Assembly: GCF_010729485.1 (NCBI RefSeq)
Contig: NZ_AP022609.1
Location: forward strand, 372,001 to 436,000
DNA from: Mycolicibacter hiberniae
GTDB taxonomy: Bacteria; Actinomycetota; Actinomycetes; Mycobacteriales; Mycobacteriaceae
DNA length: 64,000 nucleotides
Direction: 5' to 3'
Shown: positions 1 through 64,000 of the stretch, piece by piece
Layout: every line of letters starts with the position of its first letter
Position numbering within the stretch: position 1 is the stretch's first letter
Program-made: the position numbers and the translations under genes
Notes under the pieces: generated by a model
The model's database searches: none
Told to the model about the DNA's origin: nothing
Seen by the model: only the letters and a program-made list of their open reading frames with translations

Positions 1-1
1 C

Positions 2-700
2 ATCGTTGTCGCCTCGGTGTACCCCGAACTCGGCTCACGCGGGCAGGCCACGTTCGTCATCCCGCCAGAGACTCCCGGTCTGGCCCAGGGGCAGAAGTTC
101 AAGAAGCACGGCATCCGGGCCTCGCACACCGCCGAGATCGTGCTCGACAACGTCCGGCTGTCTGAGGACATGATCCTCGGTGGCCGGGAGAAGTTCGAGG
201 AACGCGTCGCCCGGGTCAAGGCCGGTGCATCGGCCAGGGGGCAGGCAGCGATGAAGACCTTTGAACGGACTCGGCCCACGGTTGGCGCCATGGCGGTCGG
301 AGTGGCCCGGGCCGCCTACGAATACGCCCTCGAATACGCCTGCCAGCGGGAACAGTTCGGCCGCAAGATCGGCGAGTTCCAGGCCGTCTCCTTCAAACTG
401 GCGGATATGAAGAGCCGTATCGACGCCGCTCGGCTGATGGTCTGGCGGGCCGGCTGGATGGCGCGCAACAACAAGGCGTTCGACAACGCCGAGGGTTCGA
501 TGGCCAAGCTGTTCGCCAGTGAGACCGCGGTCTATGTCACCGACGAAGCCATCCAGATCCTGGGCGGCAACGGCTACACCCGGGACTACCCGGTCGAGCG
601 GATGCACCGCGACGCCAAGATCTTCACGATCTTCGAAGGCACCAGTGAGATCCAGCGGCTGGTCATCGCCCGGGCCCTGACCGGCCTGGCTTTGCGCTGA
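2..700 (+). CDS. acyl-CoA dehydrogenase, C-terminal part (5' end outside window)
   Basis: This reading frame is already open at the left edge, so the gene starts upstream; about 233 residues are visible. The segment covers the middle beta domain and C-terminal helical domain of a FadE-type acyl-CoA dehydrogenase, which oxidises acyl-CoA to trans-2-enoyl-CoA with FAD. The helical domain shows the family signatures [12 protein letters not shown] and [29 protein letters not shown] follows; its Glu aligns with the catalytic base of medium-chain acyl-CoA dehydrogenase. The protein ends 30 residues later, the normal family end. Which FadE paralogue this is, and its chain-length preference, cannot be decided from the part seen. 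Confidence 0.93.
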
Positions 701-851
701 CCGTCACTGGCCCGGCGAGCTCCTCAGGCCGGGGCGCGGACGAAGGGGAACCGCGGGCAGTCGGTTTTAGTGTTGCCGGAGCTGGCCCGACCGCAGTCGG
801 CGCCACAAAAGAACCGGAATTCACTAAGCTCCTTCCGGGGCAGAATTTCAT

Positions 852-893
852 CCCTTCGGCGTCGCCGAGTTGCCCTTCGGTGTCACCGAGTTG
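852..893. repeat. two tandem 21-base units, each a small dyad
   Basis: Two adjacent 21-base units (852-872 and 873-893) match at 19 of 21 positions. Each contains a perfect dyad: TCGGCG-T-CGCCGA in the first and TCGGTG-T-CACCGA in the second. The only two differences are symmetric, so base-pairing is kept. They lie in the 537-base gap between the acyl-CoA dehydrogenase and the desaturase. The rest of 701-1129 shows no convincing gene; the short frames there are GC-rich and lack homology I recognise. Confidence 0.5.
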
Positions 894-1129
894 ACGGTTG
901 GCCCATAGGGCGTCAGCGCCACCCGCGATTTTTGCTCTGGTGCAGTACCAGAGCCCCGTCCACGACGCCGCCGTGAGCGTCGCGCGCCGTTTCAAGTGTG
1001 AGGCGGCCCGCCCGCAGGTGGTTCGACCGCCCGCGGTGCGGGCGCGCCGCGGGCGCCGCGGAGCGCGGGAAAGGTTGCCGCTGGCGTGAAAAGTGGTCAC
1101 CGAGAGCGTCAAAGCGTGGACGTTTGTGG

Positions 1130-1185
1130 TTGACAGGTGCCGAGCCTATGTTTACCGTGGGCCTTAACCTACGGAACCGTAGGTT
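1130..1185 (+). promoter_or_regulatory. sigma-A-type promoter overlapped by a 20-base perfect palindromic operator (desaturase)
   Basis: A consensus -35 TTGACA (1130-1135), a 17-base spacer and a TACCGT -10 (1153-1158) place the start near 1165. Directly there sits AACCTACGG-AA-CCGTAGGTT (1166-1185), a perfect inverted repeat with 9-base arms. An operator at the start site implies repression of the downstream desaturase. In mycobacteria desA1/desA2 are known targets of the TetR-family repressor MadR acting at a palindrome; whether this is that motif I could not check. A Shine-Dalgarno-like GGAGGGG precedes the ATG at 1238. Confidence 0.75.
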
Positions 1186-1237
1186 GGGCTGGGGGGCCAA
1201 CTGAGGGCCACAGTTCTTTAGGGAGGGGACTAGAAGC

Positions 1238-2155
1238 ATGGTGAACGTCCAGACGGAGCTGCTGCACGAACTGGAGCCGATCGTCGAGCAGAACCTCAAC
1301 CGCCACCTCGAAGCGGCCAAGCCGTGGTTGCCGCACGATTACGTGCCGTGGAGCCGGGGGCGCGATTTCGCCTTCCTCGGCGGACAGGACTGGGTTCCCG
1401 AAGACTCGCCCTTGGACCCGGTCGCCAAAGCCGCATTGCTCGTTAACTTGCTGACCGAGGACAACCTGCCGTCGTACCACCGGGAGATTGCCACCACCTT
1501 CGGTCGCGACGGGGCCTGGGGTAGCTGGGTGGGCCAGTGGACCGCTGAGGAGGGCCGTCACAGCATCGCGCTGCGCGACTATCTCATCGTCACCCGCGGG
1601 ATCGACCCGGTGAATCTGGAGAACATGCGGATGCGCCACACCATCGCCGGCTACGACTCCGGCGGCAAGAACATGCTGCAGGTGCTGGCCTACGTGTCGA
1701 TCCAGGAACTCGCCACGCGGGTCTCGCACCGAAACACCGGCAAAGCCTCCGGGTGTCCTATCGCCGACCAGTTGCTGGCCCGGGTCGCCCTGGACGAGAA
1801 CCTGCACATGATCTTCTACCGCAACCTGCTGCAGGCAGCCTTCGACATCGCCCCGGACGACACCATGTGTGCGATCCGTGACGAGGTGCTCGGCTTCGCG
1901 ATGCCCGGGATGAACATGCCCGGCTTCCAGGAGAACGCCGTCATGATCGCCAAGGCCGGTATCTACGACCTGCGCATCCACCACGACGAAGTCGTGCAGC
2001 CGGTGTTGCGATTCTGGAAGGTCGATGAGCGCAACGATTTCGGCGAGGCGGGGGAGCAGGCGCGTGAGCAGATCGCCGGCTACATGAAGATGGTCGACGA
2101 ACGTGCCACCTACTACGAGGAGAAGGCGAAGGCGCGCGAGGGGGTTTCCGCCTAG
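1238..2155 (+). CDS. acyl-ACP desaturase, DesA1-like
   Basis: This 305-residue protein is a soluble ferritin-like diiron desaturase that introduces a double bond into acyl-ACP, in mycobacteria a step on the way to mycolic or unsaturated fatty acids. Iron-ligand motifs are visible: [10 protein letters not shown] (helix-1 Glu), [13 protein letters not shown] (ExxH) and DENLHMIFY (DExxH). The stretch [15 protein letters not shown] is shared with M. tuberculosis DesA1 rather than DesA2, so I call it DesA1-like. It is shorter than DesA1 at the C-terminus. The ATG at 1238 has a good ribosome binding site and its own regulated promoter. Its TAG stop shares the four bases CTAG with the stop of the convergent methyltransferase. 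Confidence 0.93.
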
Positions 2156-3111
2156 GCGGGCTCTGCACCCTGCTTGATCGCGCCCTGCTTGATCGAGGTG
2201 TAGTAGGTGGTGTCGGCCATCGTCACCGCCCCGGCATCGCGCTCCGGCGTGGGACGCCGGTACTGCGCCAACAGGTCGGCCAGGCTTTGGCCGGTCGATG
2301 CCCAGCCCAAGGGGGCCAGGTAGGCGGCGACGTCGTGGCGGTCGCCTTCATACCCGAGTTCGGAGAACTCCAGGTCGAAGCCGTGCTCCTGCCACTTCTC
2401 GGTGGCGCTGCGCATCGTTTCGCGGGCCTGCTCCTGTTCGGCCGCGGACAGGTTCGGGATGGCCTCGGTGGCCAGTCGGCTGCCGTCGGCGCTCAGCGCG
2501 GTGAGATTGTCCAGCAGCCGGTCTTGTGCCTGCGGCGGCAGATAACCGAGCAGTCCCTCGGCGATCCATGCGGTGGGCTGGGTGCGGTCGAAACCCGCCG
2601 CGATCAATGCGGCCGGCCAGTCGTCGCGGAGATCGACCGCCACGGCGCGCCGATCCGCGGTCGGCTCGGCGCCCAGGTCTGCCATCGTCGCGGCCTTGAA
2701 ATCGAGCACCGCCGGCTGGTCGATCTCGAAGACCGTCACACCGTCGGGCCAGGTCAGGCGGTAGGCGCGGGCGTCCAGGCCTGATGCCAGGATCACCAGT
2801 TGGCGAATCCCGTCCTGCGTGGCGCCGGTCAGGAACGCGTCGAAAAAGCGGGTGCGGGCGGCCATCGCGTCGGGCATCTGACCGAGCTTCCAGGCGGAGT
2901 CGTGGTCGTCAAGGTCGGTGCCCTCCAAGTCGCCGGCGGCCCACCTGGTCAGGAAGTCGACACCGACGGCGCGCACCAGTGGTTCGGCGAAGCGGTCGTC
3001 GATCAGCGGATTCTCGGCTTTGGTGGCGATGGCCCGGGCGGCCGCGACCATCGTCGCGGTGGCTCCGACGCTGGTGGCCAGGTCCCACGTGTCGTTGTCG
3101 GTTCGTGCCAT
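2152..3111 (-). CDS. class I SAM-dependent methyltransferase (mycobacterial LCM-like family)
   Basis: The 319-residue product belongs to the expanded mycobacterial family related to leucine carboxyl methyltransferases (Rv0725c-type). It starts [26 protein letters not shown], written here only as a signature over residues 1-26, then has the SAM-binding [12 protein letters not shown] segment and an acidic EIDQP motif that would hold the ribose hydroxyls. Substrates of this family are mostly unknown. The start at 3111 is preceded by GAGGAG. The C-terminus carries a small in-frame tandem duplication ([10 protein letters not shown]) encoded near 2170-2196. It is convergent with the desaturase. Confidence 0.88.
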
Positions 3112-3136
3112 GGCGTGCTCCTCGAAGTGGCTGGTG

Positions 3137-3179
3137 AGACTATTTAGTTAGTCTAGCAAGTAATTAGTTTGATTAACAA
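3137..3179 (-). promoter_or_regulatory. promoter with inverted repeat for the methyltransferase
   Basis: This AT-rich patch is unusual for the window. Read on the minus strand it gives TTGTTA (3174-3179), an 18-base spacer and TAGACT (3150-3155). The -10 overlaps an inverted repeat, AGACTA (3137-3142) and TAGTCT (3149-3154) with a 6-base spacer. The start codon at 3111 is about 30 bases downstream. A regulator binding the dyad would block the polymerase; which regulator is unknown. Confidence 0.5.
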
Positions 3180-3230
3180 ACATCCGGGCGTGCCTGATCG
3201 CCGCTACCGGCTGCCGCGGACCGTCGCCGG

Positions 3231-4454
3231 CTAATGCAGGGTCAGGTAGATCAGCGCGATGTTGAGGCTGCCGATCACCGCCGTGACGGCCCAGCCCAAC
3301 GCGGAGGTGAGCTGCCCGTTGGCGTCGTCACCCATCAGGGTGCGGTCGCTTGTCGCCCGGATCAGCGGCACCAGTGCGAACGGGATGCCGAAAGACAGCA
3401 CCACCTGTGAAATCACCAGCGCCCGGGTGGGCTCGAGGCCGGCGGCGAGGATTACCAGCGCCGGGATCAACGTGATCAGCCGGCGCCACAGCAGCGGGAC
3501 CGACACCCGCAGCAGGCCCGCCATGATCATGGAGCCGGCATAGGCGCCCACCGAGGTCGAAGCCAGGCCAGAGGCCAGCAACCCGACCGCGAAGAACAGC
3601 GCGACCATGGGACCCAGGGTGTTGGCCACCGCGGCGTGCGCTCCCTCGATGGAGTCGGCGTAGTCCAGTCCGCGCAGATTGTGGGCGGCCACGACCAGCA
3701 TGGCCAGGTTCAGCGAGCCGGCCACCAGCATGGCCAAGCCGACGTCCCACCGGGTCACCCGTAAAAGTCGGCGTCGTGCCGAGCCGGGCTCCGGTCGGCC
3801 GTGCCGGTCGCGGGCCAGGCCCGAGTGCAGGTACACCGCGTGGGGCATCACCGTGGCCCCCAGGATCGCGGTGGCCAACAACACGCTTTCAGCGCCGTCG
3901 AAACGGGGCATCAGGCCGGCGGCGACATCGGCCGGCGCCGGCGGGGCGACCACCAGACTGGCCAGGAATCCGATGGCGATGATGAGCAGCAGCCCGCTGG
4001 TCACCTGTTCGAACATTCGCGGTCCGCGCCGGTCGCCCACCATCAACAGCGCTATCGACACCGTCCCGGTGATCAGACCGCCGAGCACCAGCGGCAATCC
4101 GAAGATCAGGTTCAGGGCGATCGCGCCGCCCACCACCTCGGCCAGATCTGTTGCCATGGCAACCAATTCGGCCTGCAGCCAATAAGCGATGCGCACCGGC
4201 GTACTGCTGCGGGCGCCGATCACCTCCGGCAGTGAATTCCCGGTCACCAATCCGAGCTTCGCCGACAGGTACTGCACCAGGCCCGCCATGGCGTTGGCCG
4301 CGACGATGACCCACACCAGCAGGAACCCGTACTTGGCTCCGGCGCTGACATTGGCGGCGACGTTGCCCGGGTCGACGTAGGCGATGGCCGCGACGAAAGC
4401 CGGGCCGAGCAGCGCCCAGCCCGGCTTGAGTCGCACCGCGGTGTCTGCGGCCAC
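3231..4454 (-). CDS. mntH: Nramp-family divalent metal transporter
   Basis: A 407-residue polytopic membrane protein that imports Mn2+/Fe2+ with protons. The first helix contains the metal-binding DPGN motif (residues 28-31), and a later helix has MPHAVYLHSGL, the second canonical Nramp motif. About eleven hydrophobic helices can be traced, the usual number. It is the last gene of a minus-strand run with the Rv0926c-like and SDR genes, and the gene order matches M. tuberculosis mntH (Rv0924c). The start at 4454 is GTG. I see no manganese riboswitch or obvious MntR box in the 66 bases upstream, so it may depend on read-through. Confidence 0.92.
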   Translation of the reverse strand: MAADTAVRLKPGWALLGPAFVAAIAYVDPGNVAANVSAGAKYGFLLVWVIVAANAMAGLVQYLSAKLGLVTGNSLPEVIGARSSTPVRIAYWLQAELVAMATDLAEVVGGAIALNLIFGLPLVLGGLITGTVSIALLMVGDRRGPRMFEQVTSGLLLIIAIGFLASLVVAPPAPADVAAGLMPRFDGAESVLLATAILGATVMPHAVYLHSGLARDRHGRPEPGSARRRLLRVTRWDVGLAMLVAGSLNLAMLVVAAHNLRGLDYADSIEGAHAAVANTLGPMVALFFAVGLLASGLASTSVGAYAGSMIMAGLLRVSVPLLWRRLITLIPALVILAAGLEPTRALVISQVVLSFGIPFALVPLIRATSDRTLMGDDANGQLTSALGWAVTAVIGSLNIALIYLTLH

Positions 4455-4520
4455 CGGCGCCCTTTCCGTCCGACGAACAGAAAAGTCAGGGTAGCCGGAA
4501 ATCCGGCGGAGCGTCCGCGC

Positions 4521-5597
4521 TCAGCAGGCGCGGTAGAGGCCCCTGCCGGTGATCAGTGGAAGGTCCAGGGTGGTCCGAATACCCGGCTCGGCCGCCACCA
4601 CCGCCGGAATCGCGTTGACCACCCGCATCGCGGTGGCCACCAGACCCGCGTGGTTGTGGTCGCCGTTTGGGCTCGACAGACACAGGTCCAGGGCGTAGGA
4701 GGGCTCGCCGGTCACCTCGACCCGGTAGGACCCCCCGGGCTGCGCCGGCTGCGGCCACTGCGGACACAGGTCTTCGCGCAGCCGCGTGACGTGCTCGAGC
4801 ACCACGGCGGCCCGGCCGTCGACCATGCCGCGCACTTCGAAGCGCAAGGCAGCGGCCGTGCCCTTCGCGATGGCGCCGGAGGCGATGGTGAAGTCCTCCG
4901 GCGCGGGCACCCGGGTGTGGGACTGCTCGACCGCGTCGAGTTGCAGCCCCAGGCCGGCCGCGAGCTGGCGCACCACCGAACCCCACGCCAGGCTCAGCAC
5001 GCCGGGCTGCAGCAACATCGGTGTTTCGTCCATCGGCTTGCCGAAACCCATCACGTCGAACATGACGGCGGCGCTGTCATAGGTGGCGTAGTCGACGATC
5101 TCCATGCAGCGGATCTGCTCGATGCTCTGGCAGGTGCCCGCCAACGCCAGGGGCAGCAGGTCGTTGGCGAATCCCGGATCGATGCCGTTGACGAACAGGC
5201 TCGAACCGCCTTGCCGCGCGGCGTCTTCGATCGGGGTGAGCATCTCCGGTGGCAGCACGTGCCACGGGTACTGCAGGAACACCGCGCTGCTGCCCACCAC
5301 GTTGATGCCGGCGCTCAGGATGCGCTTGAAGTCATCGAGCGCTTCGAGGAGCCGGTTGTCGGCCAGAGCCGTGTAGACCACACAGTCGGGCTTGGCGTCG
5401 AGCACCTGCTGCAAGTCGGTGGTCGCGGTCACGCCCGTCGGCGTGCTCACCCCGGCCAACTCCGCAGCGTCTTTGCCGGCCTTGGCATCCGAGGACACCC
5501 AGACGCCGGTCAACTCGAATTCCGGGTTGATGATCAGTGCCTTGAGCGCATGGACACCGACATTGCCGGTGCCGATCTGTGCCACGCGAACGGTCAT
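4521..5597 (-). CDS. Rv0926c-like NAD(P)-dependent dehydrogenase (dihydrodipicolinate reductase-like)
   Basis: 358 residues with an N-terminal Rossmann fold (VAQIGTGNVGVHALKAL, residues 4-20) and a C-terminal domain like dihydrodipicolinate reductase or 2,4-diaminopentanoate dehydrogenase. Its length and position match the conserved M. tuberculosis protein Rv0926c. The substrate is unknown; members are annotated only as amine- or amino-acid-type oxidoreductases. It begins 11 bases after the upstream SDR stop on the same strand, suggesting co-transcription with SDR and mntH. Confidence 0.8.
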   Translation of the reverse strand: MTVRVAQIGTGNVGVHALKALIINPEFELTGVWVSSDAKAGKDAAELAGVSTPTGVTATTDLQQVLDAKPDCVVYTALADNRLLEALDDFKRILSAGINVVGSSAVFLQYPWHVLPPEMLTPIEDAARQGGSSLFVNGIDPGFANDLLPLALAGTCQSIEQIRCMEIVDYATYDSAAVMFDVMGFGKPMDETPMLLQPGVLSLAWGSVVRQLAAGLGLQLDAVEQSHTRVPAPEDFTIASGAIAKGTAAALRFEVRGMVDGRAAVVLEHVTRLREDLCPQWPQPAQPGGSYRVEVTGEPSYALDLCLSSPNGDHNHAGLVATAMRVVNAIPAVVAAEPGIRTTLDLPLITGRGLYRAC

Positions 5598-5608
5598 GGG
5601 TCAGTTCC

Positions 5609-6400
5609 TCACAGGTCCGGGACGGGCAGATCGAGGTTCGGGAAGGTGAGGCCGCCGTCGACCTCGAGCACTTTGCCGGTCAGGTAGCTGCCGGCCGGTG
5701 AAGCCAGGTACAACGCGGCCGCCGCGATGTCGTCGGGGTCGCCGAGCCGACGCATCGGTGTGGCCTTCTCCATCGGGGCGCGCAGCGCGTCGTTGGACGC
5801 CACGACGTCCAGCGCCGAGGTCAGGATCGATCCCGGTGCGATGCCGTTGACGCGGATCTTCGGGCACAGATCGAGTGCGGCCAGCCTGGTGTAGTGCGCC
5901 AGCGCCGCCTTGGCCGTCCCGTAGGCGGCGAACCCGCGTCCGGCCACCCGCCCCATGGTGGAGGTGATGTTGATGATCGAGCCCGTGCCGGAGTGCTCCA
6001 GGATCAGCGGCACCGCTGCGACCGTCAGCGCATGCGCCGTGACGACGTTGAAGGTGAACGCGTCCCTGAGGTCTTTGGTCGACGTGGTCAGCAGGGTGTT
6101 GGGCATCGTCCCGCCGACGTTGTTGACCACGATGTCGAGCCTGCCGAACGCCTCGACCGCTTCGCCGGCCAGCTTTGCCGTCTCTTCGGGGTGGGCCAGA
6201 TCGGCGACGACGATGTGCGCACGACGCCCCGCCGCCTCGACTCGTTGCGCGACGGCCTCTAGTTCGGATTGGGTGCGCGAGGCGATGACGACATCCGCGC
6301 CCGCCTCGGCAAACGCGACCGCGATCGCAGCGCCCAGTCCTCTGCCGGCACCTGTGACCACCGCTGTTTGATTGTCAATTCGGAACTTGTCGAGTATCAC
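5609..6400 (-). CDS. short-chain dehydrogenase/reductase (Rv0927c-like)
   Basis: 263 residues with the classical SDR layout: cofactor loop TGAGRGLG near residue 17, NNVGG after strand 4, catalytic Ser in [11 protein letters not shown], and the YGTAK (YxxxK) pair. The C-terminal DGGLTF motif is typical of the FabG-like clade. Position upstream of an Rv0926c-like gene matches Rv0927c. The substrate is unknown. It is the first gene of the SDR - dehydrogenase - mntH run. Confidence 0.88.
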
Positions 6401-6494
6401 CGCGCAACGCTAACAAGGATCGGCGGTGGGCTGAACCCCTTCTTTGAAACACGTTCTAATTCGACGGCTGGCGCCTCGGCGGCGGGCGCCGGGG

Positions 6495-7400
6495 CTAGGT
6501 TCGCGCCGCCTTCTTGGCCGGGGCCTTTTTGGCGGGGGCCTTCTTTGCGGGTGCCTTCTTCGCGGGTGCCTTCTTCGCGGGTGCTTTCGCGGCCGGTGGC
6601 TGTTCGGCGGCCGAGCGCTTCTTCACGCTGGCCTCCAGCTTGGCCAGCAGGTCGGAGACATCCTCGGTGGCATCCAGCTCCGCGGGCTGCTCCTGCGGGG
6701 TGAACGCCTCATCGCCTTCGAGCTTGGCCGCGATCAGCTCCTGCAACTGCTCCTGGTAGGTGTCGTGGTAGCGGTCGGGGTCGAAGTCATCGGCCATCGA
6801 GTCGACCACCTGCCCGGCCATCTTGAGCTCGGCCGGCTTGATCTCGACCTTGCCGTCGAGCGCCGGGAAATCCGGATCGCGGATCTCGTCCGGCCACAGC
6901 AGGGTGTGTACCACCATCACCTCGCGCTTGGAGAAGTCCTTGACCCGCAACGCCGCCAGCCGGGTCTTGTTGCGCAGCGTGAAGTGGACGATCGCCACCC
7001 GGTCGGTTTCGGCCAGCGTCTTGGCCAGCAGCACATAGGATTTGATCGACTTCGATCCGGGTTCCAGAAAATAGCTGCGGTCAAAAAGCATCGGGTCCAA
7101 ATCGGCGGCCGGCACGAACTCGAGCACCGCGATCTCGTGGTCGCGTTCCTCGGGGAGGTTCGCGATGTCGTCGTCGGTGATCACCACCATGCGGCCGTCG
7201 TCGGACTCATAGGCCCGCGCGATGTCGCTGTAGTCCACGACTTCGCCGCACTCCTCGCACACCCGCCGGTAGCGGATCCGGCCGTGATCCTTGGCGTGTA
7301 CCTGGCGGAACTTGATGTCGTGGTCTTCGGTGGCGCTGTAGACCTTGACCGGCACGTTGACCAGACCGAATGCGATCGAGCCCTTCCAGATGGAGCGCAT
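6495..7400 (-). CDS. ku: Ku, DNA end-binding protein of bacterial NHEJ
   Basis: 301 residues. The Ku core (MRSIWKGSIAFGLVNVPVK, residues 1-19, and later FVPAADLDPMLFDRSYFLEP) forms the ring that binds double-strand ends and recruits LigD. The last ~30 residues are five near-perfect KKAPA repeats, a basic tail. Such lysine-rich extensions occur in M. smegmatis Ku and are reported absent from the 273-residue M. tuberculosis Ku; they affect DNA binding and retention at ends. The gene is divergent from ligD with 62 bases between starts. On the minus strand, CATACT (7407-7412) followed by six bases and ATG fits a leaderless promoter. Confidence 0.96.
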   Translation of the reverse strand: MRSIWKGSIAFGLVNVPVKVYSATEDHDIKFRQVHAKDHGRIRYRRVCEECGEVVDYSDIARAYESDDGRMVVITDDDIANLPEERDHEIAVLEFVPAADLDPMLFDRSYFLEPGSKSIKSYVLLAKTLAETDRVAIVHFTLRNKTRLAALRVKDFSKREVMVVHTLLWPDEIRDPDFPALDGKVEIKPAELKMAGQVVDSMADDFDPDRYHDTYQEQLQELIAAKLEGDEAFTPQEQPAELDATEDVSDLLAKLEASVKKRSAAEQPPAAKAPAKKAPAKKAPAKKAPAKKAPAKKAART

Positions 7401-7462
7401 GAGGCCAGTATGCCCACGCCAGAGTGCCCATAACCGGCATTGCCACGACGTAGGTTGGCTGC
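7401..7462. promoter_or_regulatory. divergent leaderless promoters of ku and ligD
   Basis: The 62-base gap carries a -10-like element at the right distance for leaderless transcription on each side: CATACT (7407-7412, minus strand) six bases before the ku ATG, and TAGGTT (7451-7456, plus strand) six bases before the ligD ATG. No Shine-Dalgarno precedes either start. The arrangement suggests that ku and ligD are expressed together. Confidence 0.55.
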
Positions 7463-9754
7463 ATGGCCGCTGAGTCCGTCACGACACGGGTCACGCTGAC
7501 CAACGCCGAAAAGGTGCTCTACCCCGCGACGGGCACCACCAAGGCCGAGGTCTTCGACTACTACACCCGCATCGCCGAGGTGATGCTGCCGCACATCGCA
7601 GGACGCCCGGCGACCCGCAAACGCTGGCCCAACGGTGTCGAGCAGAGCTCCTTCTTCGAAAAGCAGCTGGCGTCCTCAGCGCCGGGCTGGCTGGCTCGCG
7701 CCGACATTCAGCATCGCTCCGGCATCACCACCTATCCGGTGATCGAGGACCTCGACGGGCTGGCCTGGATCGCCCAACAGGCCGCGCTGGAGGTGCACGT
7801 CCCGCAGTGGCGGTTCGAAGCGCAGTGGACGCACGGCGGCCGCGTGTTCAAGCCCGGCCCGGCAACGCGACTGGTCTTCGACTTGGACCCCGGCGAGGGC
7901 GTCACCATGAGTCAGCTCGCCGAGGTGGCGCGCGCCGTGCGTGAGCTGATGGCCGAGTTGAGCCTGCCCACGTTCCCCCTCACCAGCGGCAGCAAGGGAG
8001 TGCACGTCTACGCCGCCCTGGACCCGCCGGTGAGCAGCGCCGGTGCGGTTGTCTTGGCCAAACGCGTTGCGCAGCAACTTGAAAGCGCGATGCCCACGCT
8101 CGTCACCGCGACCATGGCCAAGAAGCTTCGTGCTGGGAAGGTGTTCCTGGACTGGAGCCAGAACAACGCCTCCAAGACCACCATCGCCCCGTATTCGCTG
8201 CGCGGCCGCGATCACCCGACGGTTGCGGCCCCCAGAACCTGGGCGGAGCTCGACGACCCCGACCTGCGGCAGCTGCGCTATGACGAGGTGCTGCAACGCG
8301 TCGCCCGTGACGGCGATCTGCTGGCCGCCCTGGACCGCGCCCTGCCGGCCCAGGATCGGCTTGACGTCTACCGGTCCAAGCGCGATGCGCGCCGGACCCC
8401 CGAACCGGTGCCGGCCACGGCGCCGGTGCCGGGCGGCGGCAACAGCTTCGTCATCCAGGAGCACCACGCGCGCCGGCTGCATTACGACTTCCGGCTGGAG
8501 CGCGACGGCGTGCTGGTGAGTTGGGCGGTGCCCAAGAATCTTCCGGAGACGACAGCGGTCAACCATCTCGCGGTCCGCACCGAGGATCATCCCCTGGAGT
8601 ACGGCAGTTTCGAAGGCACGATCCCCAAGGGCGAGTACGGTGCCGGCACGGTGCGCATCTGGGATTCGGGCACGTATGTGACCGAGAAGTTCGAGGACCC
8701 GGCCGGGGAAGGGGCCGAAAAAGGAGAGGTGATCGTCGTGCTGTCCGGCAGCCGGATCTCCGGGCGCTACGCGCTGATCCGCACCGCCGGCGACCAGTGG
8801 CTGGCGCACCGGATGAAAGACCAGCAGGCATTCACGTTCAGCGAACTGGCCCCCATGCTGGCCACGCACGGCTCGGTGACCCGGCTGGACCCGAATCAGT
8901 GGGCCTTCGAAGGCAAATGGGACGGCTACCGGCTACTGGTCGAAGCCGAGAACGGCGAGGTCCGGTTGCGTGCCCGCAGCGGCCGTGACGTCACCGCCGA
9001 GTACCCGCAACTGCCGTTTCCGGCCGAGGACCTGGCCGAACACCACGTCGTCCTCGATGGTGAACTGGTCGCGCTCGACGACCGCGGCGTCCCCAGCTTC
9101 GCCGCGATGCAGAACAGCGCCCGCGCCGCTCGCCTGGAGTTCTGGGCCTTCGACCTGCTCTATCTCGACGGCCGCCCGCTGCTTCGCGTGGCCTACCGGG
9201 ATCGGCGACGCCTGTTGGAAACACTCGCCCAGGGAACAGGTCTCGTGGTCAAGGAGCTCCTGACACCCGATGGCGCCAAGGCCCTCGAGCAGTCGGGCCG
9301 CCTCGGCTGGGAGGGCGTGATCGCCAAGAGATGGGATTCGCCGTATCGGCCGGGTCGCCGATCTCCGGCCTGGATCAAAGACAAGCATTGGCAGACCCAG
9401 GAGGTGGTGATCGGCGGCTGGCGGGCAGGGGAGGGCGGCCGCGGCGGCGGAATCGGATCGCTGTTGATGGGGGTGCCCGAAGCCGACGGCCTGCGCTTCG
9501 TGGGACGGGTCGGCACGGGGTTCACCGAGCGTCAGCTGGCGGCATTGAAGGAGATGCTGGAGCCGTTGCGCACCGGCGAATCCCCGTTTCGGGAACCCCT
9601 GGCGCGGCCCGACGCGAAAGGCGTCACCTTCGTCGAACCCACCGTGGTGGCCGAGGTGCGCTACAGCGAACGCACGGCCGATGGCCGGCTCCGCCAGCCC
9701 AGCTGGCGCGGGCTGCGTCCCGACAAGACCCCCGGCGAGGTGGAGTGGGAGTGA
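7463..9754 (+). CDS. ligD: multifunctional ATP-dependent DNA ligase LigD (POL-PE-LIG)
   Basis: 763 residues in the mycobacterial domain order. The polymerase/primase domain (about 1-300) has the metal-binding pair D140 and D142 in VFDLDPGEG. The phosphoesterase domain (about 325-460) has HHARRLHYDFRLE with H334/H335. The ligase domain has the adenylation motif EGKWDGYR with lysine K485, then DGELVALDD and, near the end, IKDKHWQTQEV. With Ku it performs end processing, gap filling and sealing of double-strand breaks. The length is close to M. tuberculosis LigD (Rv0938, 759 aa). The ATG at 7463 fits a leaderless transcript. The Ku-partner helicase gene uvrD1 lies 24 kb downstream. Confidence 0.97.
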   Translation: MAAESVTTRVTLTNAEKVLYPATGTTKAEVFDYYTRIAEVMLPHIAGRPATRKRWPNGVEQSSFFEKQLASSAPGWLARADIQHRSGITTYPVIEDLDGLAWIAQQAALEVHVPQWRFEAQWTHGGRVFKPGPATRLVFDLDPGEGVTMSQLAEVARAVRELMAELSLPTFPLTSGSKGVHVYAALDPPVSSAGAVVLAKRVAQQLESAMPTLVTATMAKKLRAGKVFLDWSQNNASKTTIAPYSLRGRDHPTVAAPRTWAELDDPDLRQLRYDEVLQRVARDGDLLAALDRALPAQDRLDVYRSKRDARRTPEPVPATAPVPGGGNSFVIQEHHARRLHYDFRLERDGVLVSWAVPKNLPETTAVNHLAVRTEDHPLEYGSFEGTIPKGEYGAGTVRIWDSGTYVTEKFEDPAGEGAEKGEVIVVLSGSRISGRYALIRTAGDQWLAHRMKDQQAFTFSELAPMLATHGSVTRLDPNQWAFEGKWDGYRLLVEAENGEVRLRARSGRDVTAEYPQLPFPAEDLAEHHVVLDGELVALDDRGVPSFAAMQNSARAARLEFWAFDLLYLDGRPLLRVAYRDRRRLLETLAQGTGLVVKELLTPDGAKALEQSGRLGWEGVIAKRWDSPYRPGRRSPAWIKDKHWQTQEVVIGGWRAGEGGRGGGIGSLLMGVPEADGLRFVGRVGTGFTERQLAALKEMLEPLRTGESPFREPLARPDAKGVTFVEPTVVAEVRYSERTADGRLRQPSWRGLRPDKTPGEVEWE

Positions 9755-9810
9755 GGTGTCGAACCGATCGGCGCCGCTGAGGAACCGGACGGCTTTGGCG
9801 CCTCCGGTGC

Positions 9811-12549
9811 TCACTCGCGTGTATGTCTCAACTCGCGACGGGACGTGACCCCGAGCTTGCCGAAGATCCGGCCGAGATGCCATTCCACCGTCCTGGGGCT
9901 GATGAACAGATGGCTGGCGATCTCAGAGTTGGTGTACCCGTCGCCGGCGAGTCTGGCGATGTAGCTTTCCTGCGACGTCAGCTTCCCCGGTTTTCTGGCA
10001 TCGTGTTGCTTGCTCAGGGGCTCGCCCGCCGCATGGAGTTCGCGCTTGGCTCGCTCGGTGAAACCCTCGGATCCCATTTCGGCGAACAGCCCGTGAGCGA
10101 TGCGTAACTCGGCTCGTGCTTCGCCTCGGCGGTTCTCCCGCCGCAGCCACTCACCGAAGATCAGGTGCGTACGCGCGGACATGACCTTCAACGGTGAGCG
10201 TCCCAACTCCCGAATTGCGATCCGGTACTCGTTCTCGGCAGCGGGACCGTCGGCGGTCAAGGCTTTCGCGCGGGCGGCGTATCCGAGAGCAGTCGCCGTG
10301 GGAGTCGTTCGTGACCGCTCGATCAATTGTGCTGCAGCCGTTTCGGCGACATCGGTGCTTCCGGCGCGGACGGCCGCTTCGACGGTCTCGTTCAGGAGGT
10401 GGCCATACATGCCGATATCGTCGTACTCCATTGCCGCCGAGCACTGTTCGAGCGCCTTTTCGTAGTTTCCGATCCCGTTGTACAGGACGGCCAGCGAGAA
10501 AAGCACCAAGGTGATCTCGCTGCCCTCGCCCCGGGCGGTCGCGTCGCGGACAGTCGTCCGTGCGATCTCTTCTGCTCGAGCTTGCTGCCCGCGACAAGCG
10601 GCGAGATAGATGTGGATGGAGCGTTGCTGCGGCGCGCCAGTGGCAGCAGAGATGGTCTCTGCCTGCGCCAACAGGTCGGCGGCTTGTGCGAAGTCGCCCG
10701 CGGTGACACATACACCCGCATACGTGGTCAATGCCGCGGGCAGGACGGTCAATTCACCGGCCGCGCGCAGTAGCTCGAGTTGGCGCGCATTCAGGGAGTT
10801 GTAAGTGTCCTGGGCGAACAGGTCGAGTAAGACGCGCAGGGTGATGTCGTGCAACCGCGGGTCTGCAACACCGGCGTTGTCTTCCGCAAGATACTGCTGT
10901 ATTGCTCGCTGGAGCACCGGCGCCGCTGCTGCGTGTCCGTCATCGATGCGCAGGACGATTCCCTCGAGGAAGAGATCTGCCGCAGTGGCGGGGCCCGACC
11001 TCGGTGGCAGCTGCCGCACCGATCTGACTATCGTCGCCGCAGATGGCGCTTCCCCGGTGCAGAGGCGCCCGACGATCATCGTTGCCATCAGCGCGCCGAG
11101 GTAGGCGTCGCGGGCGAAGACCGGATCCAGTGGCCGCAGCTTTCGGGCTGCCGCCAGCAACAGCGGAGGCGCGTCTCTGCCCCGCCGGGTCGCAAACGCA
11201 ACGTTGGCGCGTAGCAGATCTGCCCGCGCACTCAACAGTTCGTCGTCCGCTCTGTCCACCGCGGACAGGAGTCGGATCGCCGCTTCTGGATCACCGGCGT
11301 CCAGCTTCGCCCGGGCAGCTTCGAGTGCCCGGTCGGCGCGACGGAGGGGATCGGGAGTCAGTTCGACGGCATAGGCCAAGAATGCGGCTGCGGCGGCGGC
11401 ACCACCACGGCAGCGCGCCCGTTGCGCGGACACCACAAGCTCGACAGCAACGCTCTCATCGGGTGTGGGCGTGGCGTGGGCGTGGTGCCAGGCGCGGTGT
11501 TCGGTATGCGTGGGGCCGGATATCACGTCCGCCAATGCTGCATGAACCTGCCGGCGTTGAGACGCGGATGCATAGTGGTAGACCGCCGATCGCACCAACG
11601 GGTGGCGAAAGCGCAGGCGGGATTCGACGGTGACCAGGCCGCTGCGCTCCGCGGGAACGGCCGCGTCGGCGCCCACCCGGAGCTTCTCCGCGGCGGCCCA
11701 CAGCCAGGTGGGGTCGCCGGTCGGCTCCGCAGCCGCGATCAGCAGCAGCGTCTGTGTGGTCGGGGGCAGCGTGTGTAGGCGCTGACTGTACTCGCGCTCG
11801 ATTCGACCGGCTATCGACGCTGCGGCCGGCAGGCCGTAACCGCCTGCCAGCGCTGTGGGCGCTATCGACTGGCGAAGGTCCAGTAACGCCAAGGGGTTTC
11901 CGTCGGCTTCGCCCAGGATGTTCTCCCGGACCCGCTCATCTAACCGGCCCGGCATCACCTGCGACAGCAGTACGCCGGCGTCGGCATGCGCGAGCCTGGT
12001 CAGGGTCAGCTCGGGTAAGCCGTCCAATTCTTCAGGTGCGCCCGGAACGCGGGTGGCAAAGATCATCACCACGGGGTCGGCCAGTAGTCGTCGTGCGGCG
12101 AATGTGAGCGCTTGCAGTGACGCTCGATCGACCCACTGCGCGTCATCGATGATGCAGGCGGTCGGCCGCTCGGCGCCCGCCTCGGCCAGCAGCGACAGGG
12201 CCGCCAGGCTCACCAGCAGGCGATCCGGGGCGGTACCTTTGCCGAGTCCGAGGGCGATTCGCAGTGCGGACCGCTGCGGGTCAGGCAAGACGGCGATATG
12301 GGCAAGAATCGGGCCACACACCTGCTGCACGCCGGCGTAGGCGAGTTCCATTTCCGTCTCGGCACCGCTGATCCAGACAGTGCGTAGTCCGTCCGCCTGC
12401 GCCACCACCTCGGCCAGTAACGCACTCTTGCCGATGCCGGCCTCGCCGTTGATGACCAGCACGCCGCCTTTGCCGGCTCGGGCACGGCCGCACAACTGCG
12501 CGAGCTGCCGCTGTTCGTCTTGCCGGCCGATGAGCGTTGTGCTGCCCAT
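9811..12549 (-). CDS. large ATP-binding LuxR-family regulator (LAL type)
   Basis: 912 residues from the ATG at 12549; a GTG at 12579 would add ten residues but has no better ribosome site. The N-terminal AAA/STAND module shows Walker A GEAGIGKS (35-42) and Walker B ACIIDDAQW. A long TPR-like helical middle follows. The C-terminus has a LuxR-type helix-turn-helix (LTSQESYIARLAGDGYTNSEIA, a signature spanning roughly 850-871, then ISPRTVEWHLGRIFGKLGV). Such proteins are ATP-dependent activators responding to unknown ligands. It is divergent from the benzoylformate-decarboxylase-like gene 12726-14342, its most likely target. It is not part of the Rv0924c-Rv0959 order. Confidence 0.88.
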   Translation of the reverse strand: MGSTTLIGRQDEQRQLAQLCGRARAGKGGVLVINGEAGIGKSALLAEVVAQADGLRTVWISGAETEMELAYAGVQQVCGPILAHIAVLPDPQRSALRIALGLGKGTAPDRLLVSLAALSLLAEAGAERPTACIIDDAQWVDRASLQALTFAARRLLADPVVMIFATRVPGAPEELDGLPELTLTRLAHADAGVLLSQVMPGRLDERVRENILGEADGNPLALLDLRQSIAPTALAGGYGLPAAASIAGRIEREYSQRLHTLPPTTQTLLLIAAAEPTGDPTWLWAAAEKLRVGADAAVPAERSGLVTVESRLRFRHPLVRSAVYHYASASQRRQVHAALADVISGPTHTEHRAWHHAHATPTPDESVAVELVVSAQRARCRGGAAAAAAFLAYAVELTPDPLRRADRALEAARAKLDAGDPEAAIRLLSAVDRADDELLSARADLLRANVAFATRRGRDAPPLLLAAARKLRPLDPVFARDAYLGALMATMIVGRLCTGEAPSAATIVRSVRQLPPRSGPATAADLFLEGIVLRIDDGHAAAAPVLQRAIQQYLAEDNAGVADPRLHDITLRVLLDLFAQDTYNSLNARQLELLRAAGELTVLPAALTTYAGVCVTAGDFAQAADLLAQAETISAATGAPQQRSIHIYLAACRGQQARAEEIARTTVRDATARGEGSEITLVLFSLAVLYNGIGNYEKALEQCSAAMEYDDIGMYGHLLNETVEAAVRAGSTDVAETAAAQLIERSRTTPTATALGYAARAKALTADGPAAENEYRIAIRELGRSPLKVMSARTHLIFGEWLRRENRRGEARAELRIAHGLFAEMGSEGFTERAKRELHAAGEPLSKQHDARKPGKLTSQESYIARLAGDGYTNSEIASHLFISPRTVEWHLGRIFGKLGVTSRRELRHTRE

Positions 12550-12620
12550 GCTGGTGATCCTGACACGTCCGGAAGCCACCGGCGACCGAACTGCGCCGGT
12601 AGGAGTCGGGCTGTGAGCGC

Positions 12621-12643
12621 CCCCGGGTTGTCACATCCCGGGG
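12621..12643. promoter_or_regulatory. inverted repeat between LuxR regulator and decarboxylase gene
   Basis: CCCCGGG (12621-12627) and CCCGGGG (12637-12643) form a 7-base inverted repeat with a 9-base spacer, TTGTCACAT. It lies about 80 bases before the decarboxylase start and about 70 before the regulator start. It could be the regulator's site, though GC-rich palindromes of this size also arise by chance here. Confidence 0.35.
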
Positions 12644-12725
12644 TTTCTACGGGGTCGGCGACCAGGGTGCGCGGTGTCAGATAGGTAATCGCGGTGCCCG
12701 CAGAGATCGACGAGAGGAGTCAGTG

Positions 12726-14342
12726 ATGGTCAGCGGCAAGACAGTCCATGAGGTGACTTATGACCTGCTCCGGTCTCTGGGCTTGACCACGATATTCGGC
12801 AACCCCGGCTCCACGGAGCAGACCTTCTTGCAGAATTTCCCGGACGACTTCACCTATGTGCTGGGCTTGCAGGAGGCGTCGGTGCTGGCGATGGCGGACG
12901 GGTTCGCTCAATCCACCGGCAACGCCGCGCTGGTGAATCTGCACACCGCGGCCGGCACCGGTAACGCGATGGGCAGTCTCGTTGCGGCGTATCGGGCGAA
13001 CACCCCGATGATCGTCACGGCAGGCCAACAAACCCGCGAAATGTCCTTGTGCGACCCGTATCTGAACAACCCCGATGCCACGCTCATGCCACAGCCGTGG
13101 GTCAAATGGTCCTACGAGCCTGCTCGCGCCGAGGATGTTCCCGCAGCATTCATGCGTGCGTATGCGGTGGCCACCCAGCCTCCCGCCGGGCCGGTGTTCT
13201 TGTCCATCCCACTCGACGACTGGAACAAACCGGCGCTCGGTCCGGCCGTGGTGCGGACCGTCAGTCGCCGTGTGCAGCCCGACGAACAGCGGCTGCGCGC
13301 CTTCGCCGCCAGGATCAGCAGCGCTCGTCGACCACTGCTGGTGCTGGGACCGGAGGTGGACCGTGCCGGCGCCTGGGCTGCCGGCATCGCCTTCGCTGAG
13401 AAGCTGCGCGCGCCGGTCCGCGGCGGTCCGCTGTCGGACCGGTGCTCGTTCCCCGAGGATCATCCCCTGTACGGAGGGCCGCTGCCCCTGACGATTGCGG
13501 GCGTGAGCGAGGTGTTGACCGGCCACGACCTGGCAATCGTGATCGGCGCTCAGGTTTTCCGCTACTACCCGTTCGTCCCCGGTGATTACCTGCCCGCGGG
13601 CACCGATCTCCTGCAAGTCACGGCGGACCCGCACCTTGCCGCGACGGCACCGGTGGGTGACAGCCTGCTCGGTGACGCGGGCGTCGTACTCGAACAACTA
13701 CTGGACCTCGTCGAGATGCCCCGTGACCGGCAGGCGTCACCGGGGTTGCAAAGACCCTCGAGTGGGGATCTGCCGGCGGCATCGGCGCCATTGTTGCCCA
13801 GCGATGTCTACGCTGCCCTCAGTACGGTCAAGCCCGACGACGCTGCGGTCGTGATGGAGTCGACATCCACTCTGGCGGACCTCATCACGTGGTGGCCGAC
13901 GCGCAGGCCGGGGAGCTTCTTCGCCACCGGCAGCGGCGGTATCGGCTGGGGAGTGCCGGCGGCTGTGGGAATCGCGCTCGGAGATCGAGCGCGCGGTGTG
14001 AAGCGGACCGTTGTCGCGTCGATCGGCGACGGTTCTTTCCAGTATTCGATACAGGCTCTCTGGACAGCGGCACAGCACAGCCTCCCCATCGTGTTCGTGG
14101 TGCAGCGCAACGGTGAATACGCGGTCCTCAAATCGTTTGCGCTGCTGGAAGAGACTCCCCACGTTCCGGGTATGGATCTGCCCGGACTCGATATCTGCTC
14201 CTTGGCAAGGGGTTTCGGCTGCCGTACGGCTTCGGTGGAGGACGCCGAAAGCTTGGTTTCGGAATTCAAGGCTGCCCTGGAAGCCGACGGCCCCACCGTT
14301 CTGGTGGTACCCACCCAGCCGCAACTGCCATTCCTGGGTTAA
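12726..14342 (+). CDS. thiamine-diphosphate enzyme, benzoylformate decarboxylase-like
   Basis: 538 residues. Clear full-length similarity to Pseudomonas putida benzoylformate decarboxylase: FGNPGSTE carries S29 (family S26), LQEAS carries the cofactor Glu E50 (E47), and NLHTAAGTGNAMG carries H73 (H70). The ThDP motif is IGDGSFQYS...RNGEY in the C-terminal third. The family's H281 lies in FRYH; here the segment reads FRYY (Y281), so a residue important in the catalytic cycle is replaced. The reaction may therefore differ from benzoylformate to benzaldehyde plus CO2. A GTG lies three bases upstream, but GAGAGGAG is better spaced for the ATG at 12726. It heads a run with a tautomerase and an oxidase remnant. 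Confidence 0.85.
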   Translation: MVSGKTVHEVTYDLLRSLGLTTIFGNPGSTEQTFLQNFPDDFTYVLGLQEASVLAMADGFAQSTGNAALVNLHTAAGTGNAMGSLVAAYRANTPMIVTAGQQTREMSLCDPYLNNPDATLMPQPWVKWSYEPARAEDVPAAFMRAYAVATQPPAGPVFLSIPLDDWNKPALGPAVVRTVSRRVQPDEQRLRAFAARISSARRPLLVLGPEVDRAGAWAAGIAFAEKLRAPVRGGPLSDRCSFPEDHPLYGGPLPLTIAGVSEVLTGHDLAIVIGAQVFRYYPFVPGDYLPAGTDLLQVTADPHLAATAPVGDSLLGDAGVVLEQLLDLVEMPRDRQASPGLQRPSSGDLPAASAPLLPSDVYAALSTVKPDDAAVVMESTSTLADLITWWPTRRPGSFFATGSGGIGWGVPAAVGIALGDRARGVKRTVVASIGDGSFQYSIQALWTAAQHSLPIVFVVQRNGEYAVLKSFALLEETPHVPGMDLPGLDICSLARGFGCRTASVEDAESLVSEFKAALEADGPTVLVVPTQPQLPFLG

Positions 14343-14345
14343 GAC

Positions 14346-14765
14346 GTGCCGGTCTACACGTGCACCACGCCGCAATCGACGCTGAGCGTCGAGACGAAGG
14401 CTGAGCTGGCCGCCGAGATCACCCGGGTTCACTCCATGATCAACCATGTCCCCGGTACGTATATCAACGTCGTGTTCCATGAACCGGCGCCCGAGAACGT
14501 GTTCACTGATGGGAAGCCTGCACGGCCACTGCTGATCAACGGCTGGGTTCGGACCGGACATCCCGCCGCGCAAAGTAGTCAGTTGGTCGCTGAGATCGCC
14601 TCAGCGGCGACCCGCATCACCGGGATACCGGCCCGGATGGTGTTGGTGGTCATCCAGAACAGCCCCGCGCATCTCGCCATCGAGGGAGGAAGGGTGTTAC
14701 CCGAGCCGGGCGAGGAAGAGGCGTGGCTGGCAGAGCAGGAGGGTACCGAGTCGGATGAGTCCTGA
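14346..14765 (+). CDS. tautomerase-superfamily protein (cis-CaaD-like)
   Basis: 139 residues starting GTG-CCG, so removal of the initiator Met leaves Pro1, the general base of the tautomerase superfamily. The length and the segments NVVFHEPAPENVF and GGRVLPEPGEEEAW match the cis-3-chloroacrylate dehalogenase branch, and His28 (mature numbering) is kept. The arginines expected near 70 and 73 are absent (R68 and H71 occur instead) and Tyr103 is Gln, so dehalogenase activity is unlikely and a keto-enol tautomerase role is more plausible. It starts three bases after the decarboxylase stop. Enol tautomerisation next to an alpha-keto-acid decarboxylase makes biochemical sense, but the substrate is unknown. 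Confidence 0.72.
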   Translation: MPVYTCTTPQSTLSVETKAELAAEITRVHSMINHVPGTYINVVFHEPAPENVFTDGKPARPLLINGWVRTGHPAAQSSQLVAEIASAATRITGIPARMVLVVIQNSPAHLAIEGGRVLPEPGEEEAWLAEQEGTESDES

Positions 14766-14994
14766 CACTGAGCAAACCGCGGTGGTTGCTGTGGGTGTTG
14801 CCTTGGAACAATTCGCCGGGGCAGTCGCGAACCACGGCGACGTCACCGTGATCGACGGTCAGATGCCGGCTCGATCCGGCGGCGAGACGATGAAGGACGT
14901 TGCGGGCTACGACACCAAAAGGCTCTACATCAGCGGTCACGGCGCCTTCGGTGCCCTGACCTCGTTGATTTTCAAGGTGACGGTGAAACCGTAG
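14755..14994 (+). pseudogene. remnant of an FAD-linked oxidase (GlcD-like), 79 codons
   Basis: The frame opens inside the tautomerase end (11-base overlap) and encodes 79 residues. Residues 38-79 contain MPARSGGETMKDVAGYDTKR and the sequence continues SGHGAFGALTSLIF. This is the end of the FAD-binding PCMH domain of GlcD/D-lactate-type oxidases (compare GG..KNVAGYDL.RL.VGSEG..G..T). Everything after the domain, and most of what precedes it, is missing. I read it as a deletion remnant that kept a translatable frame, not as a working oxidase. An oxidase beside a benzoylformate-decarboxylase-like gene would suit 2-hydroxy-acid (mandelate-type) catabolism. Confidence 0.65.
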
Positions 14995-15042
14995 CCGCGG
15001 GGCTCAACCGGCGGGGCGTCGGATGCTGCGTTCGGGCTCGTT

Positions 15043-16020
15043 ATGGGTGACGATGGACCGGTGCGATGGGTGACCTATCGAAGCGAAGACGGGCAGCGTA
15101 CCGGCGTACTCAACGGCGACGTGATCCATGCGGTGGCGCCCGGCGTGACATTGTTGGAGCTGATCCGGCTCGGCCCGGACGGGCTGCACGAGGCCGGCGA
15201 GCGGGCGCTGAGCGCACCGGCGGCGACAGAGCGGATCTCGGCGGTGTCGCTGATGGCTCCGATACCGCGCCCGCCGTCGATCCGCGACAGTCTGGGCTTC
15301 TTGGACCACATGCGCAACTGCCTGGCGGCCACCGGCCGAAGCCCCGTCCTCGACGACGCGTGGTACCGCATCCCGGCTTTCTACTTTGCCTGCCCGGCAA
15401 CGGTGCTGGGTCCCTATGACGATGTCTCCATGGCCCCCGGCAGCGTCTGTCAGGACTTCGAACTGGAGATCGCCGCGGTGATCGGCACCGCCGGGGCGAA
15501 CCTGTCGGTGGCCCAGGCGGAGCAGGCCATCATCGGCTACACCATTTTCAACGACTGGTCCGCGCGGGATCTGCAGGCGCAGGAGGGAGTTTTGGCGATC
15601 GGGCAGGCCAAGGGCAAAGACAGCGGTGTGACGCTTGGGCCCTGTCTGGTCACGCCCGATGAGCTGGAGCCCTACCGCAGCAACGGCAGGATCAGCCTGC
15701 AGGCCACCGCGACCGTCAACGACGTGATCGTGGGAACCGGATCGACCGGCGCCATGGACTGGAGCTTCGGCGAGATCATCAGCTACGCCGCCCGTGGGGT
15801 TCCGTTGGAGCCCGGTGACGTCTTCGGATCGGGCACCGTACCCACCTGCACGCTGCTGGAGCATCTGGACCCGGCTGCGCCGCAACAGTTTCCAGGATGG
15901 CTTGGTGACGGCGACGTCGTGACCCTGCAGGTGCAGGGCCTGGGGGAGCTGCGCCAGACGGTACGGGCCAGCGCTGCGCCGATACCGCTGGCGGAGCGCC
16001 CGCGGCCCGCGACGGGCTAG
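15043..16020 (+). CDS. fumarylacetoacetate hydrolase-family protein
   Basis: 325 residues. The FAH fold core starts near 125, with the metal-ligand segment QDFELEIAAVIG, then IFNDWSARDLQ, GPCLVTPDEL and FGSGTVPTC, a typical layout for the family (hydrolysis, isomerisation or decarboxylation of oxo-acids in aromatic catabolism). M. tuberculosis Rv0939, in the same place next to ligD, is described as a fusion containing such a domain; here it is stand-alone. The start is probably ATG 15043, which lacks a strong ribosome site; a GTG nearby is possible. It ends tail-to-tail with the GH5 gene, sharing CTAG. Confidence 0.85.
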   Translation: MGDDGPVRWVTYRSEDGQRTGVLNGDVIHAVAPGVTLLELIRLGPDGLHEAGERALSAPAATERISAVSLMAPIPRPPSIRDSLGFLDHMRNCLAATGRSPVLDDAWYRIPAFYFACPATVLGPYDDVSMAPGSVCQDFELEIAAVIGTAGANLSVAQAEQAIIGYTIFNDWSARDLQAQEGVLAIGQAKGKDSGVTLGPCLVTPDELEPYRSNGRISLQATATVNDVIVGTGSTGAMDWSFGEIISYAARGVPLEPGDVFGSGTVPTCTLLEHLDPAAPQQFPGWLGDGDVVTLQVQGLGELRQTVRASAAPIPLAERPRPATG

Positions 16021-18128
16021 GTCCGGACCAACGTGACGGTGATGGTGGAGGTGTCGCCGTTGGAGTCGATGGTCAGGATGGGGGCATTGGGTGCCGAGGT
16101 GACGGTTCCGCCGGTAACGGTTACGGCGTAGCCGCCGGGGAAGTGGTTGGGCGGCACCGAGATGGCGGTCTCTGAGCCGGCTCCGAAGGTGCCTGAGCCG
16201 TCGACGCGGTCGGTGGTGTAGCTGAAGCTGAACTCGCCGTTGTTGAAGGACAGTGCGGTGGGCGTGCCCGAGATCATCTGCGGGTAGGGCTGGGCCAGCA
16301 GGTCGAGTTTGCCCCAGTTGACGTTGTCGCCGACCGGGGGCTGGCTCGGGTCGTAGACCAGCGCCTGGTCTTCCGGCGAGGCACTGGTGATGTCCTTGCC
16401 GGTGTAGGCCCAGGCGGCCCAGCCGGACAGGTACTGGTTGGAGGACTGCAGGCTGGCGTCGATGGCGCCGAGGTTGTTGGTGGCCCCGAACTCGCTCAGC
16501 CACCCCGGAACGTTGTTCTCCTCCATGTAATCGGTTGCGTAACCGAACACGATGTCGGCGTTCCAGTCGCAGCCGATGCTCAGGCCGGGAATCAGCGACG
16601 TGGTGAGGCAGTAGTGGTGGAAGGAGAACACCGAGTTCTCGTCTTGCACCGGGCCCATATGCGTGGGCACCGGCAGGCTGCCGAACAGGGTGTTGGGTTC
16701 GAAGAACACCGTCTTGTTCGGGTCGACGGAGCGAATGGCTGCGGTGATCTGGTCGTAGAACGGCACGAGTTGCTGGGTGTCGAAGTAGGGGTTGCCCAAG
16801 ATGCTGCCCAGAGCCTGCGATCCGGCCCACGGCTCGTTCATGATCTCGTAGCCGGCGACGTTCTCGTTGCCCTTGAAGTAGTCGGCGACCGCCTGCCACA
16901 TCAACCCGTAGTGATTCTGCAAGCCGATGCCATCGGGAGCCTTATCGTTGCCCCAGAACGCATCCCAGGCGTAGTTCTGCGCCGGGCTCACCGGGTAAGT
17001 CCCCGGGAAGCCCACGCCGATGTGGGGCAGTCCACCGGTCAGAACTGCCCAGTCGGGGGCGCCCTCGCCGCCGAAGGCCTCGCTGTACAGATCTTGGTGC
17101 ATGTCCAGGACGACCAGGATGTTGTGGCGGCCCAGGATTTCGACGGTGTTTTCGATGGAGGCCAGGTAGTCGTAGTCGATGACGCCGGGTTCGGGTTGCA
17201 CGCCGGCCCAGATGACGCCCAGGCGCACGACGTTGAATCCGTTGGCGGCCAGGAAGGCTGCGTCGTCTTCGTCGAAACCGGCCGCGGACGGCTCGTAGGG
17301 TGGGATCTTGTAGACCTGGTTGAGTCCGCGCAGCATGACGACCTGGCCGTCGCCGTTGGTGAGCCAGCCGTTGGAGACCTCCACCGGCGGTGGAACGGTG
17401 CCGGTGAAGCCGCCGGGCAGGGCACCGAAGTGGCCTACGTCGCCGTGGGTGCCGTAGAGCAGTCCGGCGGTGCCGCCGACTCCGCCGAGTGCGGGCAGCC
17501 CGGTCAGGGCTGCGCCGTCGCCGGCGTCGCCGCCGTTGCCGCCGTGGCCCCACAGCCACCCGCCGTCGCCGCCGTCACCGCCGACGGCCCCGGTCCCGCC
17601 GTCGCCGCCGGCTCCGCCGTTGCCGAACAGTCCCAGGGCGGCGCCGCCGGCGCCGCCGGCGACGCCGTCGGTGGTGCTGCTCCAGCCGGCGCCGCCGTCA
17701 CCGAACAGCCAGCCGCCGTTGCCGCCGTCGGGGTTGGCCTCGGTGCCGTCGGCGCCGTTGCCGATGACCGTCGACCCGAACAGGGTGTTGATGACGCCGT
17801 TGACCTGGCTGCCCAGTTGACTGTCGATCCATTGCTGACCGGCGTCGTGCAGTACTGCGTAGAGGTCCAGGTTCAGGGCGGGCCCGGGTTCGGCCAGTGC
17901 GCCGAAGGCGGCATCCCAGTGGGCCGAGGACAGGAACGCATCCCAGGCTGAGGCGTCGAACAGGGCGCCGCCGTCGAGGTCGCCTGCGGCGGTGACGAAC
18001 GGCGAGATCAGCATGTCCATCATGTCGTCGAAATCGGCGTGTGCGGGCGCCGAGATCGGGGCGATCGCCAGGAATGCAGCTACTCCGACGGCCTTGGTGC
18101 CCACAACCGTGCTGCGGCGACGAGACAT
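16017..18128 (-). CDS. secreted GH5 glycoside hydrolase, endoglycoceramidase-like, with PGRS-like Gly-rich region (copy 1)
   Basis: 703 residues from ATG 18128; a TTG nine bases upstream abuts the AGAAGGG ribosome site and is unlikely. Layout: signal peptide 1-31 (RRR, hydrophobic stretch, cleavage at AHA|D); an alpha-helical segment to about 120; a PE_PGRS-like glycine-rich stretch (~122-232) rich in GGAGG/GGDGG; a GH5 barrel from about 250; a beta-rich C-terminal domain from about 600. The barrel shows endoglycoceramidase-type VMLRGLNQVYKIPPY, DMHQD, acid/base E432 in IMNEPW, FSFHHYC, and nucleophile E546 in LSEFGATNN. It would hydrolyse glycolipid or beta-glycoside bonds outside the membrane; the substrate is not known. 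It lacks a PE domain despite the PGRS-like region. It is one of a tandem pair. Confidence 0.85.
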   Translation of the reverse strand: MSRRRSTVVGTKAVGVAAFLAIAPISAPAHADFDDMMDMLISPFVTAAGDLDGGALFDASAWDAFLSSAHWDAAFGALAEPGPALNLDLYAVLHDAGQQWIDSQLGSQVNGVINTLFGSTVIGNGADGTEANPDGGNGGWLFGDGGAGWSSTTDGVAGGAGGAALGLFGNGGAGGDGGTGAVGGDGGDGGWLWGHGGNGGDAGDGAALTGLPALGGVGGTAGLLYGTHGDVGHFGALPGGFTGTVPPPVEVSNGWLTNGDGQVVMLRGLNQVYKIPPYEPSAAGFDEDDAAFLAANGFNVVRLGVIWAGVQPEPGVIDYDYLASIENTVEILGRHNILVVLDMHQDLYSEAFGGEGAPDWAVLTGGLPHIGVGFPGTYPVSPAQNYAWDAFWGNDKAPDGIGLQNHYGLMWQAVADYFKGNENVAGYEIMNEPWAGSQALGSILGNPYFDTQQLVPFYDQITAAIRSVDPNKTVFFEPNTLFGSLPVPTHMGPVQDENSVFSFHHYCLTTSLIPGLSIGCDWNADIVFGYATDYMEENNVPGWLSEFGATNNLGAIDASLQSSNQYLSGWAAWAYTGKDITSASPEDQALVYDPSQPPVGDNVNWGKLDLLAQPYPQMISGTPTALSFNNGEFSFSYTTDRVDGSGTFGAGSETAISVPPNHFPGGYAVTVTGGTVTSAPNAPILTIDSNGDTSTITVTLVRT

Positions 18129-18258
18129 CGCGACCAACCCTTCTCGCGGACAAACCCGATTCTGAAGCCTGTCTGAGAAAGGTAAACGACTTACTTAGCC
18201 TACGCAAGGTAGCGGCGCGGGCCGGTGCGGCGGTCGTCACCGCACCGGCCCGGCGCTG

Positions 18259-20370
18259 TCAGTCCTTGGCGGTGACGGTCACATTGACGGTCGTGGCGCC
18301 GGCGCTGGAGCTGATGGTCAACAGGGGGGCGTCAGCGCCTGAGGTGACCTCGCCGCCGGTCACGGTGACGGTGTAGCCGTTGGGATACTGGCCGGCCGGC
18401 ACTGAGATGACGGTCTCGGATCCGGCGTCGAAGATCCCGGTGCCGTCGGCGCGTTCGGTGGAGTAACTGAACGACAGGACGCCGTCGTTGAAGGACAAGC
18501 CGGTGGGGATGCCCGAGATCATCTGCGGGTAGGGCTGCGCCAGCAGGTCGAGTTTGTCCCAGTTGACGTTGTCGCCGACCGGGGGCTGGCTCGGGTCGTA
18601 GACCAGCGCCTGGTCCTGCGGCGACGTGCTGGTGATGTCGTTGCCGGTGTAGGCCCATTCGGTCCAGCCGAACAGGTACCGGTTGGCCGCCTGCAGGCTC
18701 GCACCGATGGTCGGCAGGTTGTTGGTGGCGCCGAACTCGCTGAGCAACGCCGGGATGTTGTTGCGTTGCGCGTAGTCCATCGCGTTCGCGAACACGACAT
18801 CGGCATTCCAGTCGCAACCGAAGCTGAAGTCGGCGAACAGTGCATTGACCATGCAGTAGTGGTGGAAGGAGAAGACCGTGTTCGGGTCGTCGACCCTGCC
18901 CAGGTGCGTGGCCACCGGCAGGCTTGCCTCCAGCGTCGTCGGCCCGAAGAACACCGGCTTGTTGGGGTCGACGGAGCGAATGGCCGTGTCGATCTGGTTG
19001 TAGAACGGGGTCAGCTGCTGGGTGTCGAAGTACCGGTTGCCCAGCAGGCTTCCCAGCCAGTGCGTGCCCGCCCACGGCTCGTTGATGATCTCGTAGCCGG
19101 CGACGTTCTCGTTGCCCTTGAAGTAATCGGCGACCGCCTGCCACATCACCCCGTAGTGATTCTGCAGTCCGATCCCCGAAGCATGGGTGTTGCCCCAGAA
19201 CGCATCCCAGGCATAGTTCTGTGCGGGGCTGACGAAGTAGCTGAACGGGAAGCCGACGTCGAAGTTCGGCAGTCCGCCGGTGAAGGTGGCCCATTCCGGG
19301 GCGCCGTCGCCGCCGAAAGCACCACCGTAGAGATCCTGGTGCATATCGAGGATGGCGACGATGTTGTACCGGCCCAGGATTTCGACGGTGTTTTCGATGG
19401 AGGCCAGGTAGTCGTAGTCGATGACGCCGGGTTCGGGTTGCACGCCGGCCCAGATGACGCCCAGGCGCACGACGTTGAATCCGTTGGCGGCCAGGAAGGC
19501 TGCGTCGTCTTCGTCGAAACCGGCCGCGGACGGCTCGTAGGGTGGGATCTTGTAGACCTGGTTGAGTCCGCGCAGCATGACGACCTGGCCGTCGCCGTTG
19601 GTGAGCCAGCCGTTGGAGACCTCCACCGGCGGTGGAACGGTGCCGGTGAAGCCGCCGGGCAGGGCACCGAAGTGGCCTACGTCGCCGTGGGTGCCGTAGA
19701 GCAGTCCGGCGGTGCCGCCGACTCCGCCGAGTGCGGGCAGCCCGGTCAGGGCTGCGCCGTCGCCGGCGTCGCCGCCGTTGCCGCCGTGGCCCCACAGCCA
19801 CCCGCCGTCGCCGCCGTCACCGCCGACGGCCCCGGTCCCGCCGTCGCCGCCGGCTCCGCCGTTGCCGAACAGTCCCAGGGCGGCGCCACCGGCGCCGCCG
19901 GCGACGCCGTCGGTGGTGCTGCTCCAGCCGGTGCCGCCGTCACCGAACAGCCAGCCGCCGTTGCCGCCGTCGGGGTTGTCCTCGGTGCCGTCGGCGCCGT
20001 TGCCGATGACCGTCGATCCGAACAGGGTGTTGATGACGCCGTTGACCTGGCTGCCCAGTTGACTGTCGATCCATTGCTGACCGGCGTCGTGCAGTGCCGC
20101 GTAAAGGTCGATGCCCAGGGCGGGGCCCGGCTCGGCCAGTGCGCCGAAGGCGGCATCCCAGTGGGCGGCGGACAAGAACGCATCCCAGGCTGAGGCGTCG
20201 AACAGGGCGTCGCCGTCGAGGACGCCCTCGGTGGTGACAAACGGCTCTACCAGCGCGTCCCACATGTCCTCGAAATCGGCGTGCGCGGGCGCGGAGAGCG
20301 GGGCGATCGCCAAGAACGCGACGACTCCAGCGGCCTTGGTGCCCACAACCGTGCTGCGGCGACGAGACAT
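18259..20370 (-). CDS. secreted GH5 glycoside hydrolase, endoglycoceramidase-like, with PGRS-like Gly-rich region (copy 2)
   Basis: 703 residues, paralogue of the gene immediately downstream and upstream of it in transcription order (121 bases between them). It has the same layout: signal peptide to AHA, helical segment, Gly-rich region, GH5 barrel with E431 (IINEPW) and E545 (LSEFGATNN), and C-terminal beta domain. Residues about 93-333 are almost identical to copy 1, while the signal/helical part and the substrate-facing barrel loops differ (for example the segments after DMHQDLY and around the HHYC motif). That suggests different substrates or a different optimum behind a homogenised linker. 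The upstream region is also duplicated. Confidence 0.85.
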   Translation of the reverse strand: MSRRRSTVVGTKAAGVVAFLAIAPLSAPAHADFEDMWDALVEPFVTTEGVLDGDALFDASAWDAFLSAAHWDAAFGALAEPGPALGIDLYAALHDAGQQWIDSQLGSQVNGVINTLFGSTVIGNGADGTEDNPDGGNGGWLFGDGGTGWSSTTDGVAGGAGGAALGLFGNGGAGGDGGTGAVGGDGGDGGWLWGHGGNGGDAGDGAALTGLPALGGVGGTAGLLYGTHGDVGHFGALPGGFTGTVPPPVEVSNGWLTNGDGQVVMLRGLNQVYKIPPYEPSAAGFDEDDAAFLAANGFNVVRLGVIWAGVQPEPGVIDYDYLASIENTVEILGRYNIVAILDMHQDLYGGAFGGDGAPEWATFTGGLPNFDVGFPFSYFVSPAQNYAWDAFWGNTHASGIGLQNHYGVMWQAVADYFKGNENVAGYEIINEPWAGTHWLGSLLGNRYFDTQQLTPFYNQIDTAIRSVDPNKPVFFGPTTLEASLPVATHLGRVDDPNTVFSFHHYCMVNALFADFSFGCDWNADVVFANAMDYAQRNNIPALLSEFGATNNLPTIGASLQAANRYLFGWTEWAYTGNDITSTSPQDQALVYDPSQPPVGDNVNWDKLDLLAQPYPQMISGIPTGLSFNDGVLSFSYSTERADGTGIFDAGSETVISVPAGQYPNGYTVTVTGGEVTSGADAPLLTISSSAGATTVNVTVTAKD

Positions 20371-20477
20371 CGCGACCAACCCTTCTCGCGGACAACCAGA
20401 TTTCTGAAGCCTGTCTGAGAAAGGTAAATGAGCTGCTTAGCGTGACGCAAGGGCGCCGCGGAAAAGGCGCGGTTTTG

Positions 20478-20624
20478 TCAGCACTGCGTAGCAGCCCGGA
20501 TCCACTGGCGTCGAGCATCGCTCTGCCCGGCCTTGGACGCAGCGGCGCGAAGCAGGCGAACAAGCCGCTGGCGCTCCAGATGGCCGGGCGCAGGTGCGGC
20601 GGGCAGATACCTCTGTTGCGTCAT
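20478..20624 (-). CDS. possible 48-residue basic protein (uncertain)
   Basis: An ATG at 20624 with a G-rich ribosome-like site (AGGGGGTG, 10 bases away) opens 48 residues beginning MTQQRYLPAAPAPGHLERQR and rich in Arg and Ala. I recognise no family, and the frame could be chance in a GC-rich gap. The remainder of the roughly 400 bases between the GH5 copy 2 start and the LLM oxidoreductase stop holds the copied GH5 upstream region (20371-20450) and nothing else I can support. Confidence 0.2.
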   Translation of the reverse strand: MTQQRYLPAAPAPGHLERQRLVRLLRAAASKAGQSDARRQWIRAATQC

Positions 20625-20777
20625 GTCGACAACACCCCCTGCAGGTCGAAGAGAACTGCAGTACCCGCAGGAGGGTGCGGGCACGTATTGTTCAACGCCC
20701 CGGATGCCCAGTTCTATCCCGATCGGCCTGACAGAAACGGTGAGGTGAGCAGCCGCAAGCCCGGTATGTGACCGGGG

Positions 20778-21647
20778 TCACCCGACCCTGGCGATCACGT
20801 GCTCGGCGAACCGCTCCAGGTTGCGGATTTTGTTCTCCAGCGGCTCGGTGTCGGGCCCCAGGATGTAGGGAACCCGAAAGCCCACGATGACATCGGTGAC
20901 GCCCTTGTCTTCCAGGCGTTTGATACCGTCGAGGGTGAATCCGTCGACCGAGATCACGTGGATCTCAAACGGGCCGGTCCGACCCTCCTCTTCCCGCAGT
21001 TGCTTGAGTCGGGTGATCAGCTGATCGAGTTCGGCGGGGTCGCCGCCGCCGTGCATCCAGCCGTCGTTGCGGGCCGCGCGACGCAGCGCGGCTTCGGCGT
21101 GACCGCCGATCAGGATGGGGATCGGCTGGGTGGGCGCGGGGGTCATCTTGGTTTTCGGGATGTCGTAGAACTCGCCGTGGAACTCGAAGTAGTCACCCGT
21201 GGTGAGGCCCTTGATGATTTCGATGCACTCGTCCATGCGCTTGCCGCGCCGGGCGAATGGAACTCCCATCAACTCGTAGTCTTCGGGCCACGGGCTGGTG
21301 CCCACGCCCAGGGCCAACCGGTTGTTGATCATCGCGGCCAGTGACCCGGCCTGCTTGGCCACCAGGGCCGGGGGACGGATGGGCAACTTCACCACGAAGG
21401 GGGTGAACCGCAGCGTGGAAGTGACCGCGCCCAGCGCTGCGATCAAGACGAAGGTCTCGATGAAGGCCTTGCCGTCAAGGAATTCCCGATTGCCGTCAGG
21501 GGTGTAGGGGTAGGTGGAGTCCGATTCGAACGGGTAGGCGATGCTGTCGGGAATTGTCATGCTGTGGTACCCGGCGGCCTCAGCGGCCTTGGCGAGCGGG
21601 ATGTAGTAGCTCGGGTCGGTCATCGCTTCGGCATAGGTGAACCGCAC
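20778..21647 (-). CDS. LLM-class F420-dependent oxidoreductase (Rv0940c-like)
   Basis: 289 residues of luciferase-like monooxygenase fold, starting MRFTYAEAMTDPSYYIPLAK. Typical segments are LALGVGTSPWPEDYELMGVP and LTTGDYFEFHGEFYDI, followed by PIPILIGGHAEAALRRAARN, as in mycobacterial F420-utilising oxidoreductases. Length and location agree with Rv0940c. The substrate is unknown. It stands alone: the next minus-strand gene upstream starts at 22436, and 78 bases separate them. Confidence 0.85.
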   Translation of the reverse strand: MRFTYAEAMTDPSYYIPLAKAAEAAGYHSMTIPDSIAYPFESDSTYPYTPDGNREFLDGKAFIETFVLIAALGAVTSTLRFTPFVVKLPIRPPALVAKQAGSLAAMINNRLALGVGTSPWPEDYELMGVPFARRGKRMDECIEIIKGLTTGDYFEFHGEFYDIPKTKMTPAPTQPIPILIGGHAEAALRRAARNDGWMHGGGDPAELDQLITRLKQLREEEGRTGPFEIHVISVDGFTLDGIKRLEDKGVTDVIVGFRVPYILGPDTEPLENKIRNLERFAEHVIARVG

Positions 21648-21725
21648 GTCGTCTCCTCGGTTTCGGATGGTCTGGACGCAGCTCTCTGCATAGCAGACGC
21701 CCCGGCCTGACCGGGTGGGGACCGG

Positions 21726-22436
21726 TTACCTTTGCGGCGCTGTCGCGATCTGGACATCCTCCAGAAGAAACGGGGGGAAACCGGCAGCGCCGAGCACTGT
21801 CAGCGTGCCCCACGGGGTCCGCTCGCAGATGCGGCCCTGCGCGGCGTGCTCGCCGATCCGGATGCTGACCGGCGAGCCGGTGACGCCGGTACCGGGAATA
21901 TCGGCGTAAAACATTCCCTGCCAGTGATATTGGCCGTCGATCGGATCGAAGTGTCCGCTCAGGCGCACGCGGGTCGGGTACTCGGCGCCGTCGTGCGTCA
22001 GCACCGCCGGCCCGTCATAGATTTCCTCATCGGCGCTCACCGAACCGGTGAGGTAGAACCGGGACAGTCCCCGGGTCGGCAGCAGCCGGTGTACCCGCAG
22101 CCGGGCAGCGCGCGACTCGATGCGGCTGGCTCCGCTGCGCCGCATCGCTTCCAGGAGCCGGGTCACGTACCGGGCCTGCCGGCGAGTGTGCGGGCCGGGA
22201 ACCTGAAACCGGTTCGGGAGGCCGTGCCGCGCGACGACCCCGTCGGCTGCGGCGGCGGTGCCGATCAGCACCCGCGCTTTCAGCGTCTCGCCGTCGACGG
22301 TGGTCACCGTCCACGTGTCGGTGGCGCTGTCGAATCCGGTGTGCGCCGGATCGACGGCGCGGGCACCCTCGACCAACCCGTGCAGGGGCGCCGGGTCGCC
22401 CAGCACCAGCACGTCGATGAGGTGGTCGCGGCTCAC
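21726..22436 (-). CDS. DUF4873-type protein, partner of the diiron oxygenase
   Basis: 236 residues when started at the GTG at 22436, which overlaps the stop of the upstream diiron oxygenase as GTGA; this coupling decides the start over a longer frame. The first ~110 residues (DHLIDVLVLGDPAPLHGLVE, then WTVTTVDGETLKARVLIGTA) look like a degenerate piece of a flavin monooxygenase. The last ~100 (DGPAVLTHDGAEYPTRVRLS, then HFDPIDGQYHWQGMFY) match the DUF4873 domain found at the end of some actinobacterial monooxygenases. It has no nucleotide-binding GxGxxG, so it is probably not an oxidase itself. A role assisting the AurF-like enzyme is inferred only from the overlap. Confidence 0.6.
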   Translation of the reverse strand: MSRDHLIDVLVLGDPAPLHGLVEGARAVDPAHTGFDSATDTWTVTTVDGETLKARVLIGTAAAADGVVARHGLPNRFQVPGPHTRRQARYVTRLLEAMRRSGASRIESRAARLRVHRLLPTRGLSRFYLTGSVSADEEIYDGPAVLTHDGAEYPTRVRLSGHFDPIDGQYHWQGMFYADIPGTGVTGSPVSIRIGEHAAQGRICERTPWGTLTVLGAAGFPPFLLEDVQIATAPQR

Positions 22437-23335
22437 AGGAACCCGGCCCGCCGCCACATCCGCCGGGCCAGCCCGCCCATGAGGCCGACTTCGGTGAAGA
22501 ATGCGGCCAGCGGCGCGAACGAAGCGCGGGATGCCGCCTGAAAATGCGGATTGGCCCGCGCCACCCGGCGGGCTTCGCGGCCGTCGAGCCCAGCCCGGGT
22601 GTAGACCACCGGCAGGGTGAACAGGTGCCGGTAGAACGGGCCGCCGACGCCCTGCAGGTTGGCCAGCAGCATGCGACGGTAACGAGACATCCCCGGCACG
22701 GTGCGCCGCAGCCCGTCGCGGGCGTACTGGATATGGCGGGCCTCCTCGGTCACATGGATGCGCATCACCCGCCGCACGATCGGCTGCAGGTCCGGGTCAT
22801 CGAGGATCTGGCGCTGCAGCGCGTCGAAGATCTCTTCGCCGACCAGCGCGGCTCCCCACAGGATGGGGCCGCGGAACAGGAAGGGCAGCGCGTTGATCAC
22901 GATGCGCTCGTGCAGTCGCGGTCGTACCGGCACGCCGCCGATACGGTCGATGGTCTTGCCGAACATCAGCATGTGGCGGGTTTCGTCGCCCAGTTCGGTC
23001 AGCGAGTAGTGGGTGCTGGGCGCGGTGGGGTTCTTGTGCAGCATGTCGCGCAGCAGCGCCTGGTTGAGGATGTTCTCAAACCAGATGCCGGCCGACAGCA
23101 CGTTGACCAGCTCCTGGCGCGACATCTCGATCTGCTGTTCGCGGGTCATCGCGTCCCACAATGCGGTGCCGTAGAGCGTGCACATCCTGGGCGGCAGGAA
23201 GTACTTGTTGGCCTCCAGCGGTGCGTCCCAGTCGATGTCGACCACCGGGGCGTAGGACTTCTTCACCGAGCCCTTCAGGAGGCGTTCGGCGAATTCCTCC
23301 CGGGTCGGTCCGCTCGGTCGCACGCTAGCCGTCAT
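22433..23335 (-). CDS. AurF-type diiron oxygenase
   Basis: 300 residues of the p-aminobenzoate N-oxygenase (AurF) family, ferritin-like non-haem diiron enzymes. Metal-ligand motifs run in order: ENILNQALL, LGDETRHMLMF (ExxRH), GEEIFDALQ, and VTEEARHIQYAR (ExxRH). The family oxidises amines or aliphatic carbons; the substrate here is unknown. It is the first gene of a two-gene operon with the DUF4873 protein. It is transcribed from a near-consensus promoter (23365-23393) beside a 25-base palindrome and diverges from a large LuxR regulator. Confidence 0.85.
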   Translation of the reverse strand: MTASVRPSGPTREEFAERLLKGSVKKSYAPVVDIDWDAPLEANKYFLPPRMCTLYGTALWDAMTREQQIEMSRQELVNVLSAGIWFENILNQALLRDMLHKNPTAPSTHYSLTELGDETRHMLMFGKTIDRIGGVPVRPRLHERIVINALPFLFRGPILWGAALVGEEIFDALQRQILDDPDLQPIVRRVMRIHVTEEARHIQYARDGLRRTVPGMSRYRRMLLANLQGVGGPFYRHLFTLPVVYTRAGLDGREARRVARANPHFQAASRASFAPLAAFFTEVGLMGGLARRMWRRAGFL

Positions 23336-23364
23336 GACGCAATCCCCTCTCGCTCCGAAACCCC

Positions 23365-23419
23365 AAGCTAAGAGTCGCGACCCAAGATGTCAATACCGCC
23401 GGTACCGGGTACCGGCGGT
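23365..23419 (-). promoter_or_regulatory. sigma-A-type promoter plus 25-base perfect palindrome
   Basis: On the minus strand TTGACA (23388-23393), a 17-base spacer and TAGCTT (23365-23370) make a near-consensus promoter for the diiron oxygenase, about 30 bases before its ATG. One base upstream of the -35 lies a perfect palindrome at 23395-23419: 12-base arm ACCGCCGGTACC, one central G, then its exact reverse complement. The location suits an activator, or a site shared with the divergent LuxR-family regulator gene. Confidence 0.75.
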
Positions 23420-23523
23420 TTGGGGCATGGTGCATTTCGGGGGGCGGGCCTACGGGGAAAGGGGGCGAGGAGGTGCGTCGGCAACCATTCCCGAAACAGA
23501 CATCGACTGCCACAATCGTGGAC

Positions 23524-26292
23524 ATGGGAGAGGGTTTGGCGGACCGGGGGGTCGAGCGATCGGCCGTGAGTGCCTTCCTGTCTGCGGCACTGACCGAACC
23601 CGCGACTCTGCTTCTCGAGGGTGAGGCCGGCATCGGGAAGTCCACACTGTTGTGGGAGGCGGCGGCAACCGCCGCGGAGCGCGGCTATCGGGTGCTCTCA
23701 GGGCTGGGAGCACCGACCGAGGTGCGCTACGCCTACGCCGCGGTGGCCGACCTGCTCGGTGGGGTGGACGCCGACACCCTGGCGCAGTTGCCCGACGCGC
23801 AGCGGGGGGTGCTGGAGCGAATCCTGCTGGGCGGCGGGAACGGAGCGGCCAGCGATGAGCGGATGGTTGCGACCGCGTTTCTGGCGGCGGTCCGCAAGCT
23901 GAGCTCGGTTGCCCCGGTGTTGCTGTGCATCGACGACGTGCAGTGGCTGGACATGTCGAGCCGGATGGTGGTCGGCTTCGCCCAACGACGGCTCACCGGA
24001 GCGGTCGGCCTGTTGCTGGCCGTTCGCACCGGCGGGGTGGACGCGGTTGACCTCAGGTGGCTCAACCCTGCCTTACCCCGATCGGTCGAGCGTCTGCGCA
24101 TCAACCCACTGACGCTCGGTGGTCTCCACGCTCTGATATCGGCCCGGTTGGGGCGTACTTTGCCTCGGCCCACCATCACGCGGATCCACGAGATATCGGG
24201 CGGTAACCCACTTTTCGCCCTCGAATTGGCTCGGTACATCGCCGAGGATCCGGGCCGGGCGGCGGTCGGCCTGCCCGACACCCTGGCGACGCTGGTGCAC
24301 GATCGCCTCGGGCGGCCCGACCCGGAGGTCAGCGCGGTGCTGCTGGCCGCGGCCAGCGCTGCGCCGCCGACCGTGACGCGAGTGGGCCTTGCTGCGGGCA
24401 TTGCCCCCGACCGGGTCGTCGAGCTGATGGAATCGGCGCAGGCAAGCAGCGTGGTCGAGATCGAGGGAAGCCGTATCCGGTTCCGCCACCCGCTGTTCGC
24501 CGCCGGCGTCTACAGCGCCGCGGCTCCGGCGGAGCGCCGGGCCATGCACCGTCGGCTCAGCGGCGTCGTCGACGAACCCGAGATCAAGGCCCGGCACCTG
24601 GCGCTGGCGGCCACGGCCGCTGACCCGGACGTGCTTCAGGCGCTGGATGAAGCGGCGGCCGCCACCCGCGCTCGGGGTGCCCCGGCGGTGGCCGCAGAAC
24701 TGATCGAACTTGCCATCAACCTCGGCGGTGATACTCCTGTACGTCGAATTCAAGCCGCTGAGCAGCATTTCCGTTCCGGTGAGATCGTCCGGGCACGTTC
24801 GCATCTGGGGCCGGCTCTGGATGATCTGCCGTCTGGGAAACCGTTGCGGTGCATGGCGTTGATGATCCTTGCCGCGGTCACCGGCTACGACGAAAGCGTG
24901 GTGAAGGCCGCTGAACTGTTCGCTCAGGCCGTCGATGAAGCCGCCGATCACCCTGTGCTGCAGCTGCGGGCAAGGCTGCTGCTTGTGCCTCTGGTGGGGC
25001 TGATCGGTGACATGAAGAGAGCGGTCGATCTGGCGAAAGCCGCGGTGGAACAAGCCACAAAGTTAGATATTGCCGGCCTGTGCAGCCAAGCCCTCACGAT
25101 CGCAGTGCATGTGCGATACCTGCACGGCCGCGGCATTGACGAAAACGCTCTGCGTATCGCGCGGGATACCGAAGACCCCAGCAGGGGCGCGGCGGCGACC
25201 TTCCAGGCCAGGGCCGCCGTACCCGTTATGACCGCCATGGCGGGAGATGTGCAGGCGGGGCAGGCGCAGATGCGTGTCATTCACCAGCGCTTAGCGGCCG
25301 ACGGAACCGAAACCGACACCCTGTGGGCGGCCAACTACGTTGCTTTGTTCGATATGTGGCTGGGAAACCTGATACAGGCGGCGGCCCTCGCCGAGGACAG
25401 TGTCCAGCGCGCCGAGCAACTGGGCGGCAAGCACTTGCTCATCCATTCCTGGTGCACTCAAGCCTCGATCGCGGCATTGCGGGGTGACGAAGAAACGGCA
25501 CGTAGCGCCGCGGCTGCCGCGATCGAGGCGGCGGCGGCTACCGGGGCGGCGTTCTTGACGGTGTCGGCGACAACGGCGTTGGGGCTGCTGGAGGTGTCGC
25601 TGAGCGACTATGCGGCGGCTGTCTCGGTTCTAGAGCCGGCGTTGGCGGTGTTCGACCCCGAGCACGACACCGAGATCGCGGTCGGCGCATACCTTCCCGA
25701 CGCCGTGGAGGCGCTCACAGCACTGGGCCGGCTGGACGAGGCGAAGCAGCTGATCGATGCCCTGGAGACCAACGGGGCGCGGCTTGATCGGCCGTGGATG
25801 CTCGCGGTGGGAGCCCGCGGCCGCAGTCACTGGCTGGCCGCCCGCGGTGAACTCGACGCCGCCGAGCAGGCCGCCGTCGAGGCGCTGGTGCACCACGGGC
25901 GCTTGCCGATGCCCTTCGAAACGGCGCGCACCCAACTGTTGCTGGGCCAGGTTCAGCGGCGCCGCCGCCGCAAACAGGCCGCCCAAGCGAATTTGGCTGC
26001 CGCGCTAGCGACCTTTGAGAAGCTGGGGGTCCCCTTGTGGGCCAAGCGGGTGCGCGCCGAGCTGGACCGCATGGCTGCGGCGTCCCCGGGTGCGGGCCTG
26101 ACCCCCGCCGAGCGTCGGGTGGCCGAACATGCGGCGTCGGGGCTGACCAACAAGCAGATCGCCGCGGAGCTGTTCATCGCCGAGAAGACCGTCGAGATGA
26201 CGCTGAGTGCGGTGTATCGCAAACTGGGCATCCGCTCCCGCGCCGCATTGTTTGCCGCGCTCAACCCCGCAGATGTCCAGGGGAAACCCTGA
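23524..26292 (+). CDS. large ATP-binding LuxR-family regulator (LAL type)
   Basis: 922 residues from ATG 23524; in-frame GTG codons at 23518 and 23473 are possible alternatives. The N-terminal STAND/AAA module has Walker A GEAGIGKS (33-40) and Walker B VLLCIDDVQW. A long TPR-like helical region follows. A LuxR helix-turn-helix (LTPAERRVAEHAASGLTNKQ, then IAEKTVEMTLSAVYRKLGI) ends near the C-terminus. It resembles the regulator at 9811-12549 in layout but diverges in sequence. Being divergent from the AurF-type operon with a strong palindrome between suggests it controls that operon. Confidence 0.88.
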   Translation: MGEGLADRGVERSAVSAFLSAALTEPATLLLEGEAGIGKSTLLWEAAATAAERGYRVLSGLGAPTEVRYAYAAVADLLGGVDADTLAQLPDAQRGVLERILLGGGNGAASDERMVATAFLAAVRKLSSVAPVLLCIDDVQWLDMSSRMVVGFAQRRLTGAVGLLLAVRTGGVDAVDLRWLNPALPRSVERLRINPLTLGGLHALISARLGRTLPRPTITRIHEISGGNPLFALELARYIAEDPGRAAVGLPDTLATLVHDRLGRPDPEVSAVLLAAASAAPPTVTRVGLAAGIAPDRVVELMESAQASSVVEIEGSRIRFRHPLFAAGVYSAAAPAERRAMHRRLSGVVDEPEIKARHLALAATAADPDVLQALDEAAAATRARGAPAVAAELIELAINLGGDTPVRRIQAAEQHFRSGEIVRARSHLGPALDDLPSGKPLRCMALMILAAVTGYDESVVKAAELFAQAVDEAADHPVLQLRARLLLVPLVGLIGDMKRAVDLAKAAVEQATKLDIAGLCSQALTIAVHVRYLHGRGIDENALRIARDTEDPSRGAAATFQARAAVPVMTAMAGDVQAGQAQMRVIHQRLAADGTETDTLWAANYVALFDMWLGNLIQAAALAEDSVQRAEQLGGKHLLIHSWCTQASIAALRGDEETARSAAAAAIEAAAATGAAFLTVSATTALGLLEVSLSDYAAAVSVLEPALAVFDPEHDTEIAVGAYLPDAVEALTALGRLDEAKQLIDALETNGARLDRPWMLAVGARGRSHWLAARGELDAAEQAAVEALVHHGRLPMPFETARTQLLLGQVQRRRRRKQAAQANLAAALATFEKLGVPLWAKRVRAELDRMAAASPGAGLTPAERRVAEHAASGLTNKQIAAELFIAEKTVEMTLSAVYRKLGIRSRAALFAALNPADVQGKP

Positions 26293-26327
26293 TTCGATCC
26301 AGGGTCGGTTTCACTAGCGTCGGGCGC

Positions 26328-26618
26328 ATGGGCGACAGCGGAGCGGCACGTCAGTGTTTCTTGGTGGAGTGGTACCAGCCCGACCTGGCCGAATCGACCG
26401 TCGACACCGTGATCGACCGGTTGGCAGCTGCCGCCGCCGCCGTCCGCGCCACATTGGTGGTCGTCTTGACCGCGCCCAGCGATGAAACCCTGTTCGGGTT
26501 GGTGGCCGCCGATTCTTCGGACGCGGTGATGTCGGCCTGCCGTCAGGCCGGTTGGCATGTGGACCGGATCACGGCCGGCGTGCGGGCCCGCTTTGGCGGC
26601 GCTGGGACCTGGCTCTAG
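26328..26618 (+). CDS. small DUF4242-like protein
   Basis: 96 residues from ATG 26328. TAGCGT (26315-26320) followed by seven bases fits a leaderless start, which decides it over longer upstream frames inside the regulator gene. CFLVEWYQPDL, the alternating beta/alpha pattern and the closing GWHVDRITAGVRARF resemble DUF4242 (SCO4226-like ferredoxin-fold) proteins. Function is unknown. Confidence 0.6.
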   Translation: MGDSGAARQCFLVEWYQPDLAESTVDTVIDRLAAAAAAVRATLVVVLTAPSDETLFGLVAADSSDAVMSACRQAGWHVDRITAGVRARFGGAGTWL

Positions 26619-26691
26619 CCACCCATGCTCCGTGGGCCGCACATTCGGCGAAGCCCGGTCTGCGGAACCCGTGCCATGGCAAGATCTGCGC

Positions 26692-27093
26692 ATGGGACCC
26701 TTCCTGCTCCGCGCCGCGCTGACCGGCCTCGCCTTGTGGATCGTCACCCAGATCGTTCCCGGCATCGAGTTCGTCGGCGGTGACACCACGGCGCAAAAGG
26801 TGGGCATCATCTTCGTGGTCGCCCTGATCTTCGGGCTGGTCAACGCGTTCATCAAACCGGTGGTTCAGCTGCTGTCCATCCCGCTCTACATCGTCACGCT
26901 GGGGCTGTTCCACGTCGTGGTCAACGCACTGATGCTCTGGATCACCGCGTGGATCACCGACAAGACCGCCAAACACTGGGGCTTGTATATCGCCGACTTC
27001 TGGTGGGACGCCATCTGGGCGGCGATCGTGTTGTCCCTGGTGGGCTGGATCTTGTCGCTGGTGGTGCGCAACCCGGGGCGCATCTCCAGGTAG
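26692..27093 (+). CDS. phage-holin-4-superfamily (YvlD-like) membrane protein
   Basis: 133 residues from ATG 26692 with four hydrophobic helices: LLRAALTGLALWIVTQIVP, VGIIFVVALIFGLVNAFI, LLSIPLYIVTLGLFHVVVNA and AIWAAIVLSLVGWILSLVV. The GLVNAFIKPVVQLLSIPLYIVTLG signature, here given as position ~45-68, defines the YvlD/holin-4-like family of small bacterial membrane proteins. No phage genes lie nearby, so it is a chromosomal family member of unknown role. Confidence 0.8.
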   Translation: MGPFLLRAALTGLALWIVTQIVPGIEFVGGDTTAQKVGIIFVVALIFGLVNAFIKPVVQLLSIPLYIVTLGLFHVVVNALMLWITAWITDKTAKHWGLYIADFWWDAIWAAIVLSLVGWILSLVVRNPGRISR

Positions 27094-27112
27094 TCCGGGC
27101 AGACTCGACAGC

Positions 27113-27976
27113 ATGCCGGAGCTGCCCGAGGTCGAAGCGCTCGCCGACCATCTGCGCCGGCACGCCGTCGGCAACGGCATCGGCCGGATCGATGTCGCGG
27201 CGCTGTCGGTGCTCAAGACCTTCGACCCGCCGCCGGCGGCATTGCACGCCCAGGTGGTGACCGCTGCGCACCGGTGGGGCAAGTATCTGGGTTTGCAGGC
27301 CGGGGAGCTGTTCCTGATCGCGCATCTGTCGCGGGCGGGATGGCTGCGCTGGTCAGATCAGTTGGCGGCCGCCCCGCTGCGGCCGGGTAAGGGGCCGATC
27401 GCGCTGCGGGTGCACCTGGGTGTCCCGGGGCAGGCCCCCGGTTTCGACCTGACCGAGGCCGGCACACAGAAGCGGCTGGCGGTCTGGCTGGTCGACGACC
27501 CGGCGAAGGTCCCGGGTATCGCCACCTTGGGGCCGGATGCGCTGGCGGTCGACGCCGAGGAGCTCGCTCGCCTACTGGCCGGCCAGACCGGCCGCATCAA
27601 AAACGTCCTGACCGATCAGAAGGTGCTCGCCGGGATCGGCAACGCCTACAGCGACGAGATCCTGCACGCCGCGCGGCTGTCACCGTTCGCCACCGCCGGC
27701 AAACTGTCGACCGATCAGCTGGCCGCACTGCACGAGGCCATGCACGCCGTGCTGGCCGATGCCGTGGCGCGGTCAGTGGGGCAGCAGGCCGCCACGTTGA
27801 AGGGTGAAAAGCGCTCTGGTCTGCGGGTGCACGCCCGAACGGGTCTGCCGTGCCCGGTCTGCGCCGATACGGTTCGGGAAATATCTTTTGCCGATAAGTC
27901 ATTTCAGTACTGTCCGACCTGCCAAACCGGCGGAAAGGTGCTGGCCGACCGGCGGATGTCGCGGCTGCTCAAATAG
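27113..27976 (+). CDS. Fpg/Nei-family DNA glycosylase
   Basis: 287 residues. The start MPELPEVEAL gives the catalytic Pro2 and Glu3 of formamidopyrimidine/endonuclease VIII glycosylases, which excise oxidised bases. The helix-two-turn-helix segment includes DQKVLAGIGNAYSDEIL, and the C-terminal zinc finger is C-x2-C-x16-C-x2-C (CPVC...CPTC). The M. tuberculosis protein in this slot (Rv0944) is described as much shorter (158 aa), so this appears to be the intact ancestral form. The ATG lies 19 bases after the holin-like gene's stop. Confidence 0.92.
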   Translation: MPELPEVEALADHLRRHAVGNGIGRIDVAALSVLKTFDPPPAALHAQVVTAAHRWGKYLGLQAGELFLIAHLSRAGWLRWSDQLAAAPLRPGKGPIALRVHLGVPGQAPGFDLTEAGTQKRLAVWLVDDPAKVPGIATLGPDALAVDAEELARLLAGQTGRIKNVLTDQKVLAGIGNAYSDEILHAARLSPFATAGKLSTDQLAALHEAMHAVLADAVARSVGQQAATLKGEKRSGLRVHARTGLPCPVCADTVREISFADKSFQYCPTCQTGGKVLADRRMSRLLK

Positions 27977-28024
27977 CGGCCCGACCAATTCCGCACCGCC
28001 GGCGAGCGCCGTTAAGCTGCCCTG

Positions 28025-28774
28025 GTGACCCGTCAGAGAATCCTGATCACCGGTGCCAGTTCTGGCCTCGGTGCGGGCATGGCCCGCGCCTTCGCGACGC
28101 GTGGTCGTGACCTTGCCCTGTGTGCCCGCCGGACCGACCGGCTCGAAGAACTCAAAGCCGAACTGACAGCGCAGTACCCGGGAATCACCGTTGCGGTGGC
28201 CGCACTCGATGTGAACGACCACGACGAAATCCCGAAGGTGTTCGGGCAGTTCGCTGCCGAACTGGGCGGAATCGACCGGGTCATCGTCAATGCCGGTATC
28301 GGCAAGGGGGCCCGGCTCGGCTCGGGCAAGCTGTGGGCCAACAAGGCGACCATCGAGACGAACCTGGTCGCCGCGCTGGTGCAGATCGAGACCGCGCTCG
28401 AACTGTTCACAGCGGCCGGCGGTGGTCACCTGGTACTGATCTCATCGGTGTTGGGCAACAAGGGTGTCCCGGGCGTGAAGGCGGCTTACTCCGCCAGCAA
28501 GGCCGGAGTGTCGTCGCTGGGCGAGTCGCTACGCGCGGAGTATGCGAAGGGCCCGATCAAGGTCACGGTGCTGGAACCGGGCTACATCGAATCGGAGATG
28601 ACGGCCAAGACGGCGTCCACCCCGCTGCTGGTGGACAACGAATCCGGGGTCAAGGCGATGGTGCGTGCCATCGAGCGAGAAGCCGGCCGGGCTGTTGTTC
28701 CGACCTGGCCGTGGGTCCTGCTGGTGTGGCTGCTGCGCAGGTTGCCGCCGCGGTACACCAACCGCTTCGCCTGA
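28025..28774 (+). CDS. short-chain dehydrogenase/reductase (Rv0945-like)
   Basis: 249 residues of SDR fold: ITGASSGLGAGMAR at the N-terminus, VIVNAGIGKGA after strand 4, catalytic LISSVLGNKGVPG and YSASK. A hydrophobic segment near the C-terminus (WPWVLLVWLLRRLPPRY) suggests membrane association, as in mycobacterial homologues. Substrate unknown. The GTG start at 28025 follows TAAGCT (28013-28018) by six bases, a leaderless arrangement. It is convergent with cysW. Confidence 0.87.
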   Translation: MTRQRILITGASSGLGAGMARAFATRGRDLALCARRTDRLEELKAELTAQYPGITVAVAALDVNDHDEIPKVFGQFAAELGGIDRVIVNAGIGKGARLGSGKLWANKATIETNLVAALVQIETALELFTAAGGGHLVLISSVLGNKGVPGVKAAYSASKAGVSSLGESLRAEYAKGPIKVTVLEPGYIESEMTAKTASTPLLVDNESGVKAMVRAIEREAGRAVVPTWPWVLLVWLLRRLPPRYTNRFA

Positions 28775-28800
28775 TCTGCCGCGGGCGCCTCGACTCCGCT

Positions 28801-29631
28801 TCAGTGGGTGGCCCGCTCCAGGGCCTTGGTTCTGTTGCGGTAGAGCAGCAAGGCCGCTTTGGCGGCCAGGAATGCCACGGCGACGCCCATCAGCAACGTG
28901 GACACCGCGTAGGCGCCGTACTCGGCCCCACGGTGGTAGCGGTCGTTGGCCAGCAACGTCAGAGTCTGAGACTGTCCCGGCAAGTTCGATGAGACCATGA
29001 TGACCGCGCCGAACTCGCCCAGGGTGCGGGCGGTGGTCAACACAATGCCGTAGGTCAAACCCCAGCGAATCGATGGCAGCGTGACCCGCCAAAGCGTCTG
29101 CCAGGCGGTGGATCCCAGCGTTGCGGCGGCCTGTTCCTGTTCGACTCCGACCTCCACCAGCACCGGCTGGACCTCGCGCACCACGAACGGCAGCGTGACG
29201 AAGATGCTCGCCAGGACCATGCCGGGCAGCCCGAAGATGATCTTGAATCCGAGGCTGTTCTCGACGAAACCCAGGGCCCCCGATGATCCCCACAATGCGA
29301 TCAGCGCGACACCGACGATGATGGGGGAGACCGCGAAGGGCAAATCGAGGATCGCCTGAAGTATGGAGCGCCCGCGAAATCGGTTGCGCACCAGCAGGAT
29401 CGCTGTCGATACCCCGAAAAGGGCGTTCAGCGGCACCACGATGAGCACCAGAAGCAGCGACAGTTTCAGCGCCGAAACGGCCGCCGGAGTGCTCACCCAG
29501 GCCCAAAAATGCGCCAGCCCGGGCTGGAATGTGCGGTAGAGAATCACCGACACCGGAGCGATCAGCATCACGCCGACATAGGTCAAAACGGTGGCGCGCA
29601 GCAGGTGACGCGGCTCCAGCCGGGACGTCAC
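28801..29631 (-). CDS. cysW: sulfate ABC transporter permease CysW
   Basis: 276 residues from the GTG at 29631, which overlaps the cysT stop as GTGA. Six transmembrane segments and the EAA-like loop (GSTAWQTLWRVTLPSIRWGL) identify a type I ABC importer permease. LPFAVSPIIVGVALIALWG and the order cysT-cysW identify the sulfate/thiosulfate permease pair. In other mycobacteria the operon is subI-cysT-cysW-cysA; here the next genes on both sides are unrelated, so the ATPase and binding protein must come from elsewhere. Confidence 0.9.
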   Translation of the reverse strand: MTSRLEPRHLLRATVLTYVGVMLIAPVSVILYRTFQPGLAHFWAWVSTPAAVSALKLSLLLVLIVVPLNALFGVSTAILLVRNRFRGRSILQAILDLPFAVSPIIVGVALIALWGSSGALGFVENSLGFKIIFGLPGMVLASIFVTLPFVVREVQPVLVEVGVEQEQAAATLGSTAWQTLWRVTLPSIRWGLTYGIVLTTARTLGEFGAVIMVSSNLPGQSQTLTLLANDRYHRGAEYGAYAVSTLLMGVAVAFLAAKAALLLYRNRTKALERATH

Positions 29632-30515
29632 TGCGCCTCCTCCTCGCGCTTGGCCGCCCGGCCGCCGACCGTCCGCAGAAGTACCAGCACGGCGAACGAG
29701 ATTGCCAACAACACGATCGATATGGCCGCAGCGCTGGTGTGGTCGTCGTTTTCGACCAGCGCGCGGATCCACTGCGAGGACACTTCGGTCTTGCCCGGAA
29801 CCGCGCCGCCGATCGTCACCACCGAACCGAATTCGGCCACACACCGCGAGAACGCGAGTCCGGCACCGGTCAGCAGCGCCGGCAGCAGCGAAGGCAGCAC
29901 AACCGTCGTGAACGCGGTGAGGCGCGAGGCGCCCAGTGCCGCGGCGGCTTCCTCGACATCGCGATCGATCTCCAGCAGCACCGGTTGAACGGCGCGGACG
30001 ACCAGCGGCAATGTGACGAAGGCCAGCGCCATCGCCACTCCGGGGGGCGTGTGCTGCAGATGAATGCCGATCGGGCTGGAGTTGCCGTACAGGGCGAGCA
30101 TCACCAGGCTGGTGACGATGGTCGGCAGCGCGAAAGGTAGGTCGATCAGCGCGTCGATCACGCCTTTTCCGGCGAAGTCGTCGCGCACCAACACCCAGGC
30201 GGTCGCCAGGCCGAACACCACGTCCAGCACCGTCACCAGCACTGAGATCGTCAATGTGACGCGGAACGATTCGAGGGCCGCGTGGGAGGTAACGGCCAGC
30301 TGGAAGCCCTGCCATCCCTTACCGCCCGCCTTCCAGGCGATGGCGAGCAACGGCAGGAGCACGATCACCGACAGCCACAGCGTCGTCACGCCGATGCGAA
30401 GCGGTGTCACCGCGCCTCGGCCACCCGAGGTGCCCGCAACGGGCGCCGCTACGTTCGGGCCCGGCGAGGCGGCCGCGATGTGCTGGGCCGGCTGCAGCGC
30501 GGTGGCGACTGTCAT
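29628..30515 (-). CDS. cysT: sulfate ABC transporter permease CysT
   Basis: 295 residues; a Pro/Ala-rich cytoplasmic start of about 40 residues, then six transmembrane helices, LPFALPTIVTSLVMLALYG, and the EAA loop EEAAAALGASRLTAFTTVVLP. It pairs with CysW to form the sulfate channel. The ATG at 30515 lies 112 bases after a short ORF ending Cys-Cys-Arg, which probably regulates it. Just before it GGGGAGG precedes a nine-codon frame ending CGATGA that overlaps the cysT ATG, so re-initiation may also play a part. Confidence 0.9.
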   Translation of the reverse strand: MTVATALQPAQHIAAASPGPNVAAPVAGTSGGRGAVTPLRIGVTTLWLSVIVLLPLLAIAWKAGGKGWQGFQLAVTSHAALESFRVTLTISVLVTVLDVVFGLATAWVLVRDDFAGKGVIDALIDLPFALPTIVTSLVMLALYGNSSPIGIHLQHTPPGVAMALAFVTLPLVVRAVQPVLLEIDRDVEEAAAALGASRLTAFTTVVLPSLLPALLTGAGLAFSRCVAEFGSVVTIGGAVPGKTEVSSQWIRALVENDDHTSAAAISIVLLAISFAVLVLLRTVGGRAAKREEEAQ

Positions 30516-30627
30516 CGGGCGAACCCGAACGAAGAATGCATGGCAGGCCTCCCCATACCAATACCTGTGATTCGGCGCCGGTCACCGGAAAGTGGTGACT
30601 CCCGACAATGAGCTGATGGCGGAAGGG

Positions 30628-30732
30628 TCAGCGACAACAGTGCAGGCCGCGCGCGGCGCCGCGGCGGACGGCATCGCGGTGGCGAACCAACGCCATCGAT
30701 ACGCGACGCCGAGCCGGGGTTGGCAGCTGCAT
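30628..30732 (-). CDS. 34-residue leaderless cysteine leader peptide upstream of cysTW
   Basis: ATG 30732 opens 34 codons: MQLPTPARRR, a basic middle, and the end RGLHCCR followed by TGA. An internal ATG (30696) would give 22 residues. The -10-like TAAGCT (30740-30745, minus strand) is seven bases before the ATG, so the transcript would begin at the start codon. Mycobacteria are known to place leaderless short ORFs with consecutive Cys codons before sulfur-assimilation genes; ribosome pausing when Cys-tRNA is low exposes the downstream gene. The Cys-Cys near the end, the leaderless start and cysT next in line match that design. Confidence 0.7.
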   Translation of the reverse strand: MQLPTPARRRVSMALVRHRDAVRRGAARGLHCCR

Positions 30733-30739
30733 GCGGCGT

Positions 30740-30745
30740 AGCTTA
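30740..30745 (-). promoter_or_regulatory. -10 element of the leader-cysTW transcript
   Basis: TAAGCT on the minus strand fits TANNNT and lies seven bases from the leader ATG, the usual distance for leaderless mycobacterial transcripts. No clear -35 is visible, which is common. Confidence 0.5.
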
Positions 30746-31137
30746 AAGAAACGTCGACGCCGAAATCTCTATCGTGTGGCGATGTGTGCCATCGGGCGAA
30801 GGTCAAGCGGTTCCGTTCGGTTCGCCGCTGCGGAGGCCTCAGCCGGTCATCCGGTGAGCAAGGCACCTTGCTGCGGGGGTGCTGCGGCCGGCCGGGAGGC
30901 GGGCTCGGCGCCGTCGCTGATCGCGCCGGCCCCTGCGGGAAATCCCCGGCACCAGGTGCGTATTCGGCGCGGGTGGACTCGCGCGGGCGGGGGAGCGCCC
31001 GGGCTCGTGCCACGGTGACGCGCACCGATCGCGGTGCGCTGAGACCCTCCGGGCGCGGAGATCGCCGCGGACTTCGGCGCACCGGCACCGGTGGTCCGCC
31101 GAAAAAAGTCACGGTGAGAGAAAGCCGCGAGACCGCC
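30746..31137. other. intergenic stretch between the cysTW leader promoter and pgi
   Basis: About 390 bases with no gene I can support; open frames here are GC-rich and lack recognisable domains. The one structured element is the hairpin GCGCACCG-ATCG-CGGTGCGC at 31020-31039, about 100 bases beyond the pgi stop. It could end pgi transcription, though no T-run follows. Confidence 0.4.
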
Positions 31138-32802
31138 CTAGGTGGCGCGACCGCGCGCAGCGCGGTAGCGGCGCACCAGCGCGTCCGTGGAGCTGTCGGT
31201 TTGCCGCTGCGGGGCGGCGTCGCCGGTGATCACCGGAAGCAGCGCCTTGGCCTGCGCCTTGCCCAGCTCCACACCCCACTGGTCGAACGAATCGATGCCC
31301 CACACCACGCCCTCGGTGAACACCTGATGCTCGTAAAGCGCGATCAGCTGGCCAAGCACCGCCGGGGTCAGCCGGGTCGCCAGGATCGAGGTGGTGGGAC
31401 GATTGCCCGGCATGACCTTGTGCGGCACGACATCTGCGGGGGTTCCCTCGGCTGCGATCTGCTGCGCGCTCTTGCCGAACGCCAGCACCTGGGTTTGGGC
31501 GAAGAAGTTGCTCATCAGCAGGTCGTGCATGCTGCCCGACCCGTCTGCGGTGGCCAAGTCGTCGACGGGTTGAGAGAAGCCGATGAAGTCGGCCGGCACC
31601 AGACGGGTCCCTTGGTGCAGCAATTGGTAGAACGCGTGCTGTCCGTTGGTTCCCGGCTCGCCCCAGTAGATTTCACCGGTATCGGTGCTGACCGGCGTGC
31701 CGTCGGCCCGGGTCGACTTGCCATTGGACTCCATGGTGAGCTGCTGCAGGTAGGCGGCGAAGCGGTCCAGGTCGTTGGAGTAGGGCAGCACGGCGCGAGA
31801 CTGTGCGCCGAAGAAGTTGGAGTACCACAACGCGATCAGTCCCAGCAGCACCGGCGCATTGGATTCCAGTGGCGCGGTGCGGAAATGTTCGTCCACGATA
31901 TGAAAGCCCGACAGGAACTCCCCGAAGCGCTCCCGGCCGATCACCGCCATCACCGACAGCCCGATCGCCGAATCCACTGAGTACCGTCCACCGACCCAGT
32001 CCCAGAAGCCGAACATGTTGGCGGTGTCGATGCCGAACTCTGCGACCCGCGCCTCGTGGGTCGAGACCGCCACGAAGTGCCGGGCGACGGCGTCGTCGCC
32101 GAGCGCGTCGGTGAGCCAGCGTCGGGCAGCGGTGGCGTTGGTCAGGGTCTCCAGTGTCGAGAATGTCTTGGAGGCGACGATGAACAGCGTGCTGGCGGGG
32201 TCCAGGCCGGCCAGCTTCGCGGTCAGGTCGGCCGGGTCGACATTGGAGACGAAGCGGGCCGAGATACCGGCGTCGGCGTAGTGCCGCAGCGCCCGGTCGA
32301 CCATGACCGGACCAAGGTCGGAGCCACCGATGCCGATGTTGACGACGGTGCGGATGCGTTCGCCGGTGGCGCCGGTCCATTCGCCGCTGCGCAGCCGATC
32401 GGTGAAATCGCCCATGGCGTCCAACACGGCGTGGACATCGGCCACCACATCCTGGCCGTCGACGCTCAGCGCGGCGTCACGCGGCAGCCGCAAGGCGGTG
32501 TGCAGCACGGCCCGGTCCTCGGAGGTGTTGATGTGTTCTCCGGCGAACATCGCGTCGCGCCGGTCCTCCAGGCCGGCCGTGCGGGCCAGCTCGAGCAGCA
32601 GCCGGATGGTCTCGCCGGTGACCCGGTTCTTGCTGTAGTCGATGTAGAGGTCGCCCACGGTCACGGTGAATGTGGTGCCACGGTCGGGATCGTCGGCGAA
32701 GAACTGCCGCAGGTGCGTCTCGCCGATCTGCCGATGGTGCTTGCGCAACGCGTCCCAGGCCGGGGTGGCAGAGATGTCGGCGATCTGCTGGACGGAGCTC
32801 AT
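31138..32802 (-). CDS. pgi: glucose-6-phosphate isomerase
   Basis: 554 residues, the normal bacterial length. It interconverts glucose-6-phosphate and fructose-6-phosphate. Family signatures are present: [13 protein letters not shown] for phosphate binding, [23 protein letters not shown] with the catalytic Glu and His, and the C-terminal lysine region [11 protein letters not shown]. It matches Rv0946c in order. Two copies of the dispersed palindromic repeat lie just upstream of its start, between it and the chorismate mutase stop. Confidence 0.97.
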
Positions 32803-32814
32803 TCTCCGACATTA

Positions 32815-32902
32815 GCGGCGACCGCTGGCGCGGCGGAGCCGGGCGCGGCGGGTCGGCGGAGGTTCCCGTGGCGACCGCTGGCGCGGCGGAGCCGGGCGCG
32901 GG
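32815..32902. repeat. two copies of the dispersed palindromic repeat
   Basis: A copy at 32815-32859 and a shorter one at 32871-32902 share the core GCGCGGCGGAGCCGGGCGC. The first begins GCGGCGACC and ends GGGTCGGCGG, so its ends can nearly pair; the second is truncated on the right. They fill the gap between pgi and the chorismate mutase gene. Confidence 0.75.
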
Positions 32903-32905
32903 GTA

Positions 32906-33169
32906 TCAGTGACCGAGCCGGCCGCGACCCAACCGCAGCAGCAGCATGGCCAGGTCCTTGCCGTCCTCACCGAGTTCGCTGTAGCGCTCCAGCACCTTCA
33001 TCTCCCGGCTGTGCACCAGCCGGGTACCGCCGGAGGCCATCCGGAGTTTGCCGATCTCCTGGGCCACTGCGGTGCGGCGCTTGACTGCGGCCAGGATCTC
33101 GGCGTCGAGCCGGTCGATCTCGTGGCGCAGTTCCTCGATGTCGGGCAGCTGTTGGGATTGGGCAGACAT
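32906..33169 (-). CDS. chorismate mutase, AroQ class, intracellular
   Basis: 87 residues from ATG 33169, which has CTGGAG at a good distance; ATG 33214 or GTG 33232 would give longer forms nearer the 105 residues of M. tuberculosis Rv0948c. Chorismate mutase makes prephenate for Phe and Tyr. The pattern LRHEIDRLDAEILAAVKRR and MASGGTRLVHSREMKVLERY keeps the AroQ-delta active-site arginines, and the end RLGRGRLGH is the tail by which the M. tuberculosis enzyme binds the DAHP synthase AroG and gains activity. It is divergent from uvrD1. Confidence 0.92.
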   Translation of the reverse strand: MSAQSQQLPDIEELRHEIDRLDAEILAAVKRRTAVAQEIGKLRMASGGTRLVHSREMKVLERYSELGEDGKDLAMLLLRLGRGRLGH

Positions 33170-33418
33170 GATCTGGACTCCAGGTTCTCGCTGTTGGGTG
33201 GTTTCTGGTCCCATTCGGCGATCCGGCCTCACACAACAGACGAGCCCCGGGCCGGCGAAGCGGACCGCGGGGCGCAGGCGTTGCGCTTAAACCACGGGCA
33301 CCGCTGTTCGGTACCCGTAGAAAAATCGACGCCGCGTGTCGAGCACGAACCGAGTGTGCCACTAACGGCAGTGCCAGCGCAAAGACTGTCGCCCGGCGGC
33401 GGTACGTTGGGGGACGCT

Positions 33419-35791
33419 ATGACCTTGCACGCCAGTCCGCACACCGACCATCTCCTCGAGGGCCTCAACCCGCAGCAGCGCCGGGCCGTGTTGCACGAGG
33501 GCTCTCCGCTGCTGATCGTGGCAGGAGCAGGTTCGGGCAAGACGGCGGTGCTGACCCGGCGTATCGCCTACCTGCTGGCCGCCCGGGGCGTCGGGGTGGG
33601 ACAGATCCTGGCCATCACCTTCACCAATAAGGCCGCCGCCGAGATGCGCGAGCGGGTGTCGAGCCTGGTGGGCCCCCGGGCCCGGGTGATGTGGGTGTCG
33701 ACGTTCCACTCCACCTGCGTGCGGATCCTGCGCAACCAGGCCTCGGTGGTCCCCGGCCTGAACTCCAACTTCTCGATCTATGACGCCGACGACTCGCGGC
33801 GACTGCTGCTGATGATCGGCCGCGACATGGGCCTCGACGTCAAACGGCACTCGCCGCGGCTGCTGGCCAATGCCATCTCCAACCTGAAGAACGAACTGAT
33901 CGACCCGGACCGGGCGCTGGCCGACCTCACCGAGGATTCCGACGAACTGAGCCGGGTGGTGGCCGCCGTCTACGCCGAGTACCAGCGTCGGCTGCGTTCG
34001 GCCAACGCCCTGGACTTCGATGACCTCATCGGAGAGACGGTCGCAATATTGCAGGCCTTCCCGGAGATCGCCCAGCACTATCGCCGCCGGTTCCGGCACA
34101 TCCTGGTCGACGAATATCAGGACACCAACCATGCCCAGTACATGTTGGTGCGCGAACTCGCGGGCCACGGCGGTTCGGCGAGGCTCGACGGAGGAGAGGC
34201 GAAGCCGGGACCGCCGCAGGAAAACGGACCGGCCGGCGAGGGCAACTCCGAATTGCCGCCCGCCGAACTGTGCGTGGTCGGTGACGCCGATCAGTCGATC
34301 TACGCCTTCCGCGGCGCCACCATCCGTAACATCGAGGATTTCGAACGCGACTATCCCGACGCGACCACCATTCTGCTGGAGCAGAACTACCGCTCCACGC
34401 AGAACATTCTCTCGGCGGCCAACGCACTGATCGCCTGCAACTCCGGGCGTCGGGAGAAGCGACTGTGGACCGACGCCGGCGACGGTGAACTGATCATCGG
34501 TTACGTCGCCGATAACGAGCATGACGAGGCGCGGTTCGTCGCGCAGGAGATCGACGCCCTGACCGAGGCCGGCACGGTCAACTACAGCGACGTGGCGGTG
34601 TTCTACCGCACCAACAACTCGTCGCGGTCGCTGGAAGAGGTGTTCATCCGCAGCGGCATCCCGTACAAAGTCGTCGGCGGTGTGCGCTTCTACGAGCGCA
34701 AAGAGATCCGCGACATCATCGCCTACCTGCGGGTGCTGGACAACCCCGGCGACGCGGTGAGTCTGCGACGCATTCTCAACACCCCCCGCCGGGGTATCGG
34801 GGACCGCGCGGAGGCGTGTGTGGCGGTGCATGCGGAGAACACCGGCGTGGGATTCGCGGCCGCACTGGCAGCCGCCGCCGAGGGCTCCGTACCGATGCTC
34901 AACAGCCGTTCGCAGAACGCGATCGCCGCTTTCGTCGCGATGCTCGAGGAGTTGCGGGCGCATCTGAACACCTGCGACGACGACCTGGGCTCGCTGGTGG
35001 AGCTGGTGCTCGACCGGACCGGTTACCGCAAGGAACTGGAGGTCTCGACCGACCCACAGGATCTGGCTCGGCTGGACAACATCAACGAATTGGTCAGTGT
35101 TGCCCACGAATTCAGCATCGACCGGGCCAACGCGCTCGCCGAACAGGACGGCACCGTCGAGGAGGACGTGCCCGATGTCGGTGTGCTGGCGGCGTTCTTG
35201 GAACGGGTTTCGCTGATCGCCGACACCGACGAGATTCCCGAACACGGGTCCGGGATGGTCACCTTGATGACCTTGCACACCGCCAAGGGGCTGGAGTTCC
35301 CGGTGGTGTTCGTGGTCGGCTGGGAGGACGGCATGTTCCCGCACATGCGTTCGCTGGGGGATGCCCGCGAGTTGTCCGAGGAACGCCGGCTGGCCTACGT
35401 CGGTCTGACCAGGGCGCGCCAACGGCTGTACCTGAGCCGGGCCAAAGTGCGCTCGTCGTGGGGCCAGCCGATGTTGAACCCGGAATCGCGATTCCTGCGA
35501 GAGATCCCGCAGCACCTCATCGACTGGCGGCGCACCGAGGCCAGCGTCGCGCCGAGCGCACCGGTCAGCGGCGCCGGCCGGTTCGGCACGCCGCGGCCGG
35601 CGCCGAGCCGATCGGGCAACCGGCCGCTGCTGGTCCTGGCGCCAGGGGACCGGGTGTCGCACGACAAGTACGGCTTGGGCCGGGTGGAGGAAGTCTCGGG
35701 GGTGGGCGAGTCGGCCATGTCACTGATCGACTTCGGCAGCTCCGGGCGGGTCAAGCTGATGCACAACCACGCCCCGGTGTCCAAGCTTTAG
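33419..35791 (+). CDS. uvrD1: ATP-dependent DNA helicase UvrD1 (PcrA-like)
   Basis: 790 residues from ATG 33419, preceded by GGGGGA; the frame is open far upstream but those codons lie in the chorismate mutase promoter region. SF1A motifs in order: Walker A AGAGSGKT (35-42), ITFTNKAAAEM, DEYQDTNHAQ, GDADQSIYAFRGA, VAVFYRTN, TLMTLHTAKGLEFP and YVGLTRARQRLYLS. The last ~60 residues form the Tudor-like tail (DKYGLGRVEEVSG). M. tuberculosis UvrD1 acts in excision repair and is stimulated by Ku, and ku lies in this window. An insertion around residues 251-266, between the Walker B and motif III regions, is derived from a short DNA repeat. Confidence 0.96.
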   Translation: MTLHASPHTDHLLEGLNPQQRRAVLHEGSPLLIVAGAGSGKTAVLTRRIAYLLAARGVGVGQILAITFTNKAAAEMRERVSSLVGPRARVMWVSTFHSTCVRILRNQASVVPGLNSNFSIYDADDSRRLLLMIGRDMGLDVKRHSPRLLANAISNLKNELIDPDRALADLTEDSDELSRVVAAVYAEYQRRLRSANALDFDDLIGETVAILQAFPEIAQHYRRRFRHILVDEYQDTNHAQYMLVRELAGHGGSARLDGGEAKPGPPQENGPAGEGNSELPPAELCVVGDADQSIYAFRGATIRNIEDFERDYPDATTILLEQNYRSTQNILSAANALIACNSGRREKRLWTDAGDGELIIGYVADNEHDEARFVAQEIDALTEAGTVNYSDVAVFYRTNNSSRSLEEVFIRSGIPYKVVGGVRFYERKEIRDIIAYLRVLDNPGDAVSLRRILNTPRRGIGDRAEACVAVHAENTGVGFAAALAAAAEGSVPMLNSRSQNAIAAFVAMLEELRAHLNTCDDDLGSLVELVLDRTGYRKELEVSTDPQDLARLDNINELVSVAHEFSIDRANALAEQDGTVEEDVPDVGVLAAFLERVSLIADTDEIPEHGSGMVTLMTLHTAKGLEFPVVFVVGWEDGMFPHMRSLGDARELSEERRLAYVGLTRARQRLYLSRAKVRSSWGQPMLNPESRFLREIPQHLIDWRRTEASVAPSAPVSGAGRFGTPRPAPSRSGNRPLLVLAPGDRVSHDKYGLGRVEEVSGVGESAMSLIDFGSSGRVKLMHNHAPVSKL
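34169..34215 (+). repeat. 47-base palindrome-ended repeat inserted in frame in uvrD1
   Basis: The segment is bounded by GGCGGT (34169-34174) and ACCGCC (34210-34215) and contains GGCTCGACGGAGGAGAGGC at 34182-34200. The same 19 bases occur at 55569-55587 inside the VWA gene, again in the frame that reads RLDGGEA. It codes for a low-complexity loop between conserved helicase motifs. Confidence 0.7.
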
Positions 35792-35952
35792 CGGCGATCG
35801 CAAGCGCGGCGGAGCCGGGCGCAGCGGGTCGCCGCCACGATTTAGCGGCGATCGCAAGCGCGGCGGAGCCGGGCGCAGCGGGTCGCCGCCAAGCTTTAGC
35901 GGCGATCGCAAGCGCGGCGGAGCCGGGCGCAGCGGGTCGCCGCCAAGCTCAA
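35782..35952. repeat. three 54-base tandem copies of the palindromic repeat after uvrD1
   Basis: Units begin at 35791, 35845 and 35899 with GCGGCGATCGCAAGCGCGGC and run through GGAGCCGGGCGCAGCGGG to TCGCCGCC, so each can fold with its ends paired (GCGGCGA with TCGCCGC). The linker between units repeats AAGCTTTA, which is also the end of uvrD1 (Lys-Leu-stop), so the array seems to have grown from the gene's own 3' end. A transcript-ending or RNA-stabilising role is possible. Confidence 0.85.
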
Positions 35953-35964
35953 GCGGGTCAACCC

Positions 35965-36507
35965 TCAGATCCCGAACAACCAGCGTCGGGTGGCCGGCTG
36001 CAGTGCCGCGGCGATGGTGGCCAGCTGGAATACCGGGATGACCTGCACGATGGCCGGCACCCGCGCTCCCGCCAGGAACAGACTCCCGAACGTCAACAGG
36101 GCGACCACCATCCCGACCGCGATCAGCAAGCGGCCCAGCGGACGCCGGAGCAGCAGCATGATCACTCCGGAGACCGTGGTGCCGCCGAACACCGCGGTCA
36201 GGAAGCCGACCGCGACGCAGAACAGCCGGTCGGTGTGCCACCAGCTGGCGATGAGGTCGGTGGACACCACCGAGGTGGCCCAGCAGCTGAGTAACGCCAG
36301 TACGCAGGCGCCGATCGCGGCGGCTGCGCTGGGGTAGCGCGGGGACAACGGCGCCGGTCCGGGCGGGACCACCGGCGGTATCGGCTGCGCACCGGTCACG
36401 ATCGGAATGGCACCGGTGGGCGCCCGGCGGATGATGCGGCTGGGCGAACCAGTCGGAGGTTGAGGAGCAGGGGTCGCGCCGGCAGCGGGCTGGTGGCGGT
36501 CGCTCAC
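35965..36507 (-). CDS. hypothetical four-helix membrane protein
   Basis: 180 residues: a Pro-rich cytoplasmic start of about 55 residues (with PTGSPSRIIRRAPTGAIPIV), then four hydrophobic helices (AIGACVLALLSCWATSVV; FCVAVGFLTAVFGGTTVSGV; LLIAVGMVVALLTFGSLFL; VIPVFQLATIAAALQP). I recognise no named family. It is ten bases downstream of the M23 peptidase stop on the same strand and could be co-transcribed with it, which hints at an envelope role. Confidence 0.7.
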   Translation of the reverse strand: MSDRHQPAAGATPAPQPPTGSPSRIIRRAPTGAIPIVTGAQPIPPVVPPGPAPLSPRYPSAAAAIGACVLALLSCWATSVVSTDLIASWWHTDRLFCVAVGFLTAVFGGTTVSGVIMLLLRRPLGRLLIAVGMVVALLTFGSLFLAGARVPAIVQVIPVFQLATIAAALQPATRRWLFGI

Positions 36508-36516
36508 TCTTCCAGG

Positions 36517-37524
36517 TTAGGCGAAATTGATCCCGCGTTTGGCGAGCCAGGAGGTCGGGTCGATGCGGGTGGTGCCGTTCTGCAGCACCTCGAAGTGCAG
36601 GTGCGGGCCGGTCGAGTAACCGCGGTTGCCCATCTCGGCGATCTGGTCGCCCGCCATCACGCGCTCACCGACGCTGACCAGTGACCGGTTGATGTGGCCG
36701 TAGAGGGTCACGGTGCCGTCGGAGTGGCGCAGCTTGACGAGCATGCCGTAGCCGCCGCTGGGGCCCGACTCGATGACCACGCCGTCCGAAGCCGCCAGGA
36801 TCGGGGTCCCGATCGCGTTGGCGATGTCGATACCGGCGTGCAGCACACCCCAGCGGTAGCCGAAGTTCGACGTGAACGCGCCCTGGGTGGGTGCCACGAA
36901 CAGCGGGCGCTGCAGCCGGGCCTCGCGCTCGGCGCGCTCCTGCGCGAACGCCATCCCCTTGGCCAGCTCCTCGTTGTGCACGACGACGTTCGCGGCGGCT
37001 TTGACCGTGATCATCTGCAAGCCGTGGCTGGAGGTGGTGGTGGTCCCGTCGTTGAGGGCCGTCTTGCTGGCCGCCAGCACAGCGGGCCGCGCGACGGGGT
37101 CGCCCGAGGGGTGGGTGGCGGCGTGTGCGGCAGCGGCGGCAGCGCCGGCCGCCATGGCCGCGATCATGACGCGGCTCTTGACGGCGCTGGTGGGCTGACT
37201 GCGGTGCCTGCCGCCGCGCGCGGGCCGCGGGGCCGCCTGCTCCGGGTGGTAATAGCCCTGGTCGGGGTAGCCCTCGGGGGGCATCACCAGCCGCAGGACG
37301 GGCATGTTGTCGGTGTCGGCGAGGTCGTCCAGCTCGGGGGCCAGCAGCACCTCGGACATCTCATCGAACGGGTCGTCGTCAAGCGCTCCGGGGGGCCAGC
37401 CGAACTCGCTGAACGCAATGATGTCGGTGACCTCGGCAGGGCCTGGCATCGAAGACCGCGCGCCGTTTCGACGACGGGGAGCAGGTCCCCCGGAAACCGG
37501 ACGCATCGGTACACCGTGCTGCAT
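36517..37524 (-). CDS. M23-family (LytM) peptidase with N-terminal membrane anchor (Rv0950c-like)
   Basis: 335 residues. About 120 cytoplasmic residues, one transmembrane helix (SRVMIAAMAAGAAAAAAHAA), an extracytoplasmic spacer with a coiled-coil-like stretch (EELAKGMAFAQERAEREARL), then an M23 domain from about 210. Zinc-ligand motifs are HAGIDIA (H-x3-D type) and GPHLHFEV (HxH), so the catalytic site is complete and it should cut peptidoglycan cross-bridges. It matches Rv0950c, opposite sucC. The ATG at 37524 is used; an ATG six codons later is an alternative. Confidence 0.88.
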   Translation of the reverse strand: MQHGVPMRPVSGGPAPRRRNGARSSMPGPAEVTDIIAFSEFGWPPGALDDDPFDEMSEVLLAPELDDLADTDNMPVLRLVMPPEGYPDQGYYHPEQAAPRPARGGRHRSQPTSAVKSRVMIAAMAAGAAAAAAHAATHPSGDPVARPAVLAASKTALNDGTTTTSSHGLQMITVKAAANVVVHNEELAKGMAFAQERAEREARLQRPLFVAPTQGAFTSNFGYRWGVLHAGIDIANAIGTPILAASDGVVIESGPSGGYGMLVKLRHSDGTVTLYGHINRSLVSVGERVMAGDQIAEMGNRGYSTGPHLHFEVLQNGTTRIDPTSWLAKRGINFA

Positions 37525-37794
37525 CAGCCTGGAAATTCCTCTGGTCGTGATCAGAACGTTATAAACAGCTAGACCTGGTGACCGTAACCACTCCCGTCGG
37601 AGCCTGGCAAGCTATCAGTCAAATACGCGGGGGAATGTGAACCTAATCACGTTTTTTCCGCGGTGAGATGTGCCACAGCAGCGGTACGCGAGGAGGGAAC
37701 CTCGCCGCAGGCTCGATACAGTGCCTCGGGAGCTAGATCTCTGACAATCCGACAGCGCCGGCTTGCCGGCGACCCGCAATAAGACAGTGAGCCC

Positions 37795-38970
<1,176 letters not shown>

Positions 38971-38972
38971 GT

Positions 38973-39875
38973 ATGTCGATCTTTGTCAACAAGGACAGCA
39001 AGGTCATCGTCCAGGGCATCACCGGTGCCGAGGCCACCAAGCACACCGCGCGGATGCTTGCCGCCGGCACCCAGATCGTCGGCGGGGTCAACGCCCGCAA
39101 GGCCGGCACCACGGTCGGGCACTTGAACAAAGAGGGCCAAGAGGTCAATTTGCCGGTGTTCGGCAGCGTGGCTGAGGCGATGGAGAAGACCGGCGCCGAC
39201 GTGTCGATCGCGTTCGTGCCGCCGAAGTTCGCCAAAGACGCGATGATCGAGGCCATCGACGCCGAGATTCCGCTGCTGGTCGTCATCACCGAGGGCATCC
39301 CGGTGCAGGACAGTGCCTACGCGTGGGCCTACAACGTCGACAAGGGCACCAAGACCCGCATCATCGGGCCGAACTGTCCGGGCATCATCACCCCCGGCGA
39401 GTGCCTGGTCGGCATCACCCCGGCCAACATCAGTGGCAGCGGCCCCATCGGGCTGGTGTCCAAGTCGGGCACCTTGACCTACCAGATGATGTTCGAGCTG
39501 CGGGACTTCGGGTTCTCCACCGCCATCGGCATCGGCGGCGACCCGGTCATCGGCACCACCCACATCGACGCCATCGAGGCGTTCGAGGCAGACCCCGACA
39601 CCAAGGTCATCGTGATGATCGGTGAGATCGGCGGCGACGCCGAGGAGCGGGCCGCCGACTACATCAAGGCCAACGTCACCAAGCCGGTCGTCGGCTACGT
39701 GGCGGGCTTCACCGCGCCGGAGGGCAAGACCATGGGCCACGCCGGTGCCATCGTGTCGGGCTCGTCGGGCACCGCGGCCGCCAAGCAGGAAGCGCTGGAG
39801 GCCGCCGGGGTGAAGGTGGGCAAGACGCCGTCGGCCACCGCCGCGCTGGCACGGCAGATCCTCGAGAGCCTGTAG
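38973..39875 (+). CDS. sucD: succinyl-CoA synthetase alpha subunit
   Basis: 300 residues. The CoA-binding Rossmann domain begins [20 protein letters not shown], and the phosphohistidine loop is [14 protein letters not shown] with H256. It partners SucC as a heterodimer or tetramer. Two bases separate it from sucC, indicating one operon; a large hairpin lies 12 bases after its stop. Confidence 0.97.
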
Positions 39876-39887
39876 CTGGTTTTGGCA

Positions 39888-39947
39888 GCGAGCAGACGCA
39901 GAATCGCACGCAAGCAGGGCTTGCAGCGCGATTCTGCGTCTGCTCGC
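39888..39947. terminator. 60-base nested hairpin after sucD
   Basis: Perfect 20-base arms, GCGAGCAGACGCAGAATCGC at 39888-39907 and its reverse complement at 39928-39947, enclose a second hairpin GCAAGC-AGG-GCTTGC. No T-run follows, so if it terminates sucCD it is not a classical intrinsic terminator. Such long exact palindromes also behave as mobile interspersed repeats or RNA-stabilising ends. The next gene starts 18 bases later on the same strand. Confidence 0.6.
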
Positions 39948-39964
39948 CGTAATGAGGTGAGTAC

Positions 39965-41497
39965 ATGAGCATCGATCCGCGCACTCCCGTCGTGGTGGGT
40001 GTTGGCCAGGCCGCTGAGCGCCTTGACGACCCCGACTACCGCGCGATGTCGCCGGTGCAGCTGGCGGCTGCCGCCGCCCAGGCCGCACTGCAGGACTGCC
40101 GTGCGAGTGCGGCGGAGGTCGCTTCGGCCATCGACACTGTGGTGGCCACCCGGCAGTTCGAGATCTCGATCCCGAACATCCCTGCCCCGCTGGGGAAGTC
40201 GAACAACTTTCCGCGGTCGGTCGCGCGCCTGATCGATGCCGAACCGGCCCGAGCGGTTCTGGACAAGGTGGGCGGTCAAGGGCCCCAGGCGCTGCTCACC
40301 GAATTCGGCGGCGAGATCGCGGCGGGCGCTTGCGACGTGGTGCTGCTGTGCGGATCCGACGCGACGTCGACGCTGCGTCACTTCGCCAAGGCAGACGACA
40401 AGCCGGATTTCAGCGAGACCGTCGAGGGTCAGCTCGAGGACCGCGGCTACGGCCTGGAGGAGTTCGTCGAGCACTACACGGTGATGCACGGCCTGACCAG
40501 TCCGGCGGTGCAGTACGGCCTGTTGGAGAACGCCCGGCGGGCCCGGCTGGGTCTCGGCACCGCCGACTATCTGCAGGCCATGGGGGAGCTGTTCGCCCCG
40601 ATGACCAAGATCGCCGCCAAGAACCCGTTCTCGGCTTCGCCGGTCGAGCGTTCGGTCGATCAACTGGTCACCATCAGCGCCGAGAACCGGATGATTTGCG
40701 ACCCCTACCCGCGGCTGCTGGTGGCGCGCGACCAGGTCAACCAGGGCGCAGCGGTGCTGCTGATGTCGGTGGAGGTCGCCCAGCGCCTGGGTGTGCCCGA
40801 AGACCGCTGGGTGTACTTGCACGGGCATGCCGCGCTGCGTTCGCAGCGTCTGCTGGATCGCCCTGATCTGGGCGCCTATCCGGCGGCGGTGACGGCCACC
40901 ACCGAGACGCTTGAGATGGCGGGCATCGGCTTCGACGAGGTGGCGGCCATGGACCTCTACAGCTGCTTCCCGGTGCCGGTCTTCGCCATGTGCGACGCCT
41001 TCGGTCTTTCCGCCGACGACCCGCGCGGCCTGACCCTGACCGGCGGCCTACCCTTCTTCGGCGGCGCCGGCAACAACTATTCGATGCATGCGATCGCCGA
41101 GGCCGTCGCCTTCGTCCGCAGTGCCCCAGGGCAATTCGCCTATGTGGGCGCCAACGGCGGCATGATGAGCAAGTACGCGGCCGGGGTGTACTCGACTACC
41201 GCGGTGCCGTGGACGCCAGATCGCAGCGCCGAATTGCAAGCCCAGATCGATGCCGCGCCGGCGGTCCCCGTCGTCGAGCGAGCCGAAGGCCCGGCCACCA
41301 TCGAGACCTACAGCGTTCGCTACGACTGGGAGACCCGCACCGGGATCATCATCGGCCGCCTGGACAGCGACGGCAGCCGGTTCCTGGCGACGACCGAGGA
41401 CGAAGGCCTGGTGGCCTTGTTGTCCGACGGCGAGCCGCTGGGTGCCGCGGTGACCGTGCACGCCTTCGACTACGGCAACCGCTGCTCCCTGCGCTGA
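39965..41497 (+). CDS. thiolase-like protein (TLP1 type) with extra C-terminal domain
   Basis: 510 residues, longer than an ordinary ~390-residue thiolase. The core has thiolase topology (VVGVGQAAERL..., CGSDATSTLRH, MDLYSCFPVPVFAMCDAFGL, GGLPFFGGAGNNYSMHAIAE). The last ~90 residues (TIETYSVRYDWETRTGIIIG, then LATTEDEGLVALLSDGEPLG) match the OB-like C-terminal extension of TLP1 proteins described in M. smegmatis. TLP1 lacks a normal thiolase cysteine set and may act in lipid/CoA metabolism or transfer. GAGGTGAG precedes ATG 39965. M. tuberculosis has, as I recall, no gene in this slot. Confidence 0.75.
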   Translation: MSIDPRTPVVVGVGQAAERLDDPDYRAMSPVQLAAAAAQAALQDCRASAAEVASAIDTVVATRQFEISIPNIPAPLGKSNNFPRSVARLIDAEPARAVLDKVGGQGPQALLTEFGGEIAAGACDVVLLCGSDATSTLRHFAKADDKPDFSETVEGQLEDRGYGLEEFVEHYTVMHGLTSPAVQYGLLENARRARLGLGTADYLQAMGELFAPMTKIAAKNPFSASPVERSVDQLVTISAENRMICDPYPRLLVARDQVNQGAAVLLMSVEVAQRLGVPEDRWVYLHGHAALRSQRLLDRPDLGAYPAAVTATTETLEMAGIGFDEVAAMDLYSCFPVPVFAMCDAFGLSADDPRGLTLTGGLPFFGGAGNNYSMHAIAEAVAFVRSAPGQFAYVGANGGMMSKYAAGVYSTTAVPWTPDRSAELQAQIDAAPAVPVVERAEGPATIETYSVRYDWETRTGIIIGRLDSDGSRFLATTEDEGLVALLSDGEPLGAAVTVHAFDYGNRCSLR

Positions 41498-41499
41498 GG

Positions 41500-42348
41500 T
41501 CAGCTGCTGAGCCCCAGCTTTGCGGCCAGCCGTTCGACGTAAGCGGCCACCTCCGACTCGGACTTGTCCGGCAGGCCGAACAGTGTTTCGGTGACACCCA
41601 ACTCGGCCCAGTGCGCCAACTTCTCGGGCACCGGCTTGAAGTCCAGCGCCACGATCTGCGGCGCTCCGTCACGGCCGGCCGCAGCCCAGGTGTCCTGCAG
41701 AAGCTTCACGGGCGCGTCGATGTCGAAGTCACGCGGCGTGGTGATCCAGCCGTCGGCGCTGCGGGCGATCCACTTGAAATTCTTCTCCGTTCCGGCGGCA
41801 CCCACGAGCACCGGAACGTGCGATTGCACCGGTTTGGGCCAGGCCCAGCTCGCGCCGAAGTTCACAAATTCGCCCTCGTAAGACGCCTCCTCCTGCGTCC
41901 ACAAGGCCCGCATGGCCTCCAGATACTCCCGCAGCATGGTGCGCCGCCGCCCGGGCGGCACGCCATGATCGGCCAATTCATCGGTGTTCCAGCCGAATCC
42001 GACACCGAGACTGACACGGCCTCCGGACAGGTGATCCAGCGTGGCGATGGATTTCGCCAGCGTGATCGGATCATGCTCGACCGGCAGCGCCACCGCGGTA
42101 GACAACCGGACTCGCGACGTCACCGCACTCGCGGCGCCCAAGCTGACCCACGGGTCCAAGGTGCGCATGTAGCGGTCATCGGGCAGCGACTCGTCCCCGG
42201 TGGTCGGGTGAGCGGCTTGCCGCTTCACCGGAATGTGCGTGTGCTCCGGCACATAGAAGGTGGTGAAGCCGTGATCGTCGGCGAGTTTGGCGGCCGCTGC
42301 CGGGTCGATTCCGCGGTCACTGGTGAACAGTACGAGCCCGTAATCCAT
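41500..42348 (-). CDS. LLM-class F420-dependent oxidoreductase (Rv0953c-like)
   Basis: 282 residues from ATG 42348, exactly the length I recall for Rv0953c; the frame continues 19 codons upstream but without a better start. Luciferase-like fold: DYGLVLFTSDRGIDPAAAAK, VSLGAASAVTSRVRLSTAV, and the F420/FMN region SLGVGFGWNTDELADHGVPP. The substrate is unknown. It faces the thiolase-like gene tail-to-tail with two bases between stops. Confidence 0.87.
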   Translation of the reverse strand: MDYGLVLFTSDRGIDPAAAAKLADDHGFTTFYVPEHTHIPVKRQAAHPTTGDESLPDDRYMRTLDPWVSLGAASAVTSRVRLSTAVALPVEHDPITLAKSIATLDHLSGGRVSLGVGFGWNTDELADHGVPPGRRRTMLREYLEAMRALWTQEEASYEGEFVNFGASWAWPKPVQSHVPVLVGAAGTEKNFKWIARSADGWITTPRDFDIDAPVKLLQDTWAAAGRDGAPQIVALDFKPVPEKLAHWAELGVTETLFGLPDKSESEVAAYVERLAAKLGLSS

Positions 42349-42505
42349 ATCCGTGATTAGAACGTGTTCCTGTTTCCCGGGCAATGGGGGGGTCCGGTAT
42401 CGCACGGCGTTGAGGCACCGGGAAAACCCCCAAGTGCGCTAGCGTGGATGGTCGAAGCGCGCCGCACCGCCCAGAAACGTCCTGCCCACAAGCACAGGAG
42501 AGGTC

Positions 42506-43402
42506 ATGACCTACTCGCCCGGGACTCCCGGATTCCAGCCTTCTCAACCGTCAGGCCCCTACGGGCCGGCGACCCCGTCGTTTGCCAAGACGGGCGGGGA
42601 GGAGAGCAGATTGCCGCAGTATCTCCAGATCGCGGTGGTGGTGTTGGGGCTGGGTGTTTACCTGGCGAACTTCGGACCGATCGTGACCATCACCGACGTC
42701 GACTATCCGCTGGTCCTCAGCGATGCCGGCAACACGGTGCCCCTGGCCGTGCTGGCTGCGCTGCTGGCCGGGGTGGCGTTGCTGCCCAAGGCGAAGAACT
42801 TCACCGCGGTGGTGGCCGTGGTCGCGGCGTTGGGCGCCCTGCTGGCCATCTCGACCATCGCCGAGGCCAGCGGTAGCTACGCCATCGGCTGGGGGCTGTG
42901 GCTGATCCTGGTCTTCAGCGTCCTGCAGTCCGTCGCCGCGACGGGGGTGCTGCTGCTGGAAGCCGGTGTGGTGACCGCGCCGACGCCGCGCCCCAAGTAC
43001 GACCCCTACGCCCAGTACGGGCTGCCGCCCGGCGGTAGCTACTACGGCCAGCCGGGCCAGCAGCAGGGCTACGGCCATCAGGGTCCCCAGAGCCAGCAGG
43101 CTCCGCAGCAGTCCGGCTACCCGTCCTACGGCGGCGGCTACCCGTCGGCGCCCGGCAGCGGCGGCTTCGGCGCGCAGCAGTCGCCGTCGTCCGGTCCGTT
43201 CAACGCCGGCGGCCAGCAGTCCGCGCAGCACGGGCCGCCCACCCCGCCAACCGGATTCCCTTCCTACAACCCGCCTTCGACCGGCGGTTCGGCGAGCTCC
43301 TCCACCGGCGGCCAGAGCGCGTCCGGTTCGGGTCAGAGTTCGACGGGCGGCCAGCAGTCGCAGGGCGGCGGCTCCGCCTCGTCGGGGCCGTCGCAGCCCT
43401 AG
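42506..43402 (+). CDS. Rv0954-like membrane protein (DUF5336, '34 kDa antigen' family)
   Basis: 298 residues. Four hydrophobic helices lie between about 30 and 160 ([72 protein letters not shown]). A ~130-residue tail follows, rich in Gly, Gln, Ser, Tyr and Pro ([20 protein letters not shown]). This is the mycobacterial 34-kDa antigenic protein family; function is not established. CAGGAGAGG gives ATG 42506 a strong ribosome site. It is followed at 46 bases by perM. Confidence 0.86.
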
Positions 43403-43447
43403 TCACCTCCCGCGCGCCGAGTTGATCGTGCTCGTAGCGTGACTTCG

Positions 43448-44905
43448 GTGATCGGCGGCAAACCCGGCTCCAACCCGACGCGCGACCTTTTGCGGGTCGC
43501 CTTCGCCCCGTCGGTCGTGGCGTTGACGGTCATCGCAGCGGTGACGCTGCTGCAGTTGCTGATCGCGAACAGCGACATGACCGGCGCGTCGGGCGCCATC
43601 GCCAGCATGTGGCTGGGCGTGCATCAGGTGCCGATCTCCATCGGCGGCCGGGAACTGGGCGTCCTGCCGCTGATGCCGGTGCTGCTGATGGTGGCCGGAA
43701 CCGCGCGCACCACGGCGCAGGCGACGGCCCCGGGCGCCTCGTGGTTCGTCACCCGCTGGATCGTGGCCTCGGCGCTGGGGGGCCCGCTGCTGATCGCGGC
43801 TGTCTCGCTGGCGATCATCCACGACGCGGCGTCGGTCATCACCGAACTGCAGACCCCGAATGCGCTGGGCGCCTTCGCCCACGTCCTCGGCGTGCACGCG
43901 ATCGGCGCGGCGCTCGGTGTGGGGACCCGGGTGGGCCGGCGGGCGCTGGCGGAGTTGCGTCTTCCGGATTGGCTGGGGGACTCGGTGCGGGCCGCGGTGG
44001 CCGGCTTGCTGGCGCTGTTCGGCCTGGCCGGGGCGGTGACAGTGCTCTCGCTGATCTGGCACTGGGGCACCATGGACGAGCTCTACGCGATCACCGATTC
44101 CCTGTTCGGTCAGCTCAGCCTGACCCTGCTGGCCGTGCTGTATGTGCCCAACGTGTTGGTGGGCGCGACCGCGATGGCGGTCGGCTCCAGCGCGCACATC
44201 GGGCCCGCGATATTCAGCGCTTTCACCGTGCTGGGTGGCGACATTCCGGCACTGCCCATCCTGGCCGCAGCGCCCACGCCTCCCCTGGGGCCGGCGTGGG
44301 TGGCGCTGCTCATCATTGGGGCCGCCTCCGGGGTGGCCGTCGGGCAGCAGTGCGCCCGCCGGCCGCTGCCGCTGGGCCCGGCGTTGGCCAAGGTGGCCGC
44401 AGCGGCCCTGATTGCGGCGGTGGTGATGGCGCTGCTCGGCTTTGCCGGTGGGGGGCCGCTGGGCAACTTCGGTGACGTCGGGGTGGATCAGCTGACCTTC
44501 GGGCCGGCGGTGTTCGGATGGTTCGCCGCGATCGGCGCGCTGACGGTGGTGATGATCGGGGGCGTCCGGGCCGACGCGGTGGTGTCGCCGCAGCGAGTAT
44601 TGCCGCCGGCCCCGGTGCGCCCCGCCGGCCCGGTCGCCGAGCCGGGCGGTCCAGTCGCCGAACCGAGCCCGGCGCCGGCTGCCGAGGATCCGCCCGGGGA
44701 ACTCTTCGAGCCCGAGGAGATGTTCGACGCCGACTTCGAACCGGAGTTCGCCCCGGAGCAGGTGGCGCAGGACGTCGAGGTGAATTGGCCGCCGGCACCG
44801 GAGCCGTCGCGCAGGGTCCAGGCCCATGCGCCGACCGAGCCGCCCGGGCCGCTGGAAGACCCGGAAGACCTCATGTTCACCGACGACGACGGATACGACC
44901 GCTAA
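43448..44905 (+). CDS. perM: PerM-like integral membrane protein (Rv0955 family, DUF6350)
   Basis: 485 residues from GTG 43448; TAGCGT (43435-43440) seven bases before it suits a leaderless start, and GTG 43439 lies inside that element. About nine to ten transmembrane helices span residues 20-380 (for example [19 protein letters not shown] and [20 protein letters not shown]), then an acidic, Pro-rich cytoplasmic tail ([20 protein letters not shown]). M. tuberculosis PerM is needed for division and persistence under low Mg2+ and supports FtsB. Order between the Rv0954 homologue and purN confirms the assignment. Confidence 0.88.
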
Positions 44906-44991
44906 AAAGAGGACTTCGGTCCCTTATATATGGGGCCGCCGGCTGATCGGATGGAGGGTGCCGCCCGTCCCACCGCCAGCCAGGGGCCGAC

Positions 44992-45462
44992 ATGACCGAC
45001 GTCGTCAGTACGCAACCCGCCGAGGTGAACCTCCCGTGCAGCACCGGGCGGCCCAGCCTGCGCATGCTGGCCGGTGCCCGGGCGGAGATGCTGGCCGGGC
45101 GCATTGTGCCGCCGAGCCATGAGCCGGTGCTCGACGTCGTCGCGCTGATCTGGGTGGATGGCGTTGAGACGGGGTTGGCGATGAGCGAGCCGCCAGCGGG
45201 GACACTCGGCCTGACCGACGACCTGGCGGAGGCCCTCTACGACGAGCTGGCCGGCGCGGGGTTCTGCAGCGAATACGCCGAGTTCCCGGAGTTGGACGAC
45301 CCCGACTTCCAGGAGCTGGCATCCCGCCGGGTCGGCAAGCTCGCCAAGGCCGTCCAGCCGATCGGCCATCCGGACGTGACTTGGGACATGGCCGAGATCT
45401 GGACGGACGGTGTGGCGGCCGCGCTGCGGGTCGTCCGCCGGGGGGCGCAGCACCGGCCCTGA
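44992..45462 (+). CDS. hypothetical acidic protein
   Basis: 156 residues, acidic, without transmembrane segments or a domain I recognise. Segments such as GRPSLRMLAGARAEMLAGRI and LDDPDFQELASRRVGKLAKA look like a small globular alpha/beta protein. AGGGGCCGAC precedes the ATG, and an AT-rich TTATATAT patch (44934-44941) could be its -10. It sits between perM and purN, where M. tuberculosis has nothing that I recall. Confidence 0.6.
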   Translation: MTDVVSTQPAEVNLPCSTGRPSLRMLAGARAEMLAGRIVPPSHEPVLDVVALIWVDGVETGLAMSEPPAGTLGLTDDLAEALYDELAGAGFCSEYAEFPELDDPDFQELASRRVGKLAKAVQPIGHPDVTWDMAEIWTDGVAAALRVVRRGAQHRP

Positions 45463-45571
45463 CGTCCGGGGATCGGGGTCCGGGCGGGTCGGAACGCGCC
45501 GGCCCGGCGCCGACGGCGCTGCGGGGCCGCGTCGTCACCGCAGGGCGGTGCAACCATTAGGCTCAGTCACC

Positions 45572-46198
45572 GTGCAACCGATCCATGTGGCTCCCAGCGT
45601 CCCCGCCCGGCTGGTGGTGCTGGCGTCGGGCACCGGGTCGCTGCTCGAGTCGCTGCTGGCCGCAGCGGTGGCCGACTATCCCGCGCGGGTGGTCGCCGTC
45701 GGCACCGACCGGGACTGCCGCGCGGTCCAGATCGCCGAGGCGGCCGGCCTGCCGGTGTTCACCGTGCGGATGGGTGACTATCCGAACCGGGCGGCATGGG
45801 ATCTGGCCCTGACGGAGGCCACCGCGGCGCACAGCCCCGACCTGGTGGTCTCGGCCGGATTCATGAAAATCCTCGGATCGCACTTCCTGTCCCGATTTCT
45901 GGGGCGCACCGTCAACACCCACCCGGCGCTGCTGCCGGCGTTTCCGGGTGCGCACGCAGTACCTGACGCGCTGGCCTACGGGGTCAAAGTCACCGGCTGC
46001 ACCGTGCATCTGGTGGACGCTGGAACCGACACCGGGCCGGTGCTGGCCCAGGAGCCCGTCGCCGTGCTCGACGGCGACGACGAAGACACTCTGCATGAAC
46101 GAATCAAGACAGTGGAGCGCAAGCTCCTGGTGGACGTGCTGGCCGCCTTGGCGACCGGTGGCGTGACCTGGACCGGACGAAAGGCAACCCTAGGATGA
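45572..46198 (+). CDS. purN: phosphoribosylglycinamide formyltransferase
   Basis: 208 residues from GTG 45572. TAGGCT (45558-45563) eight bases upstream fits a leaderless start; the upstream frame is open but lacks other signals. It transfers the formyl group of 10-formyl-THF to GAR in purine synthesis. Signatures: [18 protein letters not shown] (phosphate loop), [13 protein letters not shown], the catalytic [14 protein letters not shown], and [19 protein letters not shown] with the catalytic Asp. Its stop overlaps purH as ATGA. Confidence 0.96.
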
Positions 46199-47760
46199 CC
46201 GACGGCAAGCGACCGATTCGTCGGGCGTTGATCAGCGTCTACGACAAGACTGGACTGGTCGAGCTGGCCGCCGGCCTGCACGCCGCCGGCGTGGACATCG
46301 TCTCCACCGGATCGACAGCTAAGTCGATTGCGGCCAAGGGTATTCCGGTAACGCCGGTCGAGCAGGTGACCGGTTTCCCGGAGGTGCTCGACGGTCGAGT
46401 CAAGACGCTGCACCCGCGGGTGCACGCCGGTCTGCTCGCCGACCTGCGCAAGCCCGAGCATGCTGCGGCGCTCGAGGAGCTGGAGATCGACGCGTTCGAG
46501 CTGGTGGTGGTCAATCTGTACCCCTTCAGCGAGACCGTCGCGTCCGGGGCCGGCGAAGACGACTGCGTCGAGCAGATCGACATCGGGGGCCCCTCGATGA
46601 TCCGGGCGGCGGCCAAGAACCACCCGAGCGTGGCTGTGGTCGTCGATCCGCTGGGCTACGACGGGGTACTGGCCGCGGTCAAGGCCGGCGGATTCACCCT
46701 GGAACAGCGCAAGCGATTGGCGGCATTGGCGTTTCGGCACACCGCCGAATACGACGTCGCGGTTGCCGGCTGGATGACCTCGACGCTGGCGGCCGAGGAG
46801 CCGCAGCAGGACCTGCCGGAATGGTTCGGGCGCACCTACCGCCGCTCCGCGCAGCTGCGCTACGGCGAGAACCCACACCAGCAGGCCGCTCTCTACTGTG
46901 ACGGCAGCGCCTGGCCGGGCCTGGCCCAAGCGGAGCAGCTGCACGGAAAAGAGATGTCCTACAACAACTTCACCGATGCAGACGCGGCGTGGCGGGCCGC
47001 GTTCGATCACGAAGAGACATGCGTGGCCATCATCAAACACGCCAATCCGTGCGGTATCGCGATCTCGGCGATCTCGGTGGCCGACGCGCACCGCAAGGCC
47101 CACGAGTGCGACCCGTTGAGCGCGTTCGGCGGGGTGATCGCGGCCAACACCACGGTCAGCGTGGAGATGGCCGAGTACGTCAGCACCATCTTCACCGAGG
47201 TGATCGTCGCGCCCGCTTACGAGCCGGGTGCTGTCGAAATTCTGGCCCGCAAGAAGAACATTCGCGTGCTGTTGGCCTCCGAGCCGCTGCGCGGCGGCGC
47301 CGAGTGGCGTCAGATCAGCGGCGGCATGCTGATGCAGAGCCGCGACAGCCTCGACGCCTCCGGCGACAACCCGGTGAACTGGACGCTGGCCACCGGATCG
47401 CCCGCTGACCCGGCCACGCTGGCCGACCTGGTCTTCGCCTGGCGGGCCTGCCGTGCGGTCAAGTCCAACGCGATCGTCGTCGCGGGCGATGGAGCCACCA
47501 TCGGCGTGGGCATGGGACAGGTCAACCGCGTCGACGCGGCCCGGCTGGCCGTGGAGCGCGGCGGTGACCGGGTGGCCGGTGCGGTCGCGGCCTCCGATGC
47601 GTTCTTCCCGTTCCCCGACGGGCTGCAGACACTGACCGCGGCCGGGGTCAAGGCGATTGTGCATCCGGGCGGTTCGGTGCGCGACGACGAGGTGGCCGCG
47701 GCGGCCGCCGAGGCAGGCATCACCCTGTATCTGACCGGCGCGCGGCACTTCGCGCACTAG
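46195..47760 (+). CDS. purH: bifunctional AICAR formyltransferase / IMP cyclohydrolase
   Basis: 521 residues, standard length. The N-terminal MGS-like cyclohydrolase domain has [36 protein letters not shown] and [14 protein letters not shown]. The AICAR transformylase domain follows ([23 protein letters not shown] with the catalytic Lys-His pair, and DAFFPFPDG). It performs the last two steps to IMP. The ATGA overlap with purN shows translational coupling. Direct repeats GTCCAGCTGG (47761-47770, 47771-47780) follow the stop immediately, at the edge of an accessory block. Confidence 0.97.
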
Positions 47761-47790
47761 GTCCAGCTGGGTCCAGCTGGGACCCGTCAT

Positions 47791-49164
47791 TTAGGGCCCG
47801 TCGTCCTCGTCGCCGGAACCGTAGTCGCCCAGCAGTTTTTCGGGGTGGTGGTAGCGGTTGATGCGGGGTTGGCCGTGGTCGAGGTGCGGTGGGGGCAGGG
47901 TTTTGGTGGTGCCGTTGGGGTGTTTGCGGGTTTTCCAGCCGCCTGAGGTGATGAGTTGGTGGTGGGGGCCGCAGCGCAGGGTGAGGCCGTCGATGTCGGT
48001 GCGGCCGGTGCTGGCGTAGTCGGTGTCGTGGTGGACTTCGCAGAGGTAGCCGGGGATGGGGCAGCCCGGGTGGGAACAGCCGCGCTCTTTGGCGTGCAAC
48101 ACGATGCGCTGTCCCGGTGTGGCCAGGCGTTTGGTGTGAAACAGGGCCAGTTCTTGAGCGCCGTGGTAGATCCGCAGGTAGTGGTGGGCGTGCGATGCCA
48201 TGGCGATGACGTCGGACATCGGCAGCCAGGTGCCGCCGCCGGTGTGGGCTTTGCCGGTGCCGGATTCCAGGTCGGTCAGGGTGGTGGAGACGATGAGGGT
48301 GGCCGGCAGGCCGTTGTGTTGGCCGAGGTCGCCGGAGGCCAGCAGGGCGCGGCCCATGGCGGTCAGGGCGTCGTGGTTGCGTTGTGCGGCGCTGCGGGTG
48401 TCGGTGTCGATGGCGGCTTGGCCGGGGGTGCCACTGGTGCAGGGGATGGCGTCGGTGGGGTTGCACATGCCGGGGGCGGCCCAGCGGGCCAGGACGGCGT
48501 CGAGGGTGGCGCGGGCCTGGGGGTCCAGGTGGCCGGTGATGGGGCTCATGCCGTCGCGGTCTTGGGAACCGAGGGTCAGCCCGCGGCGGCGGGCCCGCTG
48601 CTCGTCGGTGTGGTTGCCGTCGGGGTGTAGGTGGTCGGCCAGGCGCTGGGCGAGCTTGGTCAGCTCCTCGGGCCGGTAGTGCGTGGCCAGCTCGGTCAGG
48701 TGGCGTTCGGCGTGGGTGAGGGTGCCGGGGTCGATGTCGGGAGGCAGGTAGCTGAAGAAGGAGCGGATCACCGCGATGTGGGCGGGGCTGATCTGTCCGG
48801 CGCGTTGAGCGGCTGACACCGCGGGCAGCACCGGTTCCAGCGGTTCGCCGGTGAGGCTGCGCCGGGCACCGAGTTCGGCGGCCTCGGCGATGCGGCGCCC
48901 CGCCTCGCCCCGAGTCAGGTGCAGTTCGTCGGCGAGCACCCAGCGAGGTTTACCGCCGATCTCGGTGGGCTCGGTGGCGGCCACCCGGTTGACCAGAGGA
49001 TGTTCCAGTGCCGGCAACCGCCGCCGCAGCTTCTCGCAGCGCTGTAACAGTGCCAGGCATTCCCGCGGGGTCAGCGCCTCGAAGTCCAGATCCAGTGCCC
49101 GATCCAGGTCAGCTGAGAGTGCGTCGAAGACTTCGACGACCTCCTCGCGACCATTCGAACGCAT
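47791..49164 (-). CDS. HNH endonuclease-domain protein of the 13E12 repeat family (DUF222)
   Basis: 457 residues. The N-terminal two thirds are the DUF222 domain ([20 protein letters not shown], then [20 protein letters not shown]). The C-terminal HNH motif carries its zinc/metal residues: [20 protein letters not shown] and then CGPHHQL. The 13E12 family occurs in several dispersed copies per mycobacterial genome and is often linked to insertions; its biological role is unproven. It lies between purH and an accessory operon where the conserved order would continue to the MoxR gene. Confidence 0.9.
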
Positions 49165-49287
49165 GTGCTAATAGTAGCGGCGACCACCGACAAGTCACTG
49201 CACTCATCCACAGCCAAAACTGCAGTGACGCAAGTGATTAGAGTGACCATCGCCCACCGGAGAGGCTCGGCGGCCGGGCGTCGACTC

Positions 49288-49318
49288 TTGACAGAAAGAT
49301 TGTAGGCGCTCACTATCT
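49288..49318 (+). promoter_or_regulatory. promoter with overlapping imperfect palindrome (amidohydrolase-TetR operon)
   Basis: TTGACA (49288-49293), a 17-base spacer and CACTAT (49311-49316) suggest a promoter. It is overlapped by AGATnGTnnGCGCnnACnATCT at 49297-49318, where 16 of 22 positions are symmetric. A TetR repressor encoded by the second gene of the operon is the natural candidate to bind it. Confidence 0.6.
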
Positions 49319-49345
49319 ATCTCAACTTCGAAGTGGGGAGACGTC

Positions 49346-51121
49346 GTGGCCTATGACGTGATCATTCGTAACGGACTGTGGTTCGACGGGCTGGGCAACG
49401 TCCCCCAGGTCCGCACCCTGGGCATCCGCGGCGGTGTGGTCGCCGACATCGCCGCGGGGGAGCTGGACGAGAGCGGCTGCCCGGAGGTGATCGACGCGGC
49501 CGGCAAGTGGGTGGTGCCGGGCTTCATCGACGTGCACACCCACTATGACGCCGAGGTGCTGCTGGACCCGGGTCTGCGGGAGTCGGTGCGTCACGGCGTC
49601 ACCACGGTGCTGCTGGGTAACTGCTCGCTGTCGACGGTGTACGCCGAGTCCGAGGACGCCGCCGACCTGTTCAGCCGGGTCGAGGCGGTCCCGCGCAAGT
49701 TCGTCCTGGACGCGCTGCAGTCCAAGAAAACCTGGTCGACGCCCGCCGAGTACGTTCGCGCCCTCGAGGAATTGCCGCTCGGGCCCAATATCGGCTCCAT
49801 GCTTGGACATTCGGATCTGCGGACCGCGGTGCTCGGCTTGGACCGCGCCACCACCGAGGGCGTGGTGCCCACCGATGCCGAGCTGGAGAAGATGGCCGCG
49901 CTGCTCGACGACGGGCTGCAAGCCGGGCTGCTGGGAATGTCGGGGATGGACGCGCCGATCGACAAGCTCGACGGCGACCGGTTCCGGTCCCGGGCATTGC
50001 CGTCGACGTTCGCCACCTGGCGCGAGCGCCGCCGGTTGATCAAGGTCTTGCGCAAGCGCGGCCGGATGCTGCAGAGCGCGCCGGATGTCCGCAATCCCTG
50101 GACGGCTTTGAACTTCTTCCTGGCCAGCAGCGGAATGTTCGGGCGGCGGCGTGGAGTGCGGATGAGCCTGCTGGTCTCCGCCGACGCCAAGTCCGCACCG
50201 GGGGCGGTGCGGGTCTTCGGTCCCGGTGCCCGCCTGCTCAACGCGGTGCTCGGATCCAGCGTGCGATTCCAGCACCTGCCGGTGCCCTTCGAACTGTATT
50301 CCGACGGAATCGATCTGCCGGTGTTCGAGGAGTTCGGCGCGGGGACGGCCGCACTGCACCTGCGCGACCAGCTGGAGCGCAACGAGTTGCTGGCCGACAC
50401 CCAATACCGCCGCCGGTTCCGCAAAGCCTTCGATCGCAAGAAACTCGGACCGAGCTTGTGGCACCGCGATTTCCACGACGCGGTGATCGTCGAATGCCCG
50501 GATGCCGGCCTGATCGGCAAGAGTTTCGGGCAGATCGCCGACGAGCGCGGACTGCACCCCCTCGACGCGTTTCTGGATGTGTTGGTGGACAATGGTGAAC
50601 GTAACGTTCGCTGGACCACCGTGGTGGCCAACCACCGGCCCAAGCAGCTGGACAAGCTGGCCAACGAGCCGGTGATCCACATGGGCTTCTCCGACGCCGG
50701 CGCGCACCTGCGCAACATGGCCTTCTACAACTTCTCGCTGCGCCTGCTCAAGCGAGTGCGCGATGCCGAGGCGGCCGGGCGGCCCTTCATGAGCATCGAG
50801 CGGGCGGTGTACCGGCTGACCTCCGAAGTCGCCGACTGGTTCGGCTTGGCCGCCGGAACACTGCGCGAAGGAGACCGCGCCGACTTCGTGGTGATCGACC
50901 CGGCGGGCCTGACCGACGCGGTGGACGCCTATCACGAGGAGAAGGTGCCGTTCTACGGGAACTTGAGCCGCATGGTCAACCGCAACGACGACGCCGTCGT
51001 GGCGACCGGGGTGGGCGGGGCCGTGGTGTTCCGCAAGGGGCAGTTCTGTGACGGCTACGGCGAGACGCTGAAGTCGGGCCGTTTCCTGGGCGCCGGATCA
51101 CCTGAGCTGCAAGCGGTATAG
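49346..51121 (+). CDS. amidohydrolase, D-aminoacylase family
   Basis: 591 residues. N-terminal IIRNGLWFDGLGNVP and VVPGFIDVHTHYDAE (HxH metal ligands) are typical of N-acyl-D-amino-acid deacylases; a metal-binding Asp appears in MGFSDAGAH, and the small beta-domain closes with GDRADFVVIDPAGL. It likely hydrolyses an N-acyl amino acid or related amide; the substrate is unknown. The ATG at 49346 has AGTGGGGAGA upstream. It is the first gene of an operon with a TetR regulator three bases downstream. Confidence 0.85.
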   Translation: MAYDVIIRNGLWFDGLGNVPQVRTLGIRGGVVADIAAGELDESGCPEVIDAAGKWVVPGFIDVHTHYDAEVLLDPGLRESVRHGVTTVLLGNCSLSTVYAESEDAADLFSRVEAVPRKFVLDALQSKKTWSTPAEYVRALEELPLGPNIGSMLGHSDLRTAVLGLDRATTEGVVPTDAELEKMAALLDDGLQAGLLGMSGMDAPIDKLDGDRFRSRALPSTFATWRERRRLIKVLRKRGRMLQSAPDVRNPWTALNFFLASSGMFGRRRGVRMSLLVSADAKSAPGAVRVFGPGARLLNAVLGSSVRFQHLPVPFELYSDGIDLPVFEEFGAGTAALHLRDQLERNELLADTQYRRRFRKAFDRKKLGPSLWHRDFHDAVIVECPDAGLIGKSFGQIADERGLHPLDAFLDVLVDNGERNVRWTTVVANHRPKQLDKLANEPVIHMGFSDAGAHLRNMAFYNFSLRLLKRVRDAEAAGRPFMSIERAVYRLTSEVADWFGLAAGTLREGDRADFVVIDPAGLTDAVDAYHEEKVPFYGNLSRMVNRNDDAVVATGVGGAVVFRKGQFCDGYGETLKSGRFLGAGSPELQAV

Positions 51122-51124
51122 CGC

Positions 51125-51712
51125 GTGGCCAGAACCCAGCAGCAGCGCCGCGAAGCCACTGTCGCCGGCTTACTCGACGCCAGTATCGCCACCATCGCCG
51201 AGATCGGCTACGCCCGGGCGTCGGCCAAGGTGATCGCTGCGCGGGCCGGGGTCTCCGACGGGGCCTTGTTTCGGCATTTCGCCACCATGGGCGACTTCAT
51301 GGCGGCCACCGCGCGGGAGGTGCTGCGGCGTCAGCTTGAGCAGTTCGACAAGCAGGTGGCGCAGATCCCCGCGGAGGTGCCCGCACTGGAAGCGGTGCTG
51401 TCGGTGCTGCGTGACCTGACCGCGAACTCCACCAACGCGGTGCTCTACGAACTGCTGATCGCCGCGCGCACCGACGACAAGCTGCGTGCGGTGCTGCGCG
51501 ACGTGCTGGCCGAATACGGCGACAAGATCTGCGACACCGCCAGGGCGCTGCCCGCCGCCGACGCTTTTCCGCCGGAGGTATTCCCGAATGTGGTTGCCCT
51601 GCTGACCAATACCTTCGACGGGGCGGCGATCGTCGGCGCGGTCCTGCCGCAGCCGGAGATCGAGGCCAAGCGCATTCCGCTGCTGCTCACCCTGTTGGCC
51701 GGCGAGGTCTAG
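51125..51712 (+). CDS. TetR-family transcriptional regulator
   Basis: 195 residues. The N-terminal helix-turn-helix reads TIAEIGYARASAKVIAARAG, continuing VSDGALFRHFATMGDFMAA, a clear TetR DNA-binding domain; the remaining helices form the ligand and dimer part. The GTG start follows the amidohydrolase stop by three bases. It probably represses its own operon through the palindrome at 49297-49318. Confidence 0.88.
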   Translation: MARTQQQRREATVAGLLDASIATIAEIGYARASAKVIAARAGVSDGALFRHFATMGDFMAATAREVLRRQLEQFDKQVAQIPAEVPALEAVLSVLRDLTANSTNAVLYELLIAARTDDKLRAVLRDVLAEYGDKICDTARALPAADAFPPEVFPNVVALLTNTFDGAAIVGAVLPQPEIEAKRIPLLLTLLAGEV

Positions 51713-51722
51713 AAACCGCCGT

Positions 51723-52754
51723 TCAGGCGCTTTCGGGGTCGGCCCACCTCGGCCCGGGTTGCTCGCAGCCGGTGAGGTAGCCGACGAAGTCGGCGATCTC
51801 TTCGACCGCCCGGCGAGCGTCGGGGTTGACGTCGAAGCTGAGCTGGAACATGTGCAAAGCGCGATCCCAGATCTGAACCCAGTTCGGCACACCGGCGGCG
51901 GTGAGTTTGTCGGCCAGCACAAAGGCGTCGTTGCGCAGCATCTCGTCGTTGCCGACCTGCAGCAGGAACGGTCCCAGTCCGCGCAGCTCCGCCTCGGGCG
52001 GCATCACCGGCAGCTCGCGCGTGCCGTTCACCGTGGCGAACACCCGGTAGATGAACATGAACGCCATGAACGGAAAGAACGGGTCGCGGTGGGTGCGCGC
52101 AGCCTGGCGCTTGATCTCCATGTCCGCGGAGGTCAGCGGTGACATCAGCACCTGACCGGCGGGCGCCGGAAGCCCGGCGTCGCGTGCGGCGAGCGCGGTG
52201 TTGACCGCCATCAGACCACCCGCCGAATCCCCGGCCACCACAATGCGATCCGCGGTGAATCCAGCCTCCAGCACATGCCGGTAGGCGCACAGCCCGTCGG
52301 CGACGGCCTCGTCGATACCGGCCAGCGGCGCCAGCCGGTAGCCGACGTTGAACACCTTCGCGCCGGTGGCTTCGGAGAGCTTGCTGGCGAAGCGGCGGTG
52401 CGAGTTGAGGCCGAGGGTCACCAGCGCCGAACCGTGGAAGTACACGATCGCCCGGTCCGAGTCGCGGGCGCCGGGGGCCACGACCCATTCCGCCGGGCAG
52501 TCGGTCAGCCGCAGCGGCGTCACCTCGGTCCCCGGCAGCGCGCGAATGTAGCGCAGCGGCTGGTCGATGAGGTCCAGCCGGGCCCGTTGCATTGCGGCCG
52601 GCCAGAATCGGTTGACGACCAGACCGATCAGCGTCAGCGCTGCGATCGAGGTGCGCAAAAAGATCGCGGCGGCCACCGCCAGTACGCGGGCCTGCCAGGA
52701 AGCCGGACCGAAATACGTCTGAGCCGGTCGTTCACGCCAATCCGGTAGGTGCAC
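51723..52754 (-). CDS. alpha/beta hydrolase, hormone-sensitive-lipase (HSL) type
   Basis: 343 residues from GTG 52754; TACCAT on the minus strand seven bases upstream fits a leaderless start, and a longer frame would run into the divergent MoxR gene. A hydrophobic N-terminal helix (LAVAAAIFLRTSIAALTLIG) anchors or exports it. YFHGSALVTLG is the oxyanion motif (HGS in place of the HGG of classic HSL), GDSAGG holds the nucleophile Ser, and the Asp/His of the triad fall near VQIWDRALHMFQL. An esterase or lipase is likely. It is convergent with the TetR gene. Confidence 0.85.
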   Translation of the reverse strand: MHLPDWRERPAQTYFGPASWQARVLAVAAAIFLRTSIAALTLIGLVVNRFWPAAMQRARLDLIDQPLRYIRALPGTEVTPLRLTDCPAEWVVAPGARDSDRAIVYFHGSALVTLGLNSHRRFASKLSEATGAKVFNVGYRLAPLAGIDEAVADGLCAYRHVLEAGFTADRIVVAGDSAGGLMAVNTALAARDAGLPAPAGQVLMSPLTSADMEIKRQAARTHRDPFFPFMAFMFIYRVFATVNGTRELPVMPPEAELRGLGPFLLQVGNDEMLRNDAFVLADKLTAAGVPNWVQIWDRALHMFQLSFDVNPDARRAVEEIADFVGYLTGCEQPGPRWADPESA

Positions 52755-52770
52755 GGTACCGATGGTACCG
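52754..52770. promoter_or_regulatory. palindrome over the hydrolase leaderless promoter
   Basis: CGGTACC-GAT-GGTACCG is a perfect 7-base inverted repeat covering the putative -10 and start codon of the hydrolase. It resembles the centre of the 23395-23419 palindrome (GGTACC-G-GGTACC), so related regulators may be involved. Confidence 0.4.
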
Positions 52771-52836
52771 GGTACTTGGGTCGGCGATAAGCCGGGAGGT
52801 CGTGACGGACCTTCGCGCCCGTCGTAGCGTGGAGTG

Positions 52837-54234
52837 GTGACCGCGCTGAATGTCCCGCACGATCTGCCCAAAACTGTCGGCGAGCTGCGTGCCGCCGGCC
52901 ATCGTGAGCGGGGGGTGAAACAGGAGATCGCCGAGAACCTGCTGGCGCGCCTCGGGGCCGGGGACGACGCCGCGGCCATCTGGCCCGGAATCTTCGGTTT
53001 CGACGAGACAGTGCTGCCGCAGCTGGAGCGTGCGTTGATCGCCGGTCATGACATCGTCCTGCTCGGCGAACGCGGGCAGGGCAAGACCCGGCTGCTGCGT
53101 GCCCTGACCGGACTGCTCGACGAGTGGACGCCGGTGATCGCCGGAGCGGAACTCGGTGAGCATCCGTATTCGCCGATCACGCCGGAGTCGGTCCGGCGGG
53201 CCGCGGAACTCGGCGACGACCTGCCCGTTGCCTGGCGCCATTGCAGCGAGCGTTACACCGAGAAACTGGCCACGCCCGACACCAGCGTCGCCGATCTGGT
53301 CGGCGACATCGACCCCATCAAGGTGGCCGAGGGCCGCAGCCTGGGGGACCCCGAGACCATCGCCTACGGGCTGATCCCGCGGGCCCACCGCGGGGTGGTC
53401 GCCGTCAACGAGCTGCCCGACCTTGCCGAGCGCATCCAGGTGGCGATGCTCAACGTCATGGAGGAGCGCGACATCCAGGTGCGGGGCTACACACTGCGGC
53501 TGCCGCTGGACGTGCTGGTGGTCGCCAGCGCCAACCCGGAGGACTACACCAACCGCGGCCGCATCATCACGCCGCTCAAGGACCGCTTCGGCGCGGAGAT
53601 CCGCACGCACTATCCGCTGGAACTCGACGCCGAAGTCGGCGTGATCGCCCAGGAAGCGCACTTGAGCGCCCAGGTGCCCGACTACCTGCTGGCGGTGCTG
53701 GCCCGCTTCGCGCGCTACCTGCGTGAGTCCCGCTCGGTGGACCAGCGCTCCGGCGTCTCAGCGCGTTTCGCGATCGCCGCCGCGGAGACGGTCGCCGCCT
53801 CGGCGCGGCATCGCGGCGCGGTGCTGGGCGAGACCGATCCGGTGGCGCGGGTCGTCGATCTGAGCACCATCATCGACGTGCTGCGCGGAAAGCTGGAGTT
53901 CGAATCCGGCGAAGAGGGCCGCGAACAGGCGGTGCTGGAGCACCTGCTGCGTCGGGCGACCGCCGATACCGCATCGCGGGTGCTGGGCGGGATCGACGTG
54001 GGGCCCCTGGTGGCGGCGGTCGAGAACACCGCGGTGACCACCGGGGAACGGATCTCGGCCAAGGCAGTGCTGGCGGCGCTGCCGGATCTGCCGGTGATCG
54101 ATGCCGTCGCAACGCGCTTGGGGGCCGAGTCCGACGGCGAACGCGCGGCGGCACTCGAATTGGCTTTGGAAGCACTTTATTTGGCCAAGCGCATCGACAA
54201 GACGTCTGACGAGGGCGAAACCGTCTATGGCTAA
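52837..54234 (+). CDS. MoxR/Mg-chelatase-like AAA+ ATPase (Rv0958-like)
   Basis: 465 residues from GTG 52837; TAGCGT (52825-52830) is six bases upstream, a leaderless layout, and an adjacent GTG at 52834 is the alternative. Walker A-like GERGQGKTRLLRAL (about residues 76-89), a Walker B region (GVVAVNELPDL) and sensor PEDYTNRGRIITPLKDRFG show a MoxR/ChlI-type AAA+ module. Such ATPases act with VWA-domain partners as chaperone-like complexes; the VWA gene overlaps its 3' end by eight bases, so the pair is translationally coupled, as in M. tuberculosis Rv0958-Rv0959. Confidence 0.88.
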   Translation: MTALNVPHDLPKTVGELRAAGHRERGVKQEIAENLLARLGAGDDAAAIWPGIFGFDETVLPQLERALIAGHDIVLLGERGQGKTRLLRALTGLLDEWTPVIAGAELGEHPYSPITPESVRRAAELGDDLPVAWRHCSERYTEKLATPDTSVADLVGDIDPIKVAEGRSLGDPETIAYGLIPRAHRGVVAVNELPDLAERIQVAMLNVMEERDIQVRGYTLRLPLDVLVVASANPEDYTNRGRIITPLKDRFGAEIRTHYPLELDAEVGVIAQEAHLSAQVPDYLLAVLARFARYLRESRSVDQRSGVSARFAIAAAETVAASARHRGAVLGETDPVARVVDLSTIIDVLRGKLEFESGEEGREQAVLEHLLRRATADTASRVLGGIDVGPLVAAVENTAVTTGERISAKAVLAALPDLPVIDAVATRLGAESDGERAAALELALEALYLAKRIDKTSDEGETVYG

Positions 54235-56257
54235 AGGCCATCCGTTTCGGGCTTCACGGTATTCGGCCTACAGCGGTGGGCCGGATCCGCTTGCGCCTCC
54301 GGTAGACCTGGCCGAGGCGCTGGAGGAGATCGGCCGTGACGTCATGGAGGGGACTTCGCCCCGGCGAGCGCTGCAGGAGCTCCTGCGCCGGGGCACCAAG
54401 AACCTGACCGGGGCCGACCGGCTTGCCGCCGAGGCGCAACGGCGGCGCCGGGAACTGTTGCGCCGCAACAATTTGGACGGCACCTTGGCCGAGGTCAAGA
54501 AGTTGCTCGATGAAGCGGTGCTCGCCGAGCGCAAGGAGCTGGCCCGCGCGCTCGACGACGATGCCCGCTTCGGGGAGATGCAGCTGGAGGCGTTGTCGCC
54601 GTCACCGGCCAAAGCGGTGCAGGAGCTGGCGGACTACAACTGGCGCAGCAGTCAGGCCCGGGAGTCCTACGAGAAGATCAAGGACCTGCTGGGCCGCGAG
54701 ATGCTCGACCAGCGTTTCGCCGGAATGAAACAGGCGCTCGAAGGCGCGACCGATGCCGATCGGCAACGGGTCACCGACATGCTCGACGATCTCAACGACC
54801 TGTTGGACAAGCATTCGCGCGGCGAAGACACCCCGCAGGACTTCCAGCAGTTCATGGACAAACACGGCGAGTTCTTTCCGGAGAACCCCCGCACCGTCGA
54901 GGAGTTGCTGGATTCGCTGGCCAAGCGTGCGGCGGCGGCACAGCGCTTCCGCAACAGCCTCAGCGAGCAGCAGCGCGCCGAGCTGGATGCGTTGGCCGAG
55001 CAGGCCTTCGGCTCCCCGGCGCTGCAGCAGGCGCTGGGACGTCTGGACGCGCACCTGCAGGCGGCCCGACCCGGCGAGGACTGGGCCGGCTCGGCGGAGT
55101 TCTCCGGCAACGACCCGCTCGGCATGGGGGAGGGCGCCCAGGCGCTGGCCGACATCGCCGAACTCGAACAGCTGGCCGAGCAGCTGTCCCAGGCATATCC
55201 CGGTGCGAGCATGGAGGACGTCGACCTCGACGCACTGGCCCGCCAGCTCGGCGACCAGGCCGCGGTTAACGCGCGAACCCTCGCCGAGCTGGAACGCGCC
55301 CTGCTCAATCAGGGATTCCTCGACCGCAGCTCCGACGGGCAGTGGCGACTGTCGCCCAAAGCGATGCGCCGGCTCGGCGAAACCGCGCTCCGCGATGTGG
55401 CCCGCCAGCTTGCCGGGCGCCGGGGCGAGCGCGACCACCGCCGGGCCGGTGCGGCAGGTGAGTTGACCGGGGCGACCCGGCCCTGGCAGTTCGGCGACAC
55501 CGAGCCGTGGAACGTCACCCGGACCCTGACCAACTCGGTGCTTCGGCAGGTCGCCGGCAATTCAGTGCGGCTCGACGGAGGAGAGGCCGAATCCACGCGG
55601 CGCATACCGGGCGGTCGCCTGTCGATCAGCGTCGACGACGTCGAAGTCTCCGAGACCGAGACCCGCACCCAGTCGGCTGTGGCGCTGCTCGTGGACACGT
55701 CGTTCTCGATGGTGATGGACAACCGCTGGCTGCCGATGAAGCGCACGGCGCTGGCGCTGAACCACCTGATCAGCACCCGGTTCCGGTCAGATGCTTTGCA
55801 GATCATCGCATTCGGCCGCTATGCACGCACCGTGACCGCGGCCGAGCTGACCGGTCTGGAGGGCGTCTACGAGCAGGGCACCAACCTGCACCACGCGCTG
55901 GCGCTGGCCAGCCGGCATCTGCGCCGGCACCCCAACGCCCAGCCGGTGGTGCTGGTGGTCACCGACGGGGAACCGACGGCGCACCTGGAGGACTACGACG
56001 GACGCGGCACGGCCGGTCCCGCGGTGTTCTTCGACTACCCGCCGCACCCGCGAACCATCGCCCACACCGTCCGGGGCTTCGACGACGTCGCCCGGCTCGG
56101 TGCACAGGTGACGATCTTCCGGCTGGGCGATGACCCCGGCCTGGCCCGCTTCATCGATCAGGTGGCGCGGCGGGTCCAGGGCCGGGTGGTGGTGCCCGAG
56201 CTCGGGGGACTGGGCGCAGCCGTGGTCGGCGACTACCTCAGGTCGCGGCGCCGATAG
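54227..56257 (+). CDS. VWA-domain protein, partner of the MoxR ATPase (Rv0959-like)
   Basis: 676 residues from ATG 54227, inside the end of the ATPase gene (8-base overlap); Rv0959 is about the same length. A long helical, charged N-terminal region (to about 440) is followed by a von Willebrand A domain with the MIDAS start VDTSFSM, the threonine segment (EQGTNLHHAL) and VVTDGEPTAH. It probably delivers substrates to, or is remodelled by, the ATPase. Around residues 448-454 the protein contains RLDGGEA, encoded by the same 19-base repeat found in uvrD1. Confidence 0.88.
   Translation: MAKGHPFRASRYSAYSGGPDPLAPPVDLAEALEEIGRDVMEGTSPRRALQELLRRGTKNLTGADRLAAEAQRRRRELLRRNNLDGTLAEVKKLLDEAVLAERKELARALDDDARFGEMQLEALSPSPAKAVQELADYNWRSSQARESYEKIKDLLGREMLDQRFAGMKQALEGATDADRQRVTDMLDDLNDLLDKHSRGEDTPQDFQQFMDKHGEFFPENPRTVEELLDSLAKRAAAAQRFRNSLSEQQRAELDALAEQAFGSPALQQALGRLDAHLQAARPGEDWAGSAEFSGNDPLGMGEGAQALADIAELEQLAEQLSQAYPGASMEDVDLDALARQLGDQAAVNARTLAELERALLNQGFLDRSSDGQWRLSPKAMRRLGETALRDVARQLAGRRGERDHRRAGAAGELTGATRPWQFGDTEPWNVTRTLTNSVLRQVAGNSVRLDGGEAESTRRIPGGRLSISVDDVEVSETETRTQSAVALLVDTSFSMVMDNRWLPMKRTALALNHLISTRFRSDALQIIAFGRYARTVTAAELTGLEGVYEQGTNLHHALALASRHLRRHPNAQPVVLVVTDGEPTAHLEDYDGRGTAGPAVFFDYPPHPRTIAHTVRGFDDVARLGAQVTIFRLGDDPGLARFIDQVARRVQGRVVVPELGGLGAAVVGDYLRSRRR
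55569..55587 (+). repeat. 19-base repeat shared with uvrD1
   Basis: GGCTCGACGGAGGAGAGGC here is identical to 34182-34200 in uvrD1 and in the same reading phase. The palindromic ends seen in uvrD1 are not evident at this copy. Confidence 0.65.
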
Positions 56258-56284
56258 CCCGCGCCTGCCGGTGGCCGGGCCTGG

Positions 56285-57640
56285 TCATCGGCTCAGCAGC
56301 CGGCGCTTCTGTTCGGCGAACTCCTCACCGGACAGGTAACCGGCATCGTGCAGTTCGCCCAGTTCACGGATCCCGGCCGCCAGTTCGGCCACCGAGGCCA
56401 GCGGGGTGTGCGCCGGGCTCGTCGGCTGGCCTGCCAAATCGGAGGACGGCGCGCCCGCCCGTGCGGCCGCGGGTTCCGCGGGCGGTTTGGCCGAATCCCC
56501 GCGGCGCTGGTTCATCGCGCCGGCCAACGCGCTGCCGCCCATCCCGGCCAGAGCCATCTGCCCGAATGCCGCTCCCAGACCGGCCGGCGAGGCGGCCGGT
56601 GCGGCAGTCAGCGGTGTCGAGAAGCTGGCGTGGCGGATCTCCGGCGCCGTCTCGGCCCAGCTGATGGGCACCGAGAGCGCCCCGAGGGGGAAGCCCTCGC
56701 CGATGGCCGACACCACCGGCACGTGGGGAACGCGGAGGCTGTCGATCGAGGGCAGTTCGGCGTGCGCGCCCAGCTGGTCCAGGGCTTCCAAGATATTTCG
56801 TTGACCAGCACGGAGGATGTCCTGGGTGTCGAAGATCTCGCGCGAGTCCTGCTCGGAGAAGTGCATCGCGGCACCCGACAGCCACACGCCGAGGACCGAC
56901 ATGGGAAGAGCGATCCCCAGGGCGGTCTCGTCGGCGATGACACTGAGCCACTGGAAGATTTCCGGGGGACTCTCCCCAAGCAGTCCGGCCAGAGCGGGCA
57001 GCGGCGTCTGGGACTCCGCCGGACCGGCCGCCGGCAGGGCGGACGCCAGCCGGGCGCCCAACGTCTGTGCCATGTTGGCCGCGGAACTTCCGTTCTGGCT
57101 CAGCGGCCCCGCGGGGTTGGCGGTCTGCGGCGGCGGGGCGAACGGCTCCAGTTCTCGGGCGGACTGCGACAGCGCGGCGTAGCTGTACATCGCGGTGGCG
57201 TCTTGGGCCCACATCTCGGCGTACTGGGCTTCGGTGGCCGCGATGGCCGCGGCATTCTGGCCCAGCACATTGGTGGCCAGCAATGTCATCAACTGCGCAC
57301 GATTGGCCGCGACCGCCGACGGGGGCACCGTCAAGGCGAACGCCGCCTCGTAGGCCGCCACCGCCGCCTTGGCCTGCATCGCCACTTGCTCGGCCTGACC
57401 GCCGGTGGTGTTCAACCAGGCCGTGAAGGGTGTGGCCGAGGCCACCATGGCGGTGGCCGAGGGACCCCACCAGGCCGCGCTGGTCAACTCGGCGATCACC
57501 GATTCGTAGGCGGCGGCCGCCGCATGCAGTTCGGCGGCCAGCCCGCTCCAGGCCGTCGCGGCGGCAAGCATCGGCCCCGCGCCGGGACCGGTGTACATCA
57601 GGCCGGAGTTGACCTCCGGAGGCAATGCCGCGAAATTCAT
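56285..57640 (-). CDS. PPE-family protein, SVP subgroup, with C-terminal SHOCT-like segment
   Basis: 451 residues. The PPE domain (1-175) opens [13 protein letters not shown] with Pro-Pro-Glu at 7-9 and has the WxG turn in [11 protein letters not shown]. The centre carries the PPE-SVP motif [14 protein letters not shown]. The last ~30 residues ([20 protein letters not shown], then QKRRLLSR) match a SHOCT domain, a short C-terminal helix pair usually found on unrelated membrane or secreted proteins. PPE proteins are secreted by ESX systems, usually with a PE partner; none is next to it. It is convergent with the VWA gene. Confidence 0.9.
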
Positions 57641-57658
57641 TGGCTAGGCACGCCGGTT

Positions 57659-57703
57659 GCGGCGTTCGTAAGCGCGGCGGAGCCGGGCGCTGCGGGACGC
57701 CGC
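57659..57703. repeat. single copy of the dispersed palindromic repeat
   Basis: A 45-base element with ends GCGGCG and CGCCGC and the same GCGCGGCGGAGCCGGGCGC core. It lies 18 bases upstream of the PPE start, in the gap before the histidine kinase gene. I see nothing else in that gap (57704-57968) that I can support. Confidence 0.75.
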
Positions 57704-57968
57704 GCTCGGGTACAGCAGTCCATGGCAGTCGAATCCCTCCGGTCGCGGGTCGTTGGCGGTGTGACGATCGATCTAACCCGCCGGGCGCTTCGCCAGTACG
57801 CTCGACACTCCGGGGTGGCAAACGTCTCGACAATGCGGCCAAGACCGGCGCACTGGGCTTTCCTCCATTGTCCGTTCGAGCCGACGCCTCGCCATGGTGT
57901 TTGACTCCCATTCGGGGGCTGCGGCAACCCGTATGGACAACGTGGGCCGGGCAGAACAGGGTGGTGAT

Positions 57969-58988
57969 ATGGGCCGTTGGACGGGGCTCGTCGACCGGTT
58001 CGGGCGACGAGCGAGTGCGCCGCCCGCGCGGGGACTGTTTCGTCGGGTCGTTGCGATCAACGGTCTGGTCTTCACGTTCGGCACCCTGGTACTGGCGATG
58101 TCGCCGGCCACGGTGTCGGGGCCCGCGCAACTGGCCGAGATCCCCGTCCTGGTGGTCGGGCTGGCCGTCGTGGTCGGGGCCAACGCGCTGCTCTTGCGAT
58201 CCAGCCTGGCCCCGCTGGATCGGCTGGCCGCGTCGATGCGGCGGGTCGACCTGCTGCGGCGCACCGACCGGGTCGACGACCCTGGGGCCGGCGATCTACA
58301 TGACCTGATGGCATCGTTCAACGCGATGCTGGACCGGCTGGAGACCGAACGCGCTGCCTCGAGTGCCCTGGTGCTGGCCGCGCAGGAGAACGAGCGCCAA
58401 CGAATCGCCAGGGAGCTGCACGATGAGATCGGCCAAACGTTGACGGTGGCTCTGCTCACCCTCAAACGGGCCGTCGATGCCGCGCCCAGCGGGATACGCG
58501 CCGACCTCGCCGAGGCTCAGGAGACGGTGCGCGCCAGCCTCGACGAGGTGCGCGGTATTGCCCGCCGGCTGCGCCCGGACGCACTGGAAGACCTCGGCCT
58601 GCTCAGCGCTTTGCAGGCGCTGTTCAACCAATTCACCCAGGCGACCGGGATCGATGTGGTCAAAGACATCGCCCCCCAGTCGCAACGGTTGGACCCCAAC
58701 GTGGAGTTGGTGTGCTACCGCATAGTGCAGGAGAGCGTGACCAACGTCGCCCGGCATGCCGGCGCCCACAAGGTCTGGCTGGACCTGAACGTCGACCCCG
58801 CCGGGCAGCTGACGCTGCGGATCCGTGACGACGGCGTCGGGGGGGTGAGCGCCGAAGGCGCCGGCATCACCGGCATGCGCGAGCGTGCCCTGCTGGTGCA
58901 CGGCACCCTGACCATCACCTCCCCGCCCGGCCAGGGCACCGAGATCCAGCTGGTGGCGCCCGCGGCACCGGGGGCGGCGCCGTCATGA
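57969..58988 (+). CDS. sensor histidine kinase, NarL/DesK-type (HisKA_3)
   Basis: 339 residues from ATG 57969, preceded by AGGGTGGTGAT; ATG 57933 or 57894 would add 12 or 25 residues. Two hydrophobic helices (VVAINGLVFTFGTLVLAMS and LAEIPVLVVGLAVVVGANAL) with a very short outer loop, a HAMP-like linker, the phospho-acceptor H151 in RIARELHDEIGQT, and an HATPase domain (RIVQESVTNVARHA; IRDDGVG; GITGMRERALLVHG). The short loop suggests it senses membrane or cytoplasmic signals. It overlaps the response regulator gene as ATGA. Confidence 0.9.
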   Translation: MGRWTGLVDRFGRRASAPPARGLFRRVVAINGLVFTFGTLVLAMSPATVSGPAQLAEIPVLVVGLAVVVGANALLLRSSLAPLDRLAASMRRVDLLRRTDRVDDPGAGDLHDLMASFNAMLDRLETERAASSALVLAAQENERQRIARELHDEIGQTLTVALLTLKRAVDAAPSGIRADLAEAQETVRASLDEVRGIARRLRPDALEDLGLLSALQALFNQFTQATGIDVVKDIAPQSQRLDPNVELVCYRIVQESVTNVARHAGAHKVWLDLNVDPAGQLTLRIRDDGVGGVSAEGAGITGMRERALLVHGTLTITSPPGQGTEIQLVAPAAPGAAPS

Positions 58989-59656
58989 TGCCGACCCAGC
59001 CGACAACCCAGGCGGCGCGCATCCTGCTCGCCGATGACCACGCCCTGGTCCGTAGCGGGCTGCGGATGATCCTCGACGCCGAGCCAGATCTGTCCGTCGT
59101 CGCCGAGGCCGCCGATGGTGCCGAGGCGCTGGCAGCGCTCCAGGAAACGCCCGTCGACCTGGCCATTCTGGACATCGCCATGCCGAGGATGACGGGATTG
59201 CAGGCCGCCCGGGAGATCAACCGCAACTTTCCCCACGTGCGGATGCTGATGCTGTCGATGCACGACAACGAGCAGTATTTCTTCGAGGCGCTCAAGGCCG
59301 GCGCCTCGGGCTACGTGCTGAAGTCGGTCGCCGACCGCGACCTGCTCGAGGCCTGCCGGGCGACCATACGCGGTGAGCCGTTTCTGTACGCCGGTGCGGT
59401 GACAGCGCTGATCCGGGACTATCTGCACCGGGCGCGGCACGGCACCACCTTGCCGGAGACGATTCTGACGCCGCGCGAGGAGGAAGTGCTCAAGCTCATC
59501 GCCGAGGGCCTCTCGGCGCGTGAGATCGCCAAGACCCTGGGTATCAGCGCGAAGACCGTCGACCGCCACCGCACCAACACGCTGCAGAAATTGGGCCTGC
59601 GTGACCGCCTGGCGCTGACCCGGTACGCCATCAGGACCGGGCTGATCGAACCGTAA
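58985..59656 (+). CDS. response regulator, NarL/FixJ family
   Basis: 223 residues. The receiver domain has RILLADDHALVRSGLRMIL, phospho-acceptor D63 in AILDIAMPRMTG and the conserved Lys in GYVLKSV. A LuxR-type helix-turn-helix follows (LTPREEEVLKLIAEGLSARE, then ISAKTVDRHRTNTLQKLGL). ATGA overlap with the kinase marks a cognate pair. A tandem repeat in the promoter region of the mrp operon just downstream is a possible target. Confidence 0.93.
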   Translation: MMPTQPTTQAARILLADDHALVRSGLRMILDAEPDLSVVAEAADGAEALAALQETPVDLAILDIAMPRMTGLQAAREINRNFPHVRMLMLSMHDNEQYFFEALKAGASGYVLKSVADRDLLEACRATIRGEPFLYAGAVTALIRDYLHRARHGTTLPETILTPREEEVLKLIAEGLSAREIAKTLGISAKTVDRHRTNTLQKLGLRDRLALTRYAIRTGLIEP

Positions 59657-59799
59657 CCACCGCCCCCAGATGCCCATGAGGGTTCGGCCCCCGGCCGAAT
59701 GGGGGTTGCGTTCCATGGCGCGGTATCGCTGCGGCTCACAGACTGAATTGAAAGAGTTGTGGCGAGAGACTACGGAGCCGTGCCGAAACGCGTCCGGGT

Positions 59800-59846
59800 T
59801 ATCCTCTAGCCGTTACCTGGATGTAACTGAACGCGTAACTGAACGC
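59800..59846 (+). promoter_or_regulatory. mrp operon promoter region with 12-base tandem repeat
   Basis: TATCCT (59800-59805) can serve as a -10. Downstream, GTAACTGAACGC occurs twice head to tail (59823-59834 and 59835-59846) with no spacer. GGAG (59871-59874) is the ribosome site for ATG 59879. Tandem 12-base sites would place two regulator molecules about one helical turn apart; the NarL-type regulator encoded upstream is a candidate. Confidence 0.5.
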
Positions 59847-59878
59847 ATCGACTTAAACGAAACGGCACGTGGAGCGTG

Positions 59879-62773
59879 ATGCTGGCGATATTGCTTGCCC
59901 ATATTGTTGGCACGGCTGTGGCCCCGGCGATGGTACGTCGATGGGGACGAGCGGCTTTCTATCCGCTGGGCGCGATCCCGCTGGTCTCGCTGGGCTGGGT
60001 GGTGGCGAACTGGCCGAGCGGTCCGGCCGTCGACCACCGCGCCACCGTGTCCTGGGTGCCCGGGCTGTCGATGGACATCGCGCTGCGGTTCGACGCCCTG
60101 AGCGCGATCATGTGCGTGCTGGCGTTGGGGATCGGCGCGCTGATCCTGTTCTACTGTGCCGCCTACTTCCGGCCGGTCGGGTCGCACACCGACGATCCGC
60201 GGCTGCCGAGCTTCGCCGCGAAGATGGTCGGCTTCGCCGGAGCGATGTTCGGCCTGATGGTCGCCGACAACGCGCTGGTCCTCTATGTGTTCTGGGAAAT
60301 GACCACGGTGCTGTCATTTCTGCTCGTCGGTCACTACGCCGAACGCGCCGTCAACCGCCGTGCCGCCACCCAGGCATTGCTGGTGACCACGGCGGGCGGT
60401 CTGGCGATGCTGGTCGGAATCATCTGCCTGGGCAACGCCGCGGGCACCTACCTGCTCTCGGAGCTGGTGGCCCACCCGCCGACCGGAACCGCGGTGACCG
60501 CGGGTGTCCTGCTGATCCTGGTCGGCGCGCTCAGCAAATCCGCGATTGTGCCGCTGCACTTCTGGCTGCCCGGGGCCATGGCGGCACCGACACCGGTCAG
60601 TGCCTATCTGCATGCCGCGGCCATGGTCAAGGCCGGGATCTACTTGGTGGCGCGGCTGGCGCCCGGGTACGCCGAATCGCCCGGCTGGCGGCCGACGCTG
60701 GTGATCCTGGGCCTGTCCACCGCCTTGCTGGCCGGTTGGCGGGCGATCCGCGAATACGACCTGAAGCTGCTGCTGGCCTACAGCACCGTCAGCCAGCTGG
60801 GCCTGATGATCGTGCTGGTCGGGGTCGGCACCGGTGACTTCATGCTCGCCGGGCTGACCGCCATGTGTGCGCATGCGGCGGCCAAGGCGACGCTGTTCAT
60901 GGTGGTCGGGATCATCGACCATTCCACCGGCACCCGCGACCTGCGCGAACTGGCCGGGCTGGGCCGCCGGTGTCCGGGACTGTTCCTGATCGCCGCCGCG
61001 GCCGCCGCGAGCATGGCCGGAGTGCCGCCGTTCGTGGGCTTCGTCGCCAAGGAGACGATTTTCGGCGCCGAGGCACAGTCGCCGGTCCTGGGTTGGGCCG
61101 GTCCGTACGTGCTGGCCGCCGGGGTGGTCGCCTCGATGTTCACCGTGATCTACAGCGTGCGGTTCGTGTGGGGAGGATTCGCCCGCAAGGGCCAGCTCAC
61201 GCCGAGTGCCGCGGTGGCCGACCTGCACCGGCCGGGCGTGGCCTTCCTGGCCCCGCCGGCGCTGCTGGCCGCCGCCAGCCTGGCCATGGGGCTGGGCGCC
61301 CTGACCCTCGACACGGTGCTGAGCACCTACGCCGACACCATGCCGGGCGGAACGGGCTACCACTTGGCGCTGTGGCACGGCGTGGGACTTCCGGTGGTGC
61401 TCTCGGCGCTGGTGCTGGTGGCGGGAACCAGTGTTTTCGCCGCCCGCGATCTGCTGGGGCTGTCCCGGTTGCGCCGGCTGCCGGTGGGCAAGGCCGACCG
61501 GATCTACGACGAGGCTCTGCGGCTTCTCGACGTGGCGGCCGTGCGGCTGACCCGTATCACCCAGCGCGGCTCCCTGCCGCTGAACCAGGGCGTGATCTTC
61601 ACGACGCTGGTGGTGCTTCCGCTCAGCGCCTTGGCGTTGGGGGCGCGTGATCATGTCGACGTACGACTCTGGGACACGCCGCTGCAACTGATGGTGGCGG
61701 TACTGGTGGTCGCCGGCGGCATCGGTGCGACGATGACGCGCAACCGGCTGTCCACGGTCCTGATGGTCGGGGTGACCGGCTACGGTTGCGCCGCGGCCTT
61801 CGCCTTCCACGGCGCGCCGGACCTGGCGTTGACTCAACTGCTGGTCGAGACAGTCACTTTGGTGATCTTCGTGCTGGTGCTGCGCACCCTGCCCGCGGAG
61901 GCGGAACGGCCGACCATGGCGCTGAACCGGCTGCCGCGGATCTTGGTGGCCGTGGCGTCCGGATTCGCGGTCGCCGTGCTGGGGGCGTTCGCGATGGCGG
62001 CACGCACCACCGACGGCGTTGCCGAGGCATTGCCCCAGGCTGCCTACGTCCGCGGCCACGGGGCCAACACCGTCAACGTCCTGCTGGTCGACGTGCGGGC
62101 CTGGGACACCCTCGGGGAGATCTCGGTGCTGCTGGTCGCAGCGACCGGTGTCGCTTCCATGGTGTTCCGCAACCGCCGGTTCGGCCGTGCCCCACGGATC
62201 ACCGACGCCGGCACCGCGCAGCGGTCCCCGGGGGTGGCCACCCCCTACAGTCCGGCGATCGGCTCGACCACGTGGCTGCGGGGCAGCGCATATCACGACC
62301 CGAACCAGCGTTCGCTGGTGCTGGAGGTGGCGACCCGGATGATCTTCCCGCTGATCATGGTGGTCTCGGTGTACTTCCTGTTCGCCGGACACAACTATCC
62401 CGGCGGCGGCTTCGCCGGCGGGCTGGCCGCCGGGCTGGGGTTGGCGCTGCGCTACCTCGCCGGGGGGCAGTACGAGCTCGGCGAGACCCTGCCGGTGGAC
62501 TCCAGCAAGATCCTGGGAGTCGGGCTGGCCCTGGTCGGCGGCACCGCGCTGGGCTCGTTGTTCCTGGGGGCCCCGGCGCTGTCTTCGGCGGTGCTGAGCT
62601 TCACGCTGCCGGTGTTGGGCCACGTCGATGTGGTGACATCGCTGTTCTTCGACCTGGGCGTGTACCTGGTGGTGGTCGGCATGGTGCTCGACGTGCTGCG
62701 CAGCCTGGGCGTGCGACTGGACCAGGAACTGGAGTCCCAGCACTCGACTCGACCACTGGCGGGGGTGTCATGA
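59879..62773 (+). CDS. mrpA: Na+/H+ antiporter subunit A with fused subunit B domain (MrpAB)
   Basis: 964 residues from ATG 59879 (GGAG four bases upstream; GTG 59876 is too close). The N-terminal ~770 residues are the MrpA module: a complex-I NuoL/M-like antiporter core with many helices (ALSKSAIVPLHFWLPGAMAA, AAMVKAGIYLVARL, AYSTVSQLGLMIVLVG) and the MrpA-specific C-terminal helices. The last ~150 (LVLEVATRMIFPLIMVVSVY, FAGHNYPGGGFAGGLAAGLG) are the MnhB/MrpB domain, so A and B are one chain. The Mrp complex exports Na+ for protons and supports pH and salt homeostasis. Its stop overlaps mrpC as ATGA. Confidence 0.93.
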   Translation: MLAILLAHIVGTAVAPAMVRRWGRAAFYPLGAIPLVSLGWVVANWPSGPAVDHRATVSWVPGLSMDIALRFDALSAIMCVLALGIGALILFYCAAYFRPVGSHTDDPRLPSFAAKMVGFAGAMFGLMVADNALVLYVFWEMTTVLSFLLVGHYAERAVNRRAATQALLVTTAGGLAMLVGIICLGNAAGTYLLSELVAHPPTGTAVTAGVLLILVGALSKSAIVPLHFWLPGAMAAPTPVSAYLHAAAMVKAGIYLVARLAPGYAESPGWRPTLVILGLSTALLAGWRAIREYDLKLLLAYSTVSQLGLMIVLVGVGTGDFMLAGLTAMCAHAAAKATLFMVVGIIDHSTGTRDLRELAGLGRRCPGLFLIAAAAAASMAGVPPFVGFVAKETIFGAEAQSPVLGWAGPYVLAAGVVASMFTVIYSVRFVWGGFARKGQLTPSAAVADLHRPGVAFLAPPALLAAASLAMGLGALTLDTVLSTYADTMPGGTGYHLALWHGVGLPVVLSALVLVAGTSVFAARDLLGLSRLRRLPVGKADRIYDEALRLLDVAAVRLTRITQRGSLPLNQGVIFTTLVVLPLSALALGARDHVDVRLWDTPLQLMVAVLVVAGGIGATMTRNRLSTVLMVGVTGYGCAAAFAFHGAPDLALTQLLVETVTLVIFVLVLRTLPAEAERPTMALNRLPRILVAVASGFAVAVLGAFAMAARTTDGVAEALPQAAYVRGHGANTVNVLLVDVRAWDTLGEISVLLVAATGVASMVFRNRRFGRAPRITDAGTAQRSPGVATPYSPAIGSTTWLRGSAYHDPNQRSLVLEVATRMIFPLIMVVSVYFLFAGHNYPGGGFAGGLAAGLGLALRYLAGGQYELGETLPVDSSKILGVGLALVGGTALGSLFLGAPALSSAVLSFTLPVLGHVDVVTSLFFDLGVYLVVVGMVLDVLRSLGVRLDQELESQHSTRPLAGVS

Positions 62774-63219
62774 TCGCGCATCTGGTGCCGCTGCTGATGG
62801 CGGCCGGCTTGACCTCCTGCGGCGTCTACATGCTGCTGGAACGCAGCTTGACCCGGATGCTGTTGGGCCTGATGATGATCGGCAATGCCATCAATCTGCT
62901 GATCATCGATGTCGGCGGTCCCGACGGCAACCCGCCGATTTTTTGGGCCAGCTCCGGCAAAGAAACGGACGCCGACCCGCTGGCGCAGGCCATGGTGTTG
63001 ACCTCCATCGTGATCACCATGGGAGTGGGCGCTTTCGTACTTGCGCTGACCTACCGCTCGTTCAACCTGACGACCACCGACGATGTCGGCGATGACGAAG
63101 AGGCGATGCGGGTTTTGCAGCTTTCGGACGAAGAGGTGATCGCCGCCGAGCCCGACCAGGGCGTTCCGGTCTCGGCCGGTGACCTCGATGCCGTGCCGGA
63201 AAGTGAGGAACTCCGGTGA
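62770..63219 (+). CDS. mrpC: Na+/H+ antiporter subunit C (NuoK-like)
   Basis: 149 residues starting at ATG 62770, overlapping the mrpA stop. Three transmembrane helices with NuoK/MnhC features (GVYMLLERSLTRMLLGLMMI, GNAINLLIID; DPLAQAMVLTSIVITMGVGA). Typical MrpC proteins are about 110-125 residues; the extra ~35 at the C-terminus are strongly acidic (TTTDDVGDDEEAMRV, EEVIAAEPDQ). It overlaps mrpD as GTGA. Confidence 0.92.
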   Translation: MIAHLVPLLMAAGLTSCGVYMLLERSLTRMLLGLMMIGNAINLLIIDVGGPDGNPPIFWASSGKETDADPLAQAMVLTSIVITMGVGAFVLALTYRSFNLTTTDDVGDDEEAMRVLQLSDEEVIAAEPDQGVPVSAGDLDAVPESEELR

Positions 63220-64000
63220 GTCTCGCCGCCGTTTTGATGCCGATGCCGGTGCTGCTGCCCACGCTGGGCGCCGCGGTGACCCTGATCGTCGGCCGGCGTC
63301 CGCGCCTGCAGCGGCCGATCACCATCGCCGTGTTGTGTGCGGTGACCGCGGTCAGCGCGGCGCTGCTGTATCTGACCGACCGGGACGGGACCCTGGTGCT
63401 GCACGTCGGCGGCTGGGGTCCCACCGAGCAGGGCCTGGGGCCGTTGGGGATCAGCCTCGTCGTCGACCGGCTGTCGGCGCTGATGCTGGTGGTGTCCGCG
63501 ATCGTGCTGCTGGCGGTCATGGTCTACGCCATCGGGCAGGGGGTGCGCGACGGCGACGACCGCCAGCCGGTGTCGATCTTCCTGCCCACCTACCTGACCC
63601 TGGCCACCGGTGTGTCGCTGGCCTTTCTGGCCGGTGACCTGTTCAACCTGTTCGTCGGGTTCGAGATGCTGCTGTCGGCGAGCTTCGTGCTCCTGACCAT
63701 CGGCGCCAGCGCCGAACGGATCCGGGCCGGCATCGGTTATGTGATGGTCTCGATGGCCTCGTCGATGGTGTTCCTGTTCGGTATCGCGCTGGTGTATGCG
63801 GCCACCGGCACGCTGAACCTCGCCGAGCTGGCGACGCGCACCGGAGCACTGCCCGGCGGCACCCGAAGCGCGGTGTTCGCGGTGCTGCTGGTGGCGTTCG
63901 GGATCAAGGCGGCCGTGTTCCCGCTGTCGGCCTGGCTCCCGGACGCCTACCCCACGGCGCCGGCACCGATCACCGCGGTGTTCGCCGGGATTCTGACCAA
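63216..64000 (+). CDS. mrpD: Na+/H+ antiporter subunit D, N-terminal part (3' end outside window)
   Basis: GTG 63216 overlaps the mrpC stop and opens a frame that stays open to the right edge, about 261 residues. Helices and motifs of the NuoN/MnhD family follow: MPMPVLLPTLGAAVTLIVG, LGISLVVDRLSALMLVVSAI, DLFNLFVGFEMLLSASFVLL (conserved Glu in helix 5), and FGIKAAVFPLSAWLPDAYP (conserved Lys). The gene continues beyond the window, presumably with mrpE-G after it. Confidence 0.92.
   Translation, partial: MSLAAVLMPMPVLLPTLGAAVTLIVGRRPRLQRPITIAVLCAVTAVSAALLYLTDRDGTLVLHVGGWGPTEQGLGPLGISLVVDRLSALMLVVSAIVLLAVMVYAIGQGVRDGDDRQPVSIFLPTYLTLATGVSLAFLAGDLFNLFVGFEMLLSASFVLLTIGASAERIRAGIGYVMVSMASSMVFLFGIALVYAATGTLNLAELATRTGALPGGTRSAVFAVLLVAFGIKAAVFPLSAWLPDAYPTAPAPITAVFAGILT

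Follow-up and report, generated by a model that had tools for sequence, protein, structure and literature searches.

PGRS domains have so far been defined through the PE_PGRS proteins and through pathogenicity. The closest described systems to the two proteins studied here, W1 and W2, are PE_PGRS proteins with a catalytic C-terminus, such as PE_PGRS35 (the PecA protease) and presumably PE_PGRS11. W1 and W2 resemble catalytic PE_PGRS proteins of the PecA kind in the junction at the start of PGRS, in a PGRS domain matched by Pfam PF21526 and in the C-terminal enzyme, and the linker is also common to three of the catalytic PE_PGRS proteins that we read. The difference lies in export: the catalytic PE_PGRS proteins have a PE domain and ESX-5 export, whereas W1 and W2 have a signal peptide and no PE. 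On the enzyme side, the Rhodococcus endoglycoceramidases I and II (GH5; 5ccu, 2osx) are chains without PGRS, and W1 and W2 fall under the NCBIfam cut-off for endoglycoceramidase I.

In the portion of PMC7028111 available to us, the LipY lipase carries a PE domain in M. tuberculosis and a PPE domain in M. marinum. It is a published precedent for one enzyme on interchangeable N-terminal export modules, but both LipY modules use ESX-5, while the exchange considered here is between type VII secretion and a signal peptide. PGRS proteins also occur in M. smegmatis, a non-pathogen, with a questionable N-terminus and with PE and export left undecided in the excerpts of PMC11939664; to that extent they are like the proteins reported here, and a PGRS domain behind a signal peptide would, by analogy, answer cases of this kind. 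Since the 'sailing' model already covers the anchoring of PE_PGRS proteins (PMC9436101, in extract), the anchor itself is not new, and the novelty lies in the enzyme and in how it is exported. If PGRS also rides signal peptides, its role in anchoring or display becomes separable from PE and ESX-5, and testable in harmless species.

We analysed a window of 64,000 nucleotides from Mycolicibacter hiberniae, whose genome is one contig of 4,396,654 bases. W1 and W2 lie in tandem on the minus strand, with the following features:

16017..18128, minus strand: W1, signal peptide-PGRS-GH5 endoglycoceramidase-like protein with a type A barrel, 703 aa (ORF, ATG at 18128, stop at 16017)
18036..18128, minus strand: W1 signal peptide, residues 1-31, predicted cleavage AHA-D (rule-based, and AxA-D invariance)
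17769..18035, minus strand: W1 helical segment ahead of PGRS, residues 32-120, with the linker motif at about 88-122 (low-confidence structure model and linker profile)
17439..17768, minus strand: W1 PGRS domain, about residues 121-230 (PF21526, 57.1 bits, and model)
17128..17645, minus strand: W1 copy of a 518-nt tract identical to W2, codons 162-334 (nucleotide comparison)
16284..17381, minus strand: W1 GH5 barrel, about residues 250-615 (Pfam and structure model)
16833-16835 and 16491-16493, minus strand: W1 catalytic glutamates E432 and E546, within the GH5 barrel
16020..16283, minus strand: W1 GH5_C beta domain, about residues 616-703 (PF18564, 47.7 bits)
18259..20370, minus strand: W2, tandem paralogue of W1 with the same architecture and a type B barrel, 703 aa (ORF, ATG at 20370, stop at 18259)
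20278..20370, minus strand: W2 signal peptide, residues 1-31 (rule-based, and AxA-D invariance)
19681..20010, minus strand: W2 PGRS domain, about residues 121-230 (PF21526, 56.5 bits)
19370..19887, minus strand: W2 copy of the 518-nt identical tract, codons 162-334 (nucleotide comparison with W1)
18529..19623, minus strand: W2 GH5 barrel (Pfam and residue alignment)
19078-19080 and 18736-18738, minus strand: W2 catalytic glutamates E431 and E545, within the GH5 barrel

The earlier note on this DNA had read both proteins as a signal peptide, a PGRS-type glycine-rich stretch and a complete GH5 barrel with both catalytic glutamates, and this layout is borne out by sequence and by model. Both barrels have the GH5 fold, as judged from PF00150 (101 bits for W1, 107 bits for W2), from GH5_C (PF18564; 41.9 bits for W2) and from structure prediction, where the comparison of the W1 model effectively tests residues 241-703. 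The glycine-rich part, at about residues 122-192, scores about twice the PF21526 cut-off of 27 in both proteins. This is not a chance match to glycine-rich sequence, because PF21526 found nothing in 14 control genomes. A Pfam scan at E <= 1 found no PE domain (PF00934) in W1 or W2. With regard to the poly-glycine II sandwich looked for in PGRS domains, the PGRS region of the W1 model has a block pLDDT of 74-92, no helices and only isolated strand residues. Ahead of it, helices are modelled at 33-44, in pieces across 53-76, at 89-102 and at 104-117, with low confidence (block pLDDT 44-71).

Each N-terminus shows four basic residues, a hydrophobic core and AHA-D after residue 31; we called signal peptides by rules and by eye. 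The same start is found across the genome. PF21526 matches 16 places in M. hiberniae, 15 of them over the cut-off, and PF00934 matches 12, yet none of the 16 PGRS matches lies within about 25 kb of any PE match. We read 17 PGRS proteins, including all 16 matches. All have a signal-peptide-like start, of n-h-c form with an AxA site, none carries a PE domain, and AxA-D is invariant in their alignment. A model of their N-termini gave 20 near-full-length matches in the genome, of which 17 are the proteins themselves; two of the three extra matches were read and look alike to the 17. A Pfam scan of nine of the 17 gave six endoglycoceramidase-like GH5 proteins, W1 and W2 among them, one aspartic protease of the PecA-like kind (PF20729, 267 bits), a DUF2599 protein and one with PGRS alone; the other eight look glycine-rich to the end of the protein or of the stretch read. 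Hence the reading of W1 and W2 as Sec-type hydrolases carrying PGRS stands as a layout but falls as an oddity of two hydrolases, since it is the rule for every PGRS protein that we read in this genome. Another PecA-like protease (L057, at 4138044-4138913 of the genome) has a signal peptide but no PGRS, and belongs to a clade of such proteins on the protease tree.

These N-termini strongly suggest export of W1 and W2 by Sec. Tat export and lipoprotein anchoring were considered and rejected, as a pattern search found neither a twin-arginine motif nor a lipoprotein cysteine at +1 in any of the 17 proteins; many orthologues have R-H-R at the twin-arginine place. Alternatively, what looks like a signal peptide could serve as a membrane anchor or a decoy, with W1 and W2 taking a type VII exit as other PGRS proteins do. 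The genome does hold 12 PE domains and an ESX-5 EccB (it scores 829 bits with M. xenopi EccB5 and 298 with EccB3), so that at least this part of the ESX-5 route appears to be present, and M. marinum PE_PGRS proteins leave through ESX-5 according to the accessible part of PMC4418733. We nevertheless consider this exit very improbable. W1 and W2 are without PE, and the secretion motif YxxxD/E is absent from their first 130 mature residues and occurs in only six of the 17 PGRS proteins, at scattered, non-conserved places; AxA-D is kept in all 17. Signal-peptide-like starts are also seen in six of the seven PGRS-like ORFs that we read in the family's other genera. The presence of EccB5, the sole ESX-5 part looked at, leaves a loss of ESX-5 unsupported as the cause of signal-peptide PGRS. 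Two further EccB genes of M. hiberniae (at 1961769 and 4059617) both look ESX-3-like by eye, so the species may have two ESX-3-type loci.

The architecture is widespread. Among the best 120 of 952 relatives, 117 combine GH5, PGRS and GH5_C, and PE is listed in none of these. The fusion is abundant in databases. The idea that it is undescribed is supported in that our literature search, which covered few subscription papers and preprints, showed no account of a signal-peptide PGRS protein or of a PGRS-bearing mycobacterial endoglycoceramidase. The survey of other mycobacteria that had been proposed did find the combination of signal peptide, glycine-rich domain and GH5. The best 80 matches of a barrel scan fall into 78 loci, with the nearest among the matches listed in Mycolicibacter engbaekii (99%). 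Signal peptide and PGRS occur together in 54 of the 78, and a signal peptide without PGRS in nine; the rest are three with PGRS but no scored signal peptide, four others and eight cut by contig ends. The signal-peptide rule behind these counts is crude, and named implausible stretches in L191, L205, L224 and L225, where ORFs were read upstream of the true start. No PE domain was found in any of the 78 loci. Endoglycoceramidase-like enzymes without PGRS, mostly with a plain signal peptide, are found in M. palustre, M. alsense, M. interjectum and others (loci L129-L140, L194, L200 and L214), and PE_PGRS proteins occur in at least one of these genomes (G284).

With the N-terminal model, 74 of the genus's 148 genomes give a match at E 1e-6, and these include PE_PGRS genomes; at most 21 candidates were scored per genome, so per-genome counts are lower bounds. 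A further survey found matches in 107 of 297 genomes, many solely through PGRS, again with lower bounds because at most three candidates per genome were taken. In 12 further genomes, hand-picked among earlier matches rather than random, we counted 148 matches to PGRS, of which 136 exceed the cut-off, and 72 to PE, and none of the 148 is fused to PE. A PGRS-PE distance could be calculated for 102 of the 148, since 46 lie on contigs where PE has no match. The smallest gaps, in two pairs, measure 2.8-2.9 kb; in both, PE is on the downstream side and the PGRS match does not reach the cut-off. Five PE_PGRS-type genomes show the reverse picture, with a PE domain in 20 of 21 loci among the matches listed, and two other genomes have PE in none of nine such loci. 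Outside the genus, the N-terminal model matches five of 58 genomes, at eight places spread over three further genera within the GTDB family. We read seven of these places: six have a signal-peptide-like start by eye and in one (L090) no such start could be placed. Against the PGRS cut-off, three of the seven pass, three are below and one has no match. Among these other-genus proteins, L091, L092 and L093 pass the cut-off and have a signal-peptide-like N-terminus, unlike L090.

What might W1 and W2 do? Their scores against NCBIfam endoglycoceramidase I (NF051847) are 249.3 and 237.1 bits, under its cut-off of 700, and for this reason we class them as endoglycoceramidase-like GH5 proteins rather than endoglycoceramidase I. 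For the same reason their substrate may differ from that of endoglycoceramidase I, although the modelled barrel leads us to infer that it is a glycolipid. We favour, with somewhat more confidence than doubt, the reading that W1 and W2 are isozymes of a PGRS-carrying GH5 glycolipid hydrolase exported by a signal peptide. The path would run as follows. Sec would take the proteins across the inner membrane and signal peptidase would cleave at AHA-DFDD. After that, the short helical segment and PGRS would keep the protein attached to the envelope, with the mycomembrane as the most likely place, as proposed for PE_PGRS proteins. The barrel and GH5_C would separate glycan from lipid in a ceramide-like glycolipid through a retaining mechanism, with E432 as acid/base and E546 as nucleophile. 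W1 and W2 are named candidates for surface hydrolases in mycobacterial attack on glycolipids.

Envelope anchoring by PGRS is carried over from the 'sailing' proposal and could be questioned. PGRS might be a mere spacer or solubility tag on enzymes secreted to the medium, which would scavenge environmental glycosphingolipids without any anchoring. The nine loci with signal peptide and enzyme but no PGRS fit such a role and indicate that PGRS is dispensable for the enzyme; likewise, the Mycolicibacterium-type members have a long, linker-like Ser/Pro-rich stretch between signal peptide and PGRS. A spacer would, however, hardly be expected to keep a conserved, non-repetitive junction at its start (IGNGADGT..P.GG.GGWLFGDGG), most of which does not vary across an alignment of 33 proteins and which looks similar in PE_PGRS proteins. 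The domain also has recurring hydrophobic WLFG and WLWG loops, as in the PGRS domains thought to touch membranes in the part of PMC9436101 available. We therefore regard the spacer as unlikely. A slightly better candidate, if still an improbable one, is that the enzymes are turned inward and remodel glycolipids of the bacterium itself, such as cell-envelope glucosides. Returning to the hydrolase reading, a second tandem PGRS-GH5 pair in M. hiberniae (2292455-2297416, that is 1456-6417 of locus L001) is without R302, N431, H504, Y506 and the nucleophile E546. Two relatives, P0056 and P0061, read like this pair at the acid/base and nucleophile sites, and by their residues all of them are probably glycolipid-binding pseudoenzymes.

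The two isozymes differ along their length in an uneven manner. The identical 518-nt tract spans PGRS and the front of the barrel, and beyond it W1 and W2 diverge, with 68-84% identity per 30-codon block over codons 331-570. It had been suggested that the paralogues differ mainly in their substrate-facing loops, but the differences are not concentrated there: they affect 36 of 122 beta-to-alpha loop residues and 37 of 152 others (p = 0.34), and seven of the 13 type-diagnostic positions are in loops (p = 0.57). We rejected loop divergence on both counts. We compared trees of the front (91-330) and back (335-600) for six two-copy species, which were paired by species name, partly across different assemblies. 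The back tree splits types A and B with one change each (99/97), a separation that is partly built in because the labels were assigned from barrel features. The front tree of the same species needs six changes of the A/B label. In it, W1 and W2 are sisters, as are the two M. kokjensenii copies (100/99 in both cases). The pairs of M. algericus and M. heraklionensis cluster along with one other species' copy, and the pairs of M. longobardus and M. minnesotensis (two of six) are not grouped by species. We read this as gene conversion of the anchor and barrel front, apparently recent in at least two lineages, with the two back halves kept apart. Conversion would homogenise the fronts and leave two old, distinct types of barrel back, an arrangement in which a single anchor may support two specificities. 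Upstream, W1 and W2 have in common an identical 27-nt block (18160-18186 and 20402-20428) with a CTCAG-type direct repeat, which we take to resemble a response-regulator box. As a promoter element common to W1, W2 and the M. hiberniae PGRS-protease gene it was rejected as not significant, with 3 of 19 upstream regions against a shuffled mean of 0.8 and maximum of 4.

The PecA-like protease domain offers a view of how export modules change. It follows PE (L059), PE and PGRS (L050, L061 and others), PPE (L062, L067, L071), signal peptide and PGRS (L004/L064, L065), signal peptide and a long linker (L055, L056, L058) or a signal peptide alone (L053, L057 and others); six of these proteins were checked with Pfam and the rest by eye. 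We built a tree of 26 of the 31 matches; of the five left out, two were truncated at contig ends, one was short, another weak, and the last had no locus. At least three changes between signal peptide and type VII are needed on it, counted over 23 labelled domains, as three had unread N-termini. L065, a PGRS protease with a signal peptide, branches as sister to a PE_PGRS clade (96/95), but it has a long branch and an unsure place. The linker ahead of PGRS crosses the same divide. A profile built from the 17 M. hiberniae proteins scores 31-37 bits in three PE proteins (L232-L234), against 12.4 for the best of 900 shuffles. Among the 20 PE loci read, these three are the strong ones. A fourth has a match of 20.8 bits at another place in its ORF, and the remaining 16 give about 10 bits or less, or nothing. 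L232 combines PE, linker and PGRS with a C-terminal histidine phosphatase domain.

Because PGRS occurs without PE, and because the protease domain and the linker are each found on both sides, PGRS can be seen as a module served by two export routes. From these comparisons it appears to be independent of the route, with a signal peptide here and in many other mycobacteria and PE/ESX-5 in PE_PGRS species. We put at slightly under even the further possibility that PGRS is an old, family-wide module of envelope display, first carried by Sec proteins, and that PE_PGRS proteins arose when PE/ESX-5 replaced the signal peptide. It is also present behind signal-peptide-like N-termini in other genera, and the PE proteins with the linker of the signal-peptide family would then be traces of the exchange.

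Elsewhere in the window, an AurF-type N-oxygenase gene (22433-23335, 335 bits) adjoins genes for a DUF4873 protein and a luciferase-like monooxygenase, and the protein encoded at 26557-27093 matches the mycobacterial 4-TMS holin superfamily IV model with 96 bits.
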